Assembly: GCF_024706985.1 (NCBI RefSeq)
Contig: NZ_JAMCCX010000012.1
Coordinates: 1 to 64,000 of the forward strand
Source: Alicyclobacillus sp. SP_1
GTDB taxonomy: Bacteria > Bacillota > Bacilli > Alicyclobacillales > Alicyclobacillaceae
Length of the DNA stretch: 64,000 bases
Direction of reading: 5' to 3'
In this document: positions 1 through 64,000 of the stretch, one piece after another
Numbering within the stretch: the stretch's first letter is position 1
Layout of the letters: each line of letters opens with the position of its first letter
Made by a program: the position numbers and the translations under genes
Notes under the pieces: model-generated
Database searches by the model: none
Told to the model about the DNA's origin: nothing
The model's input: only the letters and a program-made list of their open reading frames with translations

Positions 1-145
1 ATGAATGGGTTGTTGCAAGGCGGTATTTCAGCCGAGAGTCTATGGCTAAACTAACCGGCAACGACGAACAACAATTGTTGGCGCCAACGTCAGTTTTGCA
101 TAAATAGCAGACACTGAGTAGTTGCACTCAATTTACACCACTTGA

Positions 146-391
146 CGGGACACTACCAAACGCCAACAGGCACGTTGGGGTAGCTGTACAAAAAACGGCA
201 CTATCAATATCAACTGGCGAATACTGATGGCACCAATGCGGATTGTCGATTATGTTGTTGTTCACGAACTGGGGCATATCATTCATGCAGACCATTCGTC
301 TGACTTCTGGACAGTCGTTTCCTCAGTTATGCCCGATTACGACGAACGTAAAGAGTGGCTGCGTGTGAACGGAGCTACGTTGCAACTGTGA
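146..391 (+). pseudogene. YgjP-like (DUF45) metallopeptidase, C-terminal remnant
   Basis: The plus strand keeps the C-terminal 81 codons of a YgjP-type zinc metallopeptidase-like protein. The family signature RWGSC is followed by NWR and then by the HExxH zinc site in VVVHELGHIIHADHS, ending with the typical PDYDERKEWLR. Intact members are about 230 aa. Here an in-frame stop lies at 143-145 and another at 119-121, with no joined reading frame upstream, so the N-terminal half is missing or scrambled. Genes of this family are often found beside type I restriction operons, which fits the hsd genes next door, although this copy faces them convergently. It is probably dead, but a frameshift or a part lying left of the window cannot be excluded. 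Confidence 0.7.
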
Positions 392-435
392 CCGTGGGTA
401 TGGTGTATTCGTAGTCTGGATGCAAGGGCACTCTA

Positions 436-1023
436 TTAGTCTCGACTGTACTGGGAAACAAAACGAATAAAGTCCCGGCCAAAATCGTTCATCGTAAACC
501 GCAACGCCGCCGGTTCCGTCAAAGTGCTCCATGTCTTTCCCGGTTGAACAAGTTCGGTGATTAGATTCTGTGAAGCCAGCCGCCGTATCGAATGGACAAC
601 CATGTGTTCCGGTACATCTTTGGCTTCGAAAAATCTAAACAAACTCAAGAGATAGTCATCTTGTGTTTGATCGTTTATTAAATAGAACTCACTTAGTACA
701 GTTAAATCAAAAGCAGTCAATGACTCTAGGATTGAAAGCAAATTGTCCTTGTAATCATAATCATGAAAATCAGTGATCAAGTGAACCATCGCATTCTTCC
801 ACTGGTCAATCTTGTCCATGTTCGACTCGCGCCTGAACCGTTCCCATATGGAAAAGAAATATCCCAAGTTATTAGGATCATCCTGAAGCAGAGCCACATC
901 CACCTTTTCTTCAAGCAGCTTTTCGCATAGCTGTTCAGCCTTAGTTCGATGAAAATTTTGGTATAAACTTGTCCCGGTTTGAACGGTGGACATAGCCAAA
1001 CTTACTAAATCAAGCGCATTCAT
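436..1023 (-). CDS. Hypothetical protein at the end of the hsd operon
   Basis: This 195-aa protein is not recognised. It starts at an ATG 6 bp after a GGGGG ribosome binding site. The predicted protein is soluble, rich in aromatic and acidic residues, largely alpha-helical by eye, and has no signal peptide or membrane segment. It is the last gene of a minus-strand series hsdM, hsdS, hsdR, ydbC-like, this gene, with only 32 bp separating it from the stop of the ydbC-like gene, so it is probably co-transcribed with the restriction system. Being a passenger in a restriction operon suggests, but does not show, a role in defence or in its control. Confidence 0.6.
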   Translation of the reverse strand: MNALDLVSLAMSTVQTGTSLYQNFHRTKAEQLCEKLLEEKVDVALLQDDPNNLGYFFSIWERFRRESNMDKIDQWKNAMVHLITDFHDYDYKDNLLSILESLTAFDLTVLSEFYLINDQTQDDYLLSLFRFFEAKDVPEHMVVHSIRRLASQNLITELVQPGKTWSTLTEPAALRFTMNDFGRDFIRFVSQYSRD

Positions 1024-1055
1024 AATTGTCCCCCAGTCACTACTTCCATCTAATC

Positions 1056-1277
1056 TTACAAATCCATACGGTTAAGCAGTTCCCGTAGCTGAATCAACTC
1101 GTCTTTACTTAACGTGATGCCCTTCCCCATTTTTTCGTGTTCGGGTGCCCATTCGCGAATATCATACTTGGCTTCATTATCGTTCCAAGACATGAAATTC
1201 AACTCTTTCTTCCAGCCCTTTGTTGATTCAGATAAGACGCCTACTGTTTCTTTGATTTCAAATTTGATGTCTGCCAA
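1056..1277 (-). CDS. YdbC/PC4-like single-stranded DNA-binding protein
   Basis: This 73-aa protein matches the YdbC family, the bacterial relatives of the PC4/p15 transcription coactivator domain that bind single-stranded nucleic acid. The conserved run is ADIKFEI, then GVLSESTKGW, SWN, YDIREWAPEHEKMGKGITL and a closing helix ending LRELL. I place the start at TTG 1277 because a GGAGG lies 8 bp upstream and the product then begins exactly at the family N terminus; a longer reading frame would run into hsdR. The gap to the hsdR stop is 14 bp, so it belongs to the hsd operon. It could coat or sense ssDNA exposed by the translocating restriction enzyme, but that role is inference. Confidence 0.8.
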   Translation of the reverse strand: MADIKFEIKETVGVLSESTKGWKKELNFMSWNDNEAKYDIREWAPEHEKMGKGITLSKDELIQLRELLNRMDL

Positions 1278-1291
1278 TGTCACAACCTCCG

Positions 1292-4228
1292 TTATGCTTT
1301 GAAATGTACCTTCGCCAGATTCATGATTTGCTGTGTGACCGCCTCTAGTTTGTCCGATGGACACTTGGCGGCACGTAGCTGTCGTTTGATACGGCTTCTC
1401 ATCTCACGCTGAACGTCCTCTTTGGTCGTCCAGTCACGTATTTTCTGCAATGCCGAGACATCCTCAACAACGATTTGCGTCAGGTCGGTCAACTGCTCGT
1501 CGTCGTAACTGTCCGACGAAAATTCTACACGCAGCAGGTCGTAGAATGGGCGTTGCTCACGAACGATACCAGACACCGATGGCCCGGTATTGTAACCTTG
1601 TATGTCGTTGCGAATCAACTCTTGAAGGTGCAAAACTAGCTGAACCGTTTCCATCCTATGTTCCTTCCAGTCGGCAATCAACTTCTCCAGCTTCTCCTTG
1701 AGCGACATGTAATGAATAGGATTTTCGTCCAGCTTGACACGAATCTCATGGCGAATAGCGTGCTCCATTTCAGACGCCTTCGCTTCGTCTGACGACATAC
1801 CGTCGACGTAGTCAGTGAATCGACTGCTAAGAATATCAATCGGGTCGTGTAACACTTCAATAGCGTTGGCTCGGACGTGTTCCTCGATGAGTTCCTTCAC
1901 CTTGGCCCCGCAATCAGAAATATCCATTTCCTCATCACGATACCGCTGTCTGGCTGCAAGACGAACCTTCCCCATAAACTTTAGGTCGTCACGATATGGG
2001 TTGGCCAATGGACTCGGCATCACCAAGTCCATGCTTTGTGCGAACCGCTTGAAAGCCAGATCGAATTCCGTCCGAACGTCCTCTGGTTCCAGTACCTTGA
2101 TACACGCCTCAAGATTGTCCGAATTTACATGGTCAAAGAAACGCATCGCAGCACGGTGGCGACTCTGTAGCCGGGGCAGCTCAGATTCAACCGGCATCAT
2201 CACGCCACGAACATCCTTCTCATGAAACACATCTAACGCCTGTTTCAAGAACGCCGAGACGCCGTAATAATCCACAATCAGCCCATACGTCTTTCCGTCA
2301 TAGGTACGATTGACACGGGCAATGGCTTGCAGCAGGTTGTGTTCACGAAGTGACTTATCGAGATACATGACCTGTTCGATTGGTGCATCAAAGCCTGTCA
2401 GTAGCATGTCGCAGACGATGATGAACTTTAAATTATCGTCAGGATTCTTGAAGCGTTCGATGTATTGCTTCTGTTGATGATCCGGCAAATGAAACTGCTT
2501 CATCTCATCCGAGTCATTGTTGTTCCCTGAGATAATGACAACGGATTCAGGGGCATTTAACTTGTCCAGCGTCTGCTTATACAAAATGGCTGTTTCTCGA
2601 TTCACCACAACAATTTGAGCCTTGAAGCCGTTCGGTGCAATATGTAGTTCAAAATGCTCGATGAGGTCTAGGCAGATGGCTTCAATACGCTTTGGGGCGG
2701 CTGTAATGGCCTCTGTCGTCGCGTATCTTTGCTTAATGCGCTCTCGGTCGTCCTTATCATAGTTTGCGAACATACGGTCAAATAGGGCGTCCAGAGAACG
2801 CCCTTCAATCTGAAGGTCCGGCATACGGCTATCGTAGAGAATTGAAACGGTGGCTCCGTCATCAACCGCCTGTTGAATCGTATAAGTGTCTATGTATGTT
2901 CCAAACGTCCGCGTCGTACTTTTGTCTTTTTTATCAATGGGTGTGCCCGTAAAGCCAAGATAGCAAGCATTGGGCAACGCTGTACGCATGTTCGTCGCCA
3001 AACCCTTGTATTGAGTGCGGTGGCTTTCGTCAACCATCACGAAGATGTTGGAGTCTATGCTGAGAACCTTGTCGTCCTCGGATTCAGCTTCTTGGAACTT
3101 CTGAACGGTGGTCATGATTGTCTGACCTGAACCAAGACGTAGTAGATCACGTAAGTCAGCCACACTGCTAGCCTGAACAGGGTTTGGGAAGCCACACCGT
3201 TTGAATGTAGCGGCAATCTGTGAATCCAAGTCCTTACGGTCTGTAACGACCACAATCGTCGGATTCCCTAACTTGGACTGACGACGGAGCTTGACTGCTA
3301 GATACAGCATGGTCAGCGATTTACCTGATCCCTGAGTATGCCAAACGACGCCACCACGGTCATCCTGTGATTCAGCGTTTATGACACGATCAATAGCTTT
3401 GTTGACGGCACGAAACTGTTGGTATCGTGCCAACTTCTTGATGGTTCGGCCACCTTCTGGTTCGTAAACAATGAAATTCTGAACCAAGTCGAGCAGATTG
3501 CGTTTGGTCAGCATTCCTGCGACTAGAACATCCTGTGGATTTACTTCGTCTGTACCTAGGTCTACGACCGTCATTGGATACGGGTCTTTCCACTCACCAT
3601 AGTGACGTAGCTTTGCTCCGACCGTTGCATACTTAACCTGTTGGCCACATGTGCTAATGAGGATTTCGTTGAAATAAAATAGGCGGTCTGCATCAGACTG
3701 ATACCGCCCCAACTGCTTGACACCTTGAGCGATTGGATTGGTGACGAACGGACTTTTGCATTCAATCACTACGAGTGGCAATCCGTTCACGAACAGAACC
3801 ACATCAGGGATAATGTTCTCAATCACGCCACTAACTTTGAACTGGTTGACCACAAGAAATTCGTTGTTGTCGACGTTGTCAAAGTCCATCAGACGGACGG
3901 TCTGATTCTTCTTGCCACGTCCCAAGTCCTGTTCGACGGAAATATAGTGAACAAGGTCATCGTGGATGGCTTCATTGGCTTCCATCAGACTTGCTGCTTC
4001 GACGTGCGTGATGTCACGCACAACTTTTCGCAAGTTGTTGTCGTCGATCCACGGGTTAATACGCTTAATGGCGTCACTAAGACGCTGCTCAAGAACAACG
4101 TCCCGTAGCGTTTGGCGTTCACCCTCAAGATAGGAACCGTGAATATAGGTATAGCCCAACCGTTTTAGTTGTTCGATAACACGGTTCTCGACCAGTTCCT
4201 TCTCGTTCCAATCCTGCGTGGTCGTCAT
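1292..4228 (-). CDS. hsdR: Type I restriction enzyme, R (motor/nuclease) subunit
   Basis: HsdR, 978 aa, provides ATP-driven DNA translocation and cleavage in the HsdR2M2S complex. A PD-(D/E)xK nuclease core is visible as PD at 141-142 and IECK at 155-158. The superfamily 2 motor follows: Walker A HTQGSGKS at 297-304, DESH at 400-403, GFTGTP at 425-430, then LTGFDAP and a motif VI region QAIARVNR. The C-terminal third is helical, as expected for docking to the methylase. Length is normal for the family and the frame is open throughout. Its ATG overlaps the hsdS stop by 4 bp (ATGA), so translation is probably coupled. All three subunits appear intact, so the system should be functional. Confidence 0.96.
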   Translation of the reverse strand: MTTTQDWNEKELVENRVIEQLKRLGYTYIHGSYLEGERQTLRDVVLEQRLSDAIKRINPWIDDNNLRKVVRDITHVEAASLMEANEAIHDDLVHYISVEQDLGRGKKNQTVRLMDFDNVDNNEFLVVNQFKVSGVIENIIPDVVLFVNGLPLVVIECKSPFVTNPIAQGVKQLGRYQSDADRLFYFNEILISTCGQQVKYATVGAKLRHYGEWKDPYPMTVVDLGTDEVNPQDVLVAGMLTKRNLLDLVQNFIVYEPEGGRTIKKLARYQQFRAVNKAIDRVINAESQDDRGGVVWHTQGSGKSLTMLYLAVKLRRQSKLGNPTIVVVTDRKDLDSQIAATFKRCGFPNPVQASSVADLRDLLRLGSGQTIMTTVQKFQEAESEDDKVLSIDSNIFVMVDESHRTQYKGLATNMRTALPNACYLGFTGTPIDKKDKSTTRTFGTYIDTYTIQQAVDDGATVSILYDSRMPDLQIEGRSLDALFDRMFANYDKDDRERIKQRYATTEAITAAPKRIEAICLDLIEHFELHIAPNGFKAQIVVVNRETAILYKQTLDKLNAPESVVIISGNNNDSDEMKQFHLPDHQQKQYIERFKNPDDNLKFIIVCDMLLTGFDAPIEQVMYLDKSLREHNLLQAIARVNRTYDGKTYGLIVDYYGVSAFLKQALDVFHEKDVRGVMMPVESELPRLQSRHRAAMRFFDHVNSDNLEACIKVLEPEDVRTEFDLAFKRFAQSMDLVMPSPLANPYRDDLKFMGKVRLAARQRYRDEEMDISDCGAKVKELIEEHVRANAIEVLHDPIDILSSRFTDYVDGMSSDEAKASEMEHAIRHEIRVKLDENPIHYMSLKEKLEKLIADWKEHRMETVQLVLHLQELIRNDIQGYNTGPSVSGIVREQRPFYDLLRVEFSSDSYDDEQLTDLTQIVVEDVSALQKIRDWTTKEDVQREMRSRIKRQLRAAKCPSDKLEAVTQQIMNLAKVHFKA

Positions 4229-5445
4229 ACGGACACCTCGGACGGTTCATCGACGTTGACACGGACTTTGCCTGTTAGGAGGACTTGCATCAAACCTTGT
4301 TTGGTTTGCTTCAGTTGTTCAAGACATTTTTTCTCGCCTGCTATTCTGGTAGCAATGGAAGATACGGTTTTCGTTATTCGATTTTGTTCCTCAATAGGCG
4401 GTATCGCCACTGGAATCCTACGCAGGCTGTCTTGAGTCAATTTCAACCTAGTTGCCCCTTGGATAGCCAGAAATGGGGTAATGTCACGGTGCTCTAAGAA
4501 ACGGTAAACCCAATCATTGGTCACCATTGACTTCGCCCTCATTACATGGGCATGGTTGTTCACCCAACTCTTTCCCCGTACCAGAGAGGTCATTGACCAA
4601 CTTCTAAATTTCTTGAAATGGTCGCCGTCCTCTCCAATGAGGACAATGTCTTCGTCGAACAACCATTTATCGATGTAGTCAACAACTTTGGTCGCTCCGT
4701 AGTACGGAATATCCCCGTGCATGGTTTCCCGTTCCTTCTGACTCAGAGGAACTCTTTTGTTGTCAAGAATATCGCAACATTCCCCAATGGTCAGCACGTC
4801 CCACTCCGCCGGAATCTCGCCAATTTCCGTCTGCTTGAACGTCTTGTGACCGACTCCCTTTGTAAACAACTGCTGCATCAATCCACGTTTGACGACTTCA
4901 GTATGGTCAATGATGCGTTGTGTGGCGTCAATGGCATCGTCGACGGAAGTGAGGATGGTGGCAATTTTACGTTGCTCGTCGAACGTCGGTAAAAGTATCG
5001 AGAACCTCTTCACAAGTTGCTGACTGATATTGGGTTGTGCTCCACCTGCACCCAACTCAACTAGAGCACGCTCGTTGTGTTGCAAAACGTAGTACAGATA
5101 CTCATAGTCAAGCTGCCATTCATTAGGGATTATTGCACAACATGCTTGGTTGGTTGCCGCCTCCATAGCAGTAATTGCAACCTTACCAATTGTCGCTCCA
5201 TACATAGCAACCAGAACGGTTTTAGGGGGCAAAAGTTTAGCGGAGGACTTTTTTAACGCCTCCTCCGTAATCTTCTCTTCTGTTTGGCTAACAAATTTCC
5301 GCCCCAATTCCCCAGTTTTTATCCACGGAATGGTACCGTCAGTGTAGAAGGCAGGATTACTCCTACTTGGTGTTCCACCGCTTGTTGTTCGAGCAACTTC
5401 CTCAATAGGAGACAGTTTCCACTTTGGAGGAATATTGTTACTCAC
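4225..5445 (-). CDS. hsdS: Type I restriction system specificity subunit
   Basis: HsdS, 406 aa, sets the DNA target of the type I complex. Two target recognition domains are visible. The first starts at KWKLSPIEEV and contains TSGGTPS, IPWIKTGEL and AMYGATIG. The second starts at EIPAEWDV and includes IPYYGATKVV. Each is followed by a conserved helical spacer, DEQRKIATIL and EEQNRITKTV. Two full domains mean a bipartite recognition sequence. The two halves differ, so the site should be asymmetric. It overlaps hsdM by 8 bp and hsdR by 4 bp, as is usual for these operons. No inverted second hsdS copy or invertase site is apparent here, so phase variation by inversion is not supported. Confidence 0.94.
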   Translation of the reverse strand: MSNNIPPKWKLSPIEEVARTTSGGTPSRSNPAFYTDGTIPWIKTGELGRKFVSQTEEKITEEALKKSSAKLLPPKTVLVAMYGATIGKVAITAMEAATNQACCAIIPNEWQLDYEYLYYVLQHNERALVELGAGGAQPNISQQLVKRFSILLPTFDEQRKIATILTSVDDAIDATQRIIDHTEVVKRGLMQQLFTKGVGHKTFKQTEIGEIPAEWDVLTIGECCDILDNKRVPLSQKERETMHGDIPYYGATKVVDYIDKWLFDEDIVLIGEDGDHFKKFRSWSMTSLVRGKSWVNNHAHVMRAKSMVTNDWVYRFLEHRDITPFLAIQGATRLKLTQDSLRRIPVAIPPIEEQNRITKTVSSIATRIAGEKKCLEQLKQTKQGLMQVLLTGKVRVNVDEPSEVSV

Positions 5446-6919
5446 CGTAGCCCAACTCCTTCAGGTAACCGTTCATCACGAGTTCCACCTGACGACGTTC
5501 TGCCTCTAGGCGTCGCAACTCGGCAATGGCGTCTTCGACATCAATCTGTTCCTCTTCGTCCGTAGCGTCGATGTATCGGGCAATGTTCAAGTTGTAGTCG
5601 TTCTTACGGATTTCGTCTAAATCCACGATACGGCAATATTTGTCCACGTCCTGCCACGCATCATAAGCAGTAACGATTTTCTCAATATCCTCATCACGCA
5701 AGAAGTTTTGGTTCTTGCCTTCTTGGTAGTCATTTGCCCCGTTCACGAAGAAGACCTTGCGACGGTTGTTAGTGTCCTTGTGACGGTTGAACACCAGAAT
5801 ACACGCTGGAATACCCGTTCCATAAAACAGGTTCGACGGCAAACCAACGACCGCTTCCAGTAAGTCTTCTTCCAAAATTCCCTGACGAATTGTACCCTCT
5901 GCACCACCACGGAACAAAACACCATGTGGCATGACGACACCCGCTTTGCCTTCGTGGTTCAACGTTGAAATCATGTGCTGAACAAACGCCAAGTCACCTT
6001 TGTCCTTGGGTGGCAGGCCGAAACGGAAACGTCCATACCCGTCTGACTCCACATCCTCGCGTCCCCATCCCTTTAAGCTGAACGGCGGATTCGCAATGAC
6101 ACGGTCATACAGCATCAGTTCGCCATCTTGAACCAACTTTGGGTCACGTATGGTGTCGCCCTTTTCGATTCGATGGTCACTAAGCTCATGTAACAACAGG
6201 TTCATTTTGCAGATAGCCCACGTGTTCAAGTTCTTTTCTTGACCGTGCAAAGTCAGGTTACGTGGATTGCCACCCGTGGCCTTGATGTAGTCAACCGACT
6301 GAATCAACATACCGCCCGACCCTGCCGTTGGGTCACAGATGCGCATACCTTCCTGCGGCTTGATTAGCTTGACAATCAGTTCAACGACTTTCGATGGCGT
6401 GTAAAATTCTCCACCCTTTTTTCCAGCGTCGTCGGCAAACTGTTTAATCAGGTACTCGTAAGCACGTCCTAGCATGTCTGGTTCGGACAGATTGGCGTTT
6501 GATAGGTCAATCGCACTGAAATGCTGGATTAACCGTGACAGAGTGGCGTCTGGCAGACGTTCCTTATCGTTGAAATCGATTGTGGCCAAGACACCTTGTA
6601 GCGTCGAGTTCTCTTGTTCTAACAATTCAAACGCGACGTTAATCGCATTTCCAATATCCTGCGTGATGGAGTGTATGTGTGACCACCGTGCGCGTTCCGG
6701 GACGAAGAATTGATGTTCATCGTGGTCGTACCAACCGTAATCGTCACCTTCTTCACGCTGGATTTTTTCTGCTTTCTCAACGAATACATCATTGAGACGC
6801 TTCAAAAACAGCATACCGAAGATGTAGTTCTTATAGTCTGACGAGTCGATACTGCCGCGTAGTATGTTTGCAGATTCCCACAGATGGGATTCGAGTTGTT
6901 GTAAGGTGAGCCGATTCAT
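5438..6919 (-). CDS. hsdM: Type I restriction system DNA methyltransferase subunit
   Basis: HsdM, 493 aa, is an adenine-N6 methyltransferase that protects host DNA. The N-terminal helical HsdM domain is followed by the SAM-binding motif DPTAGSGG (196-203) and the catalytic NPPF (277-280), which marks adenine-N6 methylases. The region after the catalytic motif contains the usual HGVLFRGGAEGTIR. It is the first gene of the operon; a GGAGG stands 6 bp before the ATG. A TTGACA-16 bp-TACAGT promoter is visible about 110 bp upstream. Length and motif order are normal, with no sign of damage. Confidence 0.96.
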   Translation of the reverse strand: MNRLTLQQLESHLWESANILRGSIDSSDYKNYIFGMLFLKRLNDVFVEKAEKIQREEGDDYGWYDHDEHQFFVPERARWSHIHSITQDIGNAINVAFELLEQENSTLQGVLATIDFNDKERLPDATLSRLIQHFSAIDLSNANLSEPDMLGRAYEYLIKQFADDAGKKGGEFYTPSKVVELIVKLIKPQEGMRICDPTAGSGGMLIQSVDYIKATGGNPRNLTLHGQEKNLNTWAICKMNLLLHELSDHRIEKGDTIRDPKLVQDGELMLYDRVIANPPFSLKGWGREDVESDGYGRFRFGLPPKDKGDLAFVQHMISTLNHEGKAGVVMPHGVLFRGGAEGTIRQGILEEDLLEAVVGLPSNLFYGTGIPACILVFNRHKDTNNRRKVFFVNGANDYQEGKNQNFLRDEDIEKIVTAYDAWQDVDKYCRIVDLDEIRKNDYNLNIARYIDATDEEEQIDVEDAIAELRRLEAERRQVELVMNGYLKELGYGE

Positions 6920-7027
6920 ATGTTGCCTCCAATTGTCTTCAAGACCGTACTCATAAATTCCCAGTTTCTATTCTATATCAAATGGGCCAATAGAGTAATT
7001 GGCAACACAGTCCATACGTTTCAGGTT

Positions 7028-7055
7028 ACTGTAAAGTTTTGTACAATGTTGTCAA
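7028..7055 (-). promoter_or_regulatory. Candidate hsdM operon promoter
   Basis: On the minus strand a perfect TTGACA (7050-7055) is separated by 16 bp from TACAGT (7028-7033), leaving a leader of roughly 105 nt before hsdM. On the opposite strand TACAAT at 7042-7047 could be the -10 box of the divergent mrr gene. If so, the two promoters overlap, and transcription of the methylase and of the second nuclease would be mutually exclusive or co-regulated. Only sequence matches support this. Confidence 0.5.
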
Positions 7056-7082
7056 CGTATTGGAAATTGGAGGTGGAGCAAC

Positions 7083-7999
7083 GTGTCCGTACCCGATTAT
7101 CAAAGCATCATGCTTCCGTTGTTAAAACTAGCCGAAGATGGACAAGAACATAAGCTGAACGATGCAATTGAAACATTAGCGTCACAGTTCTCTTTGACGC
7201 TACAGATCGTAAGGAACTATTGCCAAGCGGCAGACAAGCCAAGTTCGACAATCGTGTTGGTTGGGCACGGACGTACTTGGTCAAAGCCGGACTGCTAAAC
7301 AGCACTTCGCGAGGAAAATTCCGTATTTCCGAACGCGGAATCGAAGCAATGCGTAGTAACCCACCTGAAATTAACAACCACTTCCTACGCCAATTCTCTG
7401 AGTTCCTTGAATTCCAGAACGGCACGTCTACCGATGAAACAGTCCTGACAAGTCGCGGTCAAGACCTTGACAGGCACGAACAAACTCCAGAAGAAATTCT
7501 AGAAGCCAGCTACTCAGATTTGCGCAGGGCTCTGGCAGATGAATTGCTGGAACGCATCAAAGGATGTTCACCTAAGTTTTTTGAACGTCTGGTAGTCGAA
7601 CTCGTCGTGGCAATGGGCTACGGTGGTTCTCGAGTTGACGCGGGACAAGCGATCGGTCAAAGCGGTGACGACGGTATCGACGGTATCATCAACGAAGACA
7701 GACTAGGGTTGGACATTATCTATCTGCAAGCCAAACGATGGGAAGGCACTGTAGGTAGACCAGTCGTTCAAGCATTCGCCGGAAGTCTGGAAGGTCAACG
7801 GGCACGTAAGGGAATCCTGATTACGACTTCACGTTTCTCACAAGAAGCGAAAGAGTACGTCACCAGAATTGAAAAGAAAATTATCTTGATCGATGGAGAA
7901 CGGCTGGCTGATTTGATGATTGACTTCAACATCGGAGTCACGGAAGTAAACAGTTATGTCGTTAAGAAGGCTGACCTCGACTATTTCGATGCTGGTTGA
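7083..7999 (+). pseudogene. mrr: Mrr-type restriction endonuclease, frameshifted
   Basis: Mrr is a type IV-like restriction enzyme that attacks methylated DNA. The N-terminal winged-helix domain begins at GTG 7083 after GGAGG (VPDYQSIMLPLLKLAEDG) and runs in one frame to about 7200. The rest continues one frame over from about 7204 (DRKELLPSGRQAKFDNRVGWARTYL) to the stop at 7999. A single base appears to be missing between 7199 and 7210. The catalytic domain is intact: FERLVVELV, GQSGDDGIDGII, and the nuclease D...QAK pair in LDIIYLQAKRW, then ITTSRFS. It may be inactivated, a sequencing artefact, or rescued by recoding. It is divergent from the hsd operon. Confidence 0.85.
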
Positions 8000-8144
8000 C
8001 GCCAATCGAAGTGAGAATTCGCCGTAATTTCTTTAATCGATTTGCCGCTTTGGCTTGGCCTTCTTGTACTCATTCCGGGGGCTCGTCAGGCGTGTGTGAT
8101 AAAACATTCGCATCAATCTTACACGTTAGGACTTGGGCTAAAAC

Positions 8145-9161
8145 TTACTCCAAGCCTGATTCTTGGGGGACCAAGTACGCTTTAACAAGTGCCTTGAACA
8201 GGTCTGCAGTTTCAAAATAATCGTCAGCCAGTAGGGGTACGTTCCAAGCCTCATCAAAATCATTCACTGGATGCACCAACATCGTCCGATTCTCATAGCA
8301 AGTTGCAGCATACTCAGCCATGCCACAATAGACAGGCAAAGCCTCAATCAGGCGATCAAAAGTATCTTTGAGGCTAATTCCTTGATACTTACCGTTCAAC
8401 CGCTTCTGATGCAATTTGACTAAACCATCAAGTGCAAAGTACATCTGGCTAGTGGCTTCTTCTTGAAAGGCTCGATATTGAAACAGCATTGTGGACTTCA
8501 CCCAAAGCGACAAACACCGTGTCAATACCTCTTCACTACGGACGATGAGTTTGTAAAGATATTCAGGACGGTGCTCCCCATATTCATAGTCCGCTAGAAT
8601 ATACTTCTGCTTGTCCGATTTAGGAAAACCAGTCTTGCTGTAATGAGTGTCCAGCAATTTGTCTACAATAGAATTCAACTGGAAAACTCCAGAGTCGACA
8701 ACACAGCCTATTTCCTCTTGTGAAATCATCTCAAGCGGTTCGTGAGCTAAGAATGTATATGCCCCATTTTTCAAAGCCAAATTGACCGCCGCAATCATTC
8801 TGACCTCTTGCTTGAGCATCCACCCTAATTCGTCTCCGCTTAACCATCGATGGTTATTCATGTCTCCGTACAAGCAAGTTACGACGTACGGTTGCCCATG
8901 ATAAGAGACGTACGAACAGTTGTATGTGTGTACCGGGCTTTTCGGGTAAACAAGGTCTTTGCCACACGTAAGGCGTCGAATAGATACAGATGGAAAAGAT
9001 GCGTCCTTCAATCTCGCAATCCTCAATACCTTATCCCCTATAGATTCATTTAGAAGAATCATAGCAGAAACGTCATGAAATAGGACCATTCCACGGTTGC
9101 CGATGTTCGTTACCGTTTGAGTAAAGTCATCCAGTAACGATTGTAAGAAATTAACAACCAC
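8145..9161 (-). CDS. Hypothetical protein with a possible HEPN-like RxxxxH motif
   Basis: This protein of up to 338 aa is not recognised as a whole. The first GTG (9161) has no clear ribosome binding site; an in-frame ATG at 9089 would give 314 aa. No signal peptide or membrane helices are seen. The C-terminal third is helical and contains NRTMLVHP, which fits the R-x4-H signature of HEPN domains found in many RNases of toxin-antitoxin and phage-defence systems. It lies between a damaged Mrr gene and a serine recombinase, a typical place for a defence gene. The HEPN reading is a motif match only and no partner nucleotidyltransferase gene is adjacent. Confidence 0.6.
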   Translation of the reverse strand: MVVNFLQSLLDDFTQTVTNIGNRGMVLFHDVSAMILLNESIGDKVLRIARLKDASFPSVSIRRLTCGKDLVYPKSPVHTYNCSYVSYHGQPYVVTCLYGDMNNHRWLSGDELGWMLKQEVRMIAAVNLALKNGAYTFLAHEPLEMISQEEIGCVVDSGVFQLNSIVDKLLDTHYSKTGFPKSDKQKYILADYEYGEHRPEYLYKLIVRSEEVLTRCLSLWVKSTMLFQYRAFQEEATSQMYFALDGLVKLHQKRLNGKYQGISLKDTFDRLIEALPVYCGMAEYAATCYENRTMLVHPVNDFDEAWNVPLLADDYFETADLFKALVKAYLVPQESGLE

Positions 9162-9217
9162 AGTAACGACAATGGATTTTCGATGTCCGTTCTGTTACCG
9201 TTTATGTGTTACCGAAA
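9101..9217. repeat. GTTACCGTTT repeats before the recombinase gene
   Basis: GTTACCGTTT occurs at 9109-9118 and 9194-9203, each preceded by a CGATGT(T/C)CGTT-like stretch, and a third shorter copy GTTACCGAAA follows at 9208-9217 next to a TATAAT box (9222-9227). Small serine recombinases usually bind repeated sites just upstream of their own gene, so this could be a res-type site that also autoregulates the gene. No experimental or comparative support is available. Confidence 0.4.
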
Positions 9218-9263
9218 ATAATGATATAATGAGTACAACAACATACGGAACGAGGTTTTGCGA

Positions 9264-9848
9264 ATGGCCAAGTTGGCTTACATAAGGGTTTCCTCCCAAG
9301 ACCAGAACACAGCCCGGCAACGAAAGGCGTTAAAGGCGGTTGGTTGCAGAGTCTTTTACGAAGAAAAATTGTCTGGTGCGACGATGGAACGCCCAGAACT
9401 GCAAAGACTGTTGCTCGAACTGCGGGAAGGCGACATTGTGTATGTTCACGAAATCAGCCGTCTCTCGCGGTCAACGAAAGACCTATTGGAGATTATTGAA
9501 CAAATCAAGTCTAAGCGTGCAGGGTTGAAGTCGTTGACCGAGACGTGGCTGGACACGTCCAGCGAAAACCCGATGAATGAATTTCTGTTGACGATATTTT
9601 CCGGACTTGTGCAGTTTGAACGGGCGATGATTAAGCAGCGTCAACGTGAAGGAATTGAAATTGCCAAAAAGGATGGAAGGTTCCGAGGTCGTAAACCTGA
9701 ACTGATTAGCGGCGGTAAAGCAGAACGCCGTCTGCGGGAAATCGTCAAGGCGTACAAGGAAGGGAAGTCGGTACGGCACATCCGGGAAGTCTACAAGGTC
9801 GGCACAGGCACGTTGTACAGGATACTTGAGCGTGAGGGGTTACGTTGA
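9264..9848 (+). CDS. Serine recombinase, resolvase/invertase family
   Basis: This 194-aa protein is a small serine recombinase of the resolvase/DNA-invertase group. The catalytic N-terminal domain starts AYIRVSSQDQNTARQ with the nucleophilic serine in VSS, followed by YEEKLSG, RPELQRLL, VHEISRLSRS and GLVQFERAMI. The C-terminal helix-turn-helix comprises GKSVRHIREVYKVGTGTLYRIL. ATG 9264 is preferred to the TTG at 9258, because GAGG lies 8 bp before it. The length is typical of Tn3-type resolvases and far shorter than large serine integrases, so it is suited to resolution or inversion rather than phage-type integration. No transposase stands next to it, so its partner element is unclear. Confidence 0.92.
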   Translation: MAKLAYIRVSSQDQNTARQRKALKAVGCRVFYEEKLSGATMERPELQRLLLELREGDIVYVHEISRLSRSTKDLLEIIEQIKSKRAGLKSLTETWLDTSSENPMNEFLLTIFSGLVQFERAMIKQRQREGIEIAKKDGRFRGRKPELISGGKAERRLREIVKAYKEGKSVRHIREVYKVGTGTLYRILEREGLR

Positions 9849-10141
9849 GGACGGACGCGGGGCGTTTTCACATCCAGTAAAATCGCGACCCACCATCTCA
9901 GATTGTCTTCACTCAGCAACCCAGAGTTCTAACTGTCCGACGTCCAAATCCTGCTGTACTCGAATTGCAGGTCTAAACCAACGATGCTTCTTGCGGGTTT
10001 TCATGCCTCATAAGGAACAGTATGGGTGCCATTCACTTTGCGAATGGGCAGGTCTACCACATAGCGAGTCTCTTTGCACTTTGGATGGACATGGTATTAT
10101 TAGGAATAAGAACACCACGTCAGGGTGAATGGGGGATTTGC
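9849..10141. other. Intergenic stretch, no gene seen
   Basis: About 290 bp between the recombinase and the small membrane protein. Short open frames exist but none has a ribosome binding site or a protein-like composition. No repeat or terminator hairpin was found. Confidence 0.5.
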
Positions 10142-10318
10142 ATGCAGGTTGCAAATGCAGGGTTCATGGCATTAGGGATTCTGGTTCCAATTTTGACGGT
10201 GATATTTTGGATAGCACTTATGGTTGCAGTTTTCCAGATGCGTAACTCGATGCAAAACACATCCGTCAAACTTGATGCCATTTACAAACTCTTGTTAGAA
10301 AACAAAAAGTCAGAATGA
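10142..10318 (+). CDS. Small membrane protein
   Basis: This 58-aa protein begins at an ATG with GGGGG 6 bp upstream. A single strongly hydrophobic segment covers residues 8-31 (FMALGILVPILTVIFWIALMV), followed by a polar tail with a coiled-coil-like end (SVKLDAIYKLLLENKKSE). The layout, a short N terminus, one membrane helix and a charged helical tail, resembles many small Bacillales membrane proteins of unknown role. A longer frame from 10022 lacks a ribosome binding site. It does not appear to be in an operon; the neighbouring lipoprotein gene is convergent. Confidence 0.65.
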   Translation: MQVANAGFMALGILVPILTVIFWIALMVAVFQMRNSMQNTSVKLDAIYKLLLENKKSE

Positions 10319-10459
10319 ACCTAGGGAGCACATGTGGACGAATGGCATGGCTCCTTCTTTACACAAAGAGAAAGGGCATGTAGTGAATGGTTGTATGTTC
10401 ATGCAGTCGACCAGACACTCTTGCTATGTCGTAAAAGGGCAGAAGAGCGACACTAATTT

Positions 10460-10825
10460 TTACGACTTGTTACTTGTGACTTTTTCGGCATTCGCCCGTA
10501 CATATGAACCGTCTTTCAATTGAACGGCGACAGATTTGCTCGTGTCAACGCCAGGAATCTCATATAGCTTCGTTGCATCATTGTCGTTTGTTCCCCAGCC
10601 AGATGGACCTTGGGAAGTCGTGTCTGATCCTTGAAAATCAAACAGTTCTCTCCCCACCTTTGGTACTTTTTGTTCCGTTATTAGATACTGAATACTTTCT
10701 GTAGTTGAACCGAAAAACACAGAATTTGATACCTCGTGTCCACCACTGGGGGCATCTTTTGGAGTTTGTCCACATCCAGTCAAAAGTAATGTAGCAAGCA
10801 TTATTCCACTGACTAACTTCTTCAC
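10460..10825 (-). CDS. Small lipoprotein
   Basis: This 121-aa predicted lipoprotein has the N terminus KKLVSGIMLATLLLTGCGQ, with a charged start, hydrophobic core and the lipobox LTGC, so cleavage and lipid attachment at Cys are expected and the protein should sit on the outer face of the membrane. The mature part has no recognised domain; it is rich in Ser, Thr and Asp. The GTG start at 10825 follows GAGGTGA with good spacing. It lies back to back with the ECF sigma factor gene that starts near 11122, and several other secreted or lipoprotein genes lie nearby, so it may be a target of that sigma factor; this is inference. Confidence 0.75.
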   Translation of the reverse strand: MKKLVSGIMLATLLLTGCGQTPKDAPSGGHEVSNSVFFGSTTESIQYLITEQKVPKVGRELFDFQGSDTTSQGPSGWGTNDNDATKLYEIPGVDTSKSVAVQLKDGSYVRANAEKVTSNKS

Positions 10826-11026
10826 GCTGCTTTCACCTCACAAGATTAGACGCTTTACGCAAACCTTTCGTTACTGCGTTACCGGGGACTGACCAGGAAG
10901 AAGGATTTGCTCCCATGTGTGCATAAATATCTAACGAGGAATTATTTGGATTCTGTCGCTAGGGGGCAGAAATATCCCATAAGAAACCGACAGGTGATGG
11001 GTTGTTGAGAGATCGCTTTTCGTGAG

Positions 11027-11060
11027 AAAAGTTGGTCATTCAACAACTTTTGTTTTTGTT
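11027..11060 (+). terminator. Hairpin with T-rich tail upstream of the sigma gene
   Basis: AAAAGTTG (11027-11034) pairs with CAACTTTT (11044-11051) and is followed by GTTTTTGTTT. It resembles an intrinsic terminator on the plus strand but no plus-strand gene ends just before it, so it may be a leader attenuator for the sigma factor gene or only a chance hairpin. Confidence 0.35.
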
Positions 11061-11121
11061 TATGGATGTTCTGTAATCAAATTTGGTTTTTCACGTCTAC
11101 TATGTGAGCGGGGTGAAGGAC

Positions 11122-11637
11122 GTGGATGAAATTGAGCAGTGGTTTAGGCAGTATAGCAGCGATGTGAAGACCTTCCTTGTCTATTTTCTACGTCGGACAG
11201 ATGTAGACGACCTGGTTCAGGAGACTTTTATTCGGGCGATGCGGGGTCAGGATAAATACAGACGACACGCTAGTCCCAAAACATGGCTGCTAACCATAGC
11301 ACGCAACCTGGCGGTGGATGAGACTCGACGAGCGAAGCACCAACAGCCTGCACAGGTAATGAGTGATTTTCCTGATTCACATCCTACCCCAGAGGATGCG
11401 GCGGTATTGAACGATGAAATGCGAATCGTCATGGCGGTTCTGTTAGACCTTCCCCAACCGCAAAGGGAAGTTGTTTTGCTTCGAACAATGATGGGAATGT
11501 CCGTTTCCGAGACGGCAAATATTTTGGGATGGACGAAAACGAGAGTCGGTGTGACGTTTCATAGGTCACTCAAGGCATTACGAACCAAATTGAACACTGA
11601 TGAAGGAGGCGGATTCCATGAGATTGAGCGCGCATGA
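11122..11637 (+). CDS. ECF-type RNA polymerase sigma factor
   Basis: This protein of 171 aa carries sigma region 2 (FLVYFLRRTDVDDLVQETF and the core-binding helix with KTWLLTIARNLAVDETRR) and region 4 (LLDLPQPQREVVLLRTMMG, SVSETANILGWTKTRVGVTFHR), the pattern of group IV sigma factors of the SigM/SigW/SigX type. The reading frame extends to TTG 11083, but GTG 11122, six bases after GGGGTG, gives the usual short N terminus MDEIEQW. The next gene overlaps it by 20 bp and encodes a membrane protein in the position of an anti-sigma factor. It probably responds to envelope stress; likely targets include the surrounding secreted-protein genes, which is inference. Confidence 0.9.
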   Translation: MDEIEQWFRQYSSDVKTFLVYFLRRTDVDDLVQETFIRAMRGQDKYRRHASPKTWLLTIARNLAVDETRRAKHQQPAQVMSDFPDSHPTPEDAAVLNDEMRIVMAVLLDLPQPQREVVLLRTMMGMSVSETANILGWTKTRVGVTFHRSLKALRTKLNTDEGGGFHEIERA

Positions 11638-12376
11638 GGTAGAAATTATGGAAAAGATCAACCACCTGCCTCGGTTTGAGATTACGGAAACTTCACAAGA
11701 ACAAATCCTTCAAAACATCGCCATGTCTGTGGGTTTCCCACGAGCGGGCAAACATGGCACCCCTATGATTCGGCGCAAGTTGGTCATAGGATTAGCTTCA
11801 TTGTTCGTTCTTCTTGGAACAACCGTGTCCGTAGCTAGTGCCAATGGGATGTTATCTAATATCATCGGCAAGTTTAGACCAGCGTCTCACTCGGGTATTT
11901 TAACAAGTATTGAATTCCAAGGGAGTCAGAGTAATCCCTTTGGGAGTGAGGTTGCAGGAGCATTTCAATCTGCAAATAGTCTTGCGCAGCTGCATATGTT
12001 GTTTCCGTCGTTCCCCAAAATCACTTTACCTGGATGGAAGATAGCACCTCCACTCGGAGGACAACGTTACAGTGGTAACGATGAGTGGGTAAGTATTTCA
12101 ACAAGTTCTGGAATTACCGTCAATGCCTATCATGATCTGACAAGGACGATGGTAATCGACGGAATGTCGGTTACATCCCCTCAAGTAGAGACTACGACGA
12201 TTGATGGTGTCGAAGCTAAAATATTCGTATATCACGCGGGAACTGGAGGCATCTCGTATATTGTCTGGAAACGTGGCTCATGGACAATTGCATTAAACAC
12301 GTTGAGTACAAGCAGGCGCGAACTACTGACAGCCGCACAAACGTTTGACGAGCAGTTCAAAAAGGGACTGAATTGA
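11618..12376 (+). CDS. Membrane-anchored anti-sigma factor-like protein
   Basis: This 252-aa protein starts at ATG 11618, 8 bp after GGAGG and inside the end of the sigma gene, so translational coupling is likely. The cytoplasmic N terminus of about 55 residues would hold the sigma factor. A membrane segment follows (LVIGLASLFVLLGTTVSVAS), and the extracellular C-terminal part ends in a beta-rich section with GGISYIVWKRGSWTIALNT, similar to DUF4367-type sensor domains. The N-terminal part lacks the zinc-binding HxxxCxxC of ZAS anti-sigma factors, so the inhibitory domain would be of another kind. The function is assigned from position and topology, not from a strong domain match. Confidence 0.75.
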   Translation: MRLSAHEVEIMEKINHLPRFEITETSQEQILQNIAMSVGFPRAGKHGTPMIRRKLVIGLASLFVLLGTTVSVASANGMLSNIIGKFRPASHSGILTSIEFQGSQSNPFGSEVAGAFQSANSLAQLHMLFPSFPKITLPGWKIAPPLGGQRYSGNDEWVSISTSSGITVNAYHDLTRTMVIDGMSVTSPQVETTTIDGVEAKIFVYHAGTGGISYIVWKRGSWTIALNTLSTSRRELLTAAQTFDEQFKKGLN

Positions 12377-12652
12377 CTCCAGAAATTCGCGAGGAACAAT
12401 GCATGCAGACCTTGAATCAAACTTCGGTACCATAAATTTTCACCCTAATGACATCAGATGATGGACGATTCGAGAACACAGGATCGCCCTTAACGATGCA
12501 TGGATATACAATGGCAATGTGACCAATGATCTGTCGCACTCGGGCAGTTAAACGCAGTTGCGGTGGTCTTATGACCAATGCCGTATAGACGGTATGTTTC
12601 TACTGTGGGATTGCGGTCGGAGCACACAGTAAGGAAGAGGGGAGCAGATTTT
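12377..12652. other. Intergenic stretch, no gene seen
   Basis: About 275 bp between the anti-sigma gene and the VOC gene. It probably contains the VOC promoter, but no convincing -35/-10 pair, hairpin or small gene stands out. Confidence 0.4.
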
Positions 12653-13333
12653 ATGAAGATTTCCGAACTTCAAGTGGATACTCACCGCTTGGACGAAATG
12701 TACGCCTTTTATGCAACAACATTGGGATTTAATGTACTTGATGTGGGCAACGATTTTTTTGCGGTGCAAATTGGATATACTCGTCTAATATTTAGAAGAA
12801 CGAACAGTGACGTGACGCCATTTTATCACTATGCGTTTAACGTCCCATCAAATCTCCTATCGGACAGTATGGAATGGTTGGCTGCAAAAGGCATTGAATT
12901 CCTTACCGCCGGTGGTGACTCTCTAATCGACCAAGGGACATTTTGGAACGCACACTCCTGTTACTTCCACGATCCTGCGGGTAATATTGCGGAATTCATT
13001 GCTCGCCATTCCTTAGCAGACTCTTATTCTCCTGAGTTTTCGGTTGCCGAAGTTATGGGGGTATCCGAAATTGGTTTACCAGTAATTCATCCTGAAAATG
13101 TCGTCGGTGAACTGACTCAGAATTTCGGACTGAGTACATTAGACGATGGCGGTTATCCCAATTTCGTGGGGATGGGATCGGACGAGGGGCTTCTAATTGT
13201 TGTTGATTACGAGCGACCGTGGTTCCCTACAAGGGAGATGGCTGTTCAAGCACCGATCTCAGGGAAAATTGAAACCGGGAATAAAGGATTGTGGCAATAT
13301 CGGAATGGATTGTACCACTTTGAATCATTTTGA
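12653..13333 (+). CDS. VOC/glyoxalase-fold protein
   Basis: This 226-aa protein is made of two vicinal-oxygen-chelate modules. The first starts ISELQVDTHRLDEMYAFYATTLGF and ends with the paired strand CYFHDPAGNIAEFI. The second starts near SEIGLPV and ends FESF. The metal ligands look only partly kept: the His expected in the first strand is replaced, while the Glu in NIAEFI is present, so it may bind a small molecule rather than act as a metal-dependent lyase or dioxygenase. The start at ATG 12653 has GGGGAG 8 bp upstream. Such stand-alone proteins often serve in resistance to, or detoxification of, small compounds, but the substrate cannot be read from the sequence. Confidence 0.8.
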   Translation: MKISELQVDTHRLDEMYAFYATTLGFNVLDVGNDFFAVQIGYTRLIFRRTNSDVTPFYHYAFNVPSNLLSDSMEWLAAKGIEFLTAGGDSLIDQGTFWNAHSCYFHDPAGNIAEFIARHSLADSYSPEFSVAEVMGVSEIGLPVIHPENVVGELTQNFGLSTLDDGGYPNFVGMGSDEGLLIVVDYERPWFPTREMAVQAPISGKIETGNKGLWQYRNGLYHFESF

Positions 13334-13468
13334 AGTGTTTCACGATGTCTGTTACAAGTGGGGGCATGTATCCCAGAAGCAACACCTTCAAAAATGTATG
13401 AACATGCAGAAATGGACACCCTGTCCTTGCTGTATTAGCGGACAGCTTAGTTGAAAAAGGAAATCGAG

Positions 13469-13900
13469 ATGAGGGATACTTTGAGTTTGACCGACTCGTT
13501 AATGAAAAATGGAATTGTTGTCACTGTGTATAAGGTACAAGGTATAGAATTACGGCACCGATGGGAACAGGAATTTGCCCAGGATATCAATCGTTCGGTA
13601 AAGAAGTCGATATATTTCAACGAATTCTTGTGGCATGTATTTAGCTACGGGAAGCTGCCCTGTTTAACGAATGATAAGGCGATAAGTGCTTTCGAAAATG
13701 AAAAGAAGCAAGATTGCTACGTATTTTACCAAAATGATGATGTTGTGTATCAGTTGGAAAACGCCGAAGGACTCAGAGCTGAAGATTTTTCCAAGGAAGA
13801 CGACGTTTATATCGTCGATACGGGCTTCAACTGGACATACGTTCAAACTCATGAGAGTGACTGCGGACCTTACTTTTACAAGTCAACCTTGCGTCGTTAA
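13469..13900 (+). CDS. DUF4275-like protein
   Basis: This 143-aa soluble protein resembles the DUF4275 family of Bacillales. The diagnostic stretch is NEFLWHVFSYGKLPC followed by CYVFYQND and DVYIVDTGFNWTYVQTHE, ending GPYFYK. The function of the family is unknown. The start chosen is ATG 13469 with AAGGA 7 bp upstream; a frame-extending TTG at 13451 has no proper ribosome binding site. A GNAT gene follows 82 bp downstream on the same strand, so the two might share a transcript. No signal peptide or membrane segment is present, and it appears complete. Confidence 0.72.
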   Translation: MRDTLSLTDSLMKNGIVVTVYKVQGIELRHRWEQEFAQDINRSVKKSIYFNEFLWHVFSYGKLPCLTNDKAISAFENEKKQDCYVFYQNDDVVYQLENAEGLRAEDFSKEDDVYIVDTGFNWTYVQTHESDCGPYFYKSTLRR

Positions 13901-13982
13901 CGAGAGAGTTATGTGCAACATCGATTCAATCAGTAAAGCCAGCATAGTCAGTTGAAATGTAGCACAACGAGGAGGGATTCAA

Positions 13983-14426
13983 TTGGAATACAAACCTTCT
14001 ACGAGTTTGGATGTGGAATCTGACTGGTATCAGAGTATGTGTTCATTGCATAGCACCATCTTCAAAAACCAAAGCCCTGATTCGATTGAGGAAGAACTAC
14101 GTGCAAGACCCAATTTCCTTATACTTGTTGCCTTAGATAAAGACCAGGTTGTAGGATATAAAATCGGTTATCAAGATCGTAAAACTCGGTTCTACAGTTG
14201 GCTAGGTGGCGTGTATCCAGAATATCGAGGTCAAGGGATAGCGTCAGAACTTATGCTGAGACAACATGAATGGTGCAAGAGTCAAGGATATACCGCAATA
14301 CGAACTCAAACCAAAAACAAATGGAGAGACATGCTGATTTTGAATTTGCGACATGGCTTTGATGTTGTTGGAACTTATACTGACGAAAAGGGCGAACCGA
14401 AAATTATTTTGGAGAAACGCTTTTAG
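13983..14426 (+). CDS. GNAT-family N-acetyltransferase
   Basis: This 147-aa protein is a single-domain acetyltransferase. The acetyl-CoA binding motif A is clear: LGGVYPEYRGQGIASELM, containing R/Q-x-x-G-x-G/A, followed by the C-terminal strand with KNKWRDMLILNLRHGFDVVG and a final IILEKRF. The N-terminal part, with VVGYKIGYQDR, forms the expected beta strands. The TTG start at 13983 is backed by GGAGGG six bases upstream. The acceptor substrate is unknown; relatives acetylate amino groups of small molecules, peptides or ribosomal proteins. It is complete and stands alone apart from the DUF4275-like gene upstream. Confidence 0.88.
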   Translation: MEYKPSTSLDVESDWYQSMCSLHSTIFKNQSPDSIEEELRARPNFLILVALDKDQVVGYKIGYQDRKTRFYSWLGGVYPEYRGQGIASELMLRQHEWCKSQGYTAIRTQTKNKWRDMLILNLRHGFDVVGTYTDEKGEPKIILEKRF

Positions 14427-14581
14427 CCGAACATGAGTCTTGAACATAAGGGACGAGACCAGAACAATTTGGTCTATCCGTATTTGTATGATTATTCAGT
14501 TCACAAAGGCTCGCTGTTGCTGCAGTAAGGGACAGGTTTCCGACAGAAGAATTGTGTCATTGGAAAAAGGGGGGAGACGCT

Positions 14582-15052
14582 GTGAAGAACAGTCGACGAT
14601 ATGTCATCAGTGGAATTACCATCATTCTTGCATTGATACTTTATTACGTGATTGATTACGCAGTTGTTGCTAATAACGTGCGAAGCCATGTCAAATCTGC
14701 ATTGTCGACAACGGTTCAATCAGTTGGGCAGTTGACGCCATCTCAGTTCAAGTCACTTGTACCTGCTGGGGTTACCCAAGAGCGGCTATTCATGAACTTG
14801 GATAATCGATGGTTGGTTGTGGACCCGAACAGTGTATTTGTAAAACAGCGAATTGAGTATCTAACCTGGTCGGAATTAAATCAAGGCTCGTCATCACCAA
14901 TTTGTTTGATGAACATCGTAAGTATGAGTCTTGTTCCAGGAAACACATCGATGATGGTGAGCACTGATGTTCGCTTCGTGGGACCATTTGGCATTCCTCG
15001 TACGATTTCAGTGATCGAAACTCAGTCAGTCAAGGAATTTCCGATCCAGTGA
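14582..15052 (+). CDS. Hypothetical membrane-anchored protein
   Basis: This 156-aa protein has an N-terminal membrane anchor (YVISGITIILALILYYVIDYAVV) and an external domain of about 125 residues with no recognised family. The start at GTG 14582 is supported by GGGGGGAG seven bases upstream. The external part is mostly beta by eye, has one Cys, and ends in a short polar tail. No partner gene is obvious: the preceding GNAT gene is 155 bp away and the DNA ligase gene is convergent. It belongs to the run of small envelope proteins between 10 and 19 kb. Confidence 0.65.
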   Translation: MKNSRRYVISGITIILALILYYVIDYAVVANNVRSHVKSALSTTVQSVGQLTPSQFKSLVPAGVTQERLFMNLDNRWLVVDPNSVFVKQRIEYLTWSELNQGSSSPICLMNIVSMSLVPGNTSMMVSTDVRFVGPFGIPRTISVIETQSVKEFPIQ

Positions 15053-15202
15053 GGGAAAATTTTTACTGAACAAACGGGGGCAAATGCGACACAAAAGCGC
15101 ATTACTCATTATGAATAAACATGAATACAAATGTATGAACTCCGCAAAACTTCATCGCACACATTCGACTACAGAACCAACAATCAAAAACCAGCAACGT
15201 AC

Positions 15203-15241
15203 AAAGAGTGCCAATGGTCAACTTACCCATCGGCACTCTTT
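15203..15241 (-). terminator. Terminator-like hairpin at the ligase 3' end
   Basis: AAAGAGTGCC (15203-15212) and GGCACTCTTT (15232-15241) form a perfect 10-bp stem with a 19-nt loop that contains the ligase stop codon. The stem itself ends in TTT on the minus strand, and its symmetry could also stop transcription coming from the convergent membrane-protein gene. Confidence 0.6.
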
Positions 15242-16129
15242 CGGGTCTTTGTTGAACTGGAATCCCTTAAACGAAACTGTACGCAACTGATGCCTTTCCG
15301 TCCGCTCCAAATACTGTACTCGGCAGCAAAGTCGTGGCTCAATCCACTGAACTCCGCTGTCAAACTCAGTTTGAATCCCTTTCGCAACCATCAGGAAAGC
15401 CTTCTTTTGATCCTGTGACATTCCGTACTCCACTACGGCCACAGGTTTATTGGTCATCGTAGGGAAATGCAAACCGACGACTAGCCCAAACTGAGGCTCT
15501 GTACGATAGCCAAGAATGACCGTGTCAAGCTGTTTCCAATTCTTTATCTTAATCCAGTCAGCCGACCGCACGCCCGGCTCATATAACGAATCTCGACGCT
15601 TTGCAACGATACCTTCCCAATTACGACGCTCAGTCTCTGCCTTCAGTGCAATGCCGTTGCCCTCGAAAAATGGCGTGCTGGTCAGTTGGTCTGATGGTTC
15701 AACAATTGAGTGCAACACGTCCTTGCGCTCCATTAACGCTTTGTTCGTCAACACGTCACCGTTGGCGTACAACACGTCGAACGCTACGAAGGTTGCCGGA
15801 TGCGTAGACATTGCACGTTGTATCTTGTGTGATTGCGTCAGCCTCCCACGATAGGCGAAGTCATCGAACACAGAACGTCCGTCTCTGATACACACACCCT
15901 CGCAGTCGAGGATGGCCGATTCAGCTTTGATGGAGTCACGAACCGCTTCGAGCTCAGGAAACTTTCGCGTCACGCAGTTTCCCTGTCTCGTATATGCCTC
16001 AATTCTGCCACCTTGTTTGTGAATCAGGATTCGCCAGCCATCCCATTTCGGCTCAAATATATAGTTTTCATCGTCAAAGGCTTCGTACCTCATGGTCAAA
16101 AGCATCGGTTCAATCGATGTAAATATCAT
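15218..16129 (-). CDS. Stand-alone ATP-dependent DNA ligase
   Basis: This 303-aa protein is an ATP-dependent DNA ligase of the LigD-ligase type, which seals nicks by way of a lysine-AMP intermediate. The nucleotidyl-transfer motif EPKWDGWR places the catalytic lysine at residue 28; motif III is in FVAFDVLY, motif IV in WEGIVAKR, and motif V in DWIKIKN. The C-terminal OB domain follows (VILGYRTE). There are no polymerase or phosphoesterase domains and no ku gene beside it, so this is not a complete LigD. It is divergent from an HU-like gene 122 bp away. Bacilli often carry such accessory ligases, with roles in spore or stationary-phase DNA repair or in mobile DNA. Confidence 0.92.
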   Translation of the reverse strand: MIFTSIEPMLLTMRYEAFDDENYIFEPKWDGWRILIHKQGGRIEAYTRQGNCVTRKFPELEAVRDSIKAESAILDCEGVCIRDGRSVFDDFAYRGRLTQSHKIQRAMSTHPATFVAFDVLYANGDVLTNKALMERKDVLHSIVEPSDQLTSTPFFEGNGIALKAETERRNWEGIVAKRRDSLYEPGVRSADWIKIKNWKQLDTVILGYRTEPQFGLVVGLHFPTMTNKPVAVVEYGMSQDQKKAFLMVAKGIQTEFDSGVQWIEPRLCCRVQYLERTERHQLRTVSFKGFQFNKDPKECRWVS

Positions 16130-16251
16130 GTTATGTCACCTTGAACAATCATGACAAACCAAGTTCGAAGCTACCATAGGGGCTTTTTGGTAGGTGCTAA
16201 ATTTCGAGTTTTGTCATACCTGTTCTGAGCGTTTGAGGAGGCGATGTCAAA

Positions 16252-16524
16252 ATGAACAAAGCGAATTTGATTGGGAGTATCGCCGTTGGATCGGGCGTTA
16301 CGCAGGAGGTTGCGGCTAAGATGCTGGCATCCTTCGAAGATGCTGTGACCAAGGCCATTATCAATGGGGAAAGGGTATCACTAAGGAACTTTGGAACTTT
16401 CGTAGTTAGAGAACATTGCGCACGTCGTCGACGCCATCCTGCGACAGGAGAACTTATGGATAGCAAAGCGTTTTGCACGGTACGGTTTGTTCCGAGTGCT
16501 GAACTCATGTTTCGGTTGAACTAA
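16252..16524 (+). CDS. HU-family DNA-binding protein
   Basis: This 90-aa protein is a histone-like HU homologue, binding and bending DNA as a dimer. The N terminus NKANLIGSIAV and the helix with FEDAVTKAIINGERVSLRNFGTF are typical; the DNA-binding arm is RRRRHPATGELMDSKA. Compared with standard HU the arm has four arginines in a row, two unusual cysteines (HCARR, FCTVRF) and a divergent C terminus ending FRLN, so it is probably an accessory paralogue rather than the main chromosomal HU. It is preceded by GGAGG and faces away from the ATP-dependent ligase gene, so both could be controlled from the shared 122-bp spacer. Confidence 0.92.
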   Translation: MNKANLIGSIAVGSGVTQEVAAKMLASFEDAVTKAIINGERVSLRNFGTFVVREHCARRRRHPATGELMDSKAFCTVRFVPSAELMFRLN

Positions 16525-16531
16525 ACTAAAG

Positions 16532-16554
16532 GCCGTCAGACAGAAATCTGTCGG
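16532..16554 (+). terminator. Possible HU gene terminator
   Basis: An imperfect hairpin (GCCGTCAGACAG with CTGTCGGC) lies 8 bp after the HU stop codon. It is followed by only a short T run, so it is a weak candidate. Confidence 0.4.
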
Positions 16555-16903
16555 CAAAATTTACGTACAATCAAGGACGGATGCGCTTTTTATGGAGTCT
16601 AAATTACTCACACGCCTTTACACTATTCACGAACGGTAATATTCAAAGCACCCTCGTCTTTGGCTGAGAACTGCCCATCCGCCGCCGAGTGACTGGTATG
16701 AGAGAGGCTTGCACAATACCTTACGACAGCCAGTGTCAATGCAGGACGAAGAATAGTATCGCCTGCTTATCGAATGGCTTTGGGCTTTTCCACTCTAAAT
16801 GCTAAGGAACGACAGCCCCGCATAGGGCTCAAGAATGATCAAATATCTGAGTTTCCACCGTGGAATACGCTGATAGATTTCAATCGTCCAAGCGCAATTC
16901 AGA
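16555..16903. other. Intergenic stretch, no gene seen
   Basis: About 350 bp lie between the HU gene and the end of the G1-propeptide-like gene. I searched the minus strand for the missing protease domain that would follow that gene and saw no NWSGY-type signature. No other gene or repeat stands out. Confidence 0.45.
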
Positions 16904-17293
16904 TTAATTCCTTACGTTCGGATATTCGACTAAGTTACCGGGTGTTTGGATTATTCTGTGCGTCACAAACTGTTCCCATTGCTTCACCTCTGATTTGTCA
17001 GTTGGGCGTGGAGGGTATCCATATTTAGTAAGTTGCAAATTGGAGGCTGTTAAAGGATTGAAATCTCTGGGTGGCAAGTTGATGATGCTCTCCCCCCCAT
17101 CCATCTCATATTCGTACGTACTAGAGCCATCTCCATGATGGATAATGGATGTTGGAGGATGGGAAATGTGAATACTTGCGAATGTAGTGTTTGAAGTGGC
17201 GTTCTTGGCGTGTCCATGACTCGTGAACAGTAAACCCAACACCATTGAAACTGCTATACCGCAAACTGTAACAGTCATCTTGTAGCCCAACAT
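16904..17293 (-). CDS. Secreted protein resembling a G1-peptidase propeptide
   Basis: This 129-aa protein has a signal peptide (KMTVTVCGIAVSMVLGLLF, cleavage near SHGHA) and a short mature part. The section PPRDFNPLTASNLQLTKYGYPPRP with KQWEQFV downstream resembles the region just before the catalytic domain of bacterial G1-family (eqolisin-type) acid endopeptidases. The catalytic domain is absent: the frame stops after PNVRN and none is seen downstream. It may be a truncated protease gene or a free-standing propeptide-like protein that inhibits or helps fold a protease elsewhere. The ATG at 17293 has GAGGTGA just upstream. The family link is from memory of motif order, so moderate. Confidence 0.6.
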   Translation of the reverse strand: MLGYKMTVTVCGIAVSMVLGLLFTSHGHAKNATSNTTFASIHISHPPTSIIHHGDGSSTYEYEMDGGESIINLPPRDFNPLTASNLQLTKYGYPPRPTDKSEVKQWEQFVTHRIIQTPGNLVEYPNVRN

Positions 17294-17458
17294 AATCACC
17301 TCGACAAAATCAAGAACCATAATTCACTCAGAAATTTTCGTGAATGACTTGGACGGCCCCCATCCTGACAAGTCACAGAACGTTACGGCTTCACGCTCCA
17401 CTCTTGTTTCCTAACGGTCTGTTGGCTTATGTGTTGTCTTGACGACAAGAAAAGGGAT

Positions 17459-18001
17459 TTAACCCTGATGCGACTGAATATCCCTTTTCCACGTTCCAAG
17501 CAGCCATGTGTCGAGTTCAGGCGAGTATAGACGTAATTTTTGTGTACTATCCGCAGACTGAAAATCGATATATCCTTGAGCATATTTACACACGGTTGAG
17601 CTCCCTGTTGTTGTACAGGTGTTTGCAGGCTGAATCAAAATATCCATCCCATCCGTCAGTTGCATAACGAGCGTTGTCGGACCTTCGGACGGCATCGGTT
17701 GATGTGGATTTTCGTTACCCACCGCTTGGGCTGTGCGTAACCAGCCAAGCACTTTTTGTAGAACTGTTCGATCATGTGCTGAAGTTGGTGTCAGGATAGC
17801 TGAACCATTCGGATTGGGAATATTTAACGACACTCTAGCAACTTTGATTTCACTCAATGTCGGCGCAGTCATTGACGATGGTTGAATTACAGAACTTCTG
17901 GCCAACTTCGACCCATCCACGAACTTGCTGGTATTTGAAACGGTTGAACAACCAGTTATGAATAGTACGATGGCTAATACCGTTACCGGGAACAGCTTCA
18001 C
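17459..18001 (-). CDS. Lipoprotein of unknown function
   Basis: This 180-aa protein has a lipoprotein signal (KLFPVTVLAIVLFITGCST) with the lipobox ITGC. GTG 18001 is taken as the start because GGAGGTGA lies 5 bp upstream; a longer frame to 18052 lacks this. The mature domain, about 160 aa, has a beta-rich pattern with a Cys pair in TCTTGSSTVCKYA that could form a disulfide. I recognise no family. It is one of three predicted lipoproteins in this part of the window and lies upstream of the G1-propeptide-like gene on the same strand, separated by about 165 bp. Confidence 0.72.
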   Translation of the reverse strand: MKLFPVTVLAIVLFITGCSTVSNTSKFVDGSKLARSSVIQPSSMTAPTLSEIKVARVSLNIPNPNGSAILTPTSAHDRTVLQKVLGWLRTAQAVGNENPHQPMPSEGPTTLVMQLTDGMDILIQPANTCTTTGSSTVCKYAQGYIDFQSADSTQKLRLYSPELDTWLLGTWKRDIQSHQG

Positions 18002-18160
18002 GTGAATCACCTCCATGTAGCATAGACGCACGAAGTGTTCTCGCCGTTTCATATGGATGCAACCAAATACGCTATCCGTTAGCTCGGGTGCCCCCTTGTT
18101 CGCTGGTCAGCGAGAATTGTAGACATTCGTTCGACATAAGCTAAATCAGGGGGGTTGTCC

Positions 18161-18424
18161 GTGTCTGTACGAACGAGATGTGCATTCTCGATGGCTTGTA
18201 TTTCTCTCGTCTACTTAGGCTATTTGTACTTTCGTTGGGCAATGTATTGGCTCACTGGTGGACAACGAAGTTGGACAATGTTTGATGTATTCCCGTTCTT
18301 TCACTTCCGTTGGCTTACAACTTTCACCAGTCTGCTCAACACAGTTCTACTTATCACCCTTTGTGCTTGGGTTATTTGGGGTGCGTTATTCATTTTGGAT
18401 GGCATCCAAAATGAAAAGAACTAG
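18161..18424 (+). CDS. Small two-helix membrane protein
   Basis: This 87-aa protein begins at GTG 18161, six bases after GGGGGG. Two hydrophobic segments are visible, around residues 9-27 (FSMACISLVYLGYLYFRW) and 57-80 (LLNTVLLITLCAWVIWGALFI), joined by a loop rich in Trp and Phe. It ends with a short charged tail. No family is recognised. It sits between two minus-strand lipoprotein genes, alone on its strand. Confidence 0.6.
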   Translation: MSVRTRCAFSMACISLVYLGYLYFRWAMYWLTGGQRSWTMFDVFPFFHFRWLTTFTSLLNTVLLITLCAWVIWGALFILDGIQNEKN

Positions 18425-18458
18425 TTTTTCAATAGGATGCCAACCGAGAACTCCGTTC

Positions 18459-19124
18459 TCATTTTTGCATCACCCATCCTGCATCGGATGGACTCCGAAA
18501 ATCAGTAACTTGTGTTGCAATGTACTCATTGGGAGGGCCGATCAGAACAAATAACACGGCATCTCCTTGATGAATTACGGAAGTAGCTTGTGACGCTCCA
18601 AAGCCATTCATGGATACCTTCGTGTAGGGTGCGAGATGAATCGAAACCAGTTCATTAGTGGCTTTCATGGCACGGCTGTCATGCGTTGTTTGACTGTCAT
18701 ACAGAACCTTTTGAATAACCATGCGACTTGAATTGATGGACTTCACGATGCCCGCAAAGCCCTGATCTGGCATGCTCTCCATGATTTGACCTGTATTCGT
18801 CATAACGGACATGTCTTCTCCGATGAACAAATCGAGCGTATCTCCGTTACTTTGCCAGTGATCAGATGAAACGAATTGTCCAGCCGGAAGTTTGACTTTG
18901 ACTTCTGCCTTATGGTTCATGCTACTTTTCTTGATTTCCGTGACGTTCTTCAGCACTGCATACGATGGACTCCCCGTTTGTATGGACGCAATGGTTCCAT
19001 CTATCTGAGGGTCGAATGCTGCAGGTGCCGATGAGGTTCCACCGTTTGGTGCGGGCACTTGAGCAGTTCCGCACCCTACAAGCAAGAGCGAACCAAGCAT
19101 CATCAATACCAAGTTGCTTTTCAC
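18459..19124 (-). CDS. Lipoprotein of unknown function
   Basis: This 221-aa predicted lipoprotein has the signal KSNLVLMMLGSLLLVGCGT with lipobox LVGC. The first GTG with an appropriate ribosome site (GGCGGTGG) is 19124; 21 further in-frame codons upstream have none. The mature part begins with a low-complexity Pro/Ser/Gly linker (PAPNGGTSSAPAAFD) and continues as a beta-rich domain with repeated Val/Lys strands (KAEVKVKLPAG, FAGIVKSINSS, YTKVSMNGF). No family is recognised. The linker and anchor suggest a domain exposed beyond the membrane, within the cell wall. Confidence 0.72.
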   Translation of the reverse strand: MKSNLVLMMLGSLLLVGCGTAQVPAPNGGTSSAPAAFDPQIDGTIASIQTGSPSYAVLKNVTEIKKSSMNHKAEVKVKLPAGQFVSSDHWQSNGDTLDLFIGEDMSVMTNTGQIMESMPDQGFAGIVKSINSSRMVIQKVLYDSQTTHDSRAMKATNELVSIHLAPYTKVSMNGFGASQATSVIHQGDAVLFVLIGPPNEYIATQVTDFRSPSDAGWVMQK

Positions 19125-19568
19125 ACGACCACCGCCTCTTGAAACCAGACGCATCAACCATGCTAGCCGTTGCATGTAGTCGTTCATCCTGATCTTGGCA
19201 ATAAAAAAAATGACACAGAGGTGAAATCATGTGCTTGAAATCGGCTCTCTACGAGGGTAACAGTTCCTCACCACGGAACTAGAGCGTGAAGTTCTTTGAA
19301 CTACTAATTGAGGAACCATCGAAGGCACAGCGGTAATTTTGTTCTTGTCCGAAGGAACCCTTCTTTTGCTTTTGGATACAGTTCTTCGGGATGAGTCTAA
19401 GGCGAAATGTTTGTGATCAATCTGACGTTATAAAGTTGTAACCTGTGCCTATTCCGTGCAGATTGGACATAAACCTGTATGGTGTAATATGGATGTGACC
19501 GAACCTTGTTGACCGAGCAAACTAACAGCTCAAAACCTTCTATCACAGTGTATAAGGAGAGATACATA

Positions 19569-20309
19569 TTGAACGGAAAGGTTGTACTTGTTACCGGCGG
19601 TGGCCGTGGAATTGGTGCAGAAACAGCGAGAATTCTTGCCAGTCGAGGTGCGGCAGTTGTCGTTAATTATTTGTCGAACAGTGAAGCAGCCAATTCGCTA
19701 GTGGATGAACTCACGAAACGAGGCAGTCAGGCGTTGGCGATTCAGGCCGATGTTCGCGATGAAGAGCAGGTTCAACACCTTGTCAGCACTACGGTCGATA
19801 AATTTGGTCGTATTGACGCATTGGTGAGCAACGCTGCGATGAGTTTTGTCCGCAAGCCATTTTTAGAAATGAGCTGGTCAGAGTTTTCCCCGAAGCTAAA
19901 TGATGAGTTAAAAGCTGCGTTCACGTTGACTCAGGTTGTACTACCTCACATGATCCAAAACCGTTATGGGAGAATTGTTTATGTATCAACGGGCTTAGCC
20001 AACCATCCACAAGTCCCATTCATTGCGCACGGAACAGCCAAGGCAGGACTAAGCTCCTTCGGGAAGTATATTGCCAAAGAGTTTGGGGCGCATGGAATCA
20101 CAGCGAATGTGGTGTCACCCGGTCTTGTCGAGACGGAACGTACACAATTCCAGACAGAAGAATTCAAAAAAAGAATGTCAAACATGACCCCACTCGGTCG
20201 TATTGCGAAACCGGAAGACATTGCCCGCGTTATAGCGTTTTATGTGAGCGATGACAGTCAGTTTATGACAGGTTCCAACGTATCGGTTGATGGTGGATTA
20301 TCTCTGTAA
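19569..20309 (+). CDS. Short-chain dehydrogenase/reductase-like protein, Tyr replaced by His
   Basis: This 246-aa protein has the SDR fold: the NAD(P)-binding TGGGRGIG near the N terminus, the NNAG-equivalent SNAAM, the catalytic-serine strand YVSTG and the C-terminal VSVDGGLSL, much like FabG. At the active site the usual Y-x-x-x-K reads H-G-T-A-K (in AHGTAKAGL), so the general-acid tyrosine is replaced by histidine while the lysine is kept. Either the chemistry is altered or the enzyme is not a normal oxidoreductase. TTG 19569 is chosen as start since AAGGAG lies 9 bp upstream and the product begins NGKVVLVTGG. It is monocistronic and followed by a strong hairpin. Confidence 0.88.
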   Translation: MNGKVVLVTGGGRGIGAETARILASRGAAVVVNYLSNSEAANSLVDELTKRGSQALAIQADVRDEEQVQHLVSTTVDKFGRIDALVSNAAMSFVRKPFLEMSWSEFSPKLNDELKAAFTLTQVVLPHMIQNRYGRIVYVSTGLANHPQVPFIAHGTAKAGLSSFGKYIAKEFGAHGITANVVSPGLVETERTQFQTEEFKKRMSNMTPLGRIAKPEDIARVIAFYVSDDSQFMTGSNVSVDGGLSL

Positions 20310-20420
20310 CCGTGGTACAAACAACTACGGTCAGTGTCGCGGAATTTGATTCCGATGAAATAGGTTGGCGTTTTAGTTGCTGAAATGGCCTTCTCAAGCA
20401 AGCCTTGTTTATCATTACCT

Positions 20421-20457
20421 GAACCCCCGCCACGTTTTAGGCCGTTGGCGGGGGTTC
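20421..20457 (+). terminator. Strong hairpin between convergent genes
   Basis: GAACCCCCGCC (20421-20431) pairs perfectly with GGCGGGGGTTC (20447-20457), an 11-bp stem. It lies between the SDR gene (plus) and the HTH regulator gene (minus) and probably terminates transcription from both sides. Confidence 0.75.
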
Positions 20458-20465
20458 GTTCAGTA

Positions 20466-21032
20466 TCAATCATCAAAATCATATCCCCTGCTTCCGTCAT
20501 CCTCTTTAATTTTGCACAACTCTCTCACAATTGGAATAAACGCCTTTCCTTGTCCCTCGTTTAACCACGCCAGTTCCCTGACCAATTCCTTCGAAGCATC
20601 CCGCTCCACAAAACCAAATTGCTGAAAAGCAATACCTGCTTCCGCACTTTTCACTAAAAGCTTCAGCACCTTGTGTGGCACCATCGCGTCTAGGAAAGAC
20701 TCCTCCCCGTTATCCAACAGCCTTATGTACTTTGCAAGCGCAGCCCCTAGCTTGTCAGCAAGGTCGTAAACCCTTACCCGCAAGTCCTCCATCGATTCGT
20801 CATTTGACTCGGCTTCATCCGGTAGGTACCCGGCCAACACCATCATGCGGTGGACACTCGCCCCCGGAACATGCGGCGCAATTTTGCGCAGAAACTTAGG
20901 GGAGATGTTCTCCCCACCCAACACTCGATAAAAGTAGCTGGCACTCATTTGGGCTTTCTCTGCGACAAATTTGCCCGTAGTTCCGTGTTCATCGAGTAAA
21001 CCTTGAACGTACTGCTGAACGGTCATAGTCAT
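20466..21032 (-). CDS. HTH (XRE-like) regulator of the plasmid-like module
   Basis: This 188-aa protein has an N-terminal helix-turn-helix of the XRE type (KFVAEKAQMSASYFYRVLGGENISPKFLRKIA) followed by HRMMVLAGYLPDE, an arrangement common in phage and plasmid repressors. The remainder is helical and acidic, ending YDFDD, probably for oligomer formation. ATG 21032 has GGGTGG five bases upstream. Its upstream region (21050-21345) holds several copies of an AAAGTTACC-type motif, likely operators, and beyond these the first GGTCACA array. It may regulate itself and possibly the replication genes, or bind the arrays; neither is shown by the sequence alone. Confidence 0.8.
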   Translation of the reverse strand: MTMTVQQYVQGLLDEHGTTGKFVAEKAQMSASYFYRVLGGENISPKFLRKIAPHVPGASVHRMMVLAGYLPDEAESNDESMEDLRVRVYDLADKLGAALAKYIRLLDNGEESFLDAMVPHKVLKLLVKSAEAGIAFQQFGFVERDASKELVRELAWLNEGQGKAFIPIVRELCKIKEDDGSRGYDFDD

Positions 21033-21050
21033 GTTCGCCACCCTGTTGTT

Positions 21051-21342
21051 AAAGTTACCTTTTAGTTCACCAAATTCCAGAAACGATCAATTTCGAGCAA
21101 CTATATTTTACTCCTAAATTCATAGGTTTGCGACAATAAAGTTATGTATTTGTTCATCAAAATAGAAAACAAAGTATTTATACTTACTAAAAAGTAACTT
21201 TAATATGTCGTTTTTGTTTATGACAAATGTCATCAATAACATTTTACGTATCTAAAAACAAACACCAGTTGAAAACTATACATTACCTTTAAGTAACCAA
21301 CAATTAGATACATTCACAATCAGATGAACAAAAAGGTAATCA
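21051..21342. promoter_or_regulatory. AAAGTTACC-type operator candidates upstream of the HTH gene
   Basis: Related motifs occur at 21051-21065 (AAAGTTACCTTTTAG), 21186-21202 inverted (CTAAAAAGTAACTTTAA), 21282-21298 (ATTACCTTTAAGTAACC, itself palindromic) and 21331-21341 (AAAAAGGTAAT). They lie in AT-rich DNA immediately before the HTH gene, as expected for repressor operators. A related AAAGTTG palindrome lies at 24754-24771. Confidence 0.5.
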
Positions 21343-21367
21343 TCTGTCACATTCCATCATCCCATCC

Positions 21368-21460
21368 GGTCACAAACCATGCTTGTTTTGGTCACAAGAA
21401 TCGATTCTCCGGTCACAAAAACTACCCTTTCTGGTCACAAAACAGGGTATTTCGGTCACA
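21368..21460 (+). repeat. Array A, left arm: five GGTCACA boxes
   Basis: GGTCACA begins at 21368, 21390, 21411, 21433 and 21454, that is every 21 or 22 bp, or two helical turns, so the boxes lie on the same face of the DNA. Bases outside the heptamer vary, apart from a tendency to TT before and AA after. Only this orientation occurs in this arm. It is mirrored by the arm at 21797-21928. Confidence 0.9.
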
Positions 21461-21796
21461 GAAAACTGGAAACGAATTATTGGGGCAGTAGGATGCGACG
21501 GCGTTTTTGTGGAAGAAATCATGCTTTTTCCGGGTCTTGTGACCAGCTTTTCGGTGGGGTGTGCATATACATTGCGCTTATATTGATCACGTGACCATGG
21601 AACATGGAACTGGACACTCATTAGGAAAGGACAGACCAAAGTAAGAACAAAATCTCGCGCGTGTATGCACACAGTATTGCAGCAGGGTGTCACAAAACCC
21701 TTATATATATAATATTATTGGTAATAAATATTATATATATAATCTACTGCGAGTAGCATTTCCCGCATTTTCGCCCCCTCACATTTTCCAAATTTC
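21461..21796. other. Array A core: shared motifs and AT-rich segment
   Basis: The core between the two arms holds one inverted box (TGTGACC, 21538), the 13-mer GTGTGCATATACA (21559-21571), TGATCACGTG (21584-21593), a GGTGTCACAAAA near 21686, and an almost pure A/T stretch (21700-21742). The same elements in the same order are found in the core of array B. An AT-rich segment flanked by regularly phased boxes is the classic plan of an iteron-type replication origin, but a partition site or regulatory region is also possible. Confidence 0.7.
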
Positions 21797-21928
21797 TGTG
21801 ACCGAAGTACCCCGTTTTGTGACCAAAACAGCCCTGTTTTGTGACCAAAACAGCCCTGTTTTGTGACCAAGAACAGCGTTTTTGTGACCAAGAACAGCGT
21901 TTTTGTGACCAAGAACAGCGTTTTTGTG
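21797..21928 (-). repeat. Array A, right arm: inverted boxes, interrupted by the IS
   Basis: TGTGACC (the inverse of GGTCACA) begins at 21797, 21818, 21840, 21862, 21883 and 21904; a seventh starts at 21925 and is cut after TGTG by the insertion sequence. It resumes beyond the IS with TGTGACC at 24029 and TGTGACA at 24050. Counting through the duplication, the 21-22 bp period is kept, giving eight boxes in the arm before the insertion. Consecutive units carry nearly identical spacers (ACCAAGAACAGCG), suggesting recent duplication. Confidence 0.9.
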
Positions 21929-21994
21929 CTCATCTTTGACAGCCCCCTAGGCCCAGCAAGGGATTGTAGGGGGTATTTTGCCCTACAACCCAAA

Positions 21995-22017
21995 GAGCCC
22001 CAATCTAGTTGGGGCCT
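21995..22017 (-). terminator. Transposase gene terminator
   Basis: GCCCCAA and TTGGGGC form a stem (about 21995-22013) just beyond the transposase stop, inside the IS end. A further small stem GTAGGG/CCCTAC lies at 21966-21986. Confidence 0.55.
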
Positions 22018-22034
22018 TCAAGTCTGAATTCGGA

Positions 22035-23834
22035 CTAAACGAGGGTGCCGGATGAGGTCTGACGTAGGTGGATGGCCTTCGCAGGAAGCGGAACGTTCAG
22101 TGCCTTGAGCACCTGAACCAGGTTTTGTGGCGGAGGTGGTACGCTAAGGAACTCTTTCCCGAGAAACTCAGCCTTCATGACGTGCCAGCGGGCCAGCTCC
22201 TTTACAATTCCCTCGCCGGTGTACCATCGATCATTAAGTTCTTTCAATCGTTGCTCACGCTCCGCAGCGTTGTCTATCTGCTTCGCTTCGTGTTCACGCT
22301 GTTCCCACCAGCGGCGGTACATCACTTGAATCTCCTGCTCGAACAGATACGCAAGTACACAGACGAATATGTGGCCACGAACGCGCTTCTCATTCCAGTG
22401 GTAGACCGGACCTACGTCCAGGAAGTTCTTAATCTCTCTGAACGCCCGTTCCACGTTCATCAATGTTTTGTATGAAGTGACCACCTGCTCAGCAGGTAAA
22501 TTGGTGTTGGTCTTAATGACAAACTTTCCGTCTCGGAGCGATTCCTTGGCAAGCGCCTCTTCCTTGCGTTTGTACGAGAGCTTCTCGTCAGTGAACTGCA
22601 CTTCAAGAAACGCTTGTACACCTTTTTTCGTGAGGATGTCACCGACCTTGAGCATCACAGACTGTGTGCTTGTCTTGCGATCGCGGTGGGGGTTCTCCAG
22701 CCACGCCTGGTATTCTGACAATGCAATCTCAGCTTCCTCTAACGCGGACACACGGAAGGCTTCGTCTGTCTTTGCTTTGATCGGATTGTGGCAGAGAATG
22801 TAGCGGGCATCTTGCCCTTTCTCATCATCCTCGACTGCAGATGCAGGCACCTCGAGGTAGCTAAGGTTACCGCGTAGCTCAGTGTAGGCTGAGATGTCGT
22901 TGTACTTTGCCAATAACGCGTCACTGACTACACGACCTCGTTTGTGGTAGCCCACAATGTAGGGATACTTGAGCTCTGCCAACAACTCGGTGTTCTTTTT
23001 GGTGACCATGCCACGGTCCCCGACGAAGACACACTGTTCAACGGAGAACTCATTCTTCAAACGTTCCAGAATCTCTTTGACGGTCTTCTTGTCCGGTGTG
23101 TTCCCTGCAAAGACTTCATGGGTGATTGGCAGGCCATCTTGTGTTACGAGCAGGCCCAGTTCAACCTGTTCCAGGTCTGGCCGGTGGGTTCGGGAATACC
23201 CATGTTCACCAATCGGGCAGTGGTGACCACTGAGGTGCGTACTGGTAAGGTCATAGAGTACCAACGACAAACGAAAGCTCAAGAGGTCGGTGAGTCGTCG
23301 GTAGATGAGCTTCTCCAGCTGTGGCTTCATGTCCATGAGGTGATCCAAGGCTCGGTAGAAATGTTGGAGCTGCCAGGGTTCATCGCCGGACTCAGGGAGA
23401 TACATGTCCTCAATGGTGTGGAACAGGTCCAGCTTGCTTGACGGGTTCATCAAGCGATTACAGACCATTGCTTTCACGTACCGGGCCACATCAAATGTGA
23501 CTTGTCGGTCTTTCAGTCCGTCCTGTATAGCCTTAGTGAGTCCGAGTTGGTCCCACAAAAATTGAACCACGTAGGGAACGCCGAAGGAGAGGGTAGACTT
23601 AGGGTCGAAATCCTCAATCGAACCAGAGGTACGGTTTTGTAGGAGGGATTCTAAGGTGCGAATGAACTGTTGAATCTCTTCCTCCGAGTAGCCATCAACG
23701 TTACCAAGACTAGCAATCCGACGCTTTTTGACAGTCTTTCCCTCGCGATAGGATTCAACAATATGCATGTACCTGTAGGTGCGACCATCGGGGCGTTTTG
23801 TGGATACAATTTGTGCGAACACAGGGCTCACCAC
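22035..23834 (-). CDS. IS1634-family transposase
   Basis: This 599-aa DDE transposase fills the insertion sequence. The N terminus has the family pattern FAQIVSTKRPDGRTYRYMHIVESYREGK. The catalytic triad is visible as Asp195 in LVLYDLTST, Asp273 in FVGDRGM and a Glu near residue 470 in NVERAFREIKNFL; the region VRGHIFVCVLAYLFE follows, as in the IS4-related superfamily. The start is one of two consecutive GTG codons at 23834 with only a weak ribosome site, and no frameshift is needed. The complete frame and intact element ends suggest that it can still transpose. Confidence 0.94.
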   Translation of the reverse strand: MVSPVFAQIVSTKRPDGRTYRYMHIVESYREGKTVKKRRIASLGNVDGYSEEEIQQFIRTLESLLQNRTSGSIEDFDPKSTLSFGVPYVVQFLWDQLGLTKAIQDGLKDRQVTFDVARYVKAMVCNRLMNPSSKLDLFHTIEDMYLPESGDEPWQLQHFYRALDHLMDMKPQLEKLIYRRLTDLLSFRLSLVLYDLTSTHLSGHHCPIGEHGYSRTHRPDLEQVELGLLVTQDGLPITHEVFAGNTPDKKTVKEILERLKNEFSVEQCVFVGDRGMVTKKNTELLAELKYPYIVGYHKRGRVVSDALLAKYNDISAYTELRGNLSYLEVPASAVEDDEKGQDARYILCHNPIKAKTDEAFRVSALEEAEIALSEYQAWLENPHRDRKTSTQSVMLKVGDILTKKGVQAFLEVQFTDEKLSYKRKEEALAKESLRDGKFVIKTNTNLPAEQVVTSYKTLMNVERAFREIKNFLDVGPVYHWNEKRVRGHIFVCVLAYLFEQEIQVMYRRWWEQREHEAKQIDNAAEREQRLKELNDRWYTGEGIVKELARWHVMKAEFLGKEFLSVPPPPQNLVQVLKALNVPLPAKAIHLRQTSSGTLV

Positions 23835-23966
23835 CGCCTACATTATTACCTACAAATATATAACCAATAGACATACAAATCAAGATAAAAGTTATCCACT
23901 GTCCAAACACTTTTTGACCTACATTTTCAGTGTCAAAACAGGACTTATCAACAGAAAAACCGCGCA

Positions 23967-23988
23967 GCAGCGCGGTTTCGAGACCTAG
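23967..23988. terminator. Hairpin upstream of the transposase gene
   Basis: AACCGCGC and GCGCGGTT form an 8-bp GC-rich stem with an AGCA loop just inside the right IS end and about 135 bp before the transposase start. Such stems can block read-through transcription or translation from outside and keep transposase levels low. Confidence 0.5.
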
Positions 23989-24028
23989 ATGACTGAGTTT
24001 TCAACAGCTAAACTGTCAAAGATGAGTT

Positions 24029-24056
24029 TGTGACCAGAAACGCAGTTTTTGTGACA
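24029..24056 (-). repeat. Array A, displaced end of the right arm
   Basis: TGTGACC at 24029 and TGTGACA at 24050 lie directly beyond the right IS end, 21 bp apart. They are the end of the right arm of array A, separated from it by the IS insertion. Confidence 0.85.
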
Positions 24057-24423
24057 AGCAGTCAAAATGACTCCAAATCCTATTCTCACTTGTTATCGGA
24101 TGTACATTCCAAGGGATTCTCATTTTCACTGACGCCGCCAAACCGTCAAACACCAAATCCAATTGCACTATTGCTAGACTCTCTAAACCGCGCCACACGT
24201 TCATTTTTGGGGTTCTAGCATGTGTTCAGGTGCCACTAAGATGTTTGTACCGAAAGGCCCTATACTGGGCTATAACACGGCTTTTCGGGCCGCTAATTTA
24301 ATTCAGCGAGAAGTCTTTACAGACGTAGAACAAGCGGGGAGCGGGTGTGACGGGACTACAACAAAAACAGCCCGATCCCTCGCAGTTGTGCGAGAAACCG
24401 GGCTGTCTTTGAGTTCTTTGCAG
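24057..24423. other. Intergenic stretch with two hairpins
   Basis: No gene is supported. A 10-bp stem with one mismatch (CCGAAAGGCC, 24250-24259; GGCTTTTCGG, 24279-24288) lies in the middle, and the terminator of the next gene at its right end. In a relaxation-type replicon a hairpin of this sort could be part of a nick or single-strand origin, but nothing in the sequence proves it. Confidence 0.4.
24369..24415 (-). terminator. Terminator of the 90-aa protein gene
   Basis: ACAGCCCG pairs with CGGGCTGT, with an inner stem CTCGCA/TGCGAG. On the minus strand the outer stem is followed by TTTTTGTTG. It lies directly after the stop codon at 24424. Confidence 0.75.
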
Positions 24424-24696
24424 TCACAGTGCGATGTAGAAAACCGAACCGTTGGCGGCATCCCAAGTCGCGCCAACCGGCCTGCCACTGAAGCAGTCGT
24501 CCGTCACTCGTTCCATTCCTTCTGCTTGGCCAAATTCCTGCGCCGAGGCGACGTAGATGTTGCCCGTGTGTCGCGTCGAAAGACGAGCGACTTCTTGTAG
24601 GCCATCATCTGTGACGACTTCAAATAAAATCGGTTTGCAGCTGTAGGAATTAGGTTCATAAACGAAATACAGCGTCGCGCTCAGTTTTCGAATCAA
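24424..24696 (-). CDS. Hypothetical 90-aa protein of the plasmid-like module
   Basis: This 90-aa protein is not recognised. It starts at TTG 24696 with GGAG eight bases upstream and ends just before a strong terminator, so it is very probably a real gene. The sequence is acidic and beta-rich by eye, with no membrane segment and three cysteines. Its ribosome binding site lies within the 3' arm of a perfect 10-bp hairpin (24700-24731), so translation may be controlled. It lies between the two GGTCACA arrays, together with the replication-relaxation gene, and was probably part of the same module before the IS inserted. Confidence 0.65.
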   Translation of the reverse strand: MIRKLSATLYFVYEPNSYSCKPILFEVVTDDGLQEVARLSTRHTGNIYVASAQEFGQAEGMERVTDDCFSGRPVGATWDAANGSVFYIAL

Positions 24697-24699
24697 GAA

Positions 24700-24731
24700 T
24701 ACGCACTCCTTTCATACTTTCGGAGTGCGTA
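24700..24731 (-). promoter_or_regulatory. Leader hairpin that hides a ribosome binding site
   Basis: TACGCACTCC (24700-24709) and GGAGTGCGTA (24722-24731) form a perfect 10-bp stem with a 12-nt loop. On the minus strand the 3' arm carries the GGAG (24706-24709) serving TTG 24696. A stem this strong would keep the site closed unless it is opened by temperature, a protein or a passing ribosome. Confidence 0.6.
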
Positions 24732-25034
24732 TGACAAGTTGCAGGAGCTTTCTAAAGTTGAAAACAACTTTAACCCTTAATCGCCCGAATAAGCCCCCAT
24801 AAAGAGTTTGACGACCAATTTATCCTGTCATACGTGGAAAATTGCTCAAAACCGAAAATGGAGCCGAATCCGGCGGTGTTACGAATTGTGCTATAGGCAT
24901 ATATTCCAAACCAACCATTTATAAGGAGTCAAATTGACCCTATACCGACGAAGACGGAACCCCTCCCCAAAGTCGTTCCATGCTTCAACGAGCGTTCTGG
25001 CAACCCTCTGGTGAGCTGGAGGTACGAAAGTGAA
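24732..25034. other. Intergenic stretch, operator-like palindrome only
   Basis: Contains the palindrome AAAGTTG-AAAA-CAACTTT (24754-24771), similar to the motifs before the HTH gene, and probably the promoter of the 90-aa protein. No gene is supported. Confidence 0.4.
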
Positions 25035-25062
25035 AAGCCGACCCGGACAGCCCGGATCGGCT
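25035..25062 (-). terminator. Terminator of the replication-relaxation operon
   Basis: GCCGATCCGG and CCGGGTCGGC form a stem with one mismatch, followed on the minus strand by TTTT. It begins at the stop codon of the 80-aa protein, so the two-gene transcript should end here. Confidence 0.75.
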
Positions 25063-25304
25063 CAGTCAAAATTAGCTCCTACGATGTTCAAAAGGATAGT
25101 TTCCATGTGTACCCAGCCATGTACCAGAACTTCGTTTTCGACGTTCGGAGTCTTGGTAAGATGATGGTCCGGGTTCGGTATCATCGCGGCAAAGTCAAAG
25201 TCTACCCTACCTATAATCTCTTGAACCGCATATGGTTCCAACGAAACTTGGTTCTCCCAAAGGGGGATCAACCAGCCAACCGCCTCCGGCGTTCTCGTTT
25301 TCAC
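25062..25304 (-). CDS. Hypothetical 80-aa protein, partner of the relaxation protein
   Basis: This 80-aa protein is not recognised. It starts at GTG 25304, 18 bp after the stop of the replication-relaxation gene, with only a weak purine-rich ribosome site, and ends exactly before a terminator hairpin. This position supports a real second gene of the operon. The sequence is acidic, with a hydrophobic but not membrane-like C-terminal part (LVHGWVHMETILLNIVGANFD). The role is unknown; a small accessory replication or copy-control protein would fit the context. Confidence 0.5.
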   Translation of the reverse strand: MKTRTPEAVGWLIPLWENQVSLEPYAVQEIIGRVDFDFAAMIPNPDHHLTKTPNVENEVLVHGWVHMETILLNIVGANFD

Positions 25305-25322
25305 GTAGTTCTTTTTTCGTTA

Positions 25323-26087
25323 TTACTCCGTTTGCCGCCTCTTGTCCCTCTCCCCTGCCATATAGCTTGTTTCCTGTCCTGCGATGTAAAATAGCATTGC
25401 TATGTTTGCTGCTTGTCTCCTCTCCTTGACGTCCTGCCATCTACTGACGAGCCAGCGTACCCGTTCGATGGTTGGTGCGACCCATATCACCCGACGCACC
25501 TGCCCTTTGGTTTTTTCGTCGATAATGGAAAGGTTCTGGACGTATAATGCAAATTTTTTTCGTAGTTGCCTGCTCGATTCCGTCGCGTTGTCGTATTCCA
25601 GCCAGAAGATGCCTCTGTTTGCAGTCTGAATCAATGCGTCAGGACGAATGTAGCTTTTGCGGATTTCTGCGTCTGTGTTCCCCGCTATCTTGCGAAAGCT
25701 AAAAAGTTCATCCGCACTCTCTCTTGTGCTGTACCATTGTACGCCCTCGCACCCATGTGCCTTGACGTACCTCAGCAAAATGTCATTCACACCGAGTTGA
25801 TGGGAAATCTGAGCTTTCATCGTCACGATTTTCCCTTCGATATTGCAAAGCTGATGAGCCGCACGAACACCGTTTTCGTCTAACATGTAGACCGTTTGTC
25901 CATGACTATCCCGGCTGGTCAAAAGCATTTGTTTCTGTCTGAGCTTTAGGAGATGACTATCTGTCTTACTCCGCCGCCAGCCTAAGAGCAACATTAAGTC
26001 CTTGCGCCTAAGTACACCGGCATCAAACAGCGTACCGATTACCTTTTCGGTGTCCGTAAACTCACCATTTGCCCAGTTCAGAATCAT
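25323..26087 (-). CDS. Replication-relaxation family protein
   Basis: This 254-aa protein resembles the replication-relaxation (Replic_Relax) family found on plasmids and integrative elements of Gram-positive bacteria. The N-terminal winged helix covers TEKVIGTLFDAGVLRRKDLMLLLGWRRSK. A central block reads LGVNDILLRYVKAHG, then SYIRPDALIQTANRGIFWLEYDNATES with the conserved RPDA and the acidic LEYD, and RKKFALY after it. Members are thought to act in plasmid replication or transfer, but their biochemistry is poorly known. ATG 26087 follows GAGAGGGTG; the frame extends to 26192 without support. Array B begins about 280 bp upstream, so the protein or its regulator may bind it. Confidence 0.78.
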   Translation of the reverse strand: MILNWANGEFTDTEKVIGTLFDAGVLRRKDLMLLLGWRRSKTDSHLLKLRQKQMLLTSRDSHGQTVYMLDENGVRAAHQLCNIEGKIVTMKAQISHQLGVNDILLRYVKAHGCEGVQWYSTRESADELFSFRKIAGNTDAEIRKSYIRPDALIQTANRGIFWLEYDNATESSRQLRKKFALYVQNLSIIDEKTKGQVRRVIWVAPTIERVRWLVSRWQDVKERRQAANIAMLFYIAGQETSYMAGERDKRRQTE

Positions 26088-26368
26088 TGTTTTCACCCTC
26101 TCTCCGTCAACTCTCCCGTTACTGAAACGAAGTTGCCATTTGGTACAAATTCGCATCGTTTTTTTGTGTCGCAAAGACGACGGTCTTCTCATAAAGTCGG
26201 CTCCTGTACGTCAGAAACTCAACTTCGGGAGATTTGTACACGGATGAACGAGTGCTCGGAAAAAATCAGGAAGGCGCATTCTTCCTGAACGGGCAACTGC
26301 GAATTCGTCGAGATGGATTTTCGATCGTCAGTCTTGTGACACCCTGAACCCTAAAAAAGCATCGTTTC

Positions 26369-26438
26369 GGTCACAGAAAGGGGGTTTTTGGTCACAGAAC
26401 GGGTAATTTCGGTCACAAACGCATGGTCTTTGGTCACA
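26369..26438 (+). repeat. Array B, left arm: four GGTCACA boxes
   Basis: GGTCACA begins at 26369, 26390, 26411 and 26432, exactly every 21 bp. A degenerate inverted box TGTGACA lies before it at 26335. Orientation and spacing match the left arm of array A. Confidence 0.9.
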
Positions 26439-26732
26439 GAGAAATGGAAATTTTGAGGCGTGAATCCTTGTGGCAGTAGAGAGGGTACTGGAAAAAATGG
26501 CCGAAAAATCGTGTTTTGTGACACCTGAAAAAAATTGTGTGCATATACAGTGCTAGATCAACAACTATATCGAGGGGGTAAAAGGACAAAAAAGCAAGAA
26601 ATTCGCACGTGATCATATACAGTGTTTAAAAATCTTGGTCACAAGCTCCTTAATATTATTAATATTTTCCATAAATATTATATATAAATCCTTTTATATC
26701 AAGGATTATTGAAATTTCCATTTCCATTTTTC
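26439..26732. other. Array B core: shared motifs and AT-rich segment
   Basis: The core contains an inverted box (TGTGACA, 26517), GTGTGCATATACA (26537-26549), CACGTGATCA (26606-26615, inverted relative to array A), GGTCACA (26637) and an A/T stretch (about 26651-26700). From the last left box to the 13-mer is 105 bp in both arrays. The two cores are clearly related although much of the sequence between the motifs has diverged. Confidence 0.7.
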
Positions 26733-26834
26733 TGTGACCAAGAATGGTGTTTTTGTGACCAAGAATCGGGTTTCTGTGACCAAGAATCGGCTCTCTGTGA
26801 CCAAAACAGGGTCAAATACAGGGCTTTTGTGACC
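26733..26834 (-). repeat. Array B, right arm: five inverted boxes
   Basis: TGTGACC begins at 26733, 26754, 26775 and 26796 with a 21-bp period, and once more at 26828 after 32 bp. Spacers are similar to those of array A (ACCAAGAAT). A lone forward box occurs at 27129. Confidence 0.9.
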
Positions 26835-26849
26835 AGAACGAGTGGCATG

Positions 26850-28020
26850 AGAGTAGCGAAAATGACGAATTGGAAATCTTGGATGTAAATGGAATGACAA
26901 AGGTGATGGTAATGAATGCGTCCATCTTGAGCACCCAACCATGGTTGCAATGTCGCCTTCCGAGTTCCGCTCGACCAATTTATCCTTTTGCATGCAGAAC
27001 CACTTCTGTGGTCAATGAAGGCTCAATCACACGCTGTAAGACCGTTGCCAAAGTGCCTCCTCCGGTTTCACGAAGTCTCCTTCCTCTGAAAATCGAGCCC
27101 AGATGAAAATGAAAGTGGGCATGCACCCGGTCACAAGCACAGAGGATTTTGGACGACGCTTATATTTCGTGTGCGGCTGCGCGTACAGATTTACTTTCTT
27201 GAATCGTTGAACCATGTCACCCACTCAAACTCTACTCTCCGTAGGGCCAAGTCGCACCTAATGTATCTCCATAGTGTCGCCTTTCTCTCACCATGGTTGC
27301 TCCATATTATCACCATATTGACACTTGGCACGTGCCCAATGACTAGGCGAACGCTCCCCGCTCCGATACCGTTGGAAGTTCCACTACAACGAGTTCGAGG
27401 TTGGGTTGTCGACCCCAATGTCGAATTGCTTACATGCTCCGACGACAGTAGGAGATCGCGGCGCATGCTGGTTCAGCACTGGCCTACTTTCCTCTGGCGA
27501 CGCCAACTTCTCGTTTCTGGTGCGAAAATGTCACCACTGATGTTATCTACCGTTTTTTAAGGTGTTGAATTCGCACCATGATAAACCCCCTTTGCGTCAA
27601 GGACCTTAATGCACTGCAGACGACATCGCATAATACTTATGACAACCGCAGCATTATTAGCGTCAAAAACGCACCTTCAAAATCATCGTCGTTAGCTCCA
27701 ACGAGGTCATGACTGGCCTTTGAGCCATCTGCCTCGCTGTAGTTTCCCATCACCATTACCTCTCAGTTCCCAAGCGCGAGTTGATAACCAATAACAGATC
27801 CTTGGCGCATACGCATTTCTTGGGTACAGTCTTTGTCCGCAATTCACGGTTTTTCCCTTCCCTACGGCGTTTTACGGTGTTTTAGGGCGCAAGATTTGAC
27901 ACAGACCCAGAGAATGGGTCACTGCATCCAAGTTGCTCGGGTGAGGTTTTTTCGAAGACAAAGTTGTAAATGCTGCAACCCGACAGAGCCTTTAGTAATA
28001 TGGCGTCCTGTGTGGTCCCG
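26850..28020. other. 1.17-kb stretch without a convincing gene
   Basis: Open frames of up to 129 codons exist on both strands, but their translations have no protein-like composition, no ribosome binding sites and no recognisable domain. A single GGTCACA box lies at 27129-27135. It may be decayed coding DNA or structural DNA of the mobile module. Confidence 0.5.
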
Positions 28021-28431
28021 TTAATTTCTTCTGCCGATTTGTCCATAGTTGATCGGCTTGCACCCGCCCTCCAACAAAACCTGACGAATGTAGGGTGCCG
28101 ACCGGCCTATGGCTTGTCCTATCTCAGCAAAGGTTTTTTGCTCCAAAAAGTGCATACGATGTATCAGTTCAAAGTCTTTCTGCCTCATTTTCCTTGCCCG
28201 TGCTGCCGGGGTGATTCTCTCTATTCCGTACCAAGATAAGAGTTTTTTAACGTCCCACCAAGGAACTTCTAGTACATCACCGATTTCTTGAAACGTCATC
28301 AACTCGTCTCGATACCTTGACACCATCTGCTGTAACAAGTGCTCATGTCTTCGAAACGTATTCGCCAAAAACTCGTCCGACCGCACCACGCCTCGATTTA
28401 AAGTCACTATGGACCGGACCACATAATTCAA
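28021..28431 (-). CDS. Tandem helix-turn-helix protein at the spoVK junction
   Basis: This protein of up to 136 aa contains two helix-turn-helix-like blocks, [25 protein letters not shown] and [21 protein letters not shown], both with the pattern of sequence-specific DNA-binding domains. I do not recognise the family. The farthest start, TTG 28431, overlaps the stop of the truncated spoVK; an internal start such as ATG 28326 is possible, so the N terminus is uncertain. Its place as the first gene inside the accessory DNA, at the junction with spoVK, would suit an excision or control factor, but that is inference from position only. Confidence 0.6.
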
Positions 28432-29024
28432 ACCTTGGTCTTGACCAAACAGTCAATCGCTTCCCGCCCGAAATCCTTGTTGCCGCCGCGGGCCAGTGAA
28501 TACGCTTCATCAATAAAGAGGACTCCACCGAGCGCACGCTCAATGTGTTCGCGAGTCTTTTGGGCTGTGTGGCCGATGTACTCACCAACGAGATCGGCAC
28601 GCTCAACTTCAACAAGGTGGCCTTTTTCGAGTAGTCCCAGGTCTCGATACATTTCGGCGAGCAGCCGCGCGACTGTGGTTTTTCCGGTTCCCGGATTGCC
28701 CGAAAAGACCATATGCAGGACCGTAGGCGCCGTCTTGAGACGCGCCATCCGCCGCTGCTCCTGAATATAGACGTGGGCAAATATTTGACGAATCGTCGCT
28801 TTGACGTCTTCCAATCCAACCAAGGTATCTAAGCGACCGAGAATTCCCATCAGCCGCTCGCGTGTCATGCGCGTGACGGTAGGCATGGGTATCAGTGAAT
28901 CTCGCCCGGACAATCGAGTCAAAGCTTCACCAACCGCAATTCGGCCATTCTCAAATTCCTCAAGAACTTGTATCTTTGTGATGGCATGTGGTTCCAAGCG
29001 AGTTCGCGACGGCAAATGGCTCAC
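28428..29024 (-). pseudogene. spoVK: spoVK, 3'-truncated AAA ATPase of sporulation
   Basis: SpoVK is a AAA ATPase of the CbxX/CfqX type needed for spore maturation; the B. subtilis protein has about 322 aa. Here 198 codons remain: a helical N terminus, [11 protein letters not shown], Walker [29 protein letters not shown] and Walker [16 protein letters not shown]. The frame follows the family up to REAIDCLVK and then ends two codons later. The second half of the ATPase domain and the whole C-terminal lid, about 125 residues, are missing, and foreign DNA begins. Either the gene is destroyed or its 3' part lies beyond a large inserted element. Position next to the tRNAs and hfq matches the Bacillus order. 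Confidence 0.85.
28435..28448. other. Palindrome at the spoVK truncation point
   Basis: TTGGTC-TT-GACCAA, two perfect 6-bp arms around a central dinucleotide, lies exactly where spoVK homology ends. A symmetric site with a 2-bp centre is the form used by serine recombinases, so it may be one attachment site of the inserted element. The matching site at the other end would be outside the window. Confidence 0.4.
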
Positions 29025-29200
29025 CTCAACTTCGTCATCCGATTCTTCGGTAGCCTATGCCACCTTTTTGATATGGGTGAATGCCTAGAAAGAGAGCGGT
29101 CGTCGGAGCGACATACCCGTGAACCACCTTTATCCAAGGCGCCACTCGCAGAATCCACACAAGAGCTCCCCGGCAATCCTTCAAGCTTCAGGCGACATAA

Positions 29201-29240
29201 ACAAACAGGGACCAGCCCGCTAGGACTCGTCCCTGTTTGT
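29201..29240 (-). terminator. tRNA operon terminator
   Basis: ACAAACAGGGAC (29201-29212) pairs perfectly with GTCCCTGTTTGT (29229-29240), 12 bp, just past the last tRNA gene (tRNA-Ser). Confidence 0.8.
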
Positions 29241-29258
29241 CTCGTTGAATTTCAATTT

Positions 29259-29352
29259 TGGCGGAGTGAGACGGATTCGAACCGTCGATACGGTTTTTGA
29301 CCGTATACTCGCTTAGCAGGCGAGCGCCTTCGACCTACTCGGCCATCACTCC
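29259..29352 (-). tRNA. tRNA-Ser (GCT)
   Basis: Class II tRNA of 94 nt with a long variable arm, acceptor GGAGTGA/TCACTCC, and encoded CCA. The anticodon GCT reads AGC and AGT. Last gene of the array. Confidence 0.95.
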
Positions 29353-29360
29353 ATAGACAG

Positions 29361-29436
29361 TGGTGGGCGTTGACGGGTTCGAACCGCCGACCCCCTGCTT
29401 GTAAGGCAGGTGCTCTCCCAGCTGAGCTAAACGCCC
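29361..29436 (-). tRNA. tRNA-Val (TAC)
   Basis: Complete cloverleaf of 76 nt, anticodon loop CTTACAA, CCA encoded. Confidence 0.95.
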
Positions 29437-29442
29437 GAAATG

Positions 29443-29518
29443 TGGAGCTCCCAACCAGATTCGAACTGGTGACCTCATCCTTACCATGGATGCGCTCTGC
29501 CGACTGAGCTATGGGAGC
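29443..29518 (-). tRNA. tRNA-Thr (GGT)
   Basis: Complete cloverleaf of 76 nt, anticodon loop ATGGTAA, CCA encoded. One of two threonine tRNAs in the array. Confidence 0.95.
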
Positions 29519-29523
29519 ATGGT

Positions 29524-29598
29524 TGGCTCCCCGAGTAGGATTCGAACCTACGACCCTCCGGTTAACAGCCGGATGCTCTACCGCTGAGCTATCGAGGA
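29524..29598 (-). tRNA. tRNA-Asn (GTT)
   Basis: 75 nt, anticodon loop CTGTTAA, CCA encoded; the acceptor stem contains one T-G pair. Confidence 0.95.
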
Positions 29599-29606
29599 AA
29601 ATCAAG

Positions 29607-29682
29607 TGGTGGAGGTAGACGGATTCGAACCGACGACCCCCTGCTTGCAAGGCAGGTGCTCTCCCAGCTGAGCTATACCCCC
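29607..29682 (-). tRNA. tRNA-Ala (TGC)
   Basis: 76 nt, anticodon loop CTTGCAA, CCA encoded. Its body is very similar to the tRNA-Val of the same array. Confidence 0.95.
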
Positions 29683-29737
29683 ACGAGAATTCATGCATTA
29701 CATTTTGAGAACAGACATGGATGAGAAATCTGTTCTA

Positions 29738-29814
29738 TGGTCGGAGCAGCGGGATTCGAACCCACGACCTCCTGCTCCCAAGGCAGGCGCGCTACCAAGC
29801 TGCGCTATGCTCCG
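29738..29814 (-). tRNA. tRNA-Pro (TGG)
   Basis: 77 nt, anticodon loop CTTGGGA, CCA encoded. A small hairpin (AGAACAGA/TCTGTTCT, 29708-29736) follows it and may be a processing signal. Confidence 0.95.
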
Positions 29815-29815
29815 A

Positions 29816-29892
29816 TGGCGTGCCCGGAGAGATTCGAACTCCCGACCTCTTGATTCGTAGTCAAGCGCTCTATCCAGCTGAGCTACGGGCAC
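29816..29892 (-). tRNA. tRNA-Arg (ACG)
   Basis: 77 nt, anticodon loop CTACGAA, acceptor GTGCCCG/CGGGCAC, CCA encoded. A34 is expected to be deaminated to inosine. Confidence 0.95.
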
Positions 29893-29897
29893 AAGAC

Positions 29898-29972
29898 TGG
29901 CTGGGGGAGAAGGGATCGAACCTTCGCATAACGGAGTCAAAGTCCGTTGCCTTACCGCTTGGCTATCCCCCA
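29898..29972 (-). tRNA. tRNA-Gln (TTG)
   Basis: 75 nt, anticodon loop CTTTGAC, CCA encoded, with the T1-A72 pair usual for bacterial tRNA-Gln. Confidence 0.95.
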
Positions 29973-29977
29973 TTAGT

Positions 29978-30053
29978 TGGGGTGAGCGATGGGAATCGAA
30001 CCCACGTATGCCGGATCCACAATCCGGTGCGTTAACCCCTTCGCCACGCTCAC
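29978..30053 (-). tRNA. tRNA-His (GTG)
   Basis: 76 nt, anticodon loop TTGTGGA, CCA encoded. The base before position 1 (30054) gives the encoded extra G that pairs with C73, as expected for tRNA-His. Confidence 0.95.
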
Positions 30054-30058
30054 CACAC

Positions 30059-30134
30059 TGGCAGGGGCGGCAGGATTCGAACCCACGACATGCGGTTTTG
30101 GAGACCGCCGTTCTACCAGCTGAACTACGCCCCT
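30059..30134 (-). tRNA. tRNA-Trp (CCA)
   Basis: 76 nt, anticodon loop CTCCAAA, acceptor AGGGGCG/CGCCCCT, CCA end encoded. Confidence 0.95.
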
Positions 30135-30187
30135 AGGCCTAAGAAAACCAATCTTTGACTCCGCAAAGCTCTCCAAGTACAAACCAC

Positions 30188-30272
<85 letters not shown>

Positions 30273-30277
30273 GCTAC

Positions 30278-30353
<76 letters not shown>

Positions 30354-30375
30354 GCCTCATCGGCGACAAGTCATA

Positions 30376-30404
30376 ACTTAACACAGCGCGAGCACTCGTG
30401 TCAA
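30376..30404 (-). promoter_or_regulatory. Candidate promoter of the tRNA operon
   Basis: TTGACA (30399-30404) is followed after 17 bp by TTAAGT (30376-30381) on the minus strand, about 22 bp before the first tRNA. The -35 box is perfect and the -10 box weak. Confidence 0.55.
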
Positions 30405-30491
30405 CTGCGAATTTCGACGCCAATACCGACCTTTTACTTCCAATTAAAGCGCGACATTCGACTGAATTTTGCGACGAGTCGCCGGGCTTAC

Positions 30492-30737
30492 TCACTCAGC
30501 TGTGGGTTCTTCCAATGCCATCAAGTTGACGGCACGCAAAGGAATAAACGTAGATATGGCATGCTTGTATATCATCTGCTGTTTTCCATCCGCTTCAACA
30601 ACAATCGTGAAGTTGTCAAACGCCTTCACATTTCCACGAATTTGAAATCCATTCACCAAGTATACAATGACCGGTATTTTCTCTTTGCGGACTTGATTCA
30701 AGAATGTATCTTGAATGTTCACCGGCTGCTTACTCAC
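30492..30737 (-). CDS. hfq: RNA chaperone Hfq
   Basis: Hfq, 81 aa, forms a hexameric Sm-like ring that binds small RNAs and A/U-rich RNA. The Sm1 motif is [29 protein letters not shown] with [11 protein letters not shown], and Sm2 is the hallmark YKHAISTF. The acidic tail is short ([11 protein letters not shown]). GTG 30737 is the best start, eight bases after GGAG, giving SKQPVNIQD like other Firmicutes; the frame extends 14 codons further without reason. It follows miaA with a 94-bp gap, the usual miaA-hfq arrangement, and the tRNA operon starts downstream with its own promoter. Confidence 0.96.
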
Positions 30738-30831
30738 GCCGTTCACTCCTGTCATCAGCGGATGAGAGTAGTCTATCATGCGCTACTCCGATTGCACGAA
30801 AGCCAACTGCAGTTTGAGACAAAGTTACACG

Positions 30832-31788
30832 TCAGGTGTATTCGCGATGGTCACATGAAATTCCTGCAAAATATTTGCCGATACGCTCACTGGCGACGTC
30901 AATCAGCTGATTCGCGTTTAGAACCGACATGTCCAGCCACTCAACTCGCTCATCTTGTCGCAAAAAACTGAGTTGGCGTTTGGCATAGCGTCTTGTGTCC
31001 TGTTGGATTTTCCCGACCATGTCCGGCATCGTCATCTTTCCCTCCAGGAACGCCACGACGTGCCGATAGCCAATGGCCTGCATTGCCTGGCCACCCAGTG
31101 GCACGCCGCGCAACATCAGTTGTTCAACTTCACGAATCCACCCTGCTTGAACCATGGCTTCAACGCGTTGATTGATACGACGGTACAACTCCTCGCGAGA
31201 ACATGTCAAACCAAGCAGCAGTGCATCAAAGCGTGGTGGTCTCGGATGCCATTGATAGGACGCAGAAAGCGGCTGACCTGTGATATAGTATACCTCCAAT
31301 GCCCGAATCACCCGTCGAACATCGTTCGGATGAAGTCTGTTTGCGGAGAGCGGATCGACCCGAACGAGTTCTGCATGGAGTGCTTCAACTCCACACTCTT
31401 CAGCTCGCTGCTGAAGGGATGCCCGCAATGCACTCGATTTCGCTTGATGCTGAAAATCGAGCCCGTCGACCAGACCGCGAACATAGAGCGTGGTCCCGCC
31501 GACTACCAACGGCAGGCGGCCTCGGGCCGAGATGTCGTGAATTCTCTCTTCGGCATAGCTCACGAAGTCTGCCACCGTAAAGCTTGCCTCCGGTTGAACG
31601 AGATTAAGACCGTAATGGGGAACGCCTTTCATTTCCTCGAGAGTCACTTTCCCGGTCCCAACGTCCAGGCCCTGGTAGATTTGCATTGAATCGGCGGAAA
31701 TGATTTCACCATCAAATACCCGTGCCAACTCGATGGCCAACGCGCTCTTGCCAACTCCGGTTGGACCAACCACACAGACGAGCGTCAT
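30832..31788 (-). CDS. miaA: tRNA dimethylallyltransferase
   Basis: MiaA, 318 aa, transfers the dimethylallyl group to N6 of A37 in tRNAs that read codons starting with U. The P-loop GPTGVGKSALA, the conserved EIISADSMQIYQGLDVGTGK, GGTTLYVRGLVDGL and the C-terminal QAIGYRHV and QDTRRYAKRQLSFLR are all present. The start is ATG 31788, with GGGGGAG upstream; it overlaps the stop of the preceding methyltransferase gene as TGATG, so the genes are translationally coupled. The next step in the pathway, methylthiolation by MiaB, is encoded 6 kb upstream in the same transcriptional direction. Confidence 0.97.
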   Translation of the reverse strand: MTLVCVVGPTGVGKSALAIELARVFDGEIISADSMQIYQGLDVGTGKVTLEEMKGVPHYGLNLVQPEASFTVADFVSYAEERIHDISARGRLPLVVGGTTLYVRGLVDGLDFQHQAKSSALRASLQQRAEECGVEALHAELVRVDPLSANRLHPNDVRRVIRALEVYYITGQPLSASYQWHPRPPRFDALLLGLTCSREELYRRINQRVEAMVQAGWIREVEQLMLRGVPLGGQAMQAIGYRHVVAFLEGKMTMPDMVGKIQQDTRRYAKRQLSFLRQDERVEWLDMSVLNANQLIDVASERIGKYFAGISCDHREYT

Positions 31789-32621
31789 CAAGGTCTCCCC
31801 CTTTGCCACACGGCGAAGGCAAAACTTGCATTCGTCTTGTCCGGAAGAACAGGAAGGTCTGACAAAAGTTTATCGCCCAAGCGACACTTTATCACAACCG
31901 TCCGCCGCGCCACTCGACAGGCGTCCGCAAACACGTCTCTCGTCAGCACCTGGTGATTTGCAAAAATACGCAGCGGCTCCATTGCCGCAGACCGTTCCAA
32001 AGGGTGGTGAAACATCGGATCGAAATAGACCGCATCGACCGAGGCATCGCCCAATTTGGAAAGAATTCGACCGGAGTCGCCCCAGAGCATCTCGATACCC
32101 GCCAAATGCTCGGCCACATCCGGCGGAATGGAGCGAGTCCAGCGCACGGCATACTGCATCAGGCGGGCAACGAGAAAAGTGGACTCAACCGCGATGACGC
32201 GCCCGCTTTGCCCGACGCCTGCTGCCAGCAAGAGTGCGTCTCCGAGGAGTCCGCAGGTGGCATCCAAAACCACATCACCAGGACGAACTCCGATGGCTCG
32301 AAGCAACCGGTCTTGGCGCCCTCGTTGGTGCTCACGAAGCCGCAACAAGGACATTCCAGGGTGGTAGCGAAGTGCCATTTCCGGGGCCTGCCGGTGAATG
32401 AGGCTGGGCTCGTCTCCCGCCAACACGACGACGTTTGCAGAGGTCTTTGCAAACAACTCCTCCACACTGCGGCCCCGCCGTTCAAGGTAAGTGGCTCCGA
32501 AAAAAGCCGCAGTCTGCCGAGCGCATCTCTCTTTGTCTGCATTGCCTTCCTGACGGATTGGCAACACACTGACAATTGGCGCACTTTGCTTATCCTCTCG
32601 AGAACGCCGAATGTCAGACAA
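31788..32621 (-). CDS. RsmJ-like SAM-dependent methyltransferase
   Basis: This 277-aa protein is a class I methyltransferase resembling the RsmJ (YhiQ) group that modifies 16S rRNA in enterobacteria. The SAM motif I is VLDATCGLLGDALLLA, with the acidic end of the second strand in VIAVES and the catalytic-region motif AVYFDPMF. The first 100 residues contain a PIVSV and LERRGRSVEELF segment typical of this family. TTG 32621 is chosen because AAGGAG lies ten bases before it and the product starts just at the end of mutL (8-bp overlap). The actual substrate in Gram-positive bacteria is not established; a DNA or rRNA guanine is likely. Confidence 0.75.
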   Translation of the reverse strand: MSDIRRSREDKQSAPIVSVLPIRQEGNADKERCARQTAAFFGATYLERRGRSVEELFAKTSANVVVLAGDEPSLIHRQAPEMALRYHPGMSLLRLREHQRGRQDRLLRAIGVRPGDVVLDATCGLLGDALLLAAGVGQSGRVIAVESTFLVARLMQYAVRWTRSIPPDVAEHLAGIEMLWGDSGRILSKLGDASVDAVYFDPMFHHPLERSAAMEPLRIFANHQVLTRDVFADACRVARRTVVIKCRLGDKLLSDLPVLPDKTNASFAFAVWQRGRP

Positions 32622-34527
32622 TGCGCCGAAACTCCTTCTCCAGATAATGAGCCGACAATTCAAGAAAGACTGGGCGTCCGTGCGGGCAATGAAACGGATC
32701 ATCCAGCGTGGTCAACTCGCGACACAAGGCTTCCATCTCAGCCGCAGAGAGTCGATGATTCGCCTTGATGGCCGCCTTGCAAGCTCGCAGCACAACCATC
32801 TGGCGAAGCGCGTCCGGCGCATCGACCGTTCTCGTTCCCTTGGCTGCCGCAAACCCCTCGTTTGCGGACGACCGAATGATGTCTTCCACCAGTCTGTCAA
32901 CGTCCAGTCCTTCCCATACTTCAGGAATCGAGCGAATGAGCACGTCTAAATCTCCAAACCCCTCAGTCTCCAAACCAAGGTTCGCAAACGTCTCTTGATG
33001 TTTTTGCCAAAACACATGTTCGGAAGGGCTGAGTGTCAACGTCAAAGGAACGAGAAGTGGAATTTTCGCACCTTGACGCTCTTTCATCTGCGCGCTGAAT
33101 CGCTCGAAGAGAATGCGTTCGTGCGCGGCGTGTTGGTCAATGATGTACACGTGCTCAGCGTCTTCAGCAACGATATACATACCGAGCACCTGCCCAACGG
33201 GACGCAACGACCAGTTCTCCGGCCGCGACCGTGGAACCGCCTCCTCTGGAGCGCGCGCCGCCCTGTACTCTTCGTGACTTTGAGTGGCGTCGAGTGCGCA
33301 CGGGGGTAACGAGGCGTCCGTCTCCCTTTGCACCTTTCCACTTTCTCGAATATCTCTCGCAAAAACCGCAGGAAGTTCGTGCCGCCATTCGTGAACTCCG
33401 TTCAACAGAGGTTGCGCCAGATAAGTGGCAGTCTGTCTATCCATGGGCCGATCCCGCTCCGCAGAAAGTGGCCCTCGCACAAGCGATTCGGGCAGTTGGC
33501 GGGCGGTATTGGAGAAGGTTGGTACGGCAGTGAGTTGAACGCCGTCCAAGATGGAAGCCACCATCCGTTCAACAGCGAGGGCAAGTTCCCGCTCTTCACT
33601 AAAACGCACCTCGGCCTTGTGCGGATGAATGTTCACATCGACTAGGGTAGGGCTGATTCGAATGTGAAGGCAGTACATAGGGTGGCGGTTGACCATAAGG
33701 CGAGACCCATACCCCGCGACAATCGCCTGATGAATGGTCAAGTTCCGAATCGGTCGCTGATTGACAAACAGGTGGCCATGAGCACGATTCGATTTCGCCT
33801 GGTTGGGACGACCAATCCAAGCCTGTAACTCAAAGTCAGCAGTGCCGCTCGTCCCCTCCAAAAAATTCGCGGCTTCCGAAGGCCCGTAGAGCGCTGCCAA
33901 GACAGAGCGCAGATTCCCTCGACCGGGTGAAGAGAAACTACTGTGACCGTCGACGCTCAACCGAAAAGCAACCTCCGGATGTGCCAGCGCAGCCCGCTGC
34001 ACCACCTCAGCGCAGCGAGCAGACTCGGTCTGAACGCTGCGAAGATACTTCAATCGGGCTGGGGTGTTGAAGAAGAGCTCACGGACACAGATGCGCGTGC
34101 CTGGAGCAGACTGAACCGCAACCGGAACAGATACTTCGTCCGAACCTTCGACCGACACGCAGACAGCACTCGTTTGCTCAGCCTGGCGCGTGACTAACTC
34201 CACCTTCGCTACAGCCGCTATCGCCGCCAACGCCTCGCCTCGGAAGCCGAGAGTGCGCACCTGGGTCAGGTCACGCGCATGCAGCAGTTTGCTCGTCGCA
34301 TGGCGAGCAAACGACAAGACAGCATCTTCCTCGGACATTCCAACGCCATCGTCTTCGACCGAAATTTCTCGAATTCCACCTTCGACGATAGAGACGTGAA
34401 TTCGTCTAGCTCCTGCATCCAAACTGTTTTCGATTAACTCCTTGACGCACGATGCGGGCCGCTCGACCACTTCGCCCGCCGCAATTTGGTTGGCCAAGGC
34501 GGGACTCATTAATTGAATGACACCCAT
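32614..34527 (-). CDS. mutL: DNA mismatch repair protein MutL
   Basis: MutL, 637 aa, links mismatch recognition by MutS to strand incision. The GHKL ATPase domain shows ELIENSLDAGA, VEDDGVGMS and TLGFRGEAL, and the transducer domain contains LFVNQRPIRN. The C-terminal domain carries DQHAAHERILFE, the DQHAx2Ex4E endonuclease motif, so this MutL nicks DNA itself, as expected in bacteria without MutH. A non-conserved linker of about 110 residues joins the two parts. The ATG at 34527 has GGAGGTGG seven bases upstream and overlaps the mutS end by 19 bp, so mutS and mutL are coupled. Confidence 0.97.
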   Translation of the reverse strand: MGVIQLMSPALANQIAAGEVVERPASCVKELIENSLDAGARRIHVSIVEGGIREISVEDDGVGMSEEDAVLSFARHATSKLLHARDLTQVRTLGFRGEALAAIAAVAKVELVTRQAEQTSAVCVSVEGSDEVSVPVAVQSAPGTRICVRELFFNTPARLKYLRSVQTESARCAEVVQRAALAHPEVAFRLSVDGHSSFSSPGRGNLRSVLAALYGPSEAANFLEGTSGTADFELQAWIGRPNQAKSNRAHGHLFVNQRPIRNLTIHQAIVAGYGSRLMVNRHPMYCLHIRISPTLVDVNIHPHKAEVRFSEERELALAVERMVASILDGVQLTAVPTFSNTARQLPESLVRGPLSAERDRPMDRQTATYLAQPLLNGVHEWRHELPAVFARDIRESGKVQRETDASLPPCALDATQSHEEYRAARAPEEAVPRSRPENWSLRPVGQVLGMYIVAEDAEHVYIIDQHAAHERILFERFSAQMKERQGAKIPLLVPLTLTLSPSEHVFWQKHQETFANLGLETEGFGDLDVLIRSIPEVWEGLDVDRLVEDIIRSSANEGFAAAKGTRTVDAPDALRQMVVLRACKAAIKANHRLSAAEMEALCRELTTLDDPFHCPHGRPVFLELSAHYLEKEFRRIV

Positions 34528-37145
34528 CGCTCGACCACCTCCTTCGCCCGACTCACCAGCGTCTGCAGCACGATCAAAGCGTCGATCGGCGTGGTCGTCA
34601 ACGGATCGACAGCCGCTATATCTCGCAGCAGGTTCGCTGCTCCATCCAGTTCCCTGCGCAGAGCAAGGGTCTCCATCGGCCCATTCGAATGGCGCTCCGA
34701 CTGCGATGGCGGCGGTGCTAGCGGCGCTATTCCATGAGTGGCACTCACTTCGGCTTCGGTCTTGGCCTGTGCCTCGCGCCTGGCTAAGTGAAGACTCGCT
34801 CGCTCGAGGACACGCTCTGAGATGCCAGCAAGTCGCGCCACATGCAATCCGTAGCTGCGGTCTGCCGGTTCGCTCACGACGACATGTAAAAACTCGATGC
34901 TGCTTCCTCGCTCGGCCACGGCCAGCGAGGCATTGCGAACTCCCGCAACGTCTTGCGCCAAGGCGATGAGTTCATGGTAGTGAGTGGCAAACAAGCAGAA
35001 CGGACGACTCTCGCTCTGCAAATATTCGACGACGGCCTCGGCGATGGCAAGCCCGTCATAGGTGGACGTTCCGCGACCCATTTCGTCCAAGATGACAAGA
35101 CTTCGTGATGTTGCATGTTTCAGAATGTGACTGACCTCAGACATCTCCACCATAAACGTGCTCTGACCCGAATGAATGTCGTCGGCAGCGCCAATTCTCG
35201 TAAAGATACGATCCAAAATGCCAATGCGCGCCGCCCGCGCAGGAACGAACGAGCCTATGTGCGCCATGATGGCAATCAGTGCTATTTGACGCATGTAAGT
35301 GCTTTTACCACCCATATTCGGCCCCGTCAGCACGACAAAATTGTTGTCTTCATCCAAATGGCAGTCATTCGGAACAAAAGACACGGCTAGACCCGCTTCA
35401 ACGACGGGATGGCGCCCCGCTTTAATGTCTATACCGCGCCCGAGATGCACTTCTGGACGCTCGTAACCATACGCCTCCGCCACTTCGGCCAGCGCCACCA
35501 ATGCGTCGATTTCCGCTAGACACGACGCGCACGCTTGAATCTTGTGCCGCTCTGCCAAAATTTGCTCACACAGTTCGTTAAACATGTTCTCTTCGAGGGC
35601 ATTGGCATCTTCAGCCGCCGACAAAATGGCCGACTCCCGCAACTTCAATTCCGGTAGTGTGTAGCGCTCTGCCGAAGCCAACGTCTGGCGTCGCTCGTAG
35701 TCGGACGGGACCAGCGAACTCTGCCCCTTGGAGACCTCCACAAAATATCCGAAGACTTTGTTGTAGCCGACTTTCAACGTACGAATTCCAGTTCGATCCC
35801 GTTCACGCTGCTCAAACGCGGCAATCCACTGTTTGCCTTCCGATGCGAGGAGTCTCAATTCATCCAGTCGGCTACTCACACCTTGTAGCCAAATCCCGCC
35901 GTCGCGAGCGCTCGTAGGTGGGTTGTCATGCATGCGGACGACCGTCAAATCCACGATTGGCAGAACATCCGGCATGCCTTGTTGGAGGTCTGTAACACGG
36001 CTCACCTTCGGGAATTGGAAAGAGCGAATGGCCATGGCGGCAGCAAGCGACGTGCCCAAACGATACAAGTCCTTCGGCGTGGCGCGTTGAAACACAACGC
36101 GCCCGAGCAAGCGCTCGACGTCCGCCACCTGGCGGAGCAACTGTTTGATTTCTGCTCGCCGCACACCGTCGAGCAACAGGACCTCAACTGCTTCCTGACG
36201 CTGCAAAATAGTCGGAAGATGCCCGAGTGGGCGCTCCAACCAACTCTTTAACATGCGGCTACCGAGCACCGTTTGCGTGCGATTCAGGTGATGGAACAGA
36301 GTCCCTTCCTTCATCCGCGTACGATTGGTTTCAAACAGTTCCAGATGCCGAATGGCCGTGGCATCCATCTGCAAGGCATCAGGTGTCGTCAAGAAGATTG
36401 GGCGCTTACAATGCACAATGGATTGACGCTGCGTGGTTTGTGCGTAGTCTAAGACCGCATAGAGAGCCTGCACGGCGACCGCGTCGCTCGTCAACCCGAG
36501 GGCTTCCCATTCTTCTTTAAGAAAACAGCGAAGCATCAGCGAATGGACTGTCGATCCGTCGAAGGCACCGGGACACGCAGTGAACATTGGCGCATTGGCT
36601 GGATACCAGACGTGCAGTTCATCAAGCAGGTTTTCCGACCCAAAGAGAATTTCTGCCGGACCATGTAACAGCAACCAATCTCTTATCTCCTCAGCGGCGA
36701 AGCTCGAGCCCATCCACACATCGCCCGCCAGTAAATCCACAATAGCCAACCCATACTCTCCGCGCGATTCCACGAGAGCTCCCAGAGAACGGCGTTCGAG
36801 ACCCTCGTCTGTAAGTGAGGTACCCGGGGTGACCATGCGTACAATTTCACGCCGGACAATACCTTTGGACTGTTTCGGATCTTCCATTTGATTGCAAATG
36901 GCAACTTTATATCCATGACCGATAAGGCGGTCCAAATAACCTTCTACGGCGTGATAAGGAACTCCACACATAGGAATTCTCCCGTCCTCGCCACCATCCC
37001 GTCCTGTCAACGTGATGTCGAGCACACGACTAGCCGTCTCTGCATCTTCAAAGAAAAGTTCATAAAAGTCACCGAGCCGGAACATCAGTAACGCATCTGG
37101 AACCTGTTGCTTAATTTCGAGATATTGTTTCATCATAGGGGTCAT
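34509..37145 (-). CDS. mutS: DNA mismatch repair protein MutS
   Basis: MutS, 878 aa, recognises mismatches and small loops as a dimer. The F-x-E mismatch-reading motif appears near the N terminus in GDFYELFFEDA (residues 27-29 of this start). The lever and clamp domains are long and helical, and the ATPase domain has Walker A GPNMGGKST at about 608-616, then SQSTFMVEM, the Walker B LVILDEMGRGTST and ATHYHEL. ATG 37145 is taken as the start by comparison with other MutS N termini; the GGAG lies 13 bp upstream, a little far, and in-frame ATGs upstream up to 37199 have no ribosome site. It is separated from ricA by about 180 bp and forms an operon with mutL. Confidence 0.96.
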   Translation of the reverse strand: MTPMMKQYLEIKQQVPDALLMFRLGDFYELFFEDAETASRVLDITLTGRDGGEDGRIPMCGVPYHAVEGYLDRLIGHGYKVAICNQMEDPKQSKGIVRREIVRMVTPGTSLTDEGLERRSLGALVESRGEYGLAIVDLLAGDVWMGSSFAAEEIRDWLLLHGPAEILFGSENLLDELHVWYPANAPMFTACPGAFDGSTVHSLMLRCFLKEEWEALGLTSDAVAVQALYAVLDYAQTTQRQSIVHCKRPIFLTTPDALQMDATAIRHLELFETNRTRMKEGTLFHHLNRTQTVLGSRMLKSWLERPLGHLPTILQRQEAVEVLLLDGVRRAEIKQLLRQVADVERLLGRVVFQRATPKDLYRLGTSLAAAMAIRSFQFPKVSRVTDLQQGMPDVLPIVDLTVVRMHDNPPTSARDGGIWLQGVSSRLDELRLLASEGKQWIAAFEQRERDRTGIRTLKVGYNKVFGYFVEVSKGQSSLVPSDYERRQTLASAERYTLPELKLRESAILSAAEDANALEENMFNELCEQILAERHKIQACASCLAEIDALVALAEVAEAYGYERPEVHLGRGIDIKAGRHPVVEAGLAVSFVPNDCHLDEDNNFVVLTGPNMGGKSTYMRQIALIAIMAHIGSFVPARAARIGILDRIFTRIGAADDIHSGQSTFMVEMSEVSHILKHATSRSLVILDEMGRGTSTYDGLAIAEAVVEYLQSESRPFCLFATHYHELIALAQDVAGVRNASLAVAERGSSIEFLHVVVSEPADRSYGLHVARLAGISERVLERASLHLARREAQAKTEAEVSATHGIAPLAPPPSQSERHSNGPMETLALRRELDGAANLLRDIAAVDPLTTTPIDALIVLQTLVSRAKEVVERWVSFN

Positions 37146-37222
37146 AACCGTGCAGTCACTCCTCTTGCTATCCATTCCACTGGGATGATGTTTAGGCAAT
37201 ATGTCGAGACGCTAATCTAAAG

Positions 37223-37247
37223 AGGCCGCCCTCGCAGTGGCCGGCCT
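37223..37247 (-). terminator. Possible terminator after ricA
   Basis: AGGCCG/CGGCCT stem with a GC-rich loop followed by TCTTTAG on the minus strand, between ricA and mutS. The stem is short and the call is tentative. Confidence 0.4.
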
Positions 37248-37321
37248 TCTTCGATTCGTTCTTCCTCTGGAGCAGACACATCTCGCGAAAGTAAGAAAGG
37301 AGTTCCTGACCTAAGGACACA

Positions 37322-37774
37322 CTAGTGACTCTCACCGCACGTGCACCCTTGTCCATCCGGACCATGTCCGCATCCTTGCCGCGGACCCGGCTCAATTGGC
37401 AACACCGGACGCAAGCGCTGCATCAGTCTCTGAACCACTTCTTGAACGACCATGTTTAATTCACTCTGGGCACATTGATATTGAAACGCCACTGGAATTT
37501 GCGACAACTCATCTTCGATTTGCGTCAGTTCTGCCTTGGCTTGAACTAAGCGCGGATGCTCCAGACCGTAATGACTCTCCAGCACTTTGATGTTGTTTGT
37601 CTTTTGCTTGAGCATCTCAAACAACTCGATGGCCCGAGCATGGCGCGACATTTTTCCACGAGCCTGCCAGAACTGCGCGGCAACATCCGACTCCCGAATC
37701 ATCTCTGCAACCTCATCGGCCCGAGCCGACCACTCTTCTATTTTCGCATCTTCCAGCATTTCTGTGTTTGTCAC
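37322..37774 (-). CDS. ricA: RicA (YmcA) family regulator with cysteine-rich tail
   Basis: This 150-aa protein belongs to the YlbF/YmcA family and, standing directly after miaB, is the counterpart of RicA (YmcA). With RicF and RicT it forms a complex that carries Fe-S clusters, stimulates RNase Y-dependent RNA maturation and affects biofilm, competence and sporulation in B. subtilis. The helical domain runs from EEWSARADEVAEMI to about residue 125, and the tail GCGHGPDGQGCTCG supplies three cysteines suited to cluster binding. The ATG overlaps the miaB stop by 4 bp. The RNase Y gene itself lies about 11 kb away in the same window. Confidence 0.85.
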   Translation of the reverse strand: MTNTEMLEDAKIEEWSARADEVAEMIRESDVAAQFWQARGKMSRHARAIELFEMLKQKTNNIKVLESHYGLEHPRLVQAKAELTQIEDELSQIPVAFQYQCAQSELNMVVQEVVQRLMQRLRPVLPIEPGPRQGCGHGPDGQGCTCGESH

Positions 37775-39261
37775 GCGCTGACCTCCTTTACGCCAATGAA
37801 TCGTCCTTTCAGTAGCCAGGTTTGTGGCGTGGTAATCTCTACGTTCGCATACTGTCCAGACAAATCTAAGTTAGATGGAAACAACACGAGTTGATTTCCA
37901 CGGGTACGCCCTGCTAGCACTTCTGGATTTGTTCGGCTCGGTCCTTCGACCAGAACCTCCACGACTTGTCCTAAAAATCGATTTTGGCGTTGCAACGCAA
38001 TCTCGTACTGAAGGTCATTTAAGCGACGCAGCCGGTCTTTTTTGGTCTCTGGTGAGACATCATCTGCAAACCGAGCCGCAGGCGTGTTTTCGCGCGGCGA
38101 ATAGATAAACGTGTACGCGTTGTCAAATTGTATATCACGTACTAAATTCAACGTTTCTTGGAACTGCTCCTCCGTCTCTCCTGGGAAACCGACAATGATA
38201 TCGGTTGTCAACGAGACATTTGGAATCGCGCGGCGAATCCGTTCGACCAAACTGAAATAATATTCCTTTGTATGACTGCGATTCATCCGCTGCAAAATCC
38301 GATTGCTTCCTGACTGGACGGGCAGGTGAATGTGCTCGACGACCTTTTCACAAGACGCCACCGCGTCGATCAAATCATTGGTGAAATTCCAAGGATTCGA
38401 CGTTGTGAAACGAATTCGGTCAATTCCATCGACACCATTCACTTCCCGCAACAGTTGGGCAAAGGAAGTGCCCTGCAAGTCTACACCGTAGTCATTGACG
38501 TTTTGGCCGAGCAAAGTGACTTCCCGATATCCTTGTTCGGCTAACTCGCGGATTTCCCCAAGTATGTCGGCAGGCTGACGACTGCGCTCCGCCCCGCGCG
38601 TATGCGGTACGATACAATAGGTGCAAAACTTGTTGCACCCATATTGAATGTTCACCCAAGCACGCACACCGGCGGCACGAACTTTCGGCAGGTCTTCCAA
38701 TGTTTGCGGTGCAAAATCCCAAACCTCCATGACGGTCATGCGACTCTGGCGCGCATCCCTCAACAGCATGGGCAATCGATGAAGGTTGTGAGTGCCAAAT
38801 ACGACATCAATCCACGGGAATTTTGTCCGAACGAGTTCCTGGACGTGCTCTTCTTGTGCCATGCAACCGCAGAGGCCAATCAACAAATCCGGATTGGCAT
38901 ATTTTAAGGGACGAAGTCGTCCAATCTGTCCAAACACTTTATCTTCCGCATGCTCACGAACAGCACAGGTATTAAATAAGATAAAATCCGCTTGTTCAAG
39001 TTCGGTCGTCGGTTCATAGTTCATAGCCTGCAAGAGACCCGCCATCGTCTCCGTATCGTGTTCGTTCATTTGACAGCCATACGTCAAAATGTGATACCGA
39101 TACGGTTGGCCAGACGGCTTACGACCGACCTGGCAGTCTTTTGTCAAAGCAAGGACATCCCATTGCACTCGCTCCGTTGGCCGCGCGCGATGCACGCCAA
39201 ACACGAGTCCATCGCCGGCCTGCAGACGACCTTCACGCATCTTGGTGATGAGGTTTTCCAC
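37771..39261 (-). CDS. miaB: tRNA-2-methylthio-N6-dimethylallyladenosine synthase
   Basis: MiaB, 496 aa, is a radical-SAM enzyme that adds a methylthio group to i6A37 of tRNA, following MiaA. Three domains are seen: the N-terminal UPF0004 domain with TYGCQMNEHDTE, FNTCAVREHAEDK and LCGCMAQE (three cysteines for the auxiliary cluster), the radical-SAM core with CNKFCTYC, and the C-terminal TRAM domain (VEVLVEGPS, GRTRGNQLV). The GTG at 39261 follows GGAGG by seven bases. The first 55 residues before PYRYHILTYGCQ form a longer leader than in E. coli but similar to Bacillus forms. It is the first gene of a miaB-ricA unit. Confidence 0.97.
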   Translation of the reverse strand: MENLITKMREGRLQAGDGLVFGVHRARPTERVQWDVLALTKDCQVGRKPSGQPYRYHILTYGCQMNEHDTETMAGLLQAMNYEPTTELEQADFILFNTCAVREHAEDKVFGQIGRLRPLKYANPDLLIGLCGCMAQEEHVQELVRTKFPWIDVVFGTHNLHRLPMLLRDARQSRMTVMEVWDFAPQTLEDLPKVRAAGVRAWVNIQYGCNKFCTYCIVPHTRGAERSRQPADILGEIRELAEQGYREVTLLGQNVNDYGVDLQGTSFAQLLREVNGVDGIDRIRFTTSNPWNFTNDLIDAVASCEKVVEHIHLPVQSGSNRILQRMNRSHTKEYYFSLVERIRRAIPNVSLTTDIIVGFPGETEEQFQETLNLVRDIQFDNAYTFIYSPRENTPAARFADDVSPETKKDRLRRLNDLQYEIALQRQNRFLGQVVEVLVEGPSRTNPEVLAGRTRGNQLVLFPSNLDLSGQYANVEITTPQTWLLKGRFIGVKEVSA

Positions 39262-39426
39262 GAGGCTGCCTCCTAAATTTCTTTGTATACCCTGTCGCCA
39301 TCATAGCATAAGGAACCGCATCCGAACAGGACAGATGACAGCCTTAAACCGCGCCCGAACAGACCGATACGCATCGCCTTCCACACAGATGGAGCACGCG
39401 AGATGGACATGCCCCCGGGCCAAGTG

Positions 39427-40329
39427 TCACGCGGGCACGTGCAAGGTACCCGTGATGGTGACATGAGCCGTACCCCCAACGACAATCTGCCACGTTCCGT
39501 CGAACAGCTCTGCACGTGCCTCGACTTGCCCCGGGCGCCCCATCTCATAGCCTTGCTCAAAACGATATGTACGACTCTCTTGAATACGCCCGTGAAGAGC
39601 CAACAATCCCATTAACGCTCCTGTGGCCGTGCCTGTCACCGGATCTTCCGAAATCCCCACCGCCGGAGAGAAGTCCCGGCAGTGAAAGTCGTTTTCAGCC
39701 TCTTCGGCCTGACTGCAGTAAACATGCGTACTCGTGGCTCCGAGCCGCCGATTGACCGTCGCCAACCGATGAAAATCCGGCCTCAATTGCGCCATCCGCT
39801 GCCGGTCTCTAAGAGGCACAAAGACGTCCCAGAGGCCCGTGGAGCACATGGCGAATGGCCAATCAGGGTGCACATCGTCCTCATCTAAGCCGAGAGCCCG
39901 TAGCAACTCCAACTTGCTCGGCTGGTCGACCTCTCTCTGTTCCGGAGACAGTTGTTGCATTTCCGCCGCAAATCTCGACCCACTCGCGTCAACGCGAACC
40001 ACCAACCGTCCAACATTCGTATCGACGGTACAATGCCCACTCTGCAAGATTCGGTTAGGCAGTCGACCGAGCGAGGCCAGTGCCACGATGCTTCCAATGG
40101 TAGCGTGTCCGCACAGGTCCACTTCCGCCGTTGGCGTAAAGTAGCGCAGCCGATAATCGGCACCGGGATGCTCAGGCAGAGAGACAAAAACGGTCTCCGA
40201 AGCATTCACTTCGCGACTGACTCGCTGCATCCACTCCGGCGTCCACGCTCCGCCATCGAGGAGAACGACCCCCGCTGGATTTCCCGTCAAAGGAAGGTGC
40301 GTAAATGCATCGACTAGCCATAGTTCCAC
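39427..40329 (-). CDS. PhzF-family isomerase/epimerase
   Basis: This 300-aa protein belongs to the PhzF family of cofactor-free isomerases with a two-lobed diaminopimelate-epimerase fold. Diagnostic parts are VDAFTHLPLTGNPAGVVLL, the catalytic-Glu strand ASETVFV, FTPTAEVDLCGHAT and, in the second lobe, SEDPVTGTATGAL. GTG 40329 is selected as the start because AAGGAG lies eight bases upstream; an earlier GTG at 40338 overlaps that ribosome site. The real substrates of most such proteins in Bacilli are unknown. It lies between the spore-surface cluster and miaB on the same strand. Confidence 0.9.
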   Translation of the reverse strand: MELWLVDAFTHLPLTGNPAGVVLLDGGAWTPEWMQRVSREVNASETVFVSLPEHPGADYRLRYFTPTAEVDLCGHATIGSIVALASLGRLPNRILQSGHCTVDTNVGRLVVRVDASGSRFAAEMQQLSPEQREVDQPSKLELLRALGLDEDDVHPDWPFAMCSTGLWDVFVPLRDRQRMAQLRPDFHRLATVNRRLGATSTHVYCSQAEEAENDFHCRDFSPAVGISEDPVTGTATGALMGLLALHGRIQESRTYRFEQGYEMGRPGQVEARAELFDGTWQIVVGGTAHVTITGTLHVPA

Positions 40330-40359
40330 AACCAGCACTCCTTCAGTCCAATCCGCTCG

Positions 40360-41685
40360 TCATTCTCGGATCCGAGTACGTGCAGCCATCGACTCCGAAC
40401 TCAGTTCCTTCAAGTAGTTTAGCACTCCCACGAGCGACTTTGCGCGAATTTCTGGCTCGTCAAACTTCATCGGTTTGGCGTTTGCCTCGAATATCCACGG
40501 ACGACCTCTCTCATCGACGCCGATGTCCATCGACATTTCGCCGTAGGCCCTTCCCTTGCTATCGTCAATGGCTCGCGCCACCGCCAGAGCCACTCTGTGG
40601 ATTGCCCGTTCGACGGCAAGACTCTGAGCTGCAAACTCGCGCTCTAAAACTGCGTGGCACTGAGCGATGGAACCGCCATTCGGTACATGCGTGGTGATGG
40701 TGTTCGGCCCACTCACTCGAACCCCTTTCCCGACAATCGACCAACTCCCGCGCGATTTCTGTAGCAAGACGCGAAAGTCACAAGGACGTCCATTCCAACG
40801 AATCAGTTCAATCGCCTGCTGAAGAATGTAGGCGCCAGGTACGCGCAGCATCTGCACCAACGGGTAGAGACTTCTCTCGTCGGCCACATACCAGGTCTCA
40901 CAGCGCGTGTCTTTGAGGGCCGATACAGTCCATCCTTCGCCAGCCCGCTCCACTCGAATGACGCCGTGGCCCACACTGCCGCCGGACGGTTTTAAATAAA
41001 TGGCTCCATGCTTGTGAAGCATCGTGTGAAATGCCTTCCGATTCAAATGGGGCATAGTGTCTGGCATGGTCCGTTCTAAGCCGTTCTCCTTAATGACCTT
41101 ATAAATATCTTGCTTGTTGAAATACCGCGGATTGAACATGGGAATGCCCACAGACTGAATTCTTGACCTCGCCGCCACTGCCATCGGCTCATTTTCGTGC
41201 TTGCGAGTGGGAATGCGATTGTATACGGCTTGAGGTGCGGGAACAGGGATTTTCACCCATCGATACAAACCGAGCCGAACATACCCTGCCCACAAACTTT
41301 TTGTTGTTACCTCTCGGGGAGTCACCACATACACCAATTCGCCGCGTTCTTTACCGAGGCGAATGAGGTCTCGAAAATCCACTCTGCTCCCAACGAACAC
41401 ACCCGGACTGGAGCTTGTGTGGCGACCAGCCAGCACTGCATAGACCGGACCTGCCTCCACACCCTCGCCGCTTTCGCGAAAAGAAGTGGGACAGCGGTAA
41501 ATCAGGCGGGACGGCAGTCGTTCGGACAAAACGGGTAGATGAGCCACTCCTGCCGTCACCATCTTGACACCCTTCGGATGACCGCGAAAGAAACGAACTC
41601 CGCAGCGCACTCGACCTGCCGGCGTGCGCCACCAAAGATACTCCCCGTCCCACGTTCTCTCATCTCTTGGCGCCATGCTTCTCAC
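40360..41685 (-). CDS. YheC/YheD-type ATP-grasp protein (spore coat-associated)
   Basis: This 441-aa protein belongs to the YheC/YheD family of ATP-grasp enzymes linked to the endospore coat. The N-terminal 170 residues are a beta-rich domain, followed by the ATP-grasp domain: GIPMFNPRYFNKQDIYKVI, the nucleotide-binding IYLKPSGGSVGHGVIRVE, LIRWNGRPCDFRVLLQK and the metal-binding end MDIGVDERGRPWIFEANAKP. ATP-grasp enzymes join carboxylates to amines through acyl phosphates, so a peptide or amino acid ligation on the spore surface is likely, though the substrate is unknown. It starts inside the end of the amidoligase gene (4-bp overlap) and is the last gene of the cluster. Confidence 0.88.
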   Translation of the reverse strand: MRSMAPRDERTWDGEYLWWRTPAGRVRCGVRFFRGHPKGVKMVTAGVAHLPVLSERLPSRLIYRCPTSFRESGEGVEAGPVYAVLAGRHTSSSPGVFVGSRVDFRDLIRLGKERGELVYVVTPREVTTKSLWAGYVRLGLYRWVKIPVPAPQAVYNRIPTRKHENEPMAVAARSRIQSVGIPMFNPRYFNKQDIYKVIKENGLERTMPDTMPHLNRKAFHTMLHKHGAIYLKPSGGSVGHGVIRVERAGEGWTVSALKDTRCETWYVADERSLYPLVQMLRVPGAYILQQAIELIRWNGRPCDFRVLLQKSRGSWSIVGKGVRVSGPNTITTHVPNGGSIAQCHAVLEREFAAQSLAVERAIHRVALAVARAIDDSKGRAYGEMSMDIGVDERGRPWIFEANAKPMKFDEPEIRAKSLVGVLNYLKELSSESMAARTRIRE

Positions 41686-43184
41686 CCCCTCGCGGTCACC
41701 GAAGACGTGCGTCGCGTGCGACGACCGATGGAACGGCTACTGCGCGTCCGCTGTTTTTCGGTTGGCACGACCTTTGGCACCGCCCACACATCCCGTACAT
41801 CGACCGACTCATCCCACATCTGACCCTCTGCTATCATCTGATAAAGCGGCTCAATTTGGTCTTCGTACCTCCGATACAACGGAACACCTCGCATTGCCTG
41901 ACACGATTCCTGCAAAACGTCTGCCAGAGCAGACACGTCCCCTGTATAAAATGCCGTTTGCAGCGGCGGATCGTACAACCACATCTCGGGCAAGTCTTGA
42001 TAGTAGAGACAGATGAGTTGCGCCAGGCAAAAAGATGTCAAGGTAATTTCTGGATTGACCACAAAAGAGGCTGGAGTGCGATACTCAAATCCGCCATGCG
42101 ACTTTTCCCGAACGTCTCCAAGAAACCCATATCGAGGTCGTCGCCTGCGACTGGTTTGCGGATTTTCCACGGCCATCAGCGGCAGACCGAGATACGCGTC
42201 GAGCGCCCGCACCAGTCGGCTCGAAATGGGAACTCCCGAAATGTGAATGTGCCCACCTGTAGAATATCCGGGAAAGGGTGTGCTGCCAGCGCGCCACGCC
42301 ACCCCCGCTCGATTCACCTTGCGCGCAGCTTCGAGCATCGTCGTCCGCAAATTGACATAGAGTCCGGCCGGGCTAGAATCAGGGTCTGGGCGCAATTCCA
42401 TCAGCGGCAAGCGCTTGCCGTCATACTGCACGCTTCGGTCATCACAGCCGACGCGACCGCGGCGTGTCAGATAACGGCTGGCTAAGACCATCTTGCCCTG
42501 TTCATTTTGCAGCATGATCTCGATGTCCGTCCCGAGGGTCACCGAGGTCACTGGCAGAGACCGCAGATCTGACGCGCGGTCAGCATAATCGTCGACCGCT
42601 GCCGCAAACAACTCCAACAAGCGACCCTCGAGCACAGGCCGAGCCGTCACATCCAAGACATGCAGCACACCTTTCGGGCCTAGACCAAGCGAGACGAGGC
42701 CGTAATCGAGCCCAAGTGCATGAATCGCCCGACAAGCGAGCCAGCCCGCACGTTTCGCCACCGGATCGTCCTCCACATTCACTTCCGATGAAGTAACCGG
42801 CAACCGCGATATACGACCGTTGGTCCATGGCTCGGTGCCTTCATACTTAAAACAGGCCAGTACACGATGATCAAACACGGGAACTCGGTATTGGCGGACA
42901 AACCGACGGCTCGCATCATCTCCAGACTTGCGAACTGGCAATACAAAGCGAACGCCCACACGACGCAGAAATTTGGCCATGGACGGCTTGGATACGGTCG
43001 CCTGAATGGCACTCTGGCGGTTAAGCACGTGTACTCCTGGTGGATCCGGTGGACCAGACTGGCCATAACGCAGCACAGTGTCGTCCTCAGCCAGGCGAAG
43101 TGACTCGGAGTAAGGCGACACTCGTGCCATCTGAGCCAACCTTCTAGCTGATTTTTGCGAACGAGATAGGAGATAGATGGTCAC
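41682..43184 (-). CDS. ATP-grasp-like/phage-type amidoligase fusion
   Basis: This 500-aa protein appears to be a fusion. Residues from about 210 onward match the PhiEco32-type amidoligase family (COOH-NH2 ligase, glutamine-synthetase-like fold): GTDIEIMLQNEQGKMV, GRVGCDDRSVQ, LPLMELRPDPDSS, STGGHIHISG, LGLPLMAVE, RRPRYGFLGDVR and GGFEYRTPASF. The first 200 residues look like a degenerate ATP-grasp domain (SKPSMAKFLRRVGV, LDYGLVSLGLGPKGVLHVLDVTARP). Amidoligases of this family are predicted to form amide bonds between carboxyl and amine groups of peptides. It overlaps both neighbouring ATP-grasp genes by 4 bp, so the three genes form one tightly coupled unit, probably for modification of a spore-surface peptide. 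Confidence 0.82.
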   Translation of the reverse strand: MTIYLLSRSQKSARRLAQMARVSPYSESLRLAEDDTVLRYGQSGPPDPPGVHVLNRQSAIQATVSKPSMAKFLRRVGVRFVLPVRKSGDDASRRFVRQYRVPVFDHRVLACFKYEGTEPWTNGRISRLPVTSSEVNVEDDPVAKRAGWLACRAIHALGLDYGLVSLGLGPKGVLHVLDVTARPVLEGRLLELFAAAVDDYADRASDLRSLPVTSVTLGTDIEIMLQNEQGKMVLASRYLTRRGRVGCDDRSVQYDGKRLPLMELRPDPDSSPAGLYVNLRTTMLEAARKVNRAGVAWRAGSTPFPGYSTGGHIHISGVPISSRLVRALDAYLGLPLMAVENPQTSRRRRPRYGFLGDVREKSHGGFEYRTPASFVVNPEITLTSFCLAQLICLYYQDLPEMWLYDPPLQTAFYTGDVSALADVLQESCQAMRGVPLYRRYEDQIEPLYQMIAEGQMWDESVDVRDVWAVPKVVPTEKQRTRSSRSIGRRTRRTSSVTARG

Positions 43185-44377
43185 GACATCCCCGCCTCCC
43201 TCACTGTTAGAGAAGATTTCGCCAGGAACCGCGCAAATTGCATAGGACGGGCGAAAGACAAATCAACCAAATCCTGACGTCCGGTCTCGGTGGATGCGGA
43301 TTTGTGTGGCTTGGAATTGACTTCAATCACAAAGAGACGTCCGGACTGGTTCACCCCTATATCTATGCCTAACTCCCCCAAGGGTGTTTGACACTCAGAT
43401 TCCATTTGTTGGACCACACGCCGCGCCAATTCATTCAACCGCTGGCGCAGTCGGCGGCGGAAGGCTTTGTCTGGCCAAAGCGGAACGAGTAGCGAGTCGA
43501 GCGGACAAGCCTCGCCACCTCCACTTAAATTGGAGGTAAAGTCGCCTTTGCGGGCCAGTCTGGCAAAAACTTTGGTCCGCTTCCATGCCCCAGAACCGTC
43601 GCGTTGCATGAGAATGCGCACGTCGAATGAGCGCCCGTTCACCGCAGCTAAGGAGATGCCCTCCTGCCAAATGTACTGGCGTCGCTTGAAGCGCTGTCGA
43701 AATTTCTTCTCCAATTCCTCGAAATTCATCACTTTTCCGTGAACGACGCTCTCTCGAGATTTTTTCCAATGATATTCAATACTTCCATCGTCATGTCTCT
43801 CCAGTCGAATAATCCCCACACCGAGACTTCCGTGAATGGGCTTCCAGAAAGCGATACTATGCCTTTCCAAAAATTTGCGAGCCGCCTCTACGCCACTCTG
43901 GCGCTTCGTCGCAGGAAGCACCGGGATTAACGTCGGGTCTCGTGACAGCCATTCGTATACCTGCCATTTATCGAAAAAGCCGTCATTGAAGAGACGACTT
44001 GTAAAAGTCTCAGAAAGTTGCTTGCGACGTTTCTGCAAACCCGGATTGCGCTCAATTTTGCGCGAAGCTAATTGGTCGTAAATCACATCTGGGAAGGGTA
44101 TCTTGACTGGCGAAAAATGTTCCTCATTCCATTCGTATGCGTCAATTTTGCGTTCCTCGAAATGCACATCCTGCAAGCGAAATACGTATGCGCGCATGTT
44201 CAATTGCCGCGCCTGTTCAATCAACTTGCTCCAATTCGCCATATCTGCATTAGACTGCAGTCGTTTTGTTCGTGGATTCCACACAGCATTGCAGAGTATG
44301 CCTACGGATATCGAGCCGCCCTGCTCTGCTCTGCTCCCCCCATGCCGCTCGGGGCTGACGCTGTCTTCGCGTACCAT
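43181..44377 (-). CDS. YheC/YheD-type ATP-grasp protein (second copy)
   Basis: This 398-aa protein is the second YheC/YheD-type ATP-grasp enzyme of the cluster. Visible parts are SVGILCNAVWNPRTK in the N-terminal domain, FPDVIYDQLASRK, the dimer-helix region RLFNDGFFDKWQVYEWL, the ATP site FWKPIHGSLGVGIIRLE, GRSFDVRILMQ and the metal-site end GELGIDIGVNQSGRLFVIEVNSKP. ATG 44377 follows GGAGG by eight bases; 81 more in-frame codons upstream overlap the next gene and are not coding. Its stop overlaps the amidoligase start by 4 bp. Likely role: peptide-bond or amide formation in the spore envelope. Confidence 0.88.
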   Translation of the reverse strand: MVREDSVSPERHGGSRAEQGGSISVGILCNAVWNPRTKRLQSNADMANWSKLIEQARQLNMRAYVFRLQDVHFEERKIDAYEWNEEHFSPVKIPFPDVIYDQLASRKIERNPGLQKRRKQLSETFTSRLFNDGFFDKWQVYEWLSRDPTLIPVLPATKRQSGVEAARKFLERHSIAFWKPIHGSLGVGIIRLERHDDGSIEYHWKKSRESVVHGKVMNFEELEKKFRQRFKRRQYIWQEGISLAAVNGRSFDVRILMQRDGSGAWKRTKVFARLARKGDFTSNLSGGGEACPLDSLLVPLWPDKAFRRRLRQRLNELARRVVQQMESECQTPLGELGIDIGVNQSGRLFVIEVNSKPHKSASTETGRQDLVDLSFARPMQFARFLAKSSLTVREAGMS

Positions 44378-44409
44378 GAGGTTCGCCTCCTGCTCATCCG
44401 ATGTTGTGT

Positions 44410-45597
44410 CTACCGTCCTCGATATCCCACTGTAGGCGCCGCCTGAACGTCTTCTACGTAATCCATCCAAGTCAGCAACGACCGTCGCCGTACATCCCCG
44501 GGTAAGGCGCGCAACATTCTCCGACCGGGCGTCGGATTGACTTCTAGTATGAAAACATCGCCTGTAGAGGTGACAGCAAAATCCACTCCAATTTCCACAT
44601 AAGGTCCAAACTTCTCCCAAAACGCAGAGAACACTTCCAGCCCAAGGCTATCCATCGTGTTGACAAGATGCACTGCATCTGTCTCGGACATGGAGCGATG
44701 CAATAGCGATTCTGCTGGATAAGCCGTAGCCCCCGCATGCAAATTGGTCGTCACCCCATCGGGTTTCCCATACCGAGCGACTCGCGCCACCACGCCCGTG
44801 CGCCGACCTTTTTGCACCAGCCAGCGAAAATCGATAGGACGGTCGTTCCAGCGCAAGAGAGATACCGCGCGCTGTACCACTGCCTGGCGCAGCCCGGCTT
44901 GTCGCCAAAAAACGCGAAATTCCTCGAGCGTTTTAATGCGGCGAAAGCAAGTCTTTGTCTCCGCTGCATAAACCGACTTGCCTCTCTCAAATACGCTAGG
45001 ACTAAAACGTTCATGCCACTCTATGAAAAGCTCATTCTTCTGCGAAGATACGCGAAAGACACCCTTCCCCTGGCTCCCTCTGCGCGACTTTAAGTAACTT
45101 TGCGGCCACTCTGCAAGAAGTGCGTAAGCTGTCTCTGGGGACTGCACACAAGCCGTTTCTGGACAAAATGACGCTAAGCGACTCGAATTGGCAGCCATCC
45201 TAGCTAAGGCCCACTTGTCGGAATGCTCGGTTGGCAAGGTATGAAGTAATTTCATTTTCCGAAAGGAGTCCAACTCCGTTCGAGCCAGATGAAATTTGCC
45301 GCGCGCGAAGACGCCAGAGCGGCGCAGTACAACGTGCGGTAAGTCGACAGCTTCTACCATCCACTGCTGCCTGCGACCGTCAAATCTATAGGCTCTTTGC
45401 TTCGTAAGACTGCCGGGCGACCAGACGCAAACATCCACGTTTCGCTCTTCACCGAGGGTCGTCAACTCCTCCAACATCCTGGTTTGCTCTCCGAAGAGAC
45501 GACCTTTCGCTCCATAGTGCTCGACGTACACGGCAAGACGCGGCATTTCCTGCGCGCGCATGGGGACGGCTCTCCCATTTATTTTCCACAGTTCCAT
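44410..45597 (-). CDS. YheC/YheD-type ATP-grasp protein (third copy)
   Basis: This 395-aa protein is the first gene of the four-gene ATP-grasp/amidoligase unit. The N-terminal domain has RLAVYVEHYGAKGRLFGEQT and VVLRRSGVFAR; the ATP-grasp part has SYLKSRRGSQGKGVFRVS, LLRWNDRPIDFRWLVQK and VEIGVDFAVTSTGDVFILEVNPTPG. ATG 45597 is chosen as start since it lies just beyond the cotE terminator (45625-45640) with a weak AGAGGA upstream; the longer frame would run through that hairpin into cotE. It is the most divergent of the three copies in the N-terminal half. Confidence 0.85.
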   Translation of the reverse strand: MELWKINGRAVPMRAQEMPRLAVYVEHYGAKGRLFGEQTRMLEELTTLGEERNVDVCVWSPGSLTKQRAYRFDGRRQQWMVEAVDLPHVVLRRSGVFARGKFHLARTELDSFRKMKLLHTLPTEHSDKWALARMAANSSRLASFCPETACVQSPETAYALLAEWPQSYLKSRRGSQGKGVFRVSSQKNELFIEWHERFSPSVFERGKSVYAAETKTCFRRIKTLEEFRVFWRQAGLRQAVVQRAVSLLRWNDRPIDFRWLVQKGRRTGVVARVARYGKPDGVTTNLHAGATAYPAESLLHRSMSETDAVHLVNTMDSLGLEVFSAFWEKFGPYVEIGVDFAVTSTGDVFILEVNPTPGRRMLRALPGDVRRRSLLTWMDYVEDVQAAPTVGYRGR

Positions 45598-45618
45598 CGG
45601 ATACCGCGTCCTCTCGAC

Positions 45619-45640
45619 AAAAAAGGGGCGTTGCCGCCCC
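45619..45640 (-). terminator. cotE terminator
   Basis: On the minus strand GGGGCG-GCAA-CGCCCC is followed by TTTTTT, a textbook intrinsic terminator 15 bp after the cotE stop. It separates cotE from the ATP-grasp cluster, which may rely on partial read-through or its own promoter. Confidence 0.85.
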
Positions 45641-45655
45641 TCCTGATGCAGTTTG

Positions 45656-46195
45656 TCAGTCTTCAATTTCAACTTCTTCCAAAAGACTGACACTGTCGTC
45701 ATAAAAGTCGTCCTCTTTTTTGCTCGGAATTTGGCAAGTCACCACGGCTAACTTGGTCTGGCCAACGAGTTCGACACCCAATTCTTTCTCAACGCGCACC
45801 AAAATTTCCGATCCGTTGCCGGTCACGGTCGCATCGAGACAGTTCGGGTTTTGCAGGACACGGACGTCGACTTGACGGCTGTCGCGGACACAGTCTAAAT
45901 CGAGATCGCGCAAAGCAATTTGCTCTACGTAAGAGACGGTGTCCTTCGCAACGGCGGTTTCGCTGTTGTTGTTGTAGGAGTACCACACGTTGACGTCGAA
46001 CCGTCCGCGCACCTCCACATAATCTCCAACCAACAGACCGTCATAGTGATGATTCATGACCCAGCAGCCACCAATGGTCGTGGGACGATTTGCCGGACGG
46101 AGCGTGTACGTCGTCTGCGAATATTTACTCCCTCGACCACAAACCGCATTCGCCACAATCTCCCGATAGCTGAGGTCATCTTTTGAAAGAACCAT
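45656..46195 (-). CDS. cotE: Outer spore coat morphogenetic protein CotE
   Basis: CotE, 179 aa, organises the outer spore coat; B. subtilis CotE has 181 aa. The typical parts are the N-terminal YREIVANAVCGRGSKYSQ, then RPTTIGGCWVMNHHY, VEVRGRFDVNVWYSYNNNSETAV and LDCVRDSRQVDVRV, with the acidic C-terminal tail (EDDFYDDSVSLLEEVEIED) thought to recruit coat proteins. ATG 46195 follows GGAGGAGG by seven bases; an extension of 32 codons upstream is not supported. In B. subtilis cotE is transcribed in the mother cell by SigE and SigK and lies close to the miaB-mutS genes, as here. Confidence 0.94.
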   Translation of the reverse strand: MVLSKDDLSYREIVANAVCGRGSKYSQTTYTLRPANRPTTIGGCWVMNHHYDGLLVGDYVEVRGRFDVNVWYSYNNNSETAVAKDTVSYVEQIALRDLDLDCVRDSRQVDVRVLQNPNCLDATVTGNGSEILVRVEKELGVELVGQTKLAVVTCQIPSKKEDDFYDDSVSLLEEVEIED

Positions 46196-46615
46196 GCGGT
46201 AACCTCCTCCGATGTTCCCCCTGGCAAACCGGCGATGCCTGCGCAGAGCCAGAGAAAACTCGATTTGCGGCGCGTTCTGGGCAACCTCCACAGGGACGTT
46301 TGCCTAAGCGCAACCTCGCCCCATCCTATGCAGTTGGGCGACTGTCTGCTATTCCATTTTCACGACACTGTCTATTCGCAATCTGGCGCGGGACAATGAC
46401 CGGTCTTGCCGCTCTGGCCTCCGACGCAGATCGACGCGAGAGCCGGAACCCATGAACGAAAGCGGGAGTCGGCGACAGGGAATCGCTTGAAAGGTATGCA
46501 CGGAAGTGAGGGATCGCTTCAGGAAAAACCCTATGCAAAGAGCCGTGGCGCAACCGACCACGGAATCGAGGAAAAGAGCACCAGAGGGGGCCATAGGATT
46601 GGAATCTTTAAATCT
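46196..46615. other. Intergenic stretch, no gene seen
   Basis: About 420 bp between cotE and the dipeptidase gene. It should hold the cotE promoter(s). No small gene, repeat or clear hairpin was found; the open frames here look non-coding. Confidence 0.5.
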
Positions 46616-47581
46616 TCAGGAAACGGGGTGTGAGGGCAACTGTCTTGCGAAATAGCTCATCAAATTGTCATGAAGTAATTTGCGAGCGATGACCTCTCCG
46701 TAGCGAGCTCGGAGACGTTCTGCGAAAGAAGGGTAGTCTTTGGCGCTGCTCAAGCCTAGGACAGACGTAGACAAGCCATCAAAGTCCGAACCCAATCCCA
46801 GATGATTCTCGCCCCCTAATTGAAGAACGTGATCGACATGGCGAAACACGGAGTCCACCGTGGCAGGCCCTGCGTGCACAAAGCTCGCCTCGAAGGTCAT
46901 GCCAATCCATCCATCTCGACGGATGATTTCCAGAATGGTATCGTCTGGTAGATTGCGGGGGTGATCATGAACGGCACGAGCATTGGCGTGAGAAGCCATC
47001 ACATGCGGCAGATTCGTCGCGAAGACATCGCGCACTCCGGCATCGGAGAGATGTGCTAAATCGAGCCATAGTTGCAGGCTTTCCATCTCCTTGACAATCC
47101 GCTTACCCGCCGCAGTCAAGCCGCCTCCACGCGCTTCCATACATCCATCCGCCAAATCATTCGGACCATTCCAGGTCAGCCCAATGCCGCGAATCCCAAG
47201 CTCAGCGAGGGCATTCAGCACATAGATGCTGCCCTGGAGACAGGCTGCTCCCTCTAAGGAGAGCAAACCGCCAATCGCAAGGGGGGAGTCTATCTCCAAC
47301 TCAGACGGCATGGAAGCGGTTAAGTCTTGGCGCCACAGGACGGGGCGAACCAGTCCTGTATGTACAAACTGTGCATAATATTGTCCAATGCTACCAAGCA
47401 CATCTGTCAGTTGCTGCTGTGCCGAGCGACGTGTCGAAACGAAGACCGCAAAAACTTGGAAAGCTACAGACCCTTTAACCAGGGACTCGTAATCCGCCTG
47501 CATAAGCGAACTGGAACGAAAGTCTAATCCTTGCTCATACACCTTCCACAGCGCATCGACATGGGCATCTGCAACTGGCAT
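46616..47581 (-). CDS. Membrane dipeptidase (M19 family)
   Basis: This 321-aa protein is a zinc-dependent dipeptidase of the renal-dipeptidase (M19) family. Metal-site parts are visible as DAHVDALWKVY at the N terminus, the Glu of LLSLEGA, WLDLAHLSDAG and SHANARAVHDHPRN, with GLGSDFDG near the C terminus. No signal peptide is present, so it is cytoplasmic, as is usual in Bacilli, where such enzymes act on dipeptides including those with a D-residue. The ATG at 47581 has only a distant GGAG. It lies downstream of spoVS on the same strand, a gene order seen in other spore formers, which could mean a role in cell wall or spore peptide turnover. Confidence 0.93.
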   Translation of the reverse strand: MPVADAHVDALWKVYEQGLDFRSSSLMQADYESLVKGSVAFQVFAVFVSTRRSAQQQLTDVLGSIGQYYAQFVHTGLVRPVLWRQDLTASMPSELEIDSPLAIGGLLSLEGAACLQGSIYVLNALAELGIRGIGLTWNGPNDLADGCMEARGGGLTAAGKRIVKEMESLQLWLDLAHLSDAGVRDVFATNLPHVMASHANARAVHDHPRNLPDDTILEIIRRDGWIGMTFEASFVHAGPATVDSVFRHVDHVLQLGGENHLGLGSDFDGLSTSVLGLSSAKDYPSFAERLRARYGEVIARKLLHDNLMSYFARQLPSHPVS

Positions 47582-47678
47582 ATGGATGGGTATCTCCGCC
47601 TTTCTAGTCGACCTCGACCATCACGATACACAACCTTTATACGACACGATGAAGAACCGACCTGCGTCCCTAAGGAGA

Positions 47679-47939
47679 CTAACGAGGTTCCACCAGAAGG
47701 CGAATCGCCGTCCGGTCCTCTCCATCAATAACGATATCGGTAAATGCCGGAATGCAAATCAAATCGACGCCACTCGGCGCAACAAAGCCCCTGGCAATGG
47801 CCACTGCTTTGACGGCCTGATTGAGAGCACCGGCGCCAATGGCTTGAATTTCTGCCGTACCCTGCTCTCGCAAAACACCAGCTAAAGCACCCGCTACGGA
47901 GTTAGGATTAGACTTTGCGGAAACTTTGAGCACATCCAT
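47679..47939 (-). CDS. spoVS: Stage V sporulation protein S
   Basis: SpoVS, 86 aa, has the same size and almost the same sequence as in Bacillus: VLKVSAKSNPNSVAGALAGVLRE, AIGAGALNQAVKAVAIARGFVAPSG and PAFTDIVIDGEDRTAIRLLV. It is a small Alba-like fold protein, probably nucleic-acid binding, that affects coat assembly, septation and completion of sporulation. The ATG at 47939 is supported by GAAGGAGG; the upstream in-frame extension of 41 codons is not coding. It follows ymdB and rny, the standard order in spore formers. Confidence 0.96.
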   Translation of the reverse strand: MDVLKVSAKSNPNSVAGALAGVLREQGTAEIQAIGAGALNQAVKAVAIARGFVAPSGVDLICIPAFTDIVIDGEDRTAIRLLVEPR

Positions 47940-48064
47940 TGGATTATCCTCCTTCAAGCGGTCCGTAAGGACACTATATCGATATTCGCCGAATCGACAT
48001 GTATTCCTTTTTTCGACACGGGAAAATCGGCAGACCTTCACTCTTCCGCTAGGAACAGCCAAAC

Positions 48065-48838
48065 TCAGCCCTCTTCAATAATGGAGCGAATCGATTGCGC
48101 TCGTCCGGTGTCATCGTCCAGGACCATCTCGACCGCGCAAAACTGACAGGGGCCCTCCGCCACCTCAAACCGCGAAGGACGGCTGGTCAGCAGTCGATAA
48201 ATCACCTGTTCGCGCTGCACGCCAAGGACTCCATCGCGCGGTCCGACCATTCCCAAATCCGTGATGTACGCAGTACCTTGGGGCAAGACGCGCGCATCAT
48301 TCGTAGGCACATGAGTATGCGTTCCAACGACTGCGGAGACTCGACCCTCGAGATACCATCCCATGGCTACCTTCTCGGATGTCACTTCCGCATGCATGTC
48401 GACCAAAATATGCTTAATTTCTGGAAACTGTGCCAAGATACCATCCGCCGCTCGAAAGGGACAGTCAAGTTGACTCAAAAAGGCCCTTCCCATAAGGTTC
48501 ACTATCAGTACCGAACGGCCTTTTACTTGACAGATGCGAAAACCCTGTCCGGGAGTACCAGGAGGATAATTTAACGGTCGAACGACCCTCTCATCCTCGT
48601 CCAGAATGGAAAGTACATCCTTTTGGTCAAATGTGTGATTACCGAGTGTAATCATCTCCACGCCAGCATCGTATAACTCCTCTGCAGCTTTTTTTGTCAG
48701 ACCGCGTCCATGAGCAGCATTTTCTCCGTTTGCCACGATTAAGTCTGGCTGCAATTCGGGAATGATACGCCGCAAAACGTCACGCGTAAAGGCCCTGCCA
48801 GGCTGGCCTACAATGTCTCCTAGATAAAGAATTTTCAC
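48065..48838 (-). CDS. ymdB: YmdB-type metallophosphoesterase
   Basis: YmdB, about 257 aa, is a metal-dependent phosphodiesterase that hydrolyses 2',3'-cyclic nucleotides and, in B. subtilis, influences late adaptive responses such as biofilm formation. The metal-site motifs are in order: LGDIVGQPGR, NGENAAHGRG, LGNHTFDQ, DMHAEVTSEK and GTHTHVPTND. GTG 48838 places the first strand KILYLGDIVG next to the start as in other members, with GGGAG 11 bp upstream; an in-frame start at 48862 is possible. It is located between rny and spoVS. Confidence 0.95.
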   Translation of the reverse strand: MKILYLGDIVGQPGRAFTRDVLRRIIPELQPDLIVANGENAAHGRGLTKKAAEELYDAGVEMITLGNHTFDQKDVLSILDEDERVVRPLNYPPGTPGQGFRICQVKGRSVLIVNLMGRAFLSQLDCPFRAADGILAQFPEIKHILVDMHAEVTSEKVAMGWYLEGRVSAVVGTHTHVPTNDARVLPQGTAYITDLGMVGPRDGVLGVQREQVIYRLLTSRPSRFEVAEGPCQFCAVEMVLDDDTGRAQSIRSIIEEG

Positions 48839-48878
48839 GTTATCTGTCACTCCCAATGACACAAGGATTGTTCTTATA

Positions 48879-48907
48879 AAAATAGAGCAGCCAACGGCTA
48901 CTCTATT
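48879..48907 (-). terminator. Terminator at the end of rny
   Basis: AATAGAG-AGCC and GGCT-CTCTATT form an imperfect stem with one mismatch around AAC, followed on the minus strand by a T-rich run. It overlaps the last codons of rny. Confidence 0.65.
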
Positions 48908-50450
48908 TTGCGTATTCCACGGCTCTAGTTTCTCGAATAACGGTCACTTTAATTTGGCCCGGATAGTCGAGCTCACTCTCAATTTTCTTGGAAATTTGCT
49001 TCGCTACGCGAACCGATTCTGCGTCATCCACCAATTCAGGTTTGACAATAATCCGAATTTCTCGGCCAGCTTGAATGGCGTAGCTTTTTTCGACACCTTC
49101 AAACGACTCCGCAATAGACTCTAATTTTTCCAGTCTCTTCATGTAAATTTCCAGAGTCTCTCGGCGCGCTCCTGGTCGAGCTGCGGAAATCGCATCTGCA
49201 GCAGCGACCAAGACGGAAATTGGAGAACTAAACTCCACGTCACCATGGTGTGCCGCGATGGCATTAATAACAACAGGGTGTTCTTTGTAGCGTCGAGCCA
49301 AGTCCACACCAATTTCCACATGTGAACCTTCCACTTCGTGGGTGATGGCCTTACCCACATCGTGCAGGATTCCGCCACGCTTCGCCAGCGCGACATCGAG
49401 TCCCAATTCGGACGCCATCATCCCCGCAAGATGAGCCACTTCAATCGAGTGTTTCAAGACATTTTGACCATAACTTGTTCGATACTTTAGTCGGCCAACC
49501 AACTTCACCAAGTCCGGATGCAGGCCATGAATACCCGTATCAAACGTGGCGCGCTCGCCCTCTTCTCGAATCAGTTCATCCGTATCTCGGCGCGCCTTTT
49601 CGACCATTTCTTCAATACGCGCCGGGTGAATTCGCCCGTCGGCAACCAGTCGCTCCAAGGCAACTTTGGCAATCTCACGCCGCACAGGGTCAAACCCAGA
49701 CAAAATGACTGCCTCCGGAGTGTCATCGATAATGAGATCAATACCAGTGAGTGTCTCCAAAGTACGGATATTGCGTCCTTCACGCCCGATGATACGGCCT
49801 TTCATTTCGTCATTGGGCAACGTAACAACAGAGACAGTAATCTCCGAAGCGTGGTCCACTGCGCATCGCTGCACCGCAGAAGCCACAATGTCTTTGGCTC
49901 TGCGGTCCGCTTCACGACGAGCCTCTTGTTCGATTTCTTTCATCAGAACTGCTGCATCATGTCGCGACTCTCGCTCAACGTCCTGCAATATCAGCTGCCG
50001 AGCACTTTCTTGGTCCAATCCAGAAATTCGTTCTAACTCATGCAGTTGTTCTCGTTGCAGTACCTCCAGGTTACTTCGCAAAGCTTCTAATTCTGCTTCT
50101 TTCGTACGCAAACCTTCAGACCTCTGTTCAATGCTCTCCAGTTTGCGGTCAACCGTCTCTTCTTTTTGCAACAATCGACGTTCCAGTTTCTGCAATTCGG
50201 CGCGTCGATCACGAAGTTCTCTTTCCGCATCTTGACGAATTCGGTGAGCCTCTTCTTTTGCTTCTAAAATCGCTTCCTTGCGCTTGCCCTCAGCATCTCG
50301 CTCTGCCGACTCTAAAATGTGGAGTGCTCGGGACTCGGCGCTGCCAATCCTGCTTTCGGCAATACCACGCCTCAAAAAATACCCTACAACCACCCCAACC
50401 ACCAGAGCGACCAGCGAAATGGCAATCCATATCAAGACTGTGCTACTCAC
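48903..50450 (-). CDS. rny: Ribonuclease Y
   Basis: RNase Y, 515 aa, is the membrane-bound endoribonuclease that starts mRNA decay in Firmicutes. It has an N-terminal membrane helix ([21 protein letters not shown]), a long coiled coil to about residue 200 rich in Glu, Arg and Lys, a KH domain with [15 protein letters not shown], and the HD catalytic domain with [14 protein letters not shown] and IAAHHGD. The C-terminal domain ends [11 protein letters not shown]. subtilis Rny has 520 aa, so this copy is full length. RicA, encoded in the same window, belongs to a complex that modulates this enzyme. Confidence 0.97.
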
Positions 50451-50546
50451 TTCAAAGCCTCCCTGCTCCGATTCGGCTTCGGATATAGGAGCTCCAACCG
50501 AAATCGAACCAAACCTCGAGCTAGAGGCCGCAAAATATACGCGATC

Positions 50547-51173
50547 TCATATTATCGGTTCGTCCCAATCGTTGTCAAGAATCGCCACTCTAAGACAAAT
50601 ATCATAGTCGAATCCCTTACGTTGTAAATACATCAACAATTTCCTCTGGGAAGCCAGTGAATGGTCAAGGCTCCGCTGCCGGCAATACTTTTCGGCAAGA
50701 GCCCGTGCAGCCGACTCATCGTTGAATTCCGACAGCGCCTTCTGAATCTGCCCTCTGTTGACTCCACGCTGTGCCAGCCGATACTGTAGAGCGCGCTTGC
50801 TTTGCAAGGCTTGACGTCGCTGAATATAGTCAGCAACCAACGCGTCATCGTCAAGAAGCTTCATTTCTGTGAATTTTTCAATCACCCACTCGGTTGCATC
50901 GTGAGAAAACTCTTTGCCCCGCAAAAATTGGCGCATCTCCTGGATGGTGTGGGACCGGCGCGACAACTTTCTCAGTGCAGCATCCCACGCCAGAGCGCGG
51001 CTTTCACTGGCCCTGAGATCTCGAAGAACCGTCTCGTCAATGGTCTGACCCAGTTTTAACTGAAGGTCTGCAACGTCCTGAATGAGTAGTCTGAAAATGC
51101 ATCCATTCGCACATTCCACCTCAATGAAGCTCGTCGATTTTCTAGAAGGTCGCAAGTCAACGATTTTGGACAA
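50547..51173 (-). CDS. recX: Regulatory protein RecX
   Basis: RecX, about 208 aa, binds RecA filaments and modulates their activity. The three-helix repeats are visible, e.g. RALAWDAALRKLSRRSHTIQEMRQFLRGKEF, LLDDDALVADYIQRRQ and KRALQYRLAQRGV, with the C-terminal LLMYLQRKGFDYDICLRVA. The gene follows recA closely; the start is uncertain. TTG 51173 (SKIVDLRPSRK) with GGGGA about ten bases upstream is preferred, while in-frame codons up to 51266 would overlap recA. It is co-transcribed with recA, as in many bacteria, and thus likely SOS-inducible. Confidence 0.88.
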   Translation of the reverse strand: MSKIVDLRPSRKSTSFIEVECANGCIFRLLIQDVADLQLKLGQTIDETVLRDLRASESRALAWDAALRKLSRRSHTIQEMRQFLRGKEFSHDATEWVIEKFTEMKLLDDDALVADYIQRRQALQSKRALQYRLAQRGVNRGQIQKALSEFNDESAARALAEKYCRQRSLDHSLASQRKLLMYLQRKGFDYDICLRVAILDNDWDEPII

Positions 51174-51204
51174 AAATGGACTGTCCCCACACTCTGATAA
51201 CCTA

Positions 51205-52251
51205 TCAGTCCAAGTCACCAGCATCATCCTCGACAAAAACATCCGCGGCAGATGAAACTCCAGCATTGAGATGGAAATGTTCTCTTATTTTCCGTTCGAT
51301 TGAATCGGCAACTTCAGGATGTTCCTTCAGGTAGATTTTCGCATTCTCTCTTCCCTGGCCGATGCGCTCATCTGCATAGGAGTACCATGCCCCACTCTTT
51401 TGCACAATGTCTAAATCGGCCGCCATGTCCACTAAGCTCGCTACCTTGGAAATACCTTCGCCAAACATGATGTCTACATCCACCTGCTTAAACGGAGGAG
51501 CCACCTTGTTTTTTACAACTTTAATACGTGTCCGACTGCCGACGACGTCATTCCCTTGCTTTATAGACTCTGCTCGGCGAATTTCCAAGCGGACAGTCGA
51601 GTAGAACTTGAGTGCACGGCCGCCGGTAGTCGTCTCTGGATTGCCGAACATCACGCCAACTTTTTCCCGAATTTGATTAATAAAAATAGCAATGGTCTTT
51701 GACTTAGAGATAGCTCCGGCCAGTTTGCGAAGTGCTTGCGACATCAAGCGGGCCTGTAAACCAACGTGAGAGTCACCCATATCGCCTTCTAATTCATTCT
51801 TTGGAACCAACGCTGCTACCGAATCAATCACAACTATCTCGACCGCCCCACTTCTCACCAGAGCCTCGGCAATCTCCAGGGCCTGTTCCCCGGTATCCGG
51901 CTGAGAAATAAGCATCTCATCGATATCTACGCCTAACTTAGACGCATATACCGGGTCTAGTGCATGTTCTGCATCAATATAGGCAGCTTGTCCGCCGCGT
52001 TTTTGAACTTCTGCTACCGCATGTAGCGCGACGGTCGTCTTGCCAGAAGACTCTGGGCCGTAAACCTCTATGATACGTCCTCGCGGCAGCCCGCCTACAC
52101 CGAGAGCAATATCAAGCGCAATGCAACCGGTCGAGACAGTTTCCACATTCATACTGGCAGAAGCTTCACCTAATTTCATAATGGAACCTTTGCCAAATTG
52201 TTTTTCAATCTGCTTCAGAGCCATGTCTAAAGCGGCCTGTTTGTCACCCAT
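51205..52251 (-). CDS. recA: Recombinase RecA
   Basis: RecA, 348 aa, catalyses homologous strand exchange and triggers LexA self-cleavage. It begins [21 protein letters not shown]; Walker A GPESSGKT is at 65-72, followed by [21 protein letters not shown], the L1 and L2 DNA-binding loops ([37 protein letters not shown]) and the usual acidic tail ([11 protein letters not shown]). The frame is intact with no intein. A LexA-type operator and a SigA-like promoter lie about 100 bp upstream (52344-52382). In some spore formers cinA and recA share a transcript; here a DEAD-box helicase gene and a terminator lie between them. Confidence 0.98.
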
Positions 52252-52343
52252 ACTGCACCTCTCTCTTTCCTAAATCCTGATACGGACTATCGCCAAGTCC
52301 TCTACTTATAGATTCGCAAGTCAAATGACCGTTCCTGCTCTCT

Positions 52344-52371
52344 ATTGTATCAATCTCTATCAATTAAGCAA
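52344..52371 (-). promoter_or_regulatory. recA promoter
   Basis: TTGCTT (52366-52371) and TACAAT (52344-52349) are spaced by 16 bp on the minus strand, with the -35 box overlapping the LexA site. The resulting leader would be about 85 nt. Confidence 0.65.
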
Positions 52372-52382
52372 ACGTTTGTTCG
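52369..52382 (-). promoter_or_regulatory. LexA (SOS) operator of recA
   Basis: CGAACAAACGTTTG on the minus strand fits the Gram-positive SOS box, CGAAC-N4-GTTYG, nearly perfectly. It overlaps the recA -35 region, the right place for repression. Confidence 0.85.
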
Positions 52383-52398
52383 TCATCTTAGGTTATAA

Positions 52399-52424
52399 AA
52401 GCGGGTGGAATTCCATCCACCCGC
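52399..52424 (-). terminator. Terminator of the DEAD-box helicase gene
   Basis: GCGGGTGGA and TCCACCCGC form a 9-bp stem (52401-52424), followed on the minus strand by TTTTATAA. Confidence 0.85.
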
Positions 52425-52509
52425 ACTGACTGCATTTAGAAAGTAAACTCTCCCAAGAATCTTCCAAAAGCCCCTCGATTTACGGACACTTGAGATGTGC
52501 AAGGACAAT

Positions 52510-54093
52510 CTAACTGCGCACTCGAGTACGCGGTTTGGCTGGCTCTAAATTGACCCTTGCTCCATTGATTCGGCTCTGCCTCAACGCCTCGTAGACAAAC
52601 GGTGCAGACTCTTCCTCAATCTCAATGAACGTAAAGCGGTCAAAAATATCGATTTTCCCAACCGCTTGCCCAGGTACCCCGGCTTCGTCAGAGATAGCTC
52701 GAACAAAATCCGCCGGCGACATTCTGGCCATGCGTCCAATATTGACGAAGAAGCGAACCATTCCTGGCGAAGCTCCGGTATCTCCGAAATCATAATCCGG
52801 CTTTTCTTCTGCTTGCAGGTCACCGGCAGACGCTATTTTGAGCGATGCACAAGCAATGTCGATAGGATCGTAATCATCAATGACACTGCCCAAAACAGCG
52901 CGGTAGTGCGCAAGTCCTCCATCTTGAATGGCTTCGATGATTCGATTGCGCCAGATTTCCGCTTGACGCTCTGCCACATCGGCAAGCGACGGTACATCTC
53001 GAAGAATCATCGTCGACTTTGTCTCGCGTTCGATTTGTTTGAGTAACTTAAACTCCCGAGGATTGACGAGCGTAATGGCTAAACCTTGTTTTCCCGCACG
53101 TCCCGTTCTGCCAATACGGTGAACGTAGGACTCTGGGTCTTGAGGAATGTCGTAATTGATGACGTGTGTCACATTGTCCACATCAATGCCTCGCGCGGCG
53201 ACATCCGTCGCCACCAAGAGCTCAATTTCGTTGGTCCGAAAACGTTTCATGACTCTGTCCCGCTGAGCTTGACTCAAATCTCCATGCAAGCCATCAACCA
53301 AGTATCCGCGAGCAATCAGCGCTTCAACCAACTCATCGACACCGCGCTTCGTGCGGCAGAAGATAATCCCCAGGGAAACTTCTTCTGAGTCGATAATGCG
53401 ACACAAGCTTTCCAATTTGTTGCGTTCTAAAATCTTGTAGTACACCTGATCAATGCGCGGCACTGTCACTTCCCCGCGATTAACCGTTACATGCTCAGGA
53501 TTTTTCATATACCGTCCGCTCAAACGGCGAACTTCACTGGGAAACGTAGCCGAGAACAACAGGGTTTGCCGAGTAGCCGGCGTCTCCTGTAAAATAGTTT
53601 CAATATCTTCGATGAATCCCATATCCAACATCTCATCCGCTTCATCGAGAACGACCGTGCGCACTTGATTCAACTTCAAAGTACCACGGCGAATGTGGTC
53701 GAGAATGCGCCCAGGCGTACCTATGACAATTTGCACCCCTTGTTGCAAGGTGCGAATCTGATGCCCAATGGATTGTCCTCCGTAGATAGGAAGAGCCCGT
53801 ACTCGCTTATACTTAGCAATCTTCCGAAACTCACCGGCAACCTGAATGGCCAACTCCCGAGTCGGAGTCAAGATGAGAGCTTGCACAAACGGATCCGTCG
53901 TGGCCGTCTCTACCACCGGCAGGCCAAACGCAGCGGTCTTTCCGGTACCTGTCTGTGCTTGTCCAATCACATCGACACCCGTCAAAATTAACGGCATGGC
54001 CGCCGCTTGAATTGGGGATGGCTCTTCATACCCCATTTCATCAATCGCTTGCTGGACTTTCCGACCAAAATGAAACTCTTCAAATGAACTCAT
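52510..54093 (-). CDS. DEAD-box RNA helicase (CshA/DeaD type)
   Basis: This 527-aa protein is a DEAD-box RNA helicase. Motifs occur in order: the Q-motif region FGRKVQQAIDEMGYEEPSPIQ, motif I AQTGTGKT, PTRELA, TPGR, the DEAD box VLDEADEML, SATF, and the second-domain motifs FCRTKRGVDEL, ATDVAARGID and HRIGRTGRAG. The C-terminal domain (FFVNIGRMARMSPADFVRAI, then IDIFDRFTFIEIEEE) matches the DbpA RNA-binding fold, which targets helicases to structured RNA such as 23S rRNA. Likely work includes ribosome assembly or RNA decay together with RNase Y. It has its own terminator and lies between cinA and recA. Confidence 0.95.
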   Translation of the reverse strand: MSSFEEFHFGRKVQQAIDEMGYEEPSPIQAAAMPLILTGVDVIGQAQTGTGKTAAFGLPVVETATTDPFVQALILTPTRELAIQVAGEFRKIAKYKRVRALPIYGGQSIGHQIRTLQQGVQIVIGTPGRILDHIRRGTLKLNQVRTVVLDEADEMLDMGFIEDIETILQETPATRQTLLFSATFPSEVRRLSGRYMKNPEHVTVNRGEVTVPRIDQVYYKILERNKLESLCRIIDSEEVSLGIIFCRTKRGVDELVEALIARGYLVDGLHGDLSQAQRDRVMKRFRTNEIELLVATDVAARGIDVDNVTHVINYDIPQDPESYVHRIGRTGRAGKQGLAITLVNPREFKLLKQIERETKSTMILRDVPSLADVAERQAEIWRNRIIEAIQDGGLAHYRAVLGSVIDDYDPIDIACASLKIASAGDLQAEEKPDYDFGDTGASPGMVRFFVNIGRMARMSPADFVRAISDEAGVPGQAVGKIDIFDRFTFIEIEEESAPFVYEALRQSRINGARVNLEPAKPRTRVRS

Positions 54094-54224
54094 AATCTCA
54101 CCTTCCTGAATCTCTCCATTGAAGCACGAACGTCTTTGTCTCGAACTTTCGTGAACTTCTTATGTCTACGTCCTTCTTCCGAAAACGCACATGCACGCTC
54201 TCTTGCATGACACGAGCTATCGCC

Positions 54225-55484
54225 TCACACGACGTTATCGTCAGTTTGCATGGCTTGCCAGAGGCGCCACAAAGCCTGTTTGGCGGCACGAATTCGAATC
54301 TGCTCGCGAGAACCGCGAAATTGCATGCGAAACGTTTGCACTTCTTGGCGTCCATTGACCAATCCTACATAAACCAAACCGACTGGTTTTTCGGGAGTTC
54401 CACCATCAGGTCCGGCAATTCCTGTGATGGATATTGCAAAATCAGATTTTGCCACCCTCTGCACACCGACAGCCATCGCTTCAGCCGTCTCTGCCGAGAC
54501 CGCCCCGTAGAGCTCAAGCACGTCTTGCGGAACACCAAGCACATTCACTTTGACGTCATTTGCATACGATATGACGCCGCCCACAAAGGCCGACGAAGAA
54601 CCCCGCTGCGAAGTCAACATGGCACCCAATAGTCCGCCTGTACAACTCTCCGCAACCGACAATGTGGCACTTTTCTGCGTCAAGCGCGACAGCGTGACAC
54701 TGACCAACGAATCGTCATCCACGCCGTAAATATAGTTTGGGAAACGCCGGCGCAATTCAGTCTCGATGGGTTCAATTTTCGCCAGTGCCTGTTCTTCTGA
54801 AGTCGCATGAGCTGTGATTCGCAGTAACATTTCACCTTCACCTGCGAGCGGTGCCACCGTTGGGTTCTGCCCCTGCGTCAGATCTCTCACGCTCTCATCG
54901 ACATCAGACTCGCCAATACCACAAAAGCGCACGATGCGCGAACGAACCACATCTCCCGCTCCAAAAATCGCTCTCAGGCGCGGCAAGACCTGATTCGCCA
55001 ACATCGGCTTCATTTCCAGCGGAGGACCGGGCAGAAGAAAGAAGTGAACTCCGCTATCCTCGACATATTGGCCAGGCGCCGTTCCGTTCGGATTATCTAA
55101 CATCTGTCCACCGACAATGCTGAGAGCTTGCTTTCGATTCGCCTCCGGCATAGGTCGATTGCGGTGAGCAAAGTAAGACAACAGATGACGCAGAGACTCC
55201 GCATCTTCGTGCATGTCCCGCCCCAGAAACTTGGCCAGAGCCTCTTTGGTCAAGTCATCATCCGTTGGACCGAGGCCGCCAGTGACAACGACGACGTTCG
55301 ATCTCGCTGCAGCCAACCGAAATGCTGCCACCACTCTTTCCAAGTTATCTCCAACGGCGCTATGGTGATAAACGAAGAAACCTTCTTTCGCAAATTCGGC
55401 CGAAATATACTGCGCATGACTGTTGTTAATTTGACCGAGCAACAGCTCCGACCCGACCGCGACGAGTTCGGCACGGCACAGCAT
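54225..55484 (-). CDS. cinA: CinA: competence/damage-inducible protein, NMN deamidase family
   Basis: CinA, 419 aa, has two parts. The N-terminal MoCF-like domain (residues 1 to about 170) begins RAELVAVGSELLLGQINNSHAQYIS and contains VVTGGLGPTDDDLTKEAL, forming the pyrophosphatase/COG1058 part. The C-terminal PncC domain (LSRLTQKSATLSVAESCTGGLLGAMLT, then SDFAISITGIAGPDGGTPEKPVGLVYVG) is an NMN amidohydrolase domain used in pyridine-nucleotide recycling. ATG 55484 is taken as the start, with GGAG 11 bp upstream. It follows pgsA with a 16-bp gap, the usual Bacillus order. Confidence 0.95.
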   Translation of the reverse strand: MLCRAELVAVGSELLLGQINNSHAQYISAEFAKEGFFVYHHSAVGDNLERVVAAFRLAAARSNVVVVTGGLGPTDDDLTKEALAKFLGRDMHEDAESLRHLLSYFAHRNRPMPEANRKQALSIVGGQMLDNPNGTAPGQYVEDSGVHFFLLPGPPLEMKPMLANQVLPRLRAIFGAGDVVRSRIVRFCGIGESDVDESVRDLTQGQNPTVAPLAGEGEMLLRITAHATSEEQALAKIEPIETELRRRFPNYIYGVDDDSLVSVTLSRLTQKSATLSVAESCTGGLLGAMLTSQRGSSSAFVGGVISYANDVKVNVLGVPQDVLELYGAVSAETAEAMAVGVQRVAKSDFAISITGIAGPDGGTPEKPVGLVYVGLVNGRQEVQTFRMQFRGSREQIRIRAAKQALWRLWQAMQTDDNVV

Positions 55485-55500
55485 GGCAACCCACACTCCT

Positions 55501-56097
55501 CTAGCGTGACCCAGAGTTAGCCATGTTCGTGACTTGTTTGTTTTTCACGAAATAGTCCACTCCAGAAGCAACCGTCATGATGACCATTAGGTAGACCATC
55601 AATTGATCGAACGGAAATCCCACGACCGAAAAAGGAAAATTGTTGAGCATCAGCGCCACCATGGCAACAATTTGTGTCACCGTCTTCCATTTCGCCAGCC
55701 GACTTGCCGCAATGACAATCCCTTCGGCTGCAGCTACCAACCGCAAACCCGTGACAGCAAACTCACGACTGATGATGAGAATAGCCACCCAAGCAGCCAA
55801 ACTCTGCATTTCAACCAGAGAGATGAGCACTGCCGAAATGAGCAGTTTGTCTGCCAGTGGGTCAAGAAATTTACCGAAGTTTGTTATCATTTTTCGCTTG
55901 CGCGCGATATATCCGTCCAAACCGTCCGTGCTCGCCGCAACGATAAAGACAAACGCCGCAATCATCTCACTGCCCGTGGTGGTCCGATGATTTATCGTAA
56001 ACGACCAAAAGTCATAATGAATGAGCAGCAAAAAACTGACGACCGGCACAAGAAAAATCCTGGCTAGCGTAATCCGGTTCGCCAGATTCAATCGCAC
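55501..56097 (-). CDS. pgsA: CDP-diacylglycerol-glycerol-3-phosphate phosphatidyltransferase
   Basis: PgsA, 198 aa, makes phosphatidylglycerophosphate, the precursor of phosphatidylglycerol and cardiolipin. The CDP-alcohol phosphotransferase signature DGLDGYIARKRKM...GKFLDPLADK, with all four aspartates, is complete. Several membrane segments are visible (ITLARIFLVPVVSFLLLI, IAAFVFIVAAS, LISAVLISLVEMQ, VAILIISREF, and VYLMVIMTVAS). The loop after the first helix (FWSFTINHRTTTGSE) is longer than in B. subtilis. It is located in the standard rodZ-pgsA-cinA-recA order, with yajQ inserted between rodZ and pgsA. Confidence 0.96.
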   Translation of the reverse strand: MRLNLANRITLARIFLVPVVSFLLLIHYDFWSFTINHRTTTGSEMIAAFVFIVAASTDGLDGYIARKRKMITNFGKFLDPLADKLLISAVLISLVEMQSLAAWVAILIISREFAVTGLRLVAAAEGIVIAASRLAKWKTVTQIVAMVALMLNNFPFSVVGFPFDQLMVYLMVIMTVASGVDYFVKNKQVTNMANSGSR

Positions 56098-56225
56098 ACA
56101 CGCCCCAATCGGTTAGAGTACGCGTTGGCCGCAGAATCCGCAACACTTATGCTCTCCCGGCAATAGGAAAAAAGGTGAAAGATCTCGGTCGATTCCACGC
56201 TCAACGCTATCATACCACATCCGCT

Positions 56226-56720
56226 TCAAGAACGATAATTTACGAACTGCAAAGCAATCGGTAGTTCCTCCGCCCGGAGTAAAGACATGACACTTTGCAA
56301 ATCATCGCGGCTTTTGCCTGAGACTCGAACCTGGTCACCTTGAATTTGAGCTTGAACCTTGATTTTACTGTCGCGAATCAGTTTCGTAATTTTTTTAGCG
56401 ACATCCGCGTCAATCCCTTGTTGCAGCTGAAACACTTGACGCACCGTGCCTCCTGCGGCCGGTTCCACTTTTCCAGGTTTCAGAGCTTGCAAGGGCACTT
56501 CTCGCTTGACCAGCTTAGAACGCAACACGTCGAGGAGCTGTGTGAGTTTGAACTCGTCGTCAGAAATCAACGTGATGCTCTCGTCATCGAATTGAATGTC
56601 ACTCTTGCTCCCCTTAAAGTCAAATCGCGTCTCCACTTCTTTACGAGCTTGCTGAATGGCATTCCCGACTTCCGTCAACGAAACTTCTGAGACAATATCG
56701 AACGATGCATCTTTTGCCAC
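56226..56720 (-). CDS. YajQ-family nucleotide-binding protein
   Basis: This 164-aa protein belongs to the YajQ (UPF0234) family, with two ferredoxin-like domains. The N terminus [21 protein letters not shown] and the conserved [11 protein letters not shown] are clear, as is the central [18 protein letters not shown] and the ending [11 protein letters not shown]. Members bind nucleotides, c-di-GMP in Xanthomonas, or RNA. GTG 56720 is chosen because GGAGG lies seven bases upstream; the longer frame up to 56738 would contain that site. It sits between rodZ and pgsA, where B. subtilis has no such gene. Confidence 0.92.
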
Positions 56721-56795
56721 ATGAATTCCTCCTGGCACTCGCGACTTTGCCCGTACGCACGGAGCAGTTATCCTCCGATGATTATAGCGAAAAAC

Positions 56796-57800
56796 TTAAG
56801 ACGATTGCCGTTCAATGAGCACATTAATGGGCACTTTTACGTCAGGCAATGTCAAAGCGTGGCCGTCCACCTTCACCGACGCTCCCGGGACATTGCCAAC
56901 GCGAATCAGCATGCTGTGGCTACTGGTCCACGAACGAGATGTGCCTGAGGCGAGCAACAAGCTTGGATTGACGACCGTACCGTCGTCCTGAACTTCAAGC
57001 CAGCATCCATTCGCAGAAGTGGCAGTCACCGTCACTAACATCGTCTGTGGACTCGACACTCGATAGGTCATCTGTCCGTTCTGGAATGCAAGGGGCGTGA
57101 CCGAAAAATTGCTGCTGGCCGAAGTGTAAGTTTTAGCGGCAGTCGACGTCTTCGGCGGTTTTGGCGACGAACTTTGAGTGGAGCTTGTCGTAAGCGGGCT
57201 TGTGGGAGGCGTCGCTGTCCCGGTTACCGAAGTGGAAGGAGGGACCGTTGCCGTTACTGCTCCAGTCCCCGGTGCCTTCTTCATTCCATGTCCATGATTG
57301 AGGACATAAGCTCCTGCAGCAATCAAAGCCAGACCAACAATGACCACTGCGGCTTGCGATGTCCCGTTCCAGGCTAGCAGCCGACGAGACGGTTTTCCAT
57401 CGCGCTGACCACTTTTCCCCGACTGATTACGCTGCTGTTGGCTGTCTGAACCAGCACTCTTTTGCTCAGACTTCCCGTCTTCCCGAGCGAGTCCACGGTC
57501 TTCCCCTGATTTCTTCTGCGGCTCCAAAACGGCGGACTGCTCAACTCGCTTCATCCTCGCCACCTGAGCATCGAGTTCGGCAAGCAGTGCTTGTCCGTCC
57601 ATACCCAATACATCCGCATAGGACCGCACAAATCCGCGAGCGTACACATCACCGGGAAGAAAGTCCCATTCGCCGTTCTCCAGCGCTTTGAGATAATGCG
57701 TTCTTATCTTCGTTCGATCCGCCACTTCATCAAGGGATAGTCCTTGAGACTCTCGGGTGTCTTTTAGCCGTTGCCCCAAGTCTCGAACCAATGAGTTCAC
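56796..57800 (-). CDS. rodZ: RodZ-like cell-shape protein (YmfM)
   Basis: This 334-aa protein has the RodZ plan. The N-terminal helix-turn-helix (RLKDTRESQGLSLDEVADRTKIRTHYLKALENGEWDFLP followed by YARGFVRSYADVLG) binds MreB rather than DNA. A basic Lys/Arg/Gln linker leads to one membrane helix (AAVVIVGLALIAAGAYVL), a Thr/Pro/Ser-rich extracellular linker and a beta-rich domain of the DUF4115 type (MLVTVTATSANGCWLEVQDDG). GTG 57800 follows AAGGAG by eight bases. In rods RodZ links MreB to the wall-synthesis machinery. Position before pgsA and after the DUF3388 gene equals that of ymfM in B. subtilis. Confidence 0.93.
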   Translation of the reverse strand: MNSLVRDLGQRLKDTRESQGLSLDEVADRTKIRTHYLKALENGEWDFLPGDVYARGFVRSYADVLGMDGQALLAELDAQVARMKRVEQSAVLEPQKKSGEDRGLAREDGKSEQKSAGSDSQQQRNQSGKSGQRDGKPSRRLLAWNGTSQAAVVIVGLALIAAGAYVLNHGHGMKKAPGTGAVTATVPPSTSVTGTATPPTSPLTTSSTQSSSPKPPKTSTAAKTYTSASSNFSVTPLAFQNGQMTYRVSSPQTMLVTVTATSANGCWLEVQDDGTVVNPSLLLASGTSRSWTSSHSMLIRVGNVPGASVKVDGHALTLPDVKVPINVLIERQSS

Positions 57801-57866
57801 TCAGATAACTCCTTCCCTGCGCTTAAGAGCTAACTTCCTCCACAGCCTTGTCATTCATCGCCAAAC

Positions 57867-58694
57867 TTACTCATTCCAGCGAGCAGCTTCTCGCTCATAT
57901 TGATCGTATTGAATTTCTTCATCGGGATCGCGACGAAGTTCAATGACATAGTCAAACAAGTCCCAGTTATACCGTGAGTGTCGCACAAAAATATCGGGAT
58001 GTTCAATCACAATCGGAGCAGAGAAGCGCAGAACATCATCGACACAGCGCTGATGCCCTTCATCACCACGAAAGCTAGACACGGCACCATCAATAATGTA
58101 AACAAATTGGTCGCTAATAAAGTCGTCAGGCGGCAGCGAGCGAAGAATGGTCTGTTTGAGGAGAGTCGACGAGACAAAAAACCATCGCTTATTTGCATAG
58201 ACACTGGCAGCCACAATCGATTCCGTTTTGCCGACACGCGGCTGACCGCGCAATCCGATAACCTGTCGCCCAGGTCTTTTTAAAAGTTCGCCCATGAAAT
58301 CGACAAGAACCCCTAATTCATCGCGCACAAATCGATAGGTCTTCGTTTCACTGTCGCTGCGTTCAATGAAACGTCCGTGGCGAAGCGCAAGGCGGTCTCG
58401 CAACGCTGGCGTCCGCAGCGCATCCAATTCGACATCTTCAATGGAACCAAGCATGATCTTTAACGCCTCAATGCTGTCCTGCCGATCCGTTAAAAGCAAA
58501 AACCCACGACGGTGCTCGGATACACTTGCCAGCTGCATAATGTTAAATCCGAGCATACCGAGCAACGACGCAATGTCTCCGAGTAAACCTGGTCGGTTCC
58601 TGCGAATTCGATATTGAAAATACAACTCAATCTTATCCTCTTGTGCAATATCGGGAAATTCCGCCAACAAAGACCCCTTCTTTCGGCTAATCAA
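57867..58694 (-). CDS. DUF3388 protein (YmfK-like)
   Basis: This protein of about 275 aa matches the DUF3388 family (B. subtilis YmfK). An ACT-like domain covers about residues 20-90 (YFQYRIRRNRPGLLGDIASLLGMLGFNIMQL and FLLLTDRQDSIEALK), and the rest contains a P-loop-like GLRGQPRVGKTESIVAAS, so the protein may bind both a small ligand and a nucleotide. Function is unknown. The first TTG (58694) overlaps the previous stop; TTG 58667 with GAAGGGG just upstream is an alternative start. Its place in front of rodZ is conserved in Bacillaceae. Confidence 0.85.
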   Translation of the reverse strand: MISRKKGSLLAEFPDIAQEDKIELYFQYRIRRNRPGLLGDIASLLGMLGFNIMQLASVSEHRRGFLLLTDRQDSIEALKIMLGSIEDVELDALRTPALRDRLALRHGRFIERSDSETKTYRFVRDELGVLVDFMGELLKRPGRQVIGLRGQPRVGKTESIVAASVYANKRWFFVSSTLLKQTILRSLPPDDFISDQFVYIIDGAVSSFRGDEGHQRCVDDVLRFSAPIVIEHPDIFVRHSRYNWDLFDYVIELRRDPDEEIQYDQYEREAARWNE

Positions 58695-59791
58695 GATGTA
58701 CCAAAAACACGACTACTCCAGAGCGTGCGAACCGCCGGAGGCAGGTTTGTCCATGCCGAACGAGGATCTACGGTTCCATTCCTAAGACTGTCCTCAACCG
58801 CATGGGATTCGGCCAAGAGAGATGCAGGTAAAGAGCCACTTAAAAACCGTAAAAGAGACTGTGAGTGCACCGTCCGCATACCTGGTTGCCACTTACCCGC
58901 TGCATACTCCGAAAATACGACATTCAGTGCTTCTGGTGACGGCGTGCCGGGAACGGCCACGACAGGCGCAGCGAGACGACTGTCCGACATACTAAAAATT
59001 CGAGACCCACTCGTCTCGAACGAGTGCCGATAACGCGCAACCGATGTAAAACTCAGGACGACTTGAGCTGTATTTGAATAAATGGGAGTCGACGCTACAG
59101 ACGACGGAACATACGTATTGCCGACCGTGGTTCGTGGCGCCGAAGCGACTCCCACTGAAGCACTGATGTGAATTGGTGCGGCCGCGAGATTCGGATTGAC
59201 TGCATAGATACCCGCCAAAGCAGCTTCGACCTCGGAGTGCTGCACAGATGGACTGTGAACTCCGAAAAGCCCCACCGCACGCGTACCGTCTTCCTGCGCC
59301 AAAATTGCCGACAAATAGCCTAGAGCATACGAGACCTCCAAGCGGGAAGGAACCACCGCTTGCCAGGAATTCGGAAGAGACGGCGGTAGAGCTGAGGCAA
59401 CCACGGTCATCTTGATGTCTGTCGGTGCATTCACAGAAAGAACGCGAGCGACATCCGGCTCTGACGGAACCAACACCGCAAGGCCTCCCGGCGACGTCTG
59501 CCCAAACTTCTCAAGTGCTGAAGTCAGTTCCGAGGGTTGTAATTGAAGGACCTCATAGTCGACGCTGTTGCCATTGCCAGAATTCATACCTTCTTCGGCT
59601 GCAGCAACCTTCTGTTCCGACCAGCCCACGGGACGGCCCACGAGTATCACTTCCGCAGCGAGTTTTGGGACGGTCGGCTTCATGTCAGGAAGCACCGGCG
59701 CTCCACACCCGCTTAACGCAAAAATAGTACTCAAGCTTGTCGCAAATACAACGGTTCTTCGAACTCGGTTTTGTTGCTCAGTCATTTTCAT
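58691..59791 (-). CDS. BMP-like substrate-binding lipoprotein
   Basis: This 366-aa predicted lipoprotein has a signal with the lipobox LSGC (TVVFATSLSTIFALSGCG) and a mature domain with the alternating alpha/beta pattern of periplasmic-binding folds (EVILVGRPVGWSEQKVAAAEEGM, GLAVLVPSEPDVARVLSVN, VSYALGYLSAILAQEDGTRAVGLFG). The A-x-x-x-G-x-L-A-A pattern around YALGYLSAIL recalls the BMP/Med family of nucleoside-binding lipoproteins. No ABC permease genes are near, so transport is not indicated; B. subtilis Med, a similar orphan, affects competence. It ends 3 bp into the DUF3388 gene and is probably co-transcribed with it. Confidence 0.7.
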   Translation of the reverse strand: MKMTEQQNRVRRTVVFATSLSTIFALSGCGAPVLPDMKPTVPKLAAEVILVGRPVGWSEQKVAAAEEGMNSGNGNSVDYEVLQLQPSELTSALEKFGQTSPGGLAVLVPSEPDVARVLSVNAPTDIKMTVVASALPPSLPNSWQAVVPSRLEVSYALGYLSAILAQEDGTRAVGLFGVHSPSVQHSEVEAALAGIYAVNPNLAAAPIHISASVGVASAPRTTVGNTYVPSSVASTPIYSNTAQVVLSFTSVARYRHSFETSGSRIFSMSDSRLAAPVVAVPGTPSPEALNVVFSEYAAGKWQPGMRTVHSQSLLRFLSGSLPASLLAESHAVEDSLRNGTVDPRSAWTNLPPAVRTLWSSRVFGTS

Positions 59792-59976
59792 GACGATATT
59801 TTAACACTCCCGAAGCATATTGAATGTTTTTCGCATGCCAATTTTGGAATATTGGGAGATGATGTGCGGATGCGTGGATAGAAAATGCACAAAATTAGTA
59901 TACCATGTTTTTGTAACTCATCTTGCCTTTCTCGCTCTACTCCCTGATAATTGGGTAGGGGAAAGGATGAATTGAC
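59792..59976. other. Divergent intergenic region
   Basis: About 185 bp between the lipoprotein gene (minus) and the 114-aa gene (plus). AT-rich and likely to hold promoters for both, but no confident -35/-10 pair is named. Confidence 0.4.
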
Positions 59977-60321
59977 TTGGTAAACTCCAATGGCGGTGAC
60001 CATTTATCTGTCGCCAAAGCGCTGTATCAACTTGAGTTCTATTTGCAACAACTGAATTTAGGCGTCACGATTAGAGATTTGTATGAGAGAGCATACCGCA
60101 CCAAACGTGGAGACCGATACGACGACCGCTGGCTGACCGTGCTCGACGAAAATCTAGAGGTCCGTGAATCTCTGTCAGAACCGTTCACGACACAATCCGT
60201 TTTAGAAGTATTGATGCGTACAGGCCATGAACCTCTTGTTCGAACCTTGATGAGAGAAATCCGCAATCAAAAAATAGGCTTTACACACATGTATTTGATT
60301 GGCCGTACCTCTCACCATTAA
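59977..60321 (+). CDS. Hypothetical protein, only plus-strand gene in the core region
   Basis: This 114-aa soluble protein starts at TTG 59977, nine bases after AAAGGA. It is mostly helical, with many charged residues (DLYERAYRTKRGDRYDDRW, LVRTLMREIRNQK), and has no signal peptide or known domain. It is the only gene on the plus strand between 28 and 64 kb, which suggests either independent control or a later insertion between spoIIIE and the BMP-like gene. I do not recognise it and cannot suggest a function. Confidence 0.65.
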   Translation: MVNSNGGDHLSVAKALYQLEFYLQQLNLGVTIRDLYERAYRTKRGDRYDDRWLTVLDENLEVRESLSEPFTTQSVLEVLMRTGHEPLVRTLMREIRNQKIGFTHMYLIGRTSHH

Positions 60322-60421
60322 CAAATTTAGCTCCGCTGTAAGAAGGCTCGGAACAGTGTCGTCACATGGCGTGCCGATTCATGCCACTATGCAACGCCCA
60401 TAGTTGCTCTGCGTCTTGCTT

Positions 60422-61009
60422 CTAGTTTCCGACTGTCCACTGTGTCTGATACCACAATTCGTCAGGGCCGGTGGACATATCTTGCTTGGCTTGATGCATC
60501 TCCGTGGACAGTTGCGGTGCGCTCGAACTCGTCGCAGTCGCCAGTGCATCAAATTCCGTGCGGCCAAGTCCTGCGGTTCCAAGGATATTGTCTCCTTGGA
60601 CAACATCGACCTCAGCTTGTACAACGGGTAGACCACTTCGGTAGACGGCACGAAAATAGTCACTCATCCAACGATTCACTTCTGTCGGCAACACTGGCGA
60701 ATTGATTTTTAATTGAATTTCAGAGCTCACCTCAATACCATTCCCGACACGACTTGGAAGAACAACGATGTCTTGCAAATACGGGATGTTTGCCAGTACT
60801 TGGACCAACTTCTGTCGCGTTCCCGGCGCCATCTCATTTTCTGCGTCACTGGAAGGTCTGTCGGTACTCACCGCTTGGGGAGAATGGCTTGCAGCGATGC
60901 CTACACTTACCCACCGTTCTTCATGCTGCGAATGCATCCAGACTCCGAATCCAAACGCCAATACCCCAAGCATCCCAATCAACCACCGGTTTTTGTGAAG
61001 AGTCCGCAC
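60422..61009 (-). CDS. Hypothetical membrane-anchored protein
   Basis: This 195-aa protein has a single N-terminal membrane segment (RWLIGMLGVLAFGFGVWM) and an extracytoplasmic part of about 165 residues. The outer part contains LVQVLANIPYLQDIVVLPSRVGNGIEVSSEIQLKI, which has the pattern of an alpha/beta domain; no family is recognised. GTG 61009 is preferred, eight bases after GGGAGG; the frame extends to 61051. It follows spoIIIE by 112 bp on the same strand and may be expressed with it. A role in the cell envelope or spore membrane is possible but not shown. Confidence 0.6.
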   Translation of the reverse strand: MRTLHKNRWLIGMLGVLAFGFGVWMHSQHEERWVSVGIAASHSPQAVSTDRPSSDAENEMAPGTRQKLVQVLANIPYLQDIVVLPSRVGNGIEVSSEIQLKINSPVLPTEVNRWMSDYFRAVYRSGLPVVQAEVDVVQGDNILGTAGLGRTEFDALATATSSSAPQLSTEMHQAKQDMSTGPDELWYQTQWTVGN

Positions 61010-61121
61010 CGTGTGCACCTCCCAAATCGCACGGCCGTGTGGTCCATGCACGGGAACAGACCTTTATCCAATCCACCCCCGATGGCCGTTCTCTTCACAA
61101 TCTATGGACAAACCTCTTGTA

Positions 61122-63617
61122 TCATTCTCCTTTCCGTGAAAATGTGGTGGCTTTTATTTGCTCCCACTCGATTGGACTAATCAACACTTCCCTAGGCTTA
61201 CTTCCTTCAAAACCGCTCACAAAACCTTGCACTTCCATTTGGTCAATGATGCGCGCCGCGCGTGAATAACCGACCCGAAAGCGCCTTTGCACCATAGATA
61301 CGGAAGCCTGTCCAGCGCTTATCACCAAATCCATCGCATCGACGAACAGTGAGTCCAATTCACCCGCAGAATCGGTGGTCGCAGAGTCTTCTTCAGACAT
61401 TTGTAAGTCCACCGTGTAGATAACATTCTGCTGATTTTTTACATAATCCACGAGTCGTTCAATCTCTGACTCCGAAACGAAGGCACCTTGAACTCGAATA
61501 GACTTTGGAGCACCGACCGGAAGGTACAACATGTCGCCTCGACCAAGCAATTTTTCGGCCCCACCTGCATCTAAAATGGTGCGTGAATCGGCCATGGACG
61601 AAACCGCAAAAGCAATGCGGCTTGGGATGTTCGCTTTAATCACGCCTGTAATAACGTCGACCGACGGGCGCTGCGTGGCGACAATCAAGTGTATTCCCGC
61701 AGCTCTGGCCATCTGCGCAATTCGGCAGATAGCGTCCTCTACATCTGCGGCTGCGACCATCATTAAGTCTGCTAATTCGTCCACAATCACCACGATGTAT
61801 GGAAGTGGATCGACACCATCCGCCACAAGTAATTGATTGTAGCGATCAACATCACGTGCGCCTCTGTCAGCAAACAATTTATACCTATTTTCCATCTCCT
61901 GAACGATCTTTTTCAAAGCAAAAGCTGCTTTGCGCGGGTCCGTCACTACCGGCGCTAGTAAATGGGGAATTCCGTTGTAACCGTTCAACTCGACCATTTT
62001 CGGGTCAATCATCATCAACTTCACTTCATGGGGTTTTGCTCGAACCAGGAGTGAAGCAATGATGCCATTGATACACACACTCTTTCCGGAACCAGTCGCT
62101 CCCGCAACTAAAAGATGAGGCATTTTTTGCAAATTGCCAACGATAGCGTTTCCAGCAATATCTCTTCCCAGGACAATCGACAGTTTCGACGTACTTTCCT
62201 GGAATTCGGGCGATTCGAGTACTTCGCGCAGCGTGACAATGGCCACTTCTTGATTGGGTATTTCAATACCAATGACTGACTTGCCCGGCACCGGCGCTTC
62301 CATGCGAATTCCTGTAGCAGCCAAAGCCAAGGCAATATCGTCCGTCAGACTCACAATTTTTGATACTTTCACTCCAACTGCAGGCTGCAACTCATAGCGT
62401 GTGACGGTCGGCCCCCGAGAAATCTCCAGAACTTTTGCCTGTACCCCGAAGCTCTCCAAAGTTTTTTCTAATTTACGCGCATTTTGGTGGGCACTTTGCC
62501 TGTCAAATCCTTGCTTTGGCGAATCAGGAAATGAGAACAAAGAGAGAGGCGGCAGTTGATAGTTTTCGTCGTGAATGGGTGCGCCGAGAGGATACGGAAC
62601 ATCCGTTTCCGCAGTGGAATGACGTCCACCTTCCGGCACAGACTGCACTACCACAGATTTTTTGGTGCTCCGTTTCTGAGCCATCGGCGCAACGGGTAGA
62701 CCGACCTCCTCCGTCCCTTTCATGACTGGGGCAGGTACGAAACTTGTCTCTCGCGCTCCGACCCGCGATGCAAAGTCGTGAACAATCGGGCGCTGTTTCT
62801 CCTCCCCAGGATTCGGTCGCTCTTCGTTCCCCTCTGCGGACTTTGCGGTGGGTACCTCGTCTGAGGTATCTCCCGTGCCATCCAGAACGACTCCATCCAC
62901 GATGAGTTGAGGTTTCTGTCGAGGTTTTCGCGTCTTCTCCGAAGTCGGCGGACGAACTGCCGGGGCTGCAGTCTCCTTATCGCGTTCCAGCAATACATTC
63001 GCAAACTGGCGACTGCCTTTCCAAAGTCCGTCCAATCGGCGCTCCATCCAGTGCGTGCCGCGCTGAATGCCCGCTACCAAAGACCGCTCTGTCAACAGCG
63101 CTCCGCCAATTAACACGGCGATGCCAAGCACCAAAAGGGTGCCCAAAGTGGAAAACAAGTAGTGTAGCACAGCAAAACAGGCGTAGCCCACAAGGCCCCC
63201 CCCGGCGGCGGGCAACGCCGTTCCGCTTAAATTCCCAGAGAGAACATACGCCCGCATTTGCTGCACCGCCTGAAGCGTAGCCGCAAACAGAGGAACTTGC
63301 GCAGTTCCAGCGTACGCTGCGTAGCGTTGAAAAAAGAAAAACTCCATTCCCGTCAACCAAGTGACAAACAAGATGGTCAGTCCGACGTGCCGAGTATGAA
63401 ATGGAAACGATGTTCGACGAACCATCATGTACAGAGCCGCGTAGGCGATGAACACCGGAACCAAAAAACTCCAAGAACCTGCCAAATATATAAAAGCCAC
63501 ATCCACATAGCGTCCGACCAAACCAAGTTTGCCAAGCGCCAAAGCAGCGCCTGTCAGCATGACCAGCCCCGTCGTTTCGTAGCGGAGAATATTTTGCTTT
63601 ACCTGCCGTTTACTCAT
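61122..63617 (-). CDS. spoIIIE: DNA translocase SpoIIIE/FtsK
   Basis: This 831-aa protein pumps the chromosome into the forespore or through the division septum. Four to five membrane segments lie in the first 190 residues, followed by a charged, low-complexity linker. The motor domain starts near [26 protein letters not shown]; Walker A GATGSGKS is at about 506-513, and Walker B is [12 protein letters not shown]. The C-terminal gamma winged helix ([27 protein letters not shown]) reads the polar DNA motifs. ATG 63617 follows GGAGG by five bases. The neighbouring ylzJ-like gene upstream matches the B. subtilis ylzJ-spoIIIE order, so the spoIIIE name is preferred over ftsK. Confidence 0.95.
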
Positions 63618-63796
63618 TGCCGCCTCCTCTGTAGGAGCGTGCATAGCCCGCACACCCGTACATCATATAGTTCTTGGCGACGAGGCTAATTCCTGCAGAC
63701 GGCAGTACATGACTGTGAAACGAACCATTCCGCAAAGACGACGAAGCCATCCTCACTCGCGGCACTGAGTGGACATAGGCTGTGGCCAAGTAACCG

Positions 63797-64000
63797 TCAC
63801 AATCCGGTCAGGATAACAATGCTACCTGGTTGCAACTTCGGATTACAGAAGTCGGCAGGTTTCGGAGAAACCAGCTTTTCCAATCGACCCGTACCATCCC
63901 CGAGCGGATGAACCAACATCGTCAGCCCATTTTGGCACACCTCTACTAAGGGTTGTTCGGCGTCTCCTCCTTCCAACCCAGAAAACACGGCTACTTCGTC
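63797..64000 (-). CDS. YlzJ-like protein, partial at window edge
   Basis: The last 67 codons of a small protein are seen; the start lies beyond position 64000. The end PADFCNPKLQPGSIVIL, with P-x-x-F-x-x-P-x-x-x-P-G-S, matches the YlzJ-like family, whose B. subtilis member lies directly upstream of spoIIIE and next to tepA. The function of the family is unknown. The 180-bp gap to spoIIIE probably carries the spoIIIE promoter. Confidence 0.7.
   Translation of the reverse strand, partial: DEVAVFSGLEGGDAEQPLVEVCQNGLTMLVHPLGDGTGRLEKLVSPKPADFCNPKLQPGSIVILTGL

Follow-up and report, generated by a model that had tools for sequence, protein, structure and literature searches.

Two mirrored arrays of the box GGTCACA in Alicyclobacillus sp. 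SP_1, both within the 64,000-nucleotide stretch analysed here (contig NZ_JAMCCX010000012.1, positions 1 to 64,000; the window), are copies of one DNA site common to several mobile islands of acidophilic, spore-forming bacteria. The site probably serves the keeping or moving of these islands rather than the start of their copying. Tentatively, it may be a dedicated cis-acting assembly site that acts as a centromere-like maintenance site of the excised element, a reading ranked ahead of an operator and an origin of transfer (oriT), which are rated alike, and then of a replication origin.

The mirrored arrays described in an earlier, sequence-only reading of this DNA are real and span ~500 bp each (A, 21368-21910; B, 26369-26834; Table 1). 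GGTCACA occurs 34 times in the window against 8.9 expected (maximum over 100 shuffles, 21), with 12 occurrences in array A and 10 in array B. Pairs of GGTCACA with gaps of 12-17 bases occur 15 times in the 3.4-Mb genome, all 15 inside the two arrays (control pattern, 0). The core plan that the arrays were said to share holds for the 13-mer, which is exact at 21559 and 26537 and lies 105 bp from the last left box in both, and holds in part for the identities and positions of the boxes. The supposed forward box in the core of A (21687) is GTGTCACA rather than GGTCACA, the supposed inverted box in that of B (26517) is TGTGACA, and TGATCACGTG of A (21584) does not line up with CACGTGATCA of B (26606), opposite which an alignment of nine copies places GCGTGTATGCACACA of A. 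Either half of the array matches its other half in reverse, and the array is thus a nested imperfect dyad. A structured RNA was also considered, and Rfam at E 0.1 gave no match in 20000-28500.

Table 1. Features of the GGTCACA arrays and of the island that holds them (window coordinates)
Feature	Position	Strand	Details
HTH200 protein gene	20466..21041	-	XRE-like; SinR profile match E 7.7e-5; array upstream, as in G003 and G018 C1
Array A, left arm	21368..21460	+	five GGTCACA boxes at 21368, 21390, 21411, 21433, 21454; spacing 22, 21, 22, 21
Array A, core	21517..21694		inverted box 21538, 13-mer 21559-21571, TGATCACGTG 21584, GTGTCACA 21687
Array A, A/T stretch	21701..21743		G only twice in 43 bases; aligned in 9/9 copies
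Array A, right arm	21797..21910	-	six inverted boxes at 21797, 21818, 21840, 21862, 21883, 21904; spacing 21, 22, 22, 21, 21
IS transposase (DDE_Tnp_1)	22035..23834	-	between array A and p90
p90	24424..24696	-	90-aa protein; adjoins array in G003, G018 C1, G038, C48
Replication-relaxation protein	25323..26192	-	likely start 26087; PF13814, Pfam E 3.7e-13; N-terminal winged helix
Array B, left arm	26369..26438	+	four boxes at 26369, 26390, 26411, 26432; spacing 21
Array B, core	26517..26643		TGTGACA 26517, 13-mer 26537-26549, CACGTGATCA 26606, GGTCACA (forward) 26637
Array B, A/T-rich stretch	26650..26689		aligned in 9/9 copies
Array B, right arm	26733..26834	-	five inverted boxes at 26733, 26754, 26775, 26796, 26828; spacing 21, 21, 21, 32
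spoVK-like AAA ATPase gene, 5' part	28428..29024	-	Pfam AAA; split by island, remainder on contig C19
TTGACCA	28441..28447		common to both island junctions; probable att core

Relatives were sought with the box-pair pattern over 151 genomes, and then with a sequence model of the array's right half (R1). R1 finds nine copies in 5 of the 41 genomes of the family Alicyclobacillaceae: two in the window genome, one each in genomes G003, G038 and G039, and four in G018, Alicyclobacillus ferrooxydans (one on contig C1 and three on contig C48). Arrays are borne by NZ_LJCO01000056.1 of A. ferrooxydans TC-34. The simple pattern occurs in 27 of the 151 genomes, mostly as single pairs, which are treated as chance because R1 finds only 5/41 in the family. 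Three of 398 genomes sampled from the class matched under strict filters, with seven candidates per genome scored, and all three belong to the family. A conserved 18-mer had matches in 3 viral and 11 genome stretches; R1 recognized arrays in two of the latter, both on an A. ferrooxydans contig, with weak or no matches in the others. Array B had no blastn match among 50,697 phage and 72,556 plasmid records, and searches with p90 and p82 gave no relatives in viral contigs.

The array HMM aligns across about 500 bp of each of the nine copies, with core and A/T stretch alignable in all of them. Exact boxes number 3 to 6 on the right arm in every copy and 0 to 5 on the left. Right-arm spacings are 21, 22, 32, 42, 43 or 63 bp in all nine, to which the left arms add 75 (G038) and 107 (G039), so that most box spacings correspond to whole helical turns. 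The sample comprises five array-bearing genomes with several decayed elements, in which gene calls are longest-ORF picks. Elements with relaxation proteins 41-47% identical gave no array by nhmmer or phased-word scan of the pieces fetched, or by R1 on the genomes. Pairing, as proposed in the sequence-only reading, is not general: a single array is present in each of G003, G018 C1, G038 and G039, and more than one is seen solely in the window's island (two) and on contig C48 (three).

In line with that reading, the two loci are part of a mobile element that is integrated in the genome and encodes a replication-relaxation protein and an HTH protein (HTH200, with weak SinR-type profile matches and no Pfam match at 0.001). 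They do bracket the relaxation gene, with the IS transposase and 90-aa protein genes also between them. The island splits a spoVK-like AAA ATPase gene. Compared with a 324-aa protein of G001, residues 1-192 lie at 28440-29015 and residues 186-321 on contig C19, where this part adjoins a 591-aa integrase with large-serine-recombinase-type matches; the split gene and the other island junction, with the integrase (window 28428-29024 and L177:2368-4143 on contig C19 of G000), are on contigs C12 and C19, which are unjoined in the assembly. By analogy with skin and gin, known sporulation-gene intervening elements, the island may be an element of this kind. A cluster of 12 tRNA genes directly adjoins the split gene (window 29259-30353), and the end of C19 has an ORF opening with an MNT-MNT-MNT repeat (L177:8739-9851), which may be the cause of the assembly break there.

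The island in the window retains HTH200, array A, p90, the relaxation gene and array B, and tblastn found no match in the window to PrimPol, RHH, p82 or the TrbL-like gene. A related island on A. ferrooxydans C48 (blastn blocks of 70-90% identity with the window's) has three arrays. At one of these (L078:7231-7731), p90, p82, the relaxation protein and the HTH protein had no tblastn match across a 20-kb stretch; to this extent arrays do occur at loci without the genes with which the sequence-only reading had associated them.

An operon-like element holding the array is shared by G018 C1, G038 and G003, in the order PrimPol-DUF927, p245, RHH-like, relaxation protein, p492, p842, transglutaminase-like, TrbL-like, p134, p90, array; beyond the array are HTH200 and/or p82, with HU nearby. 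PrimPol is whole in G018 C1 and in pieces, which differ, in G003 and G038. The label TrbL-like is our own (the curated match CD3337/EF1877 is weak, E 0.0012), the RHH-like protein has weak NikA-like (E 0.0032) and DDP1 (E 0.0091) matches, and the predicted structure of p245 has a pLDDT of 35.5. The G039 element consists of its front part and some remnants, together with the array and p82. Elements in G009, which has PrimPol, and G024, which has a protein at that place, both encode RHH, relaxation protein, p90 and HU. They gave no match to the array (nor a diverged array by nhmmer --max), to p82 or to the TrbL-like protein, and are flanked by direct repeats at tRNA genes; in the stretches compared, end repeats of at least 14-15 bp were not found for G003, G018, G038, G039 or the window.

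A separate repeat set lies directly 3' of PrimPol in all six PrimPol elements examined, with boxes on both strands that flank the 50-bp segment of highest A+T content (68-84%): AGGGACA (11 in G018 C1, 12 in G039), TGTCAAA (9, G003), GGTTACA (8, G038), GATTACA (10, G009) and GTGTCCA (7, G024). In 300 shuffles per region the commonest 7-mer never exceeded 5. These regions (L075:3440-4400, L135:9060-9990, L077:17230-18100, L076:16480-18020, L137:5590-7150, L136:5270-6640) have, judged by sequence, the layout of the origins of phage-inducible chromosomal islands (PICIs), where iteron-like boxes flank A/T-rich DNA immediately 3' of the initiator gene, as described in part of PMC6092414. The PrimPols of G018 and G039 are 77% identical and share the same box, while the identity of the remaining ones to the G018 protein is no more than about 24-40%, measured in pieces, and each has a different box. 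GGTCACA is absent from all six regions, and the five PrimPol-side box types are absent from the nine arrays, bar one GTGTCCA in array A. Since the PrimPol-side box changes with the PrimPol allele and GGTCACA is constant across four different combinations of PrimPol/iterons and relaxation protein, the array is separate from the PrimPol origin and constitutes a second site. The word CTACTGC, common to array and PrimPol-side regions, looked suggestive at first, but words common to the two are no more numerous than in random windows.

In the tentatively preferred reading, a DNA-binding protein would occupy the helically phased boxes on both arms, whose folding onto each other would be made possible by the A/T stretch and core, perhaps helped by the HU protein of the element. 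The resulting complex would act as a centromere-like maintenance site of the excised element, like plasmid parC or the R388 stbDRs, rather than as its replication origin. This reading is ranked first because of the phasing, size and symmetry of the array, the finding that it tracks neither the origin nor the relaxase allele, and the presence of several copies per island, and by elimination. The alignment and right-arm phasing of all nine copies and the constancy of the box over four element combinations, where each PrimPol region has its own iterons, are consistent with this role. So are p82, which adjoins the array and is found in 4/41 genomes, all four array-bearing, p132, which lies beside the array in G038 and G039 (split by about 1.9 kb in the latter), and an HU gene in all seven elements examined. 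Weak similarity to ParB-like N-terminal families (PHROGs, E 0.0014 to 0.048) is seen for p132 (L076:3694-4092).

Against a centromere-like site, no box-binding protein is strongly predicted among the array-linked proteins compared, and the element proteins scanned (part of the ORFs) include no identified StbA or ParR homologue and no match to a ParA/ParM/TubZ-type motor. HTH200 and p132 are missing beside some arrays, and p82 was not found in the window genome and belongs to no protein family found. The HU genes also occur in the two elements without array, and the array's shape fits an origin equally well. p82 may go with the array by descent alone, common descent being an alternative account of the linkage with both p82 and the TrbL-like module. 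RHH was considered as the box binder and is not established as such, because its DNA-facing strand is the same in G018, G038 and G003 but not in G039, where the array is also present.

It is unlikely that the array is an operator or enhancer, a large regulatory region lying upstream of HTH200 or p82 (for array B, the relaxation gene) and bound by a regulator of the element, a helper or the host. HTH200 is XRE-like, and six of the nine copies have HTH200, p82 or the relaxation gene starting 180-320 bp past the same array end and pointing away; yet the genes behind the array differ between copies, and every box cluster found was a full array. When 32 sequences were scanned for mirrored phased 7-mers, 5 were flagged, four with these arrays and one with a PrimPol-side iteron set, giving no sign of a regulon made up of smaller sites. 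Usual operators are also smaller and less symmetric than this array.

An oriT, in which the array would be the relaxosome site of the MOBC-like replication-relaxation protein and the RHH protein, is equally improbable in our estimate. PF13814, the family of the relaxation protein, is classed as MobC relaxase in a table of PMC5357655, is counted as MOBC relaxase in three conjugation papers (PMC5357655, PMC12479173, PMC12857230), and serves as a relaxase model in PMC11104534. By hhalign the window protein matches the relaxase of pAM373, a plasmid typed as MOBC (probability 94.3, E 9.6e-8), and is, on this similarity, a relative of MOBC relaxases. Its sequence contains RPDA...EYD, a candidate for the PD-(D/E)XK-type active site. 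Structure searches matched its winged helix only (matches included pNOB8 centromere-binding AspA and many MarR-type chains), with no Foldseek match for the fold at E 0.001; nothing on function is drawn from these matches or from the absence of nuclease rows. The RPDA aspartate is missing in 4 of 16 aligned relaxation proteins (G003, G039, G009 and G024), a subgroup that may therefore bind DNA without cutting, which counts against an oriT. The preceding stretch is missing together with it in rows L077, L135, L136 and L137. In pAD1, the direct repeats to which the MOBC relaxase binds number five and lie 70-120 bp from nic (PMC12857230); array A likewise has five boxes, 105 bp from the 13-mer. 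In pAM373, nested inverted repeats lie next to five 12-bp-spaced repeats, a region we infer to be its oriT. The weak NikA-like and DDP1 matches of RHH point the same way, as does the TrbL-like gene, which the three most complete elements with array have and the two array-less elements lack.

An oriT role for the array is weakened in that the array does not follow the relaxation-protein allele: the proteins of G003 (with array) and G009 (without) are 83% identical, whereas those of G003 and G018/G038, with the same box, are 28-30% identical. Where the element is intact, 9-11 kb separate the array from the relaxation gene. A conserved non-coding block directly upstream of p245 or its counterpart, before the RHH/relaxation genes, is present in 6/6 elements (L135, L075, L077, L076, L137, L136), with no match in the window, L177 or C48 pieces, and is the better oriT candidate. 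Ahead of the relaxation gene in two conjugative-looking elements of G011 is a candidate oriT hairpin, an inverted repeat of 21 nt around a 33-nt loop (L082:15309-15383, L088:4675-4749).

Still less probable is that elements with unrelated origins and relaxation proteins keep the array because it is read by a factor not encoded beside it, from host or helper, so that different elements share maintenance, transfer or activation machinery. A replication origin read by an initiator other than PrimPol is similarly doubtful: the boxes flank A/T-rich DNA as in PICI origins, and the window bears arrays with no tblastn match to PrimPol or to the six-element block, but all four PrimPol elements with array have their own allele-specific iterons 3' of PrimPol, ten window proteins matched no other initiator family, and words shared with the PrimPol-side regions are not above random windows. 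Of the origin or centromere suggested by the sequence-only reading, the origin is not supported, GGTCACA following neither PrimPol nor relaxation-protein allele, and the centromere-type role may still hold.

The cis-sites of mobile elements usually correspond to the replication or transfer genes that the element itself carries. In the present elements the box of a symmetric site of 500 bp stays the same although origin, primase, relaxation-protein and RHH alleles change around it, and a separate, portable function therefore becomes testable. The comparison also reveals an Alicyclobacillaceae family of PrimPol elements with PICI-like origins and an island splitting a sporulation-type gene.

Among known systems, parC of R1 and pSK41 has phased repeats in two sets that probably form one large complex. 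The same features are shared with the array by the R388 stbDRs (PMC3098194); unlike stbDRs and parC, the array is mirrored, with 21-bp steps, an A/T stretch and a nested dyad core. Like the MOBC oriT of pAD1 and pAM373 (PMC12857230, in part), it combines direct repeats with nested inverted repeats in an element with a PF13814 protein; it differs in being two-sided, far from the gene in intact elements and uncoupled from the relaxase allele. The mobilizable islands SGI1 and GISul2 (PMC5704250) likewise encode a VirB6/TrbL-type protein, no full T4SS being found in the elements described here, which differ in having PrimPol and a MOBC-like protein. A literature search over titles and the openings of abstracts, with subscription journals mostly beyond its reach, found no description of a mirrored GGTCACA array. 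The claim of the sequence-only reading that such an arrangement has no described precedent nevertheless fails, because the origins of PICIs and SaPIs (PMC6092414) also have mirrored arrays on a mobile island, with two iteron sets around an A/T-rich stretch. These origins lie immediately 3' of the initiator gene, a place taken here by other iterons (6/6), whereas the array adjoins p90 or p82 and its box is constant.
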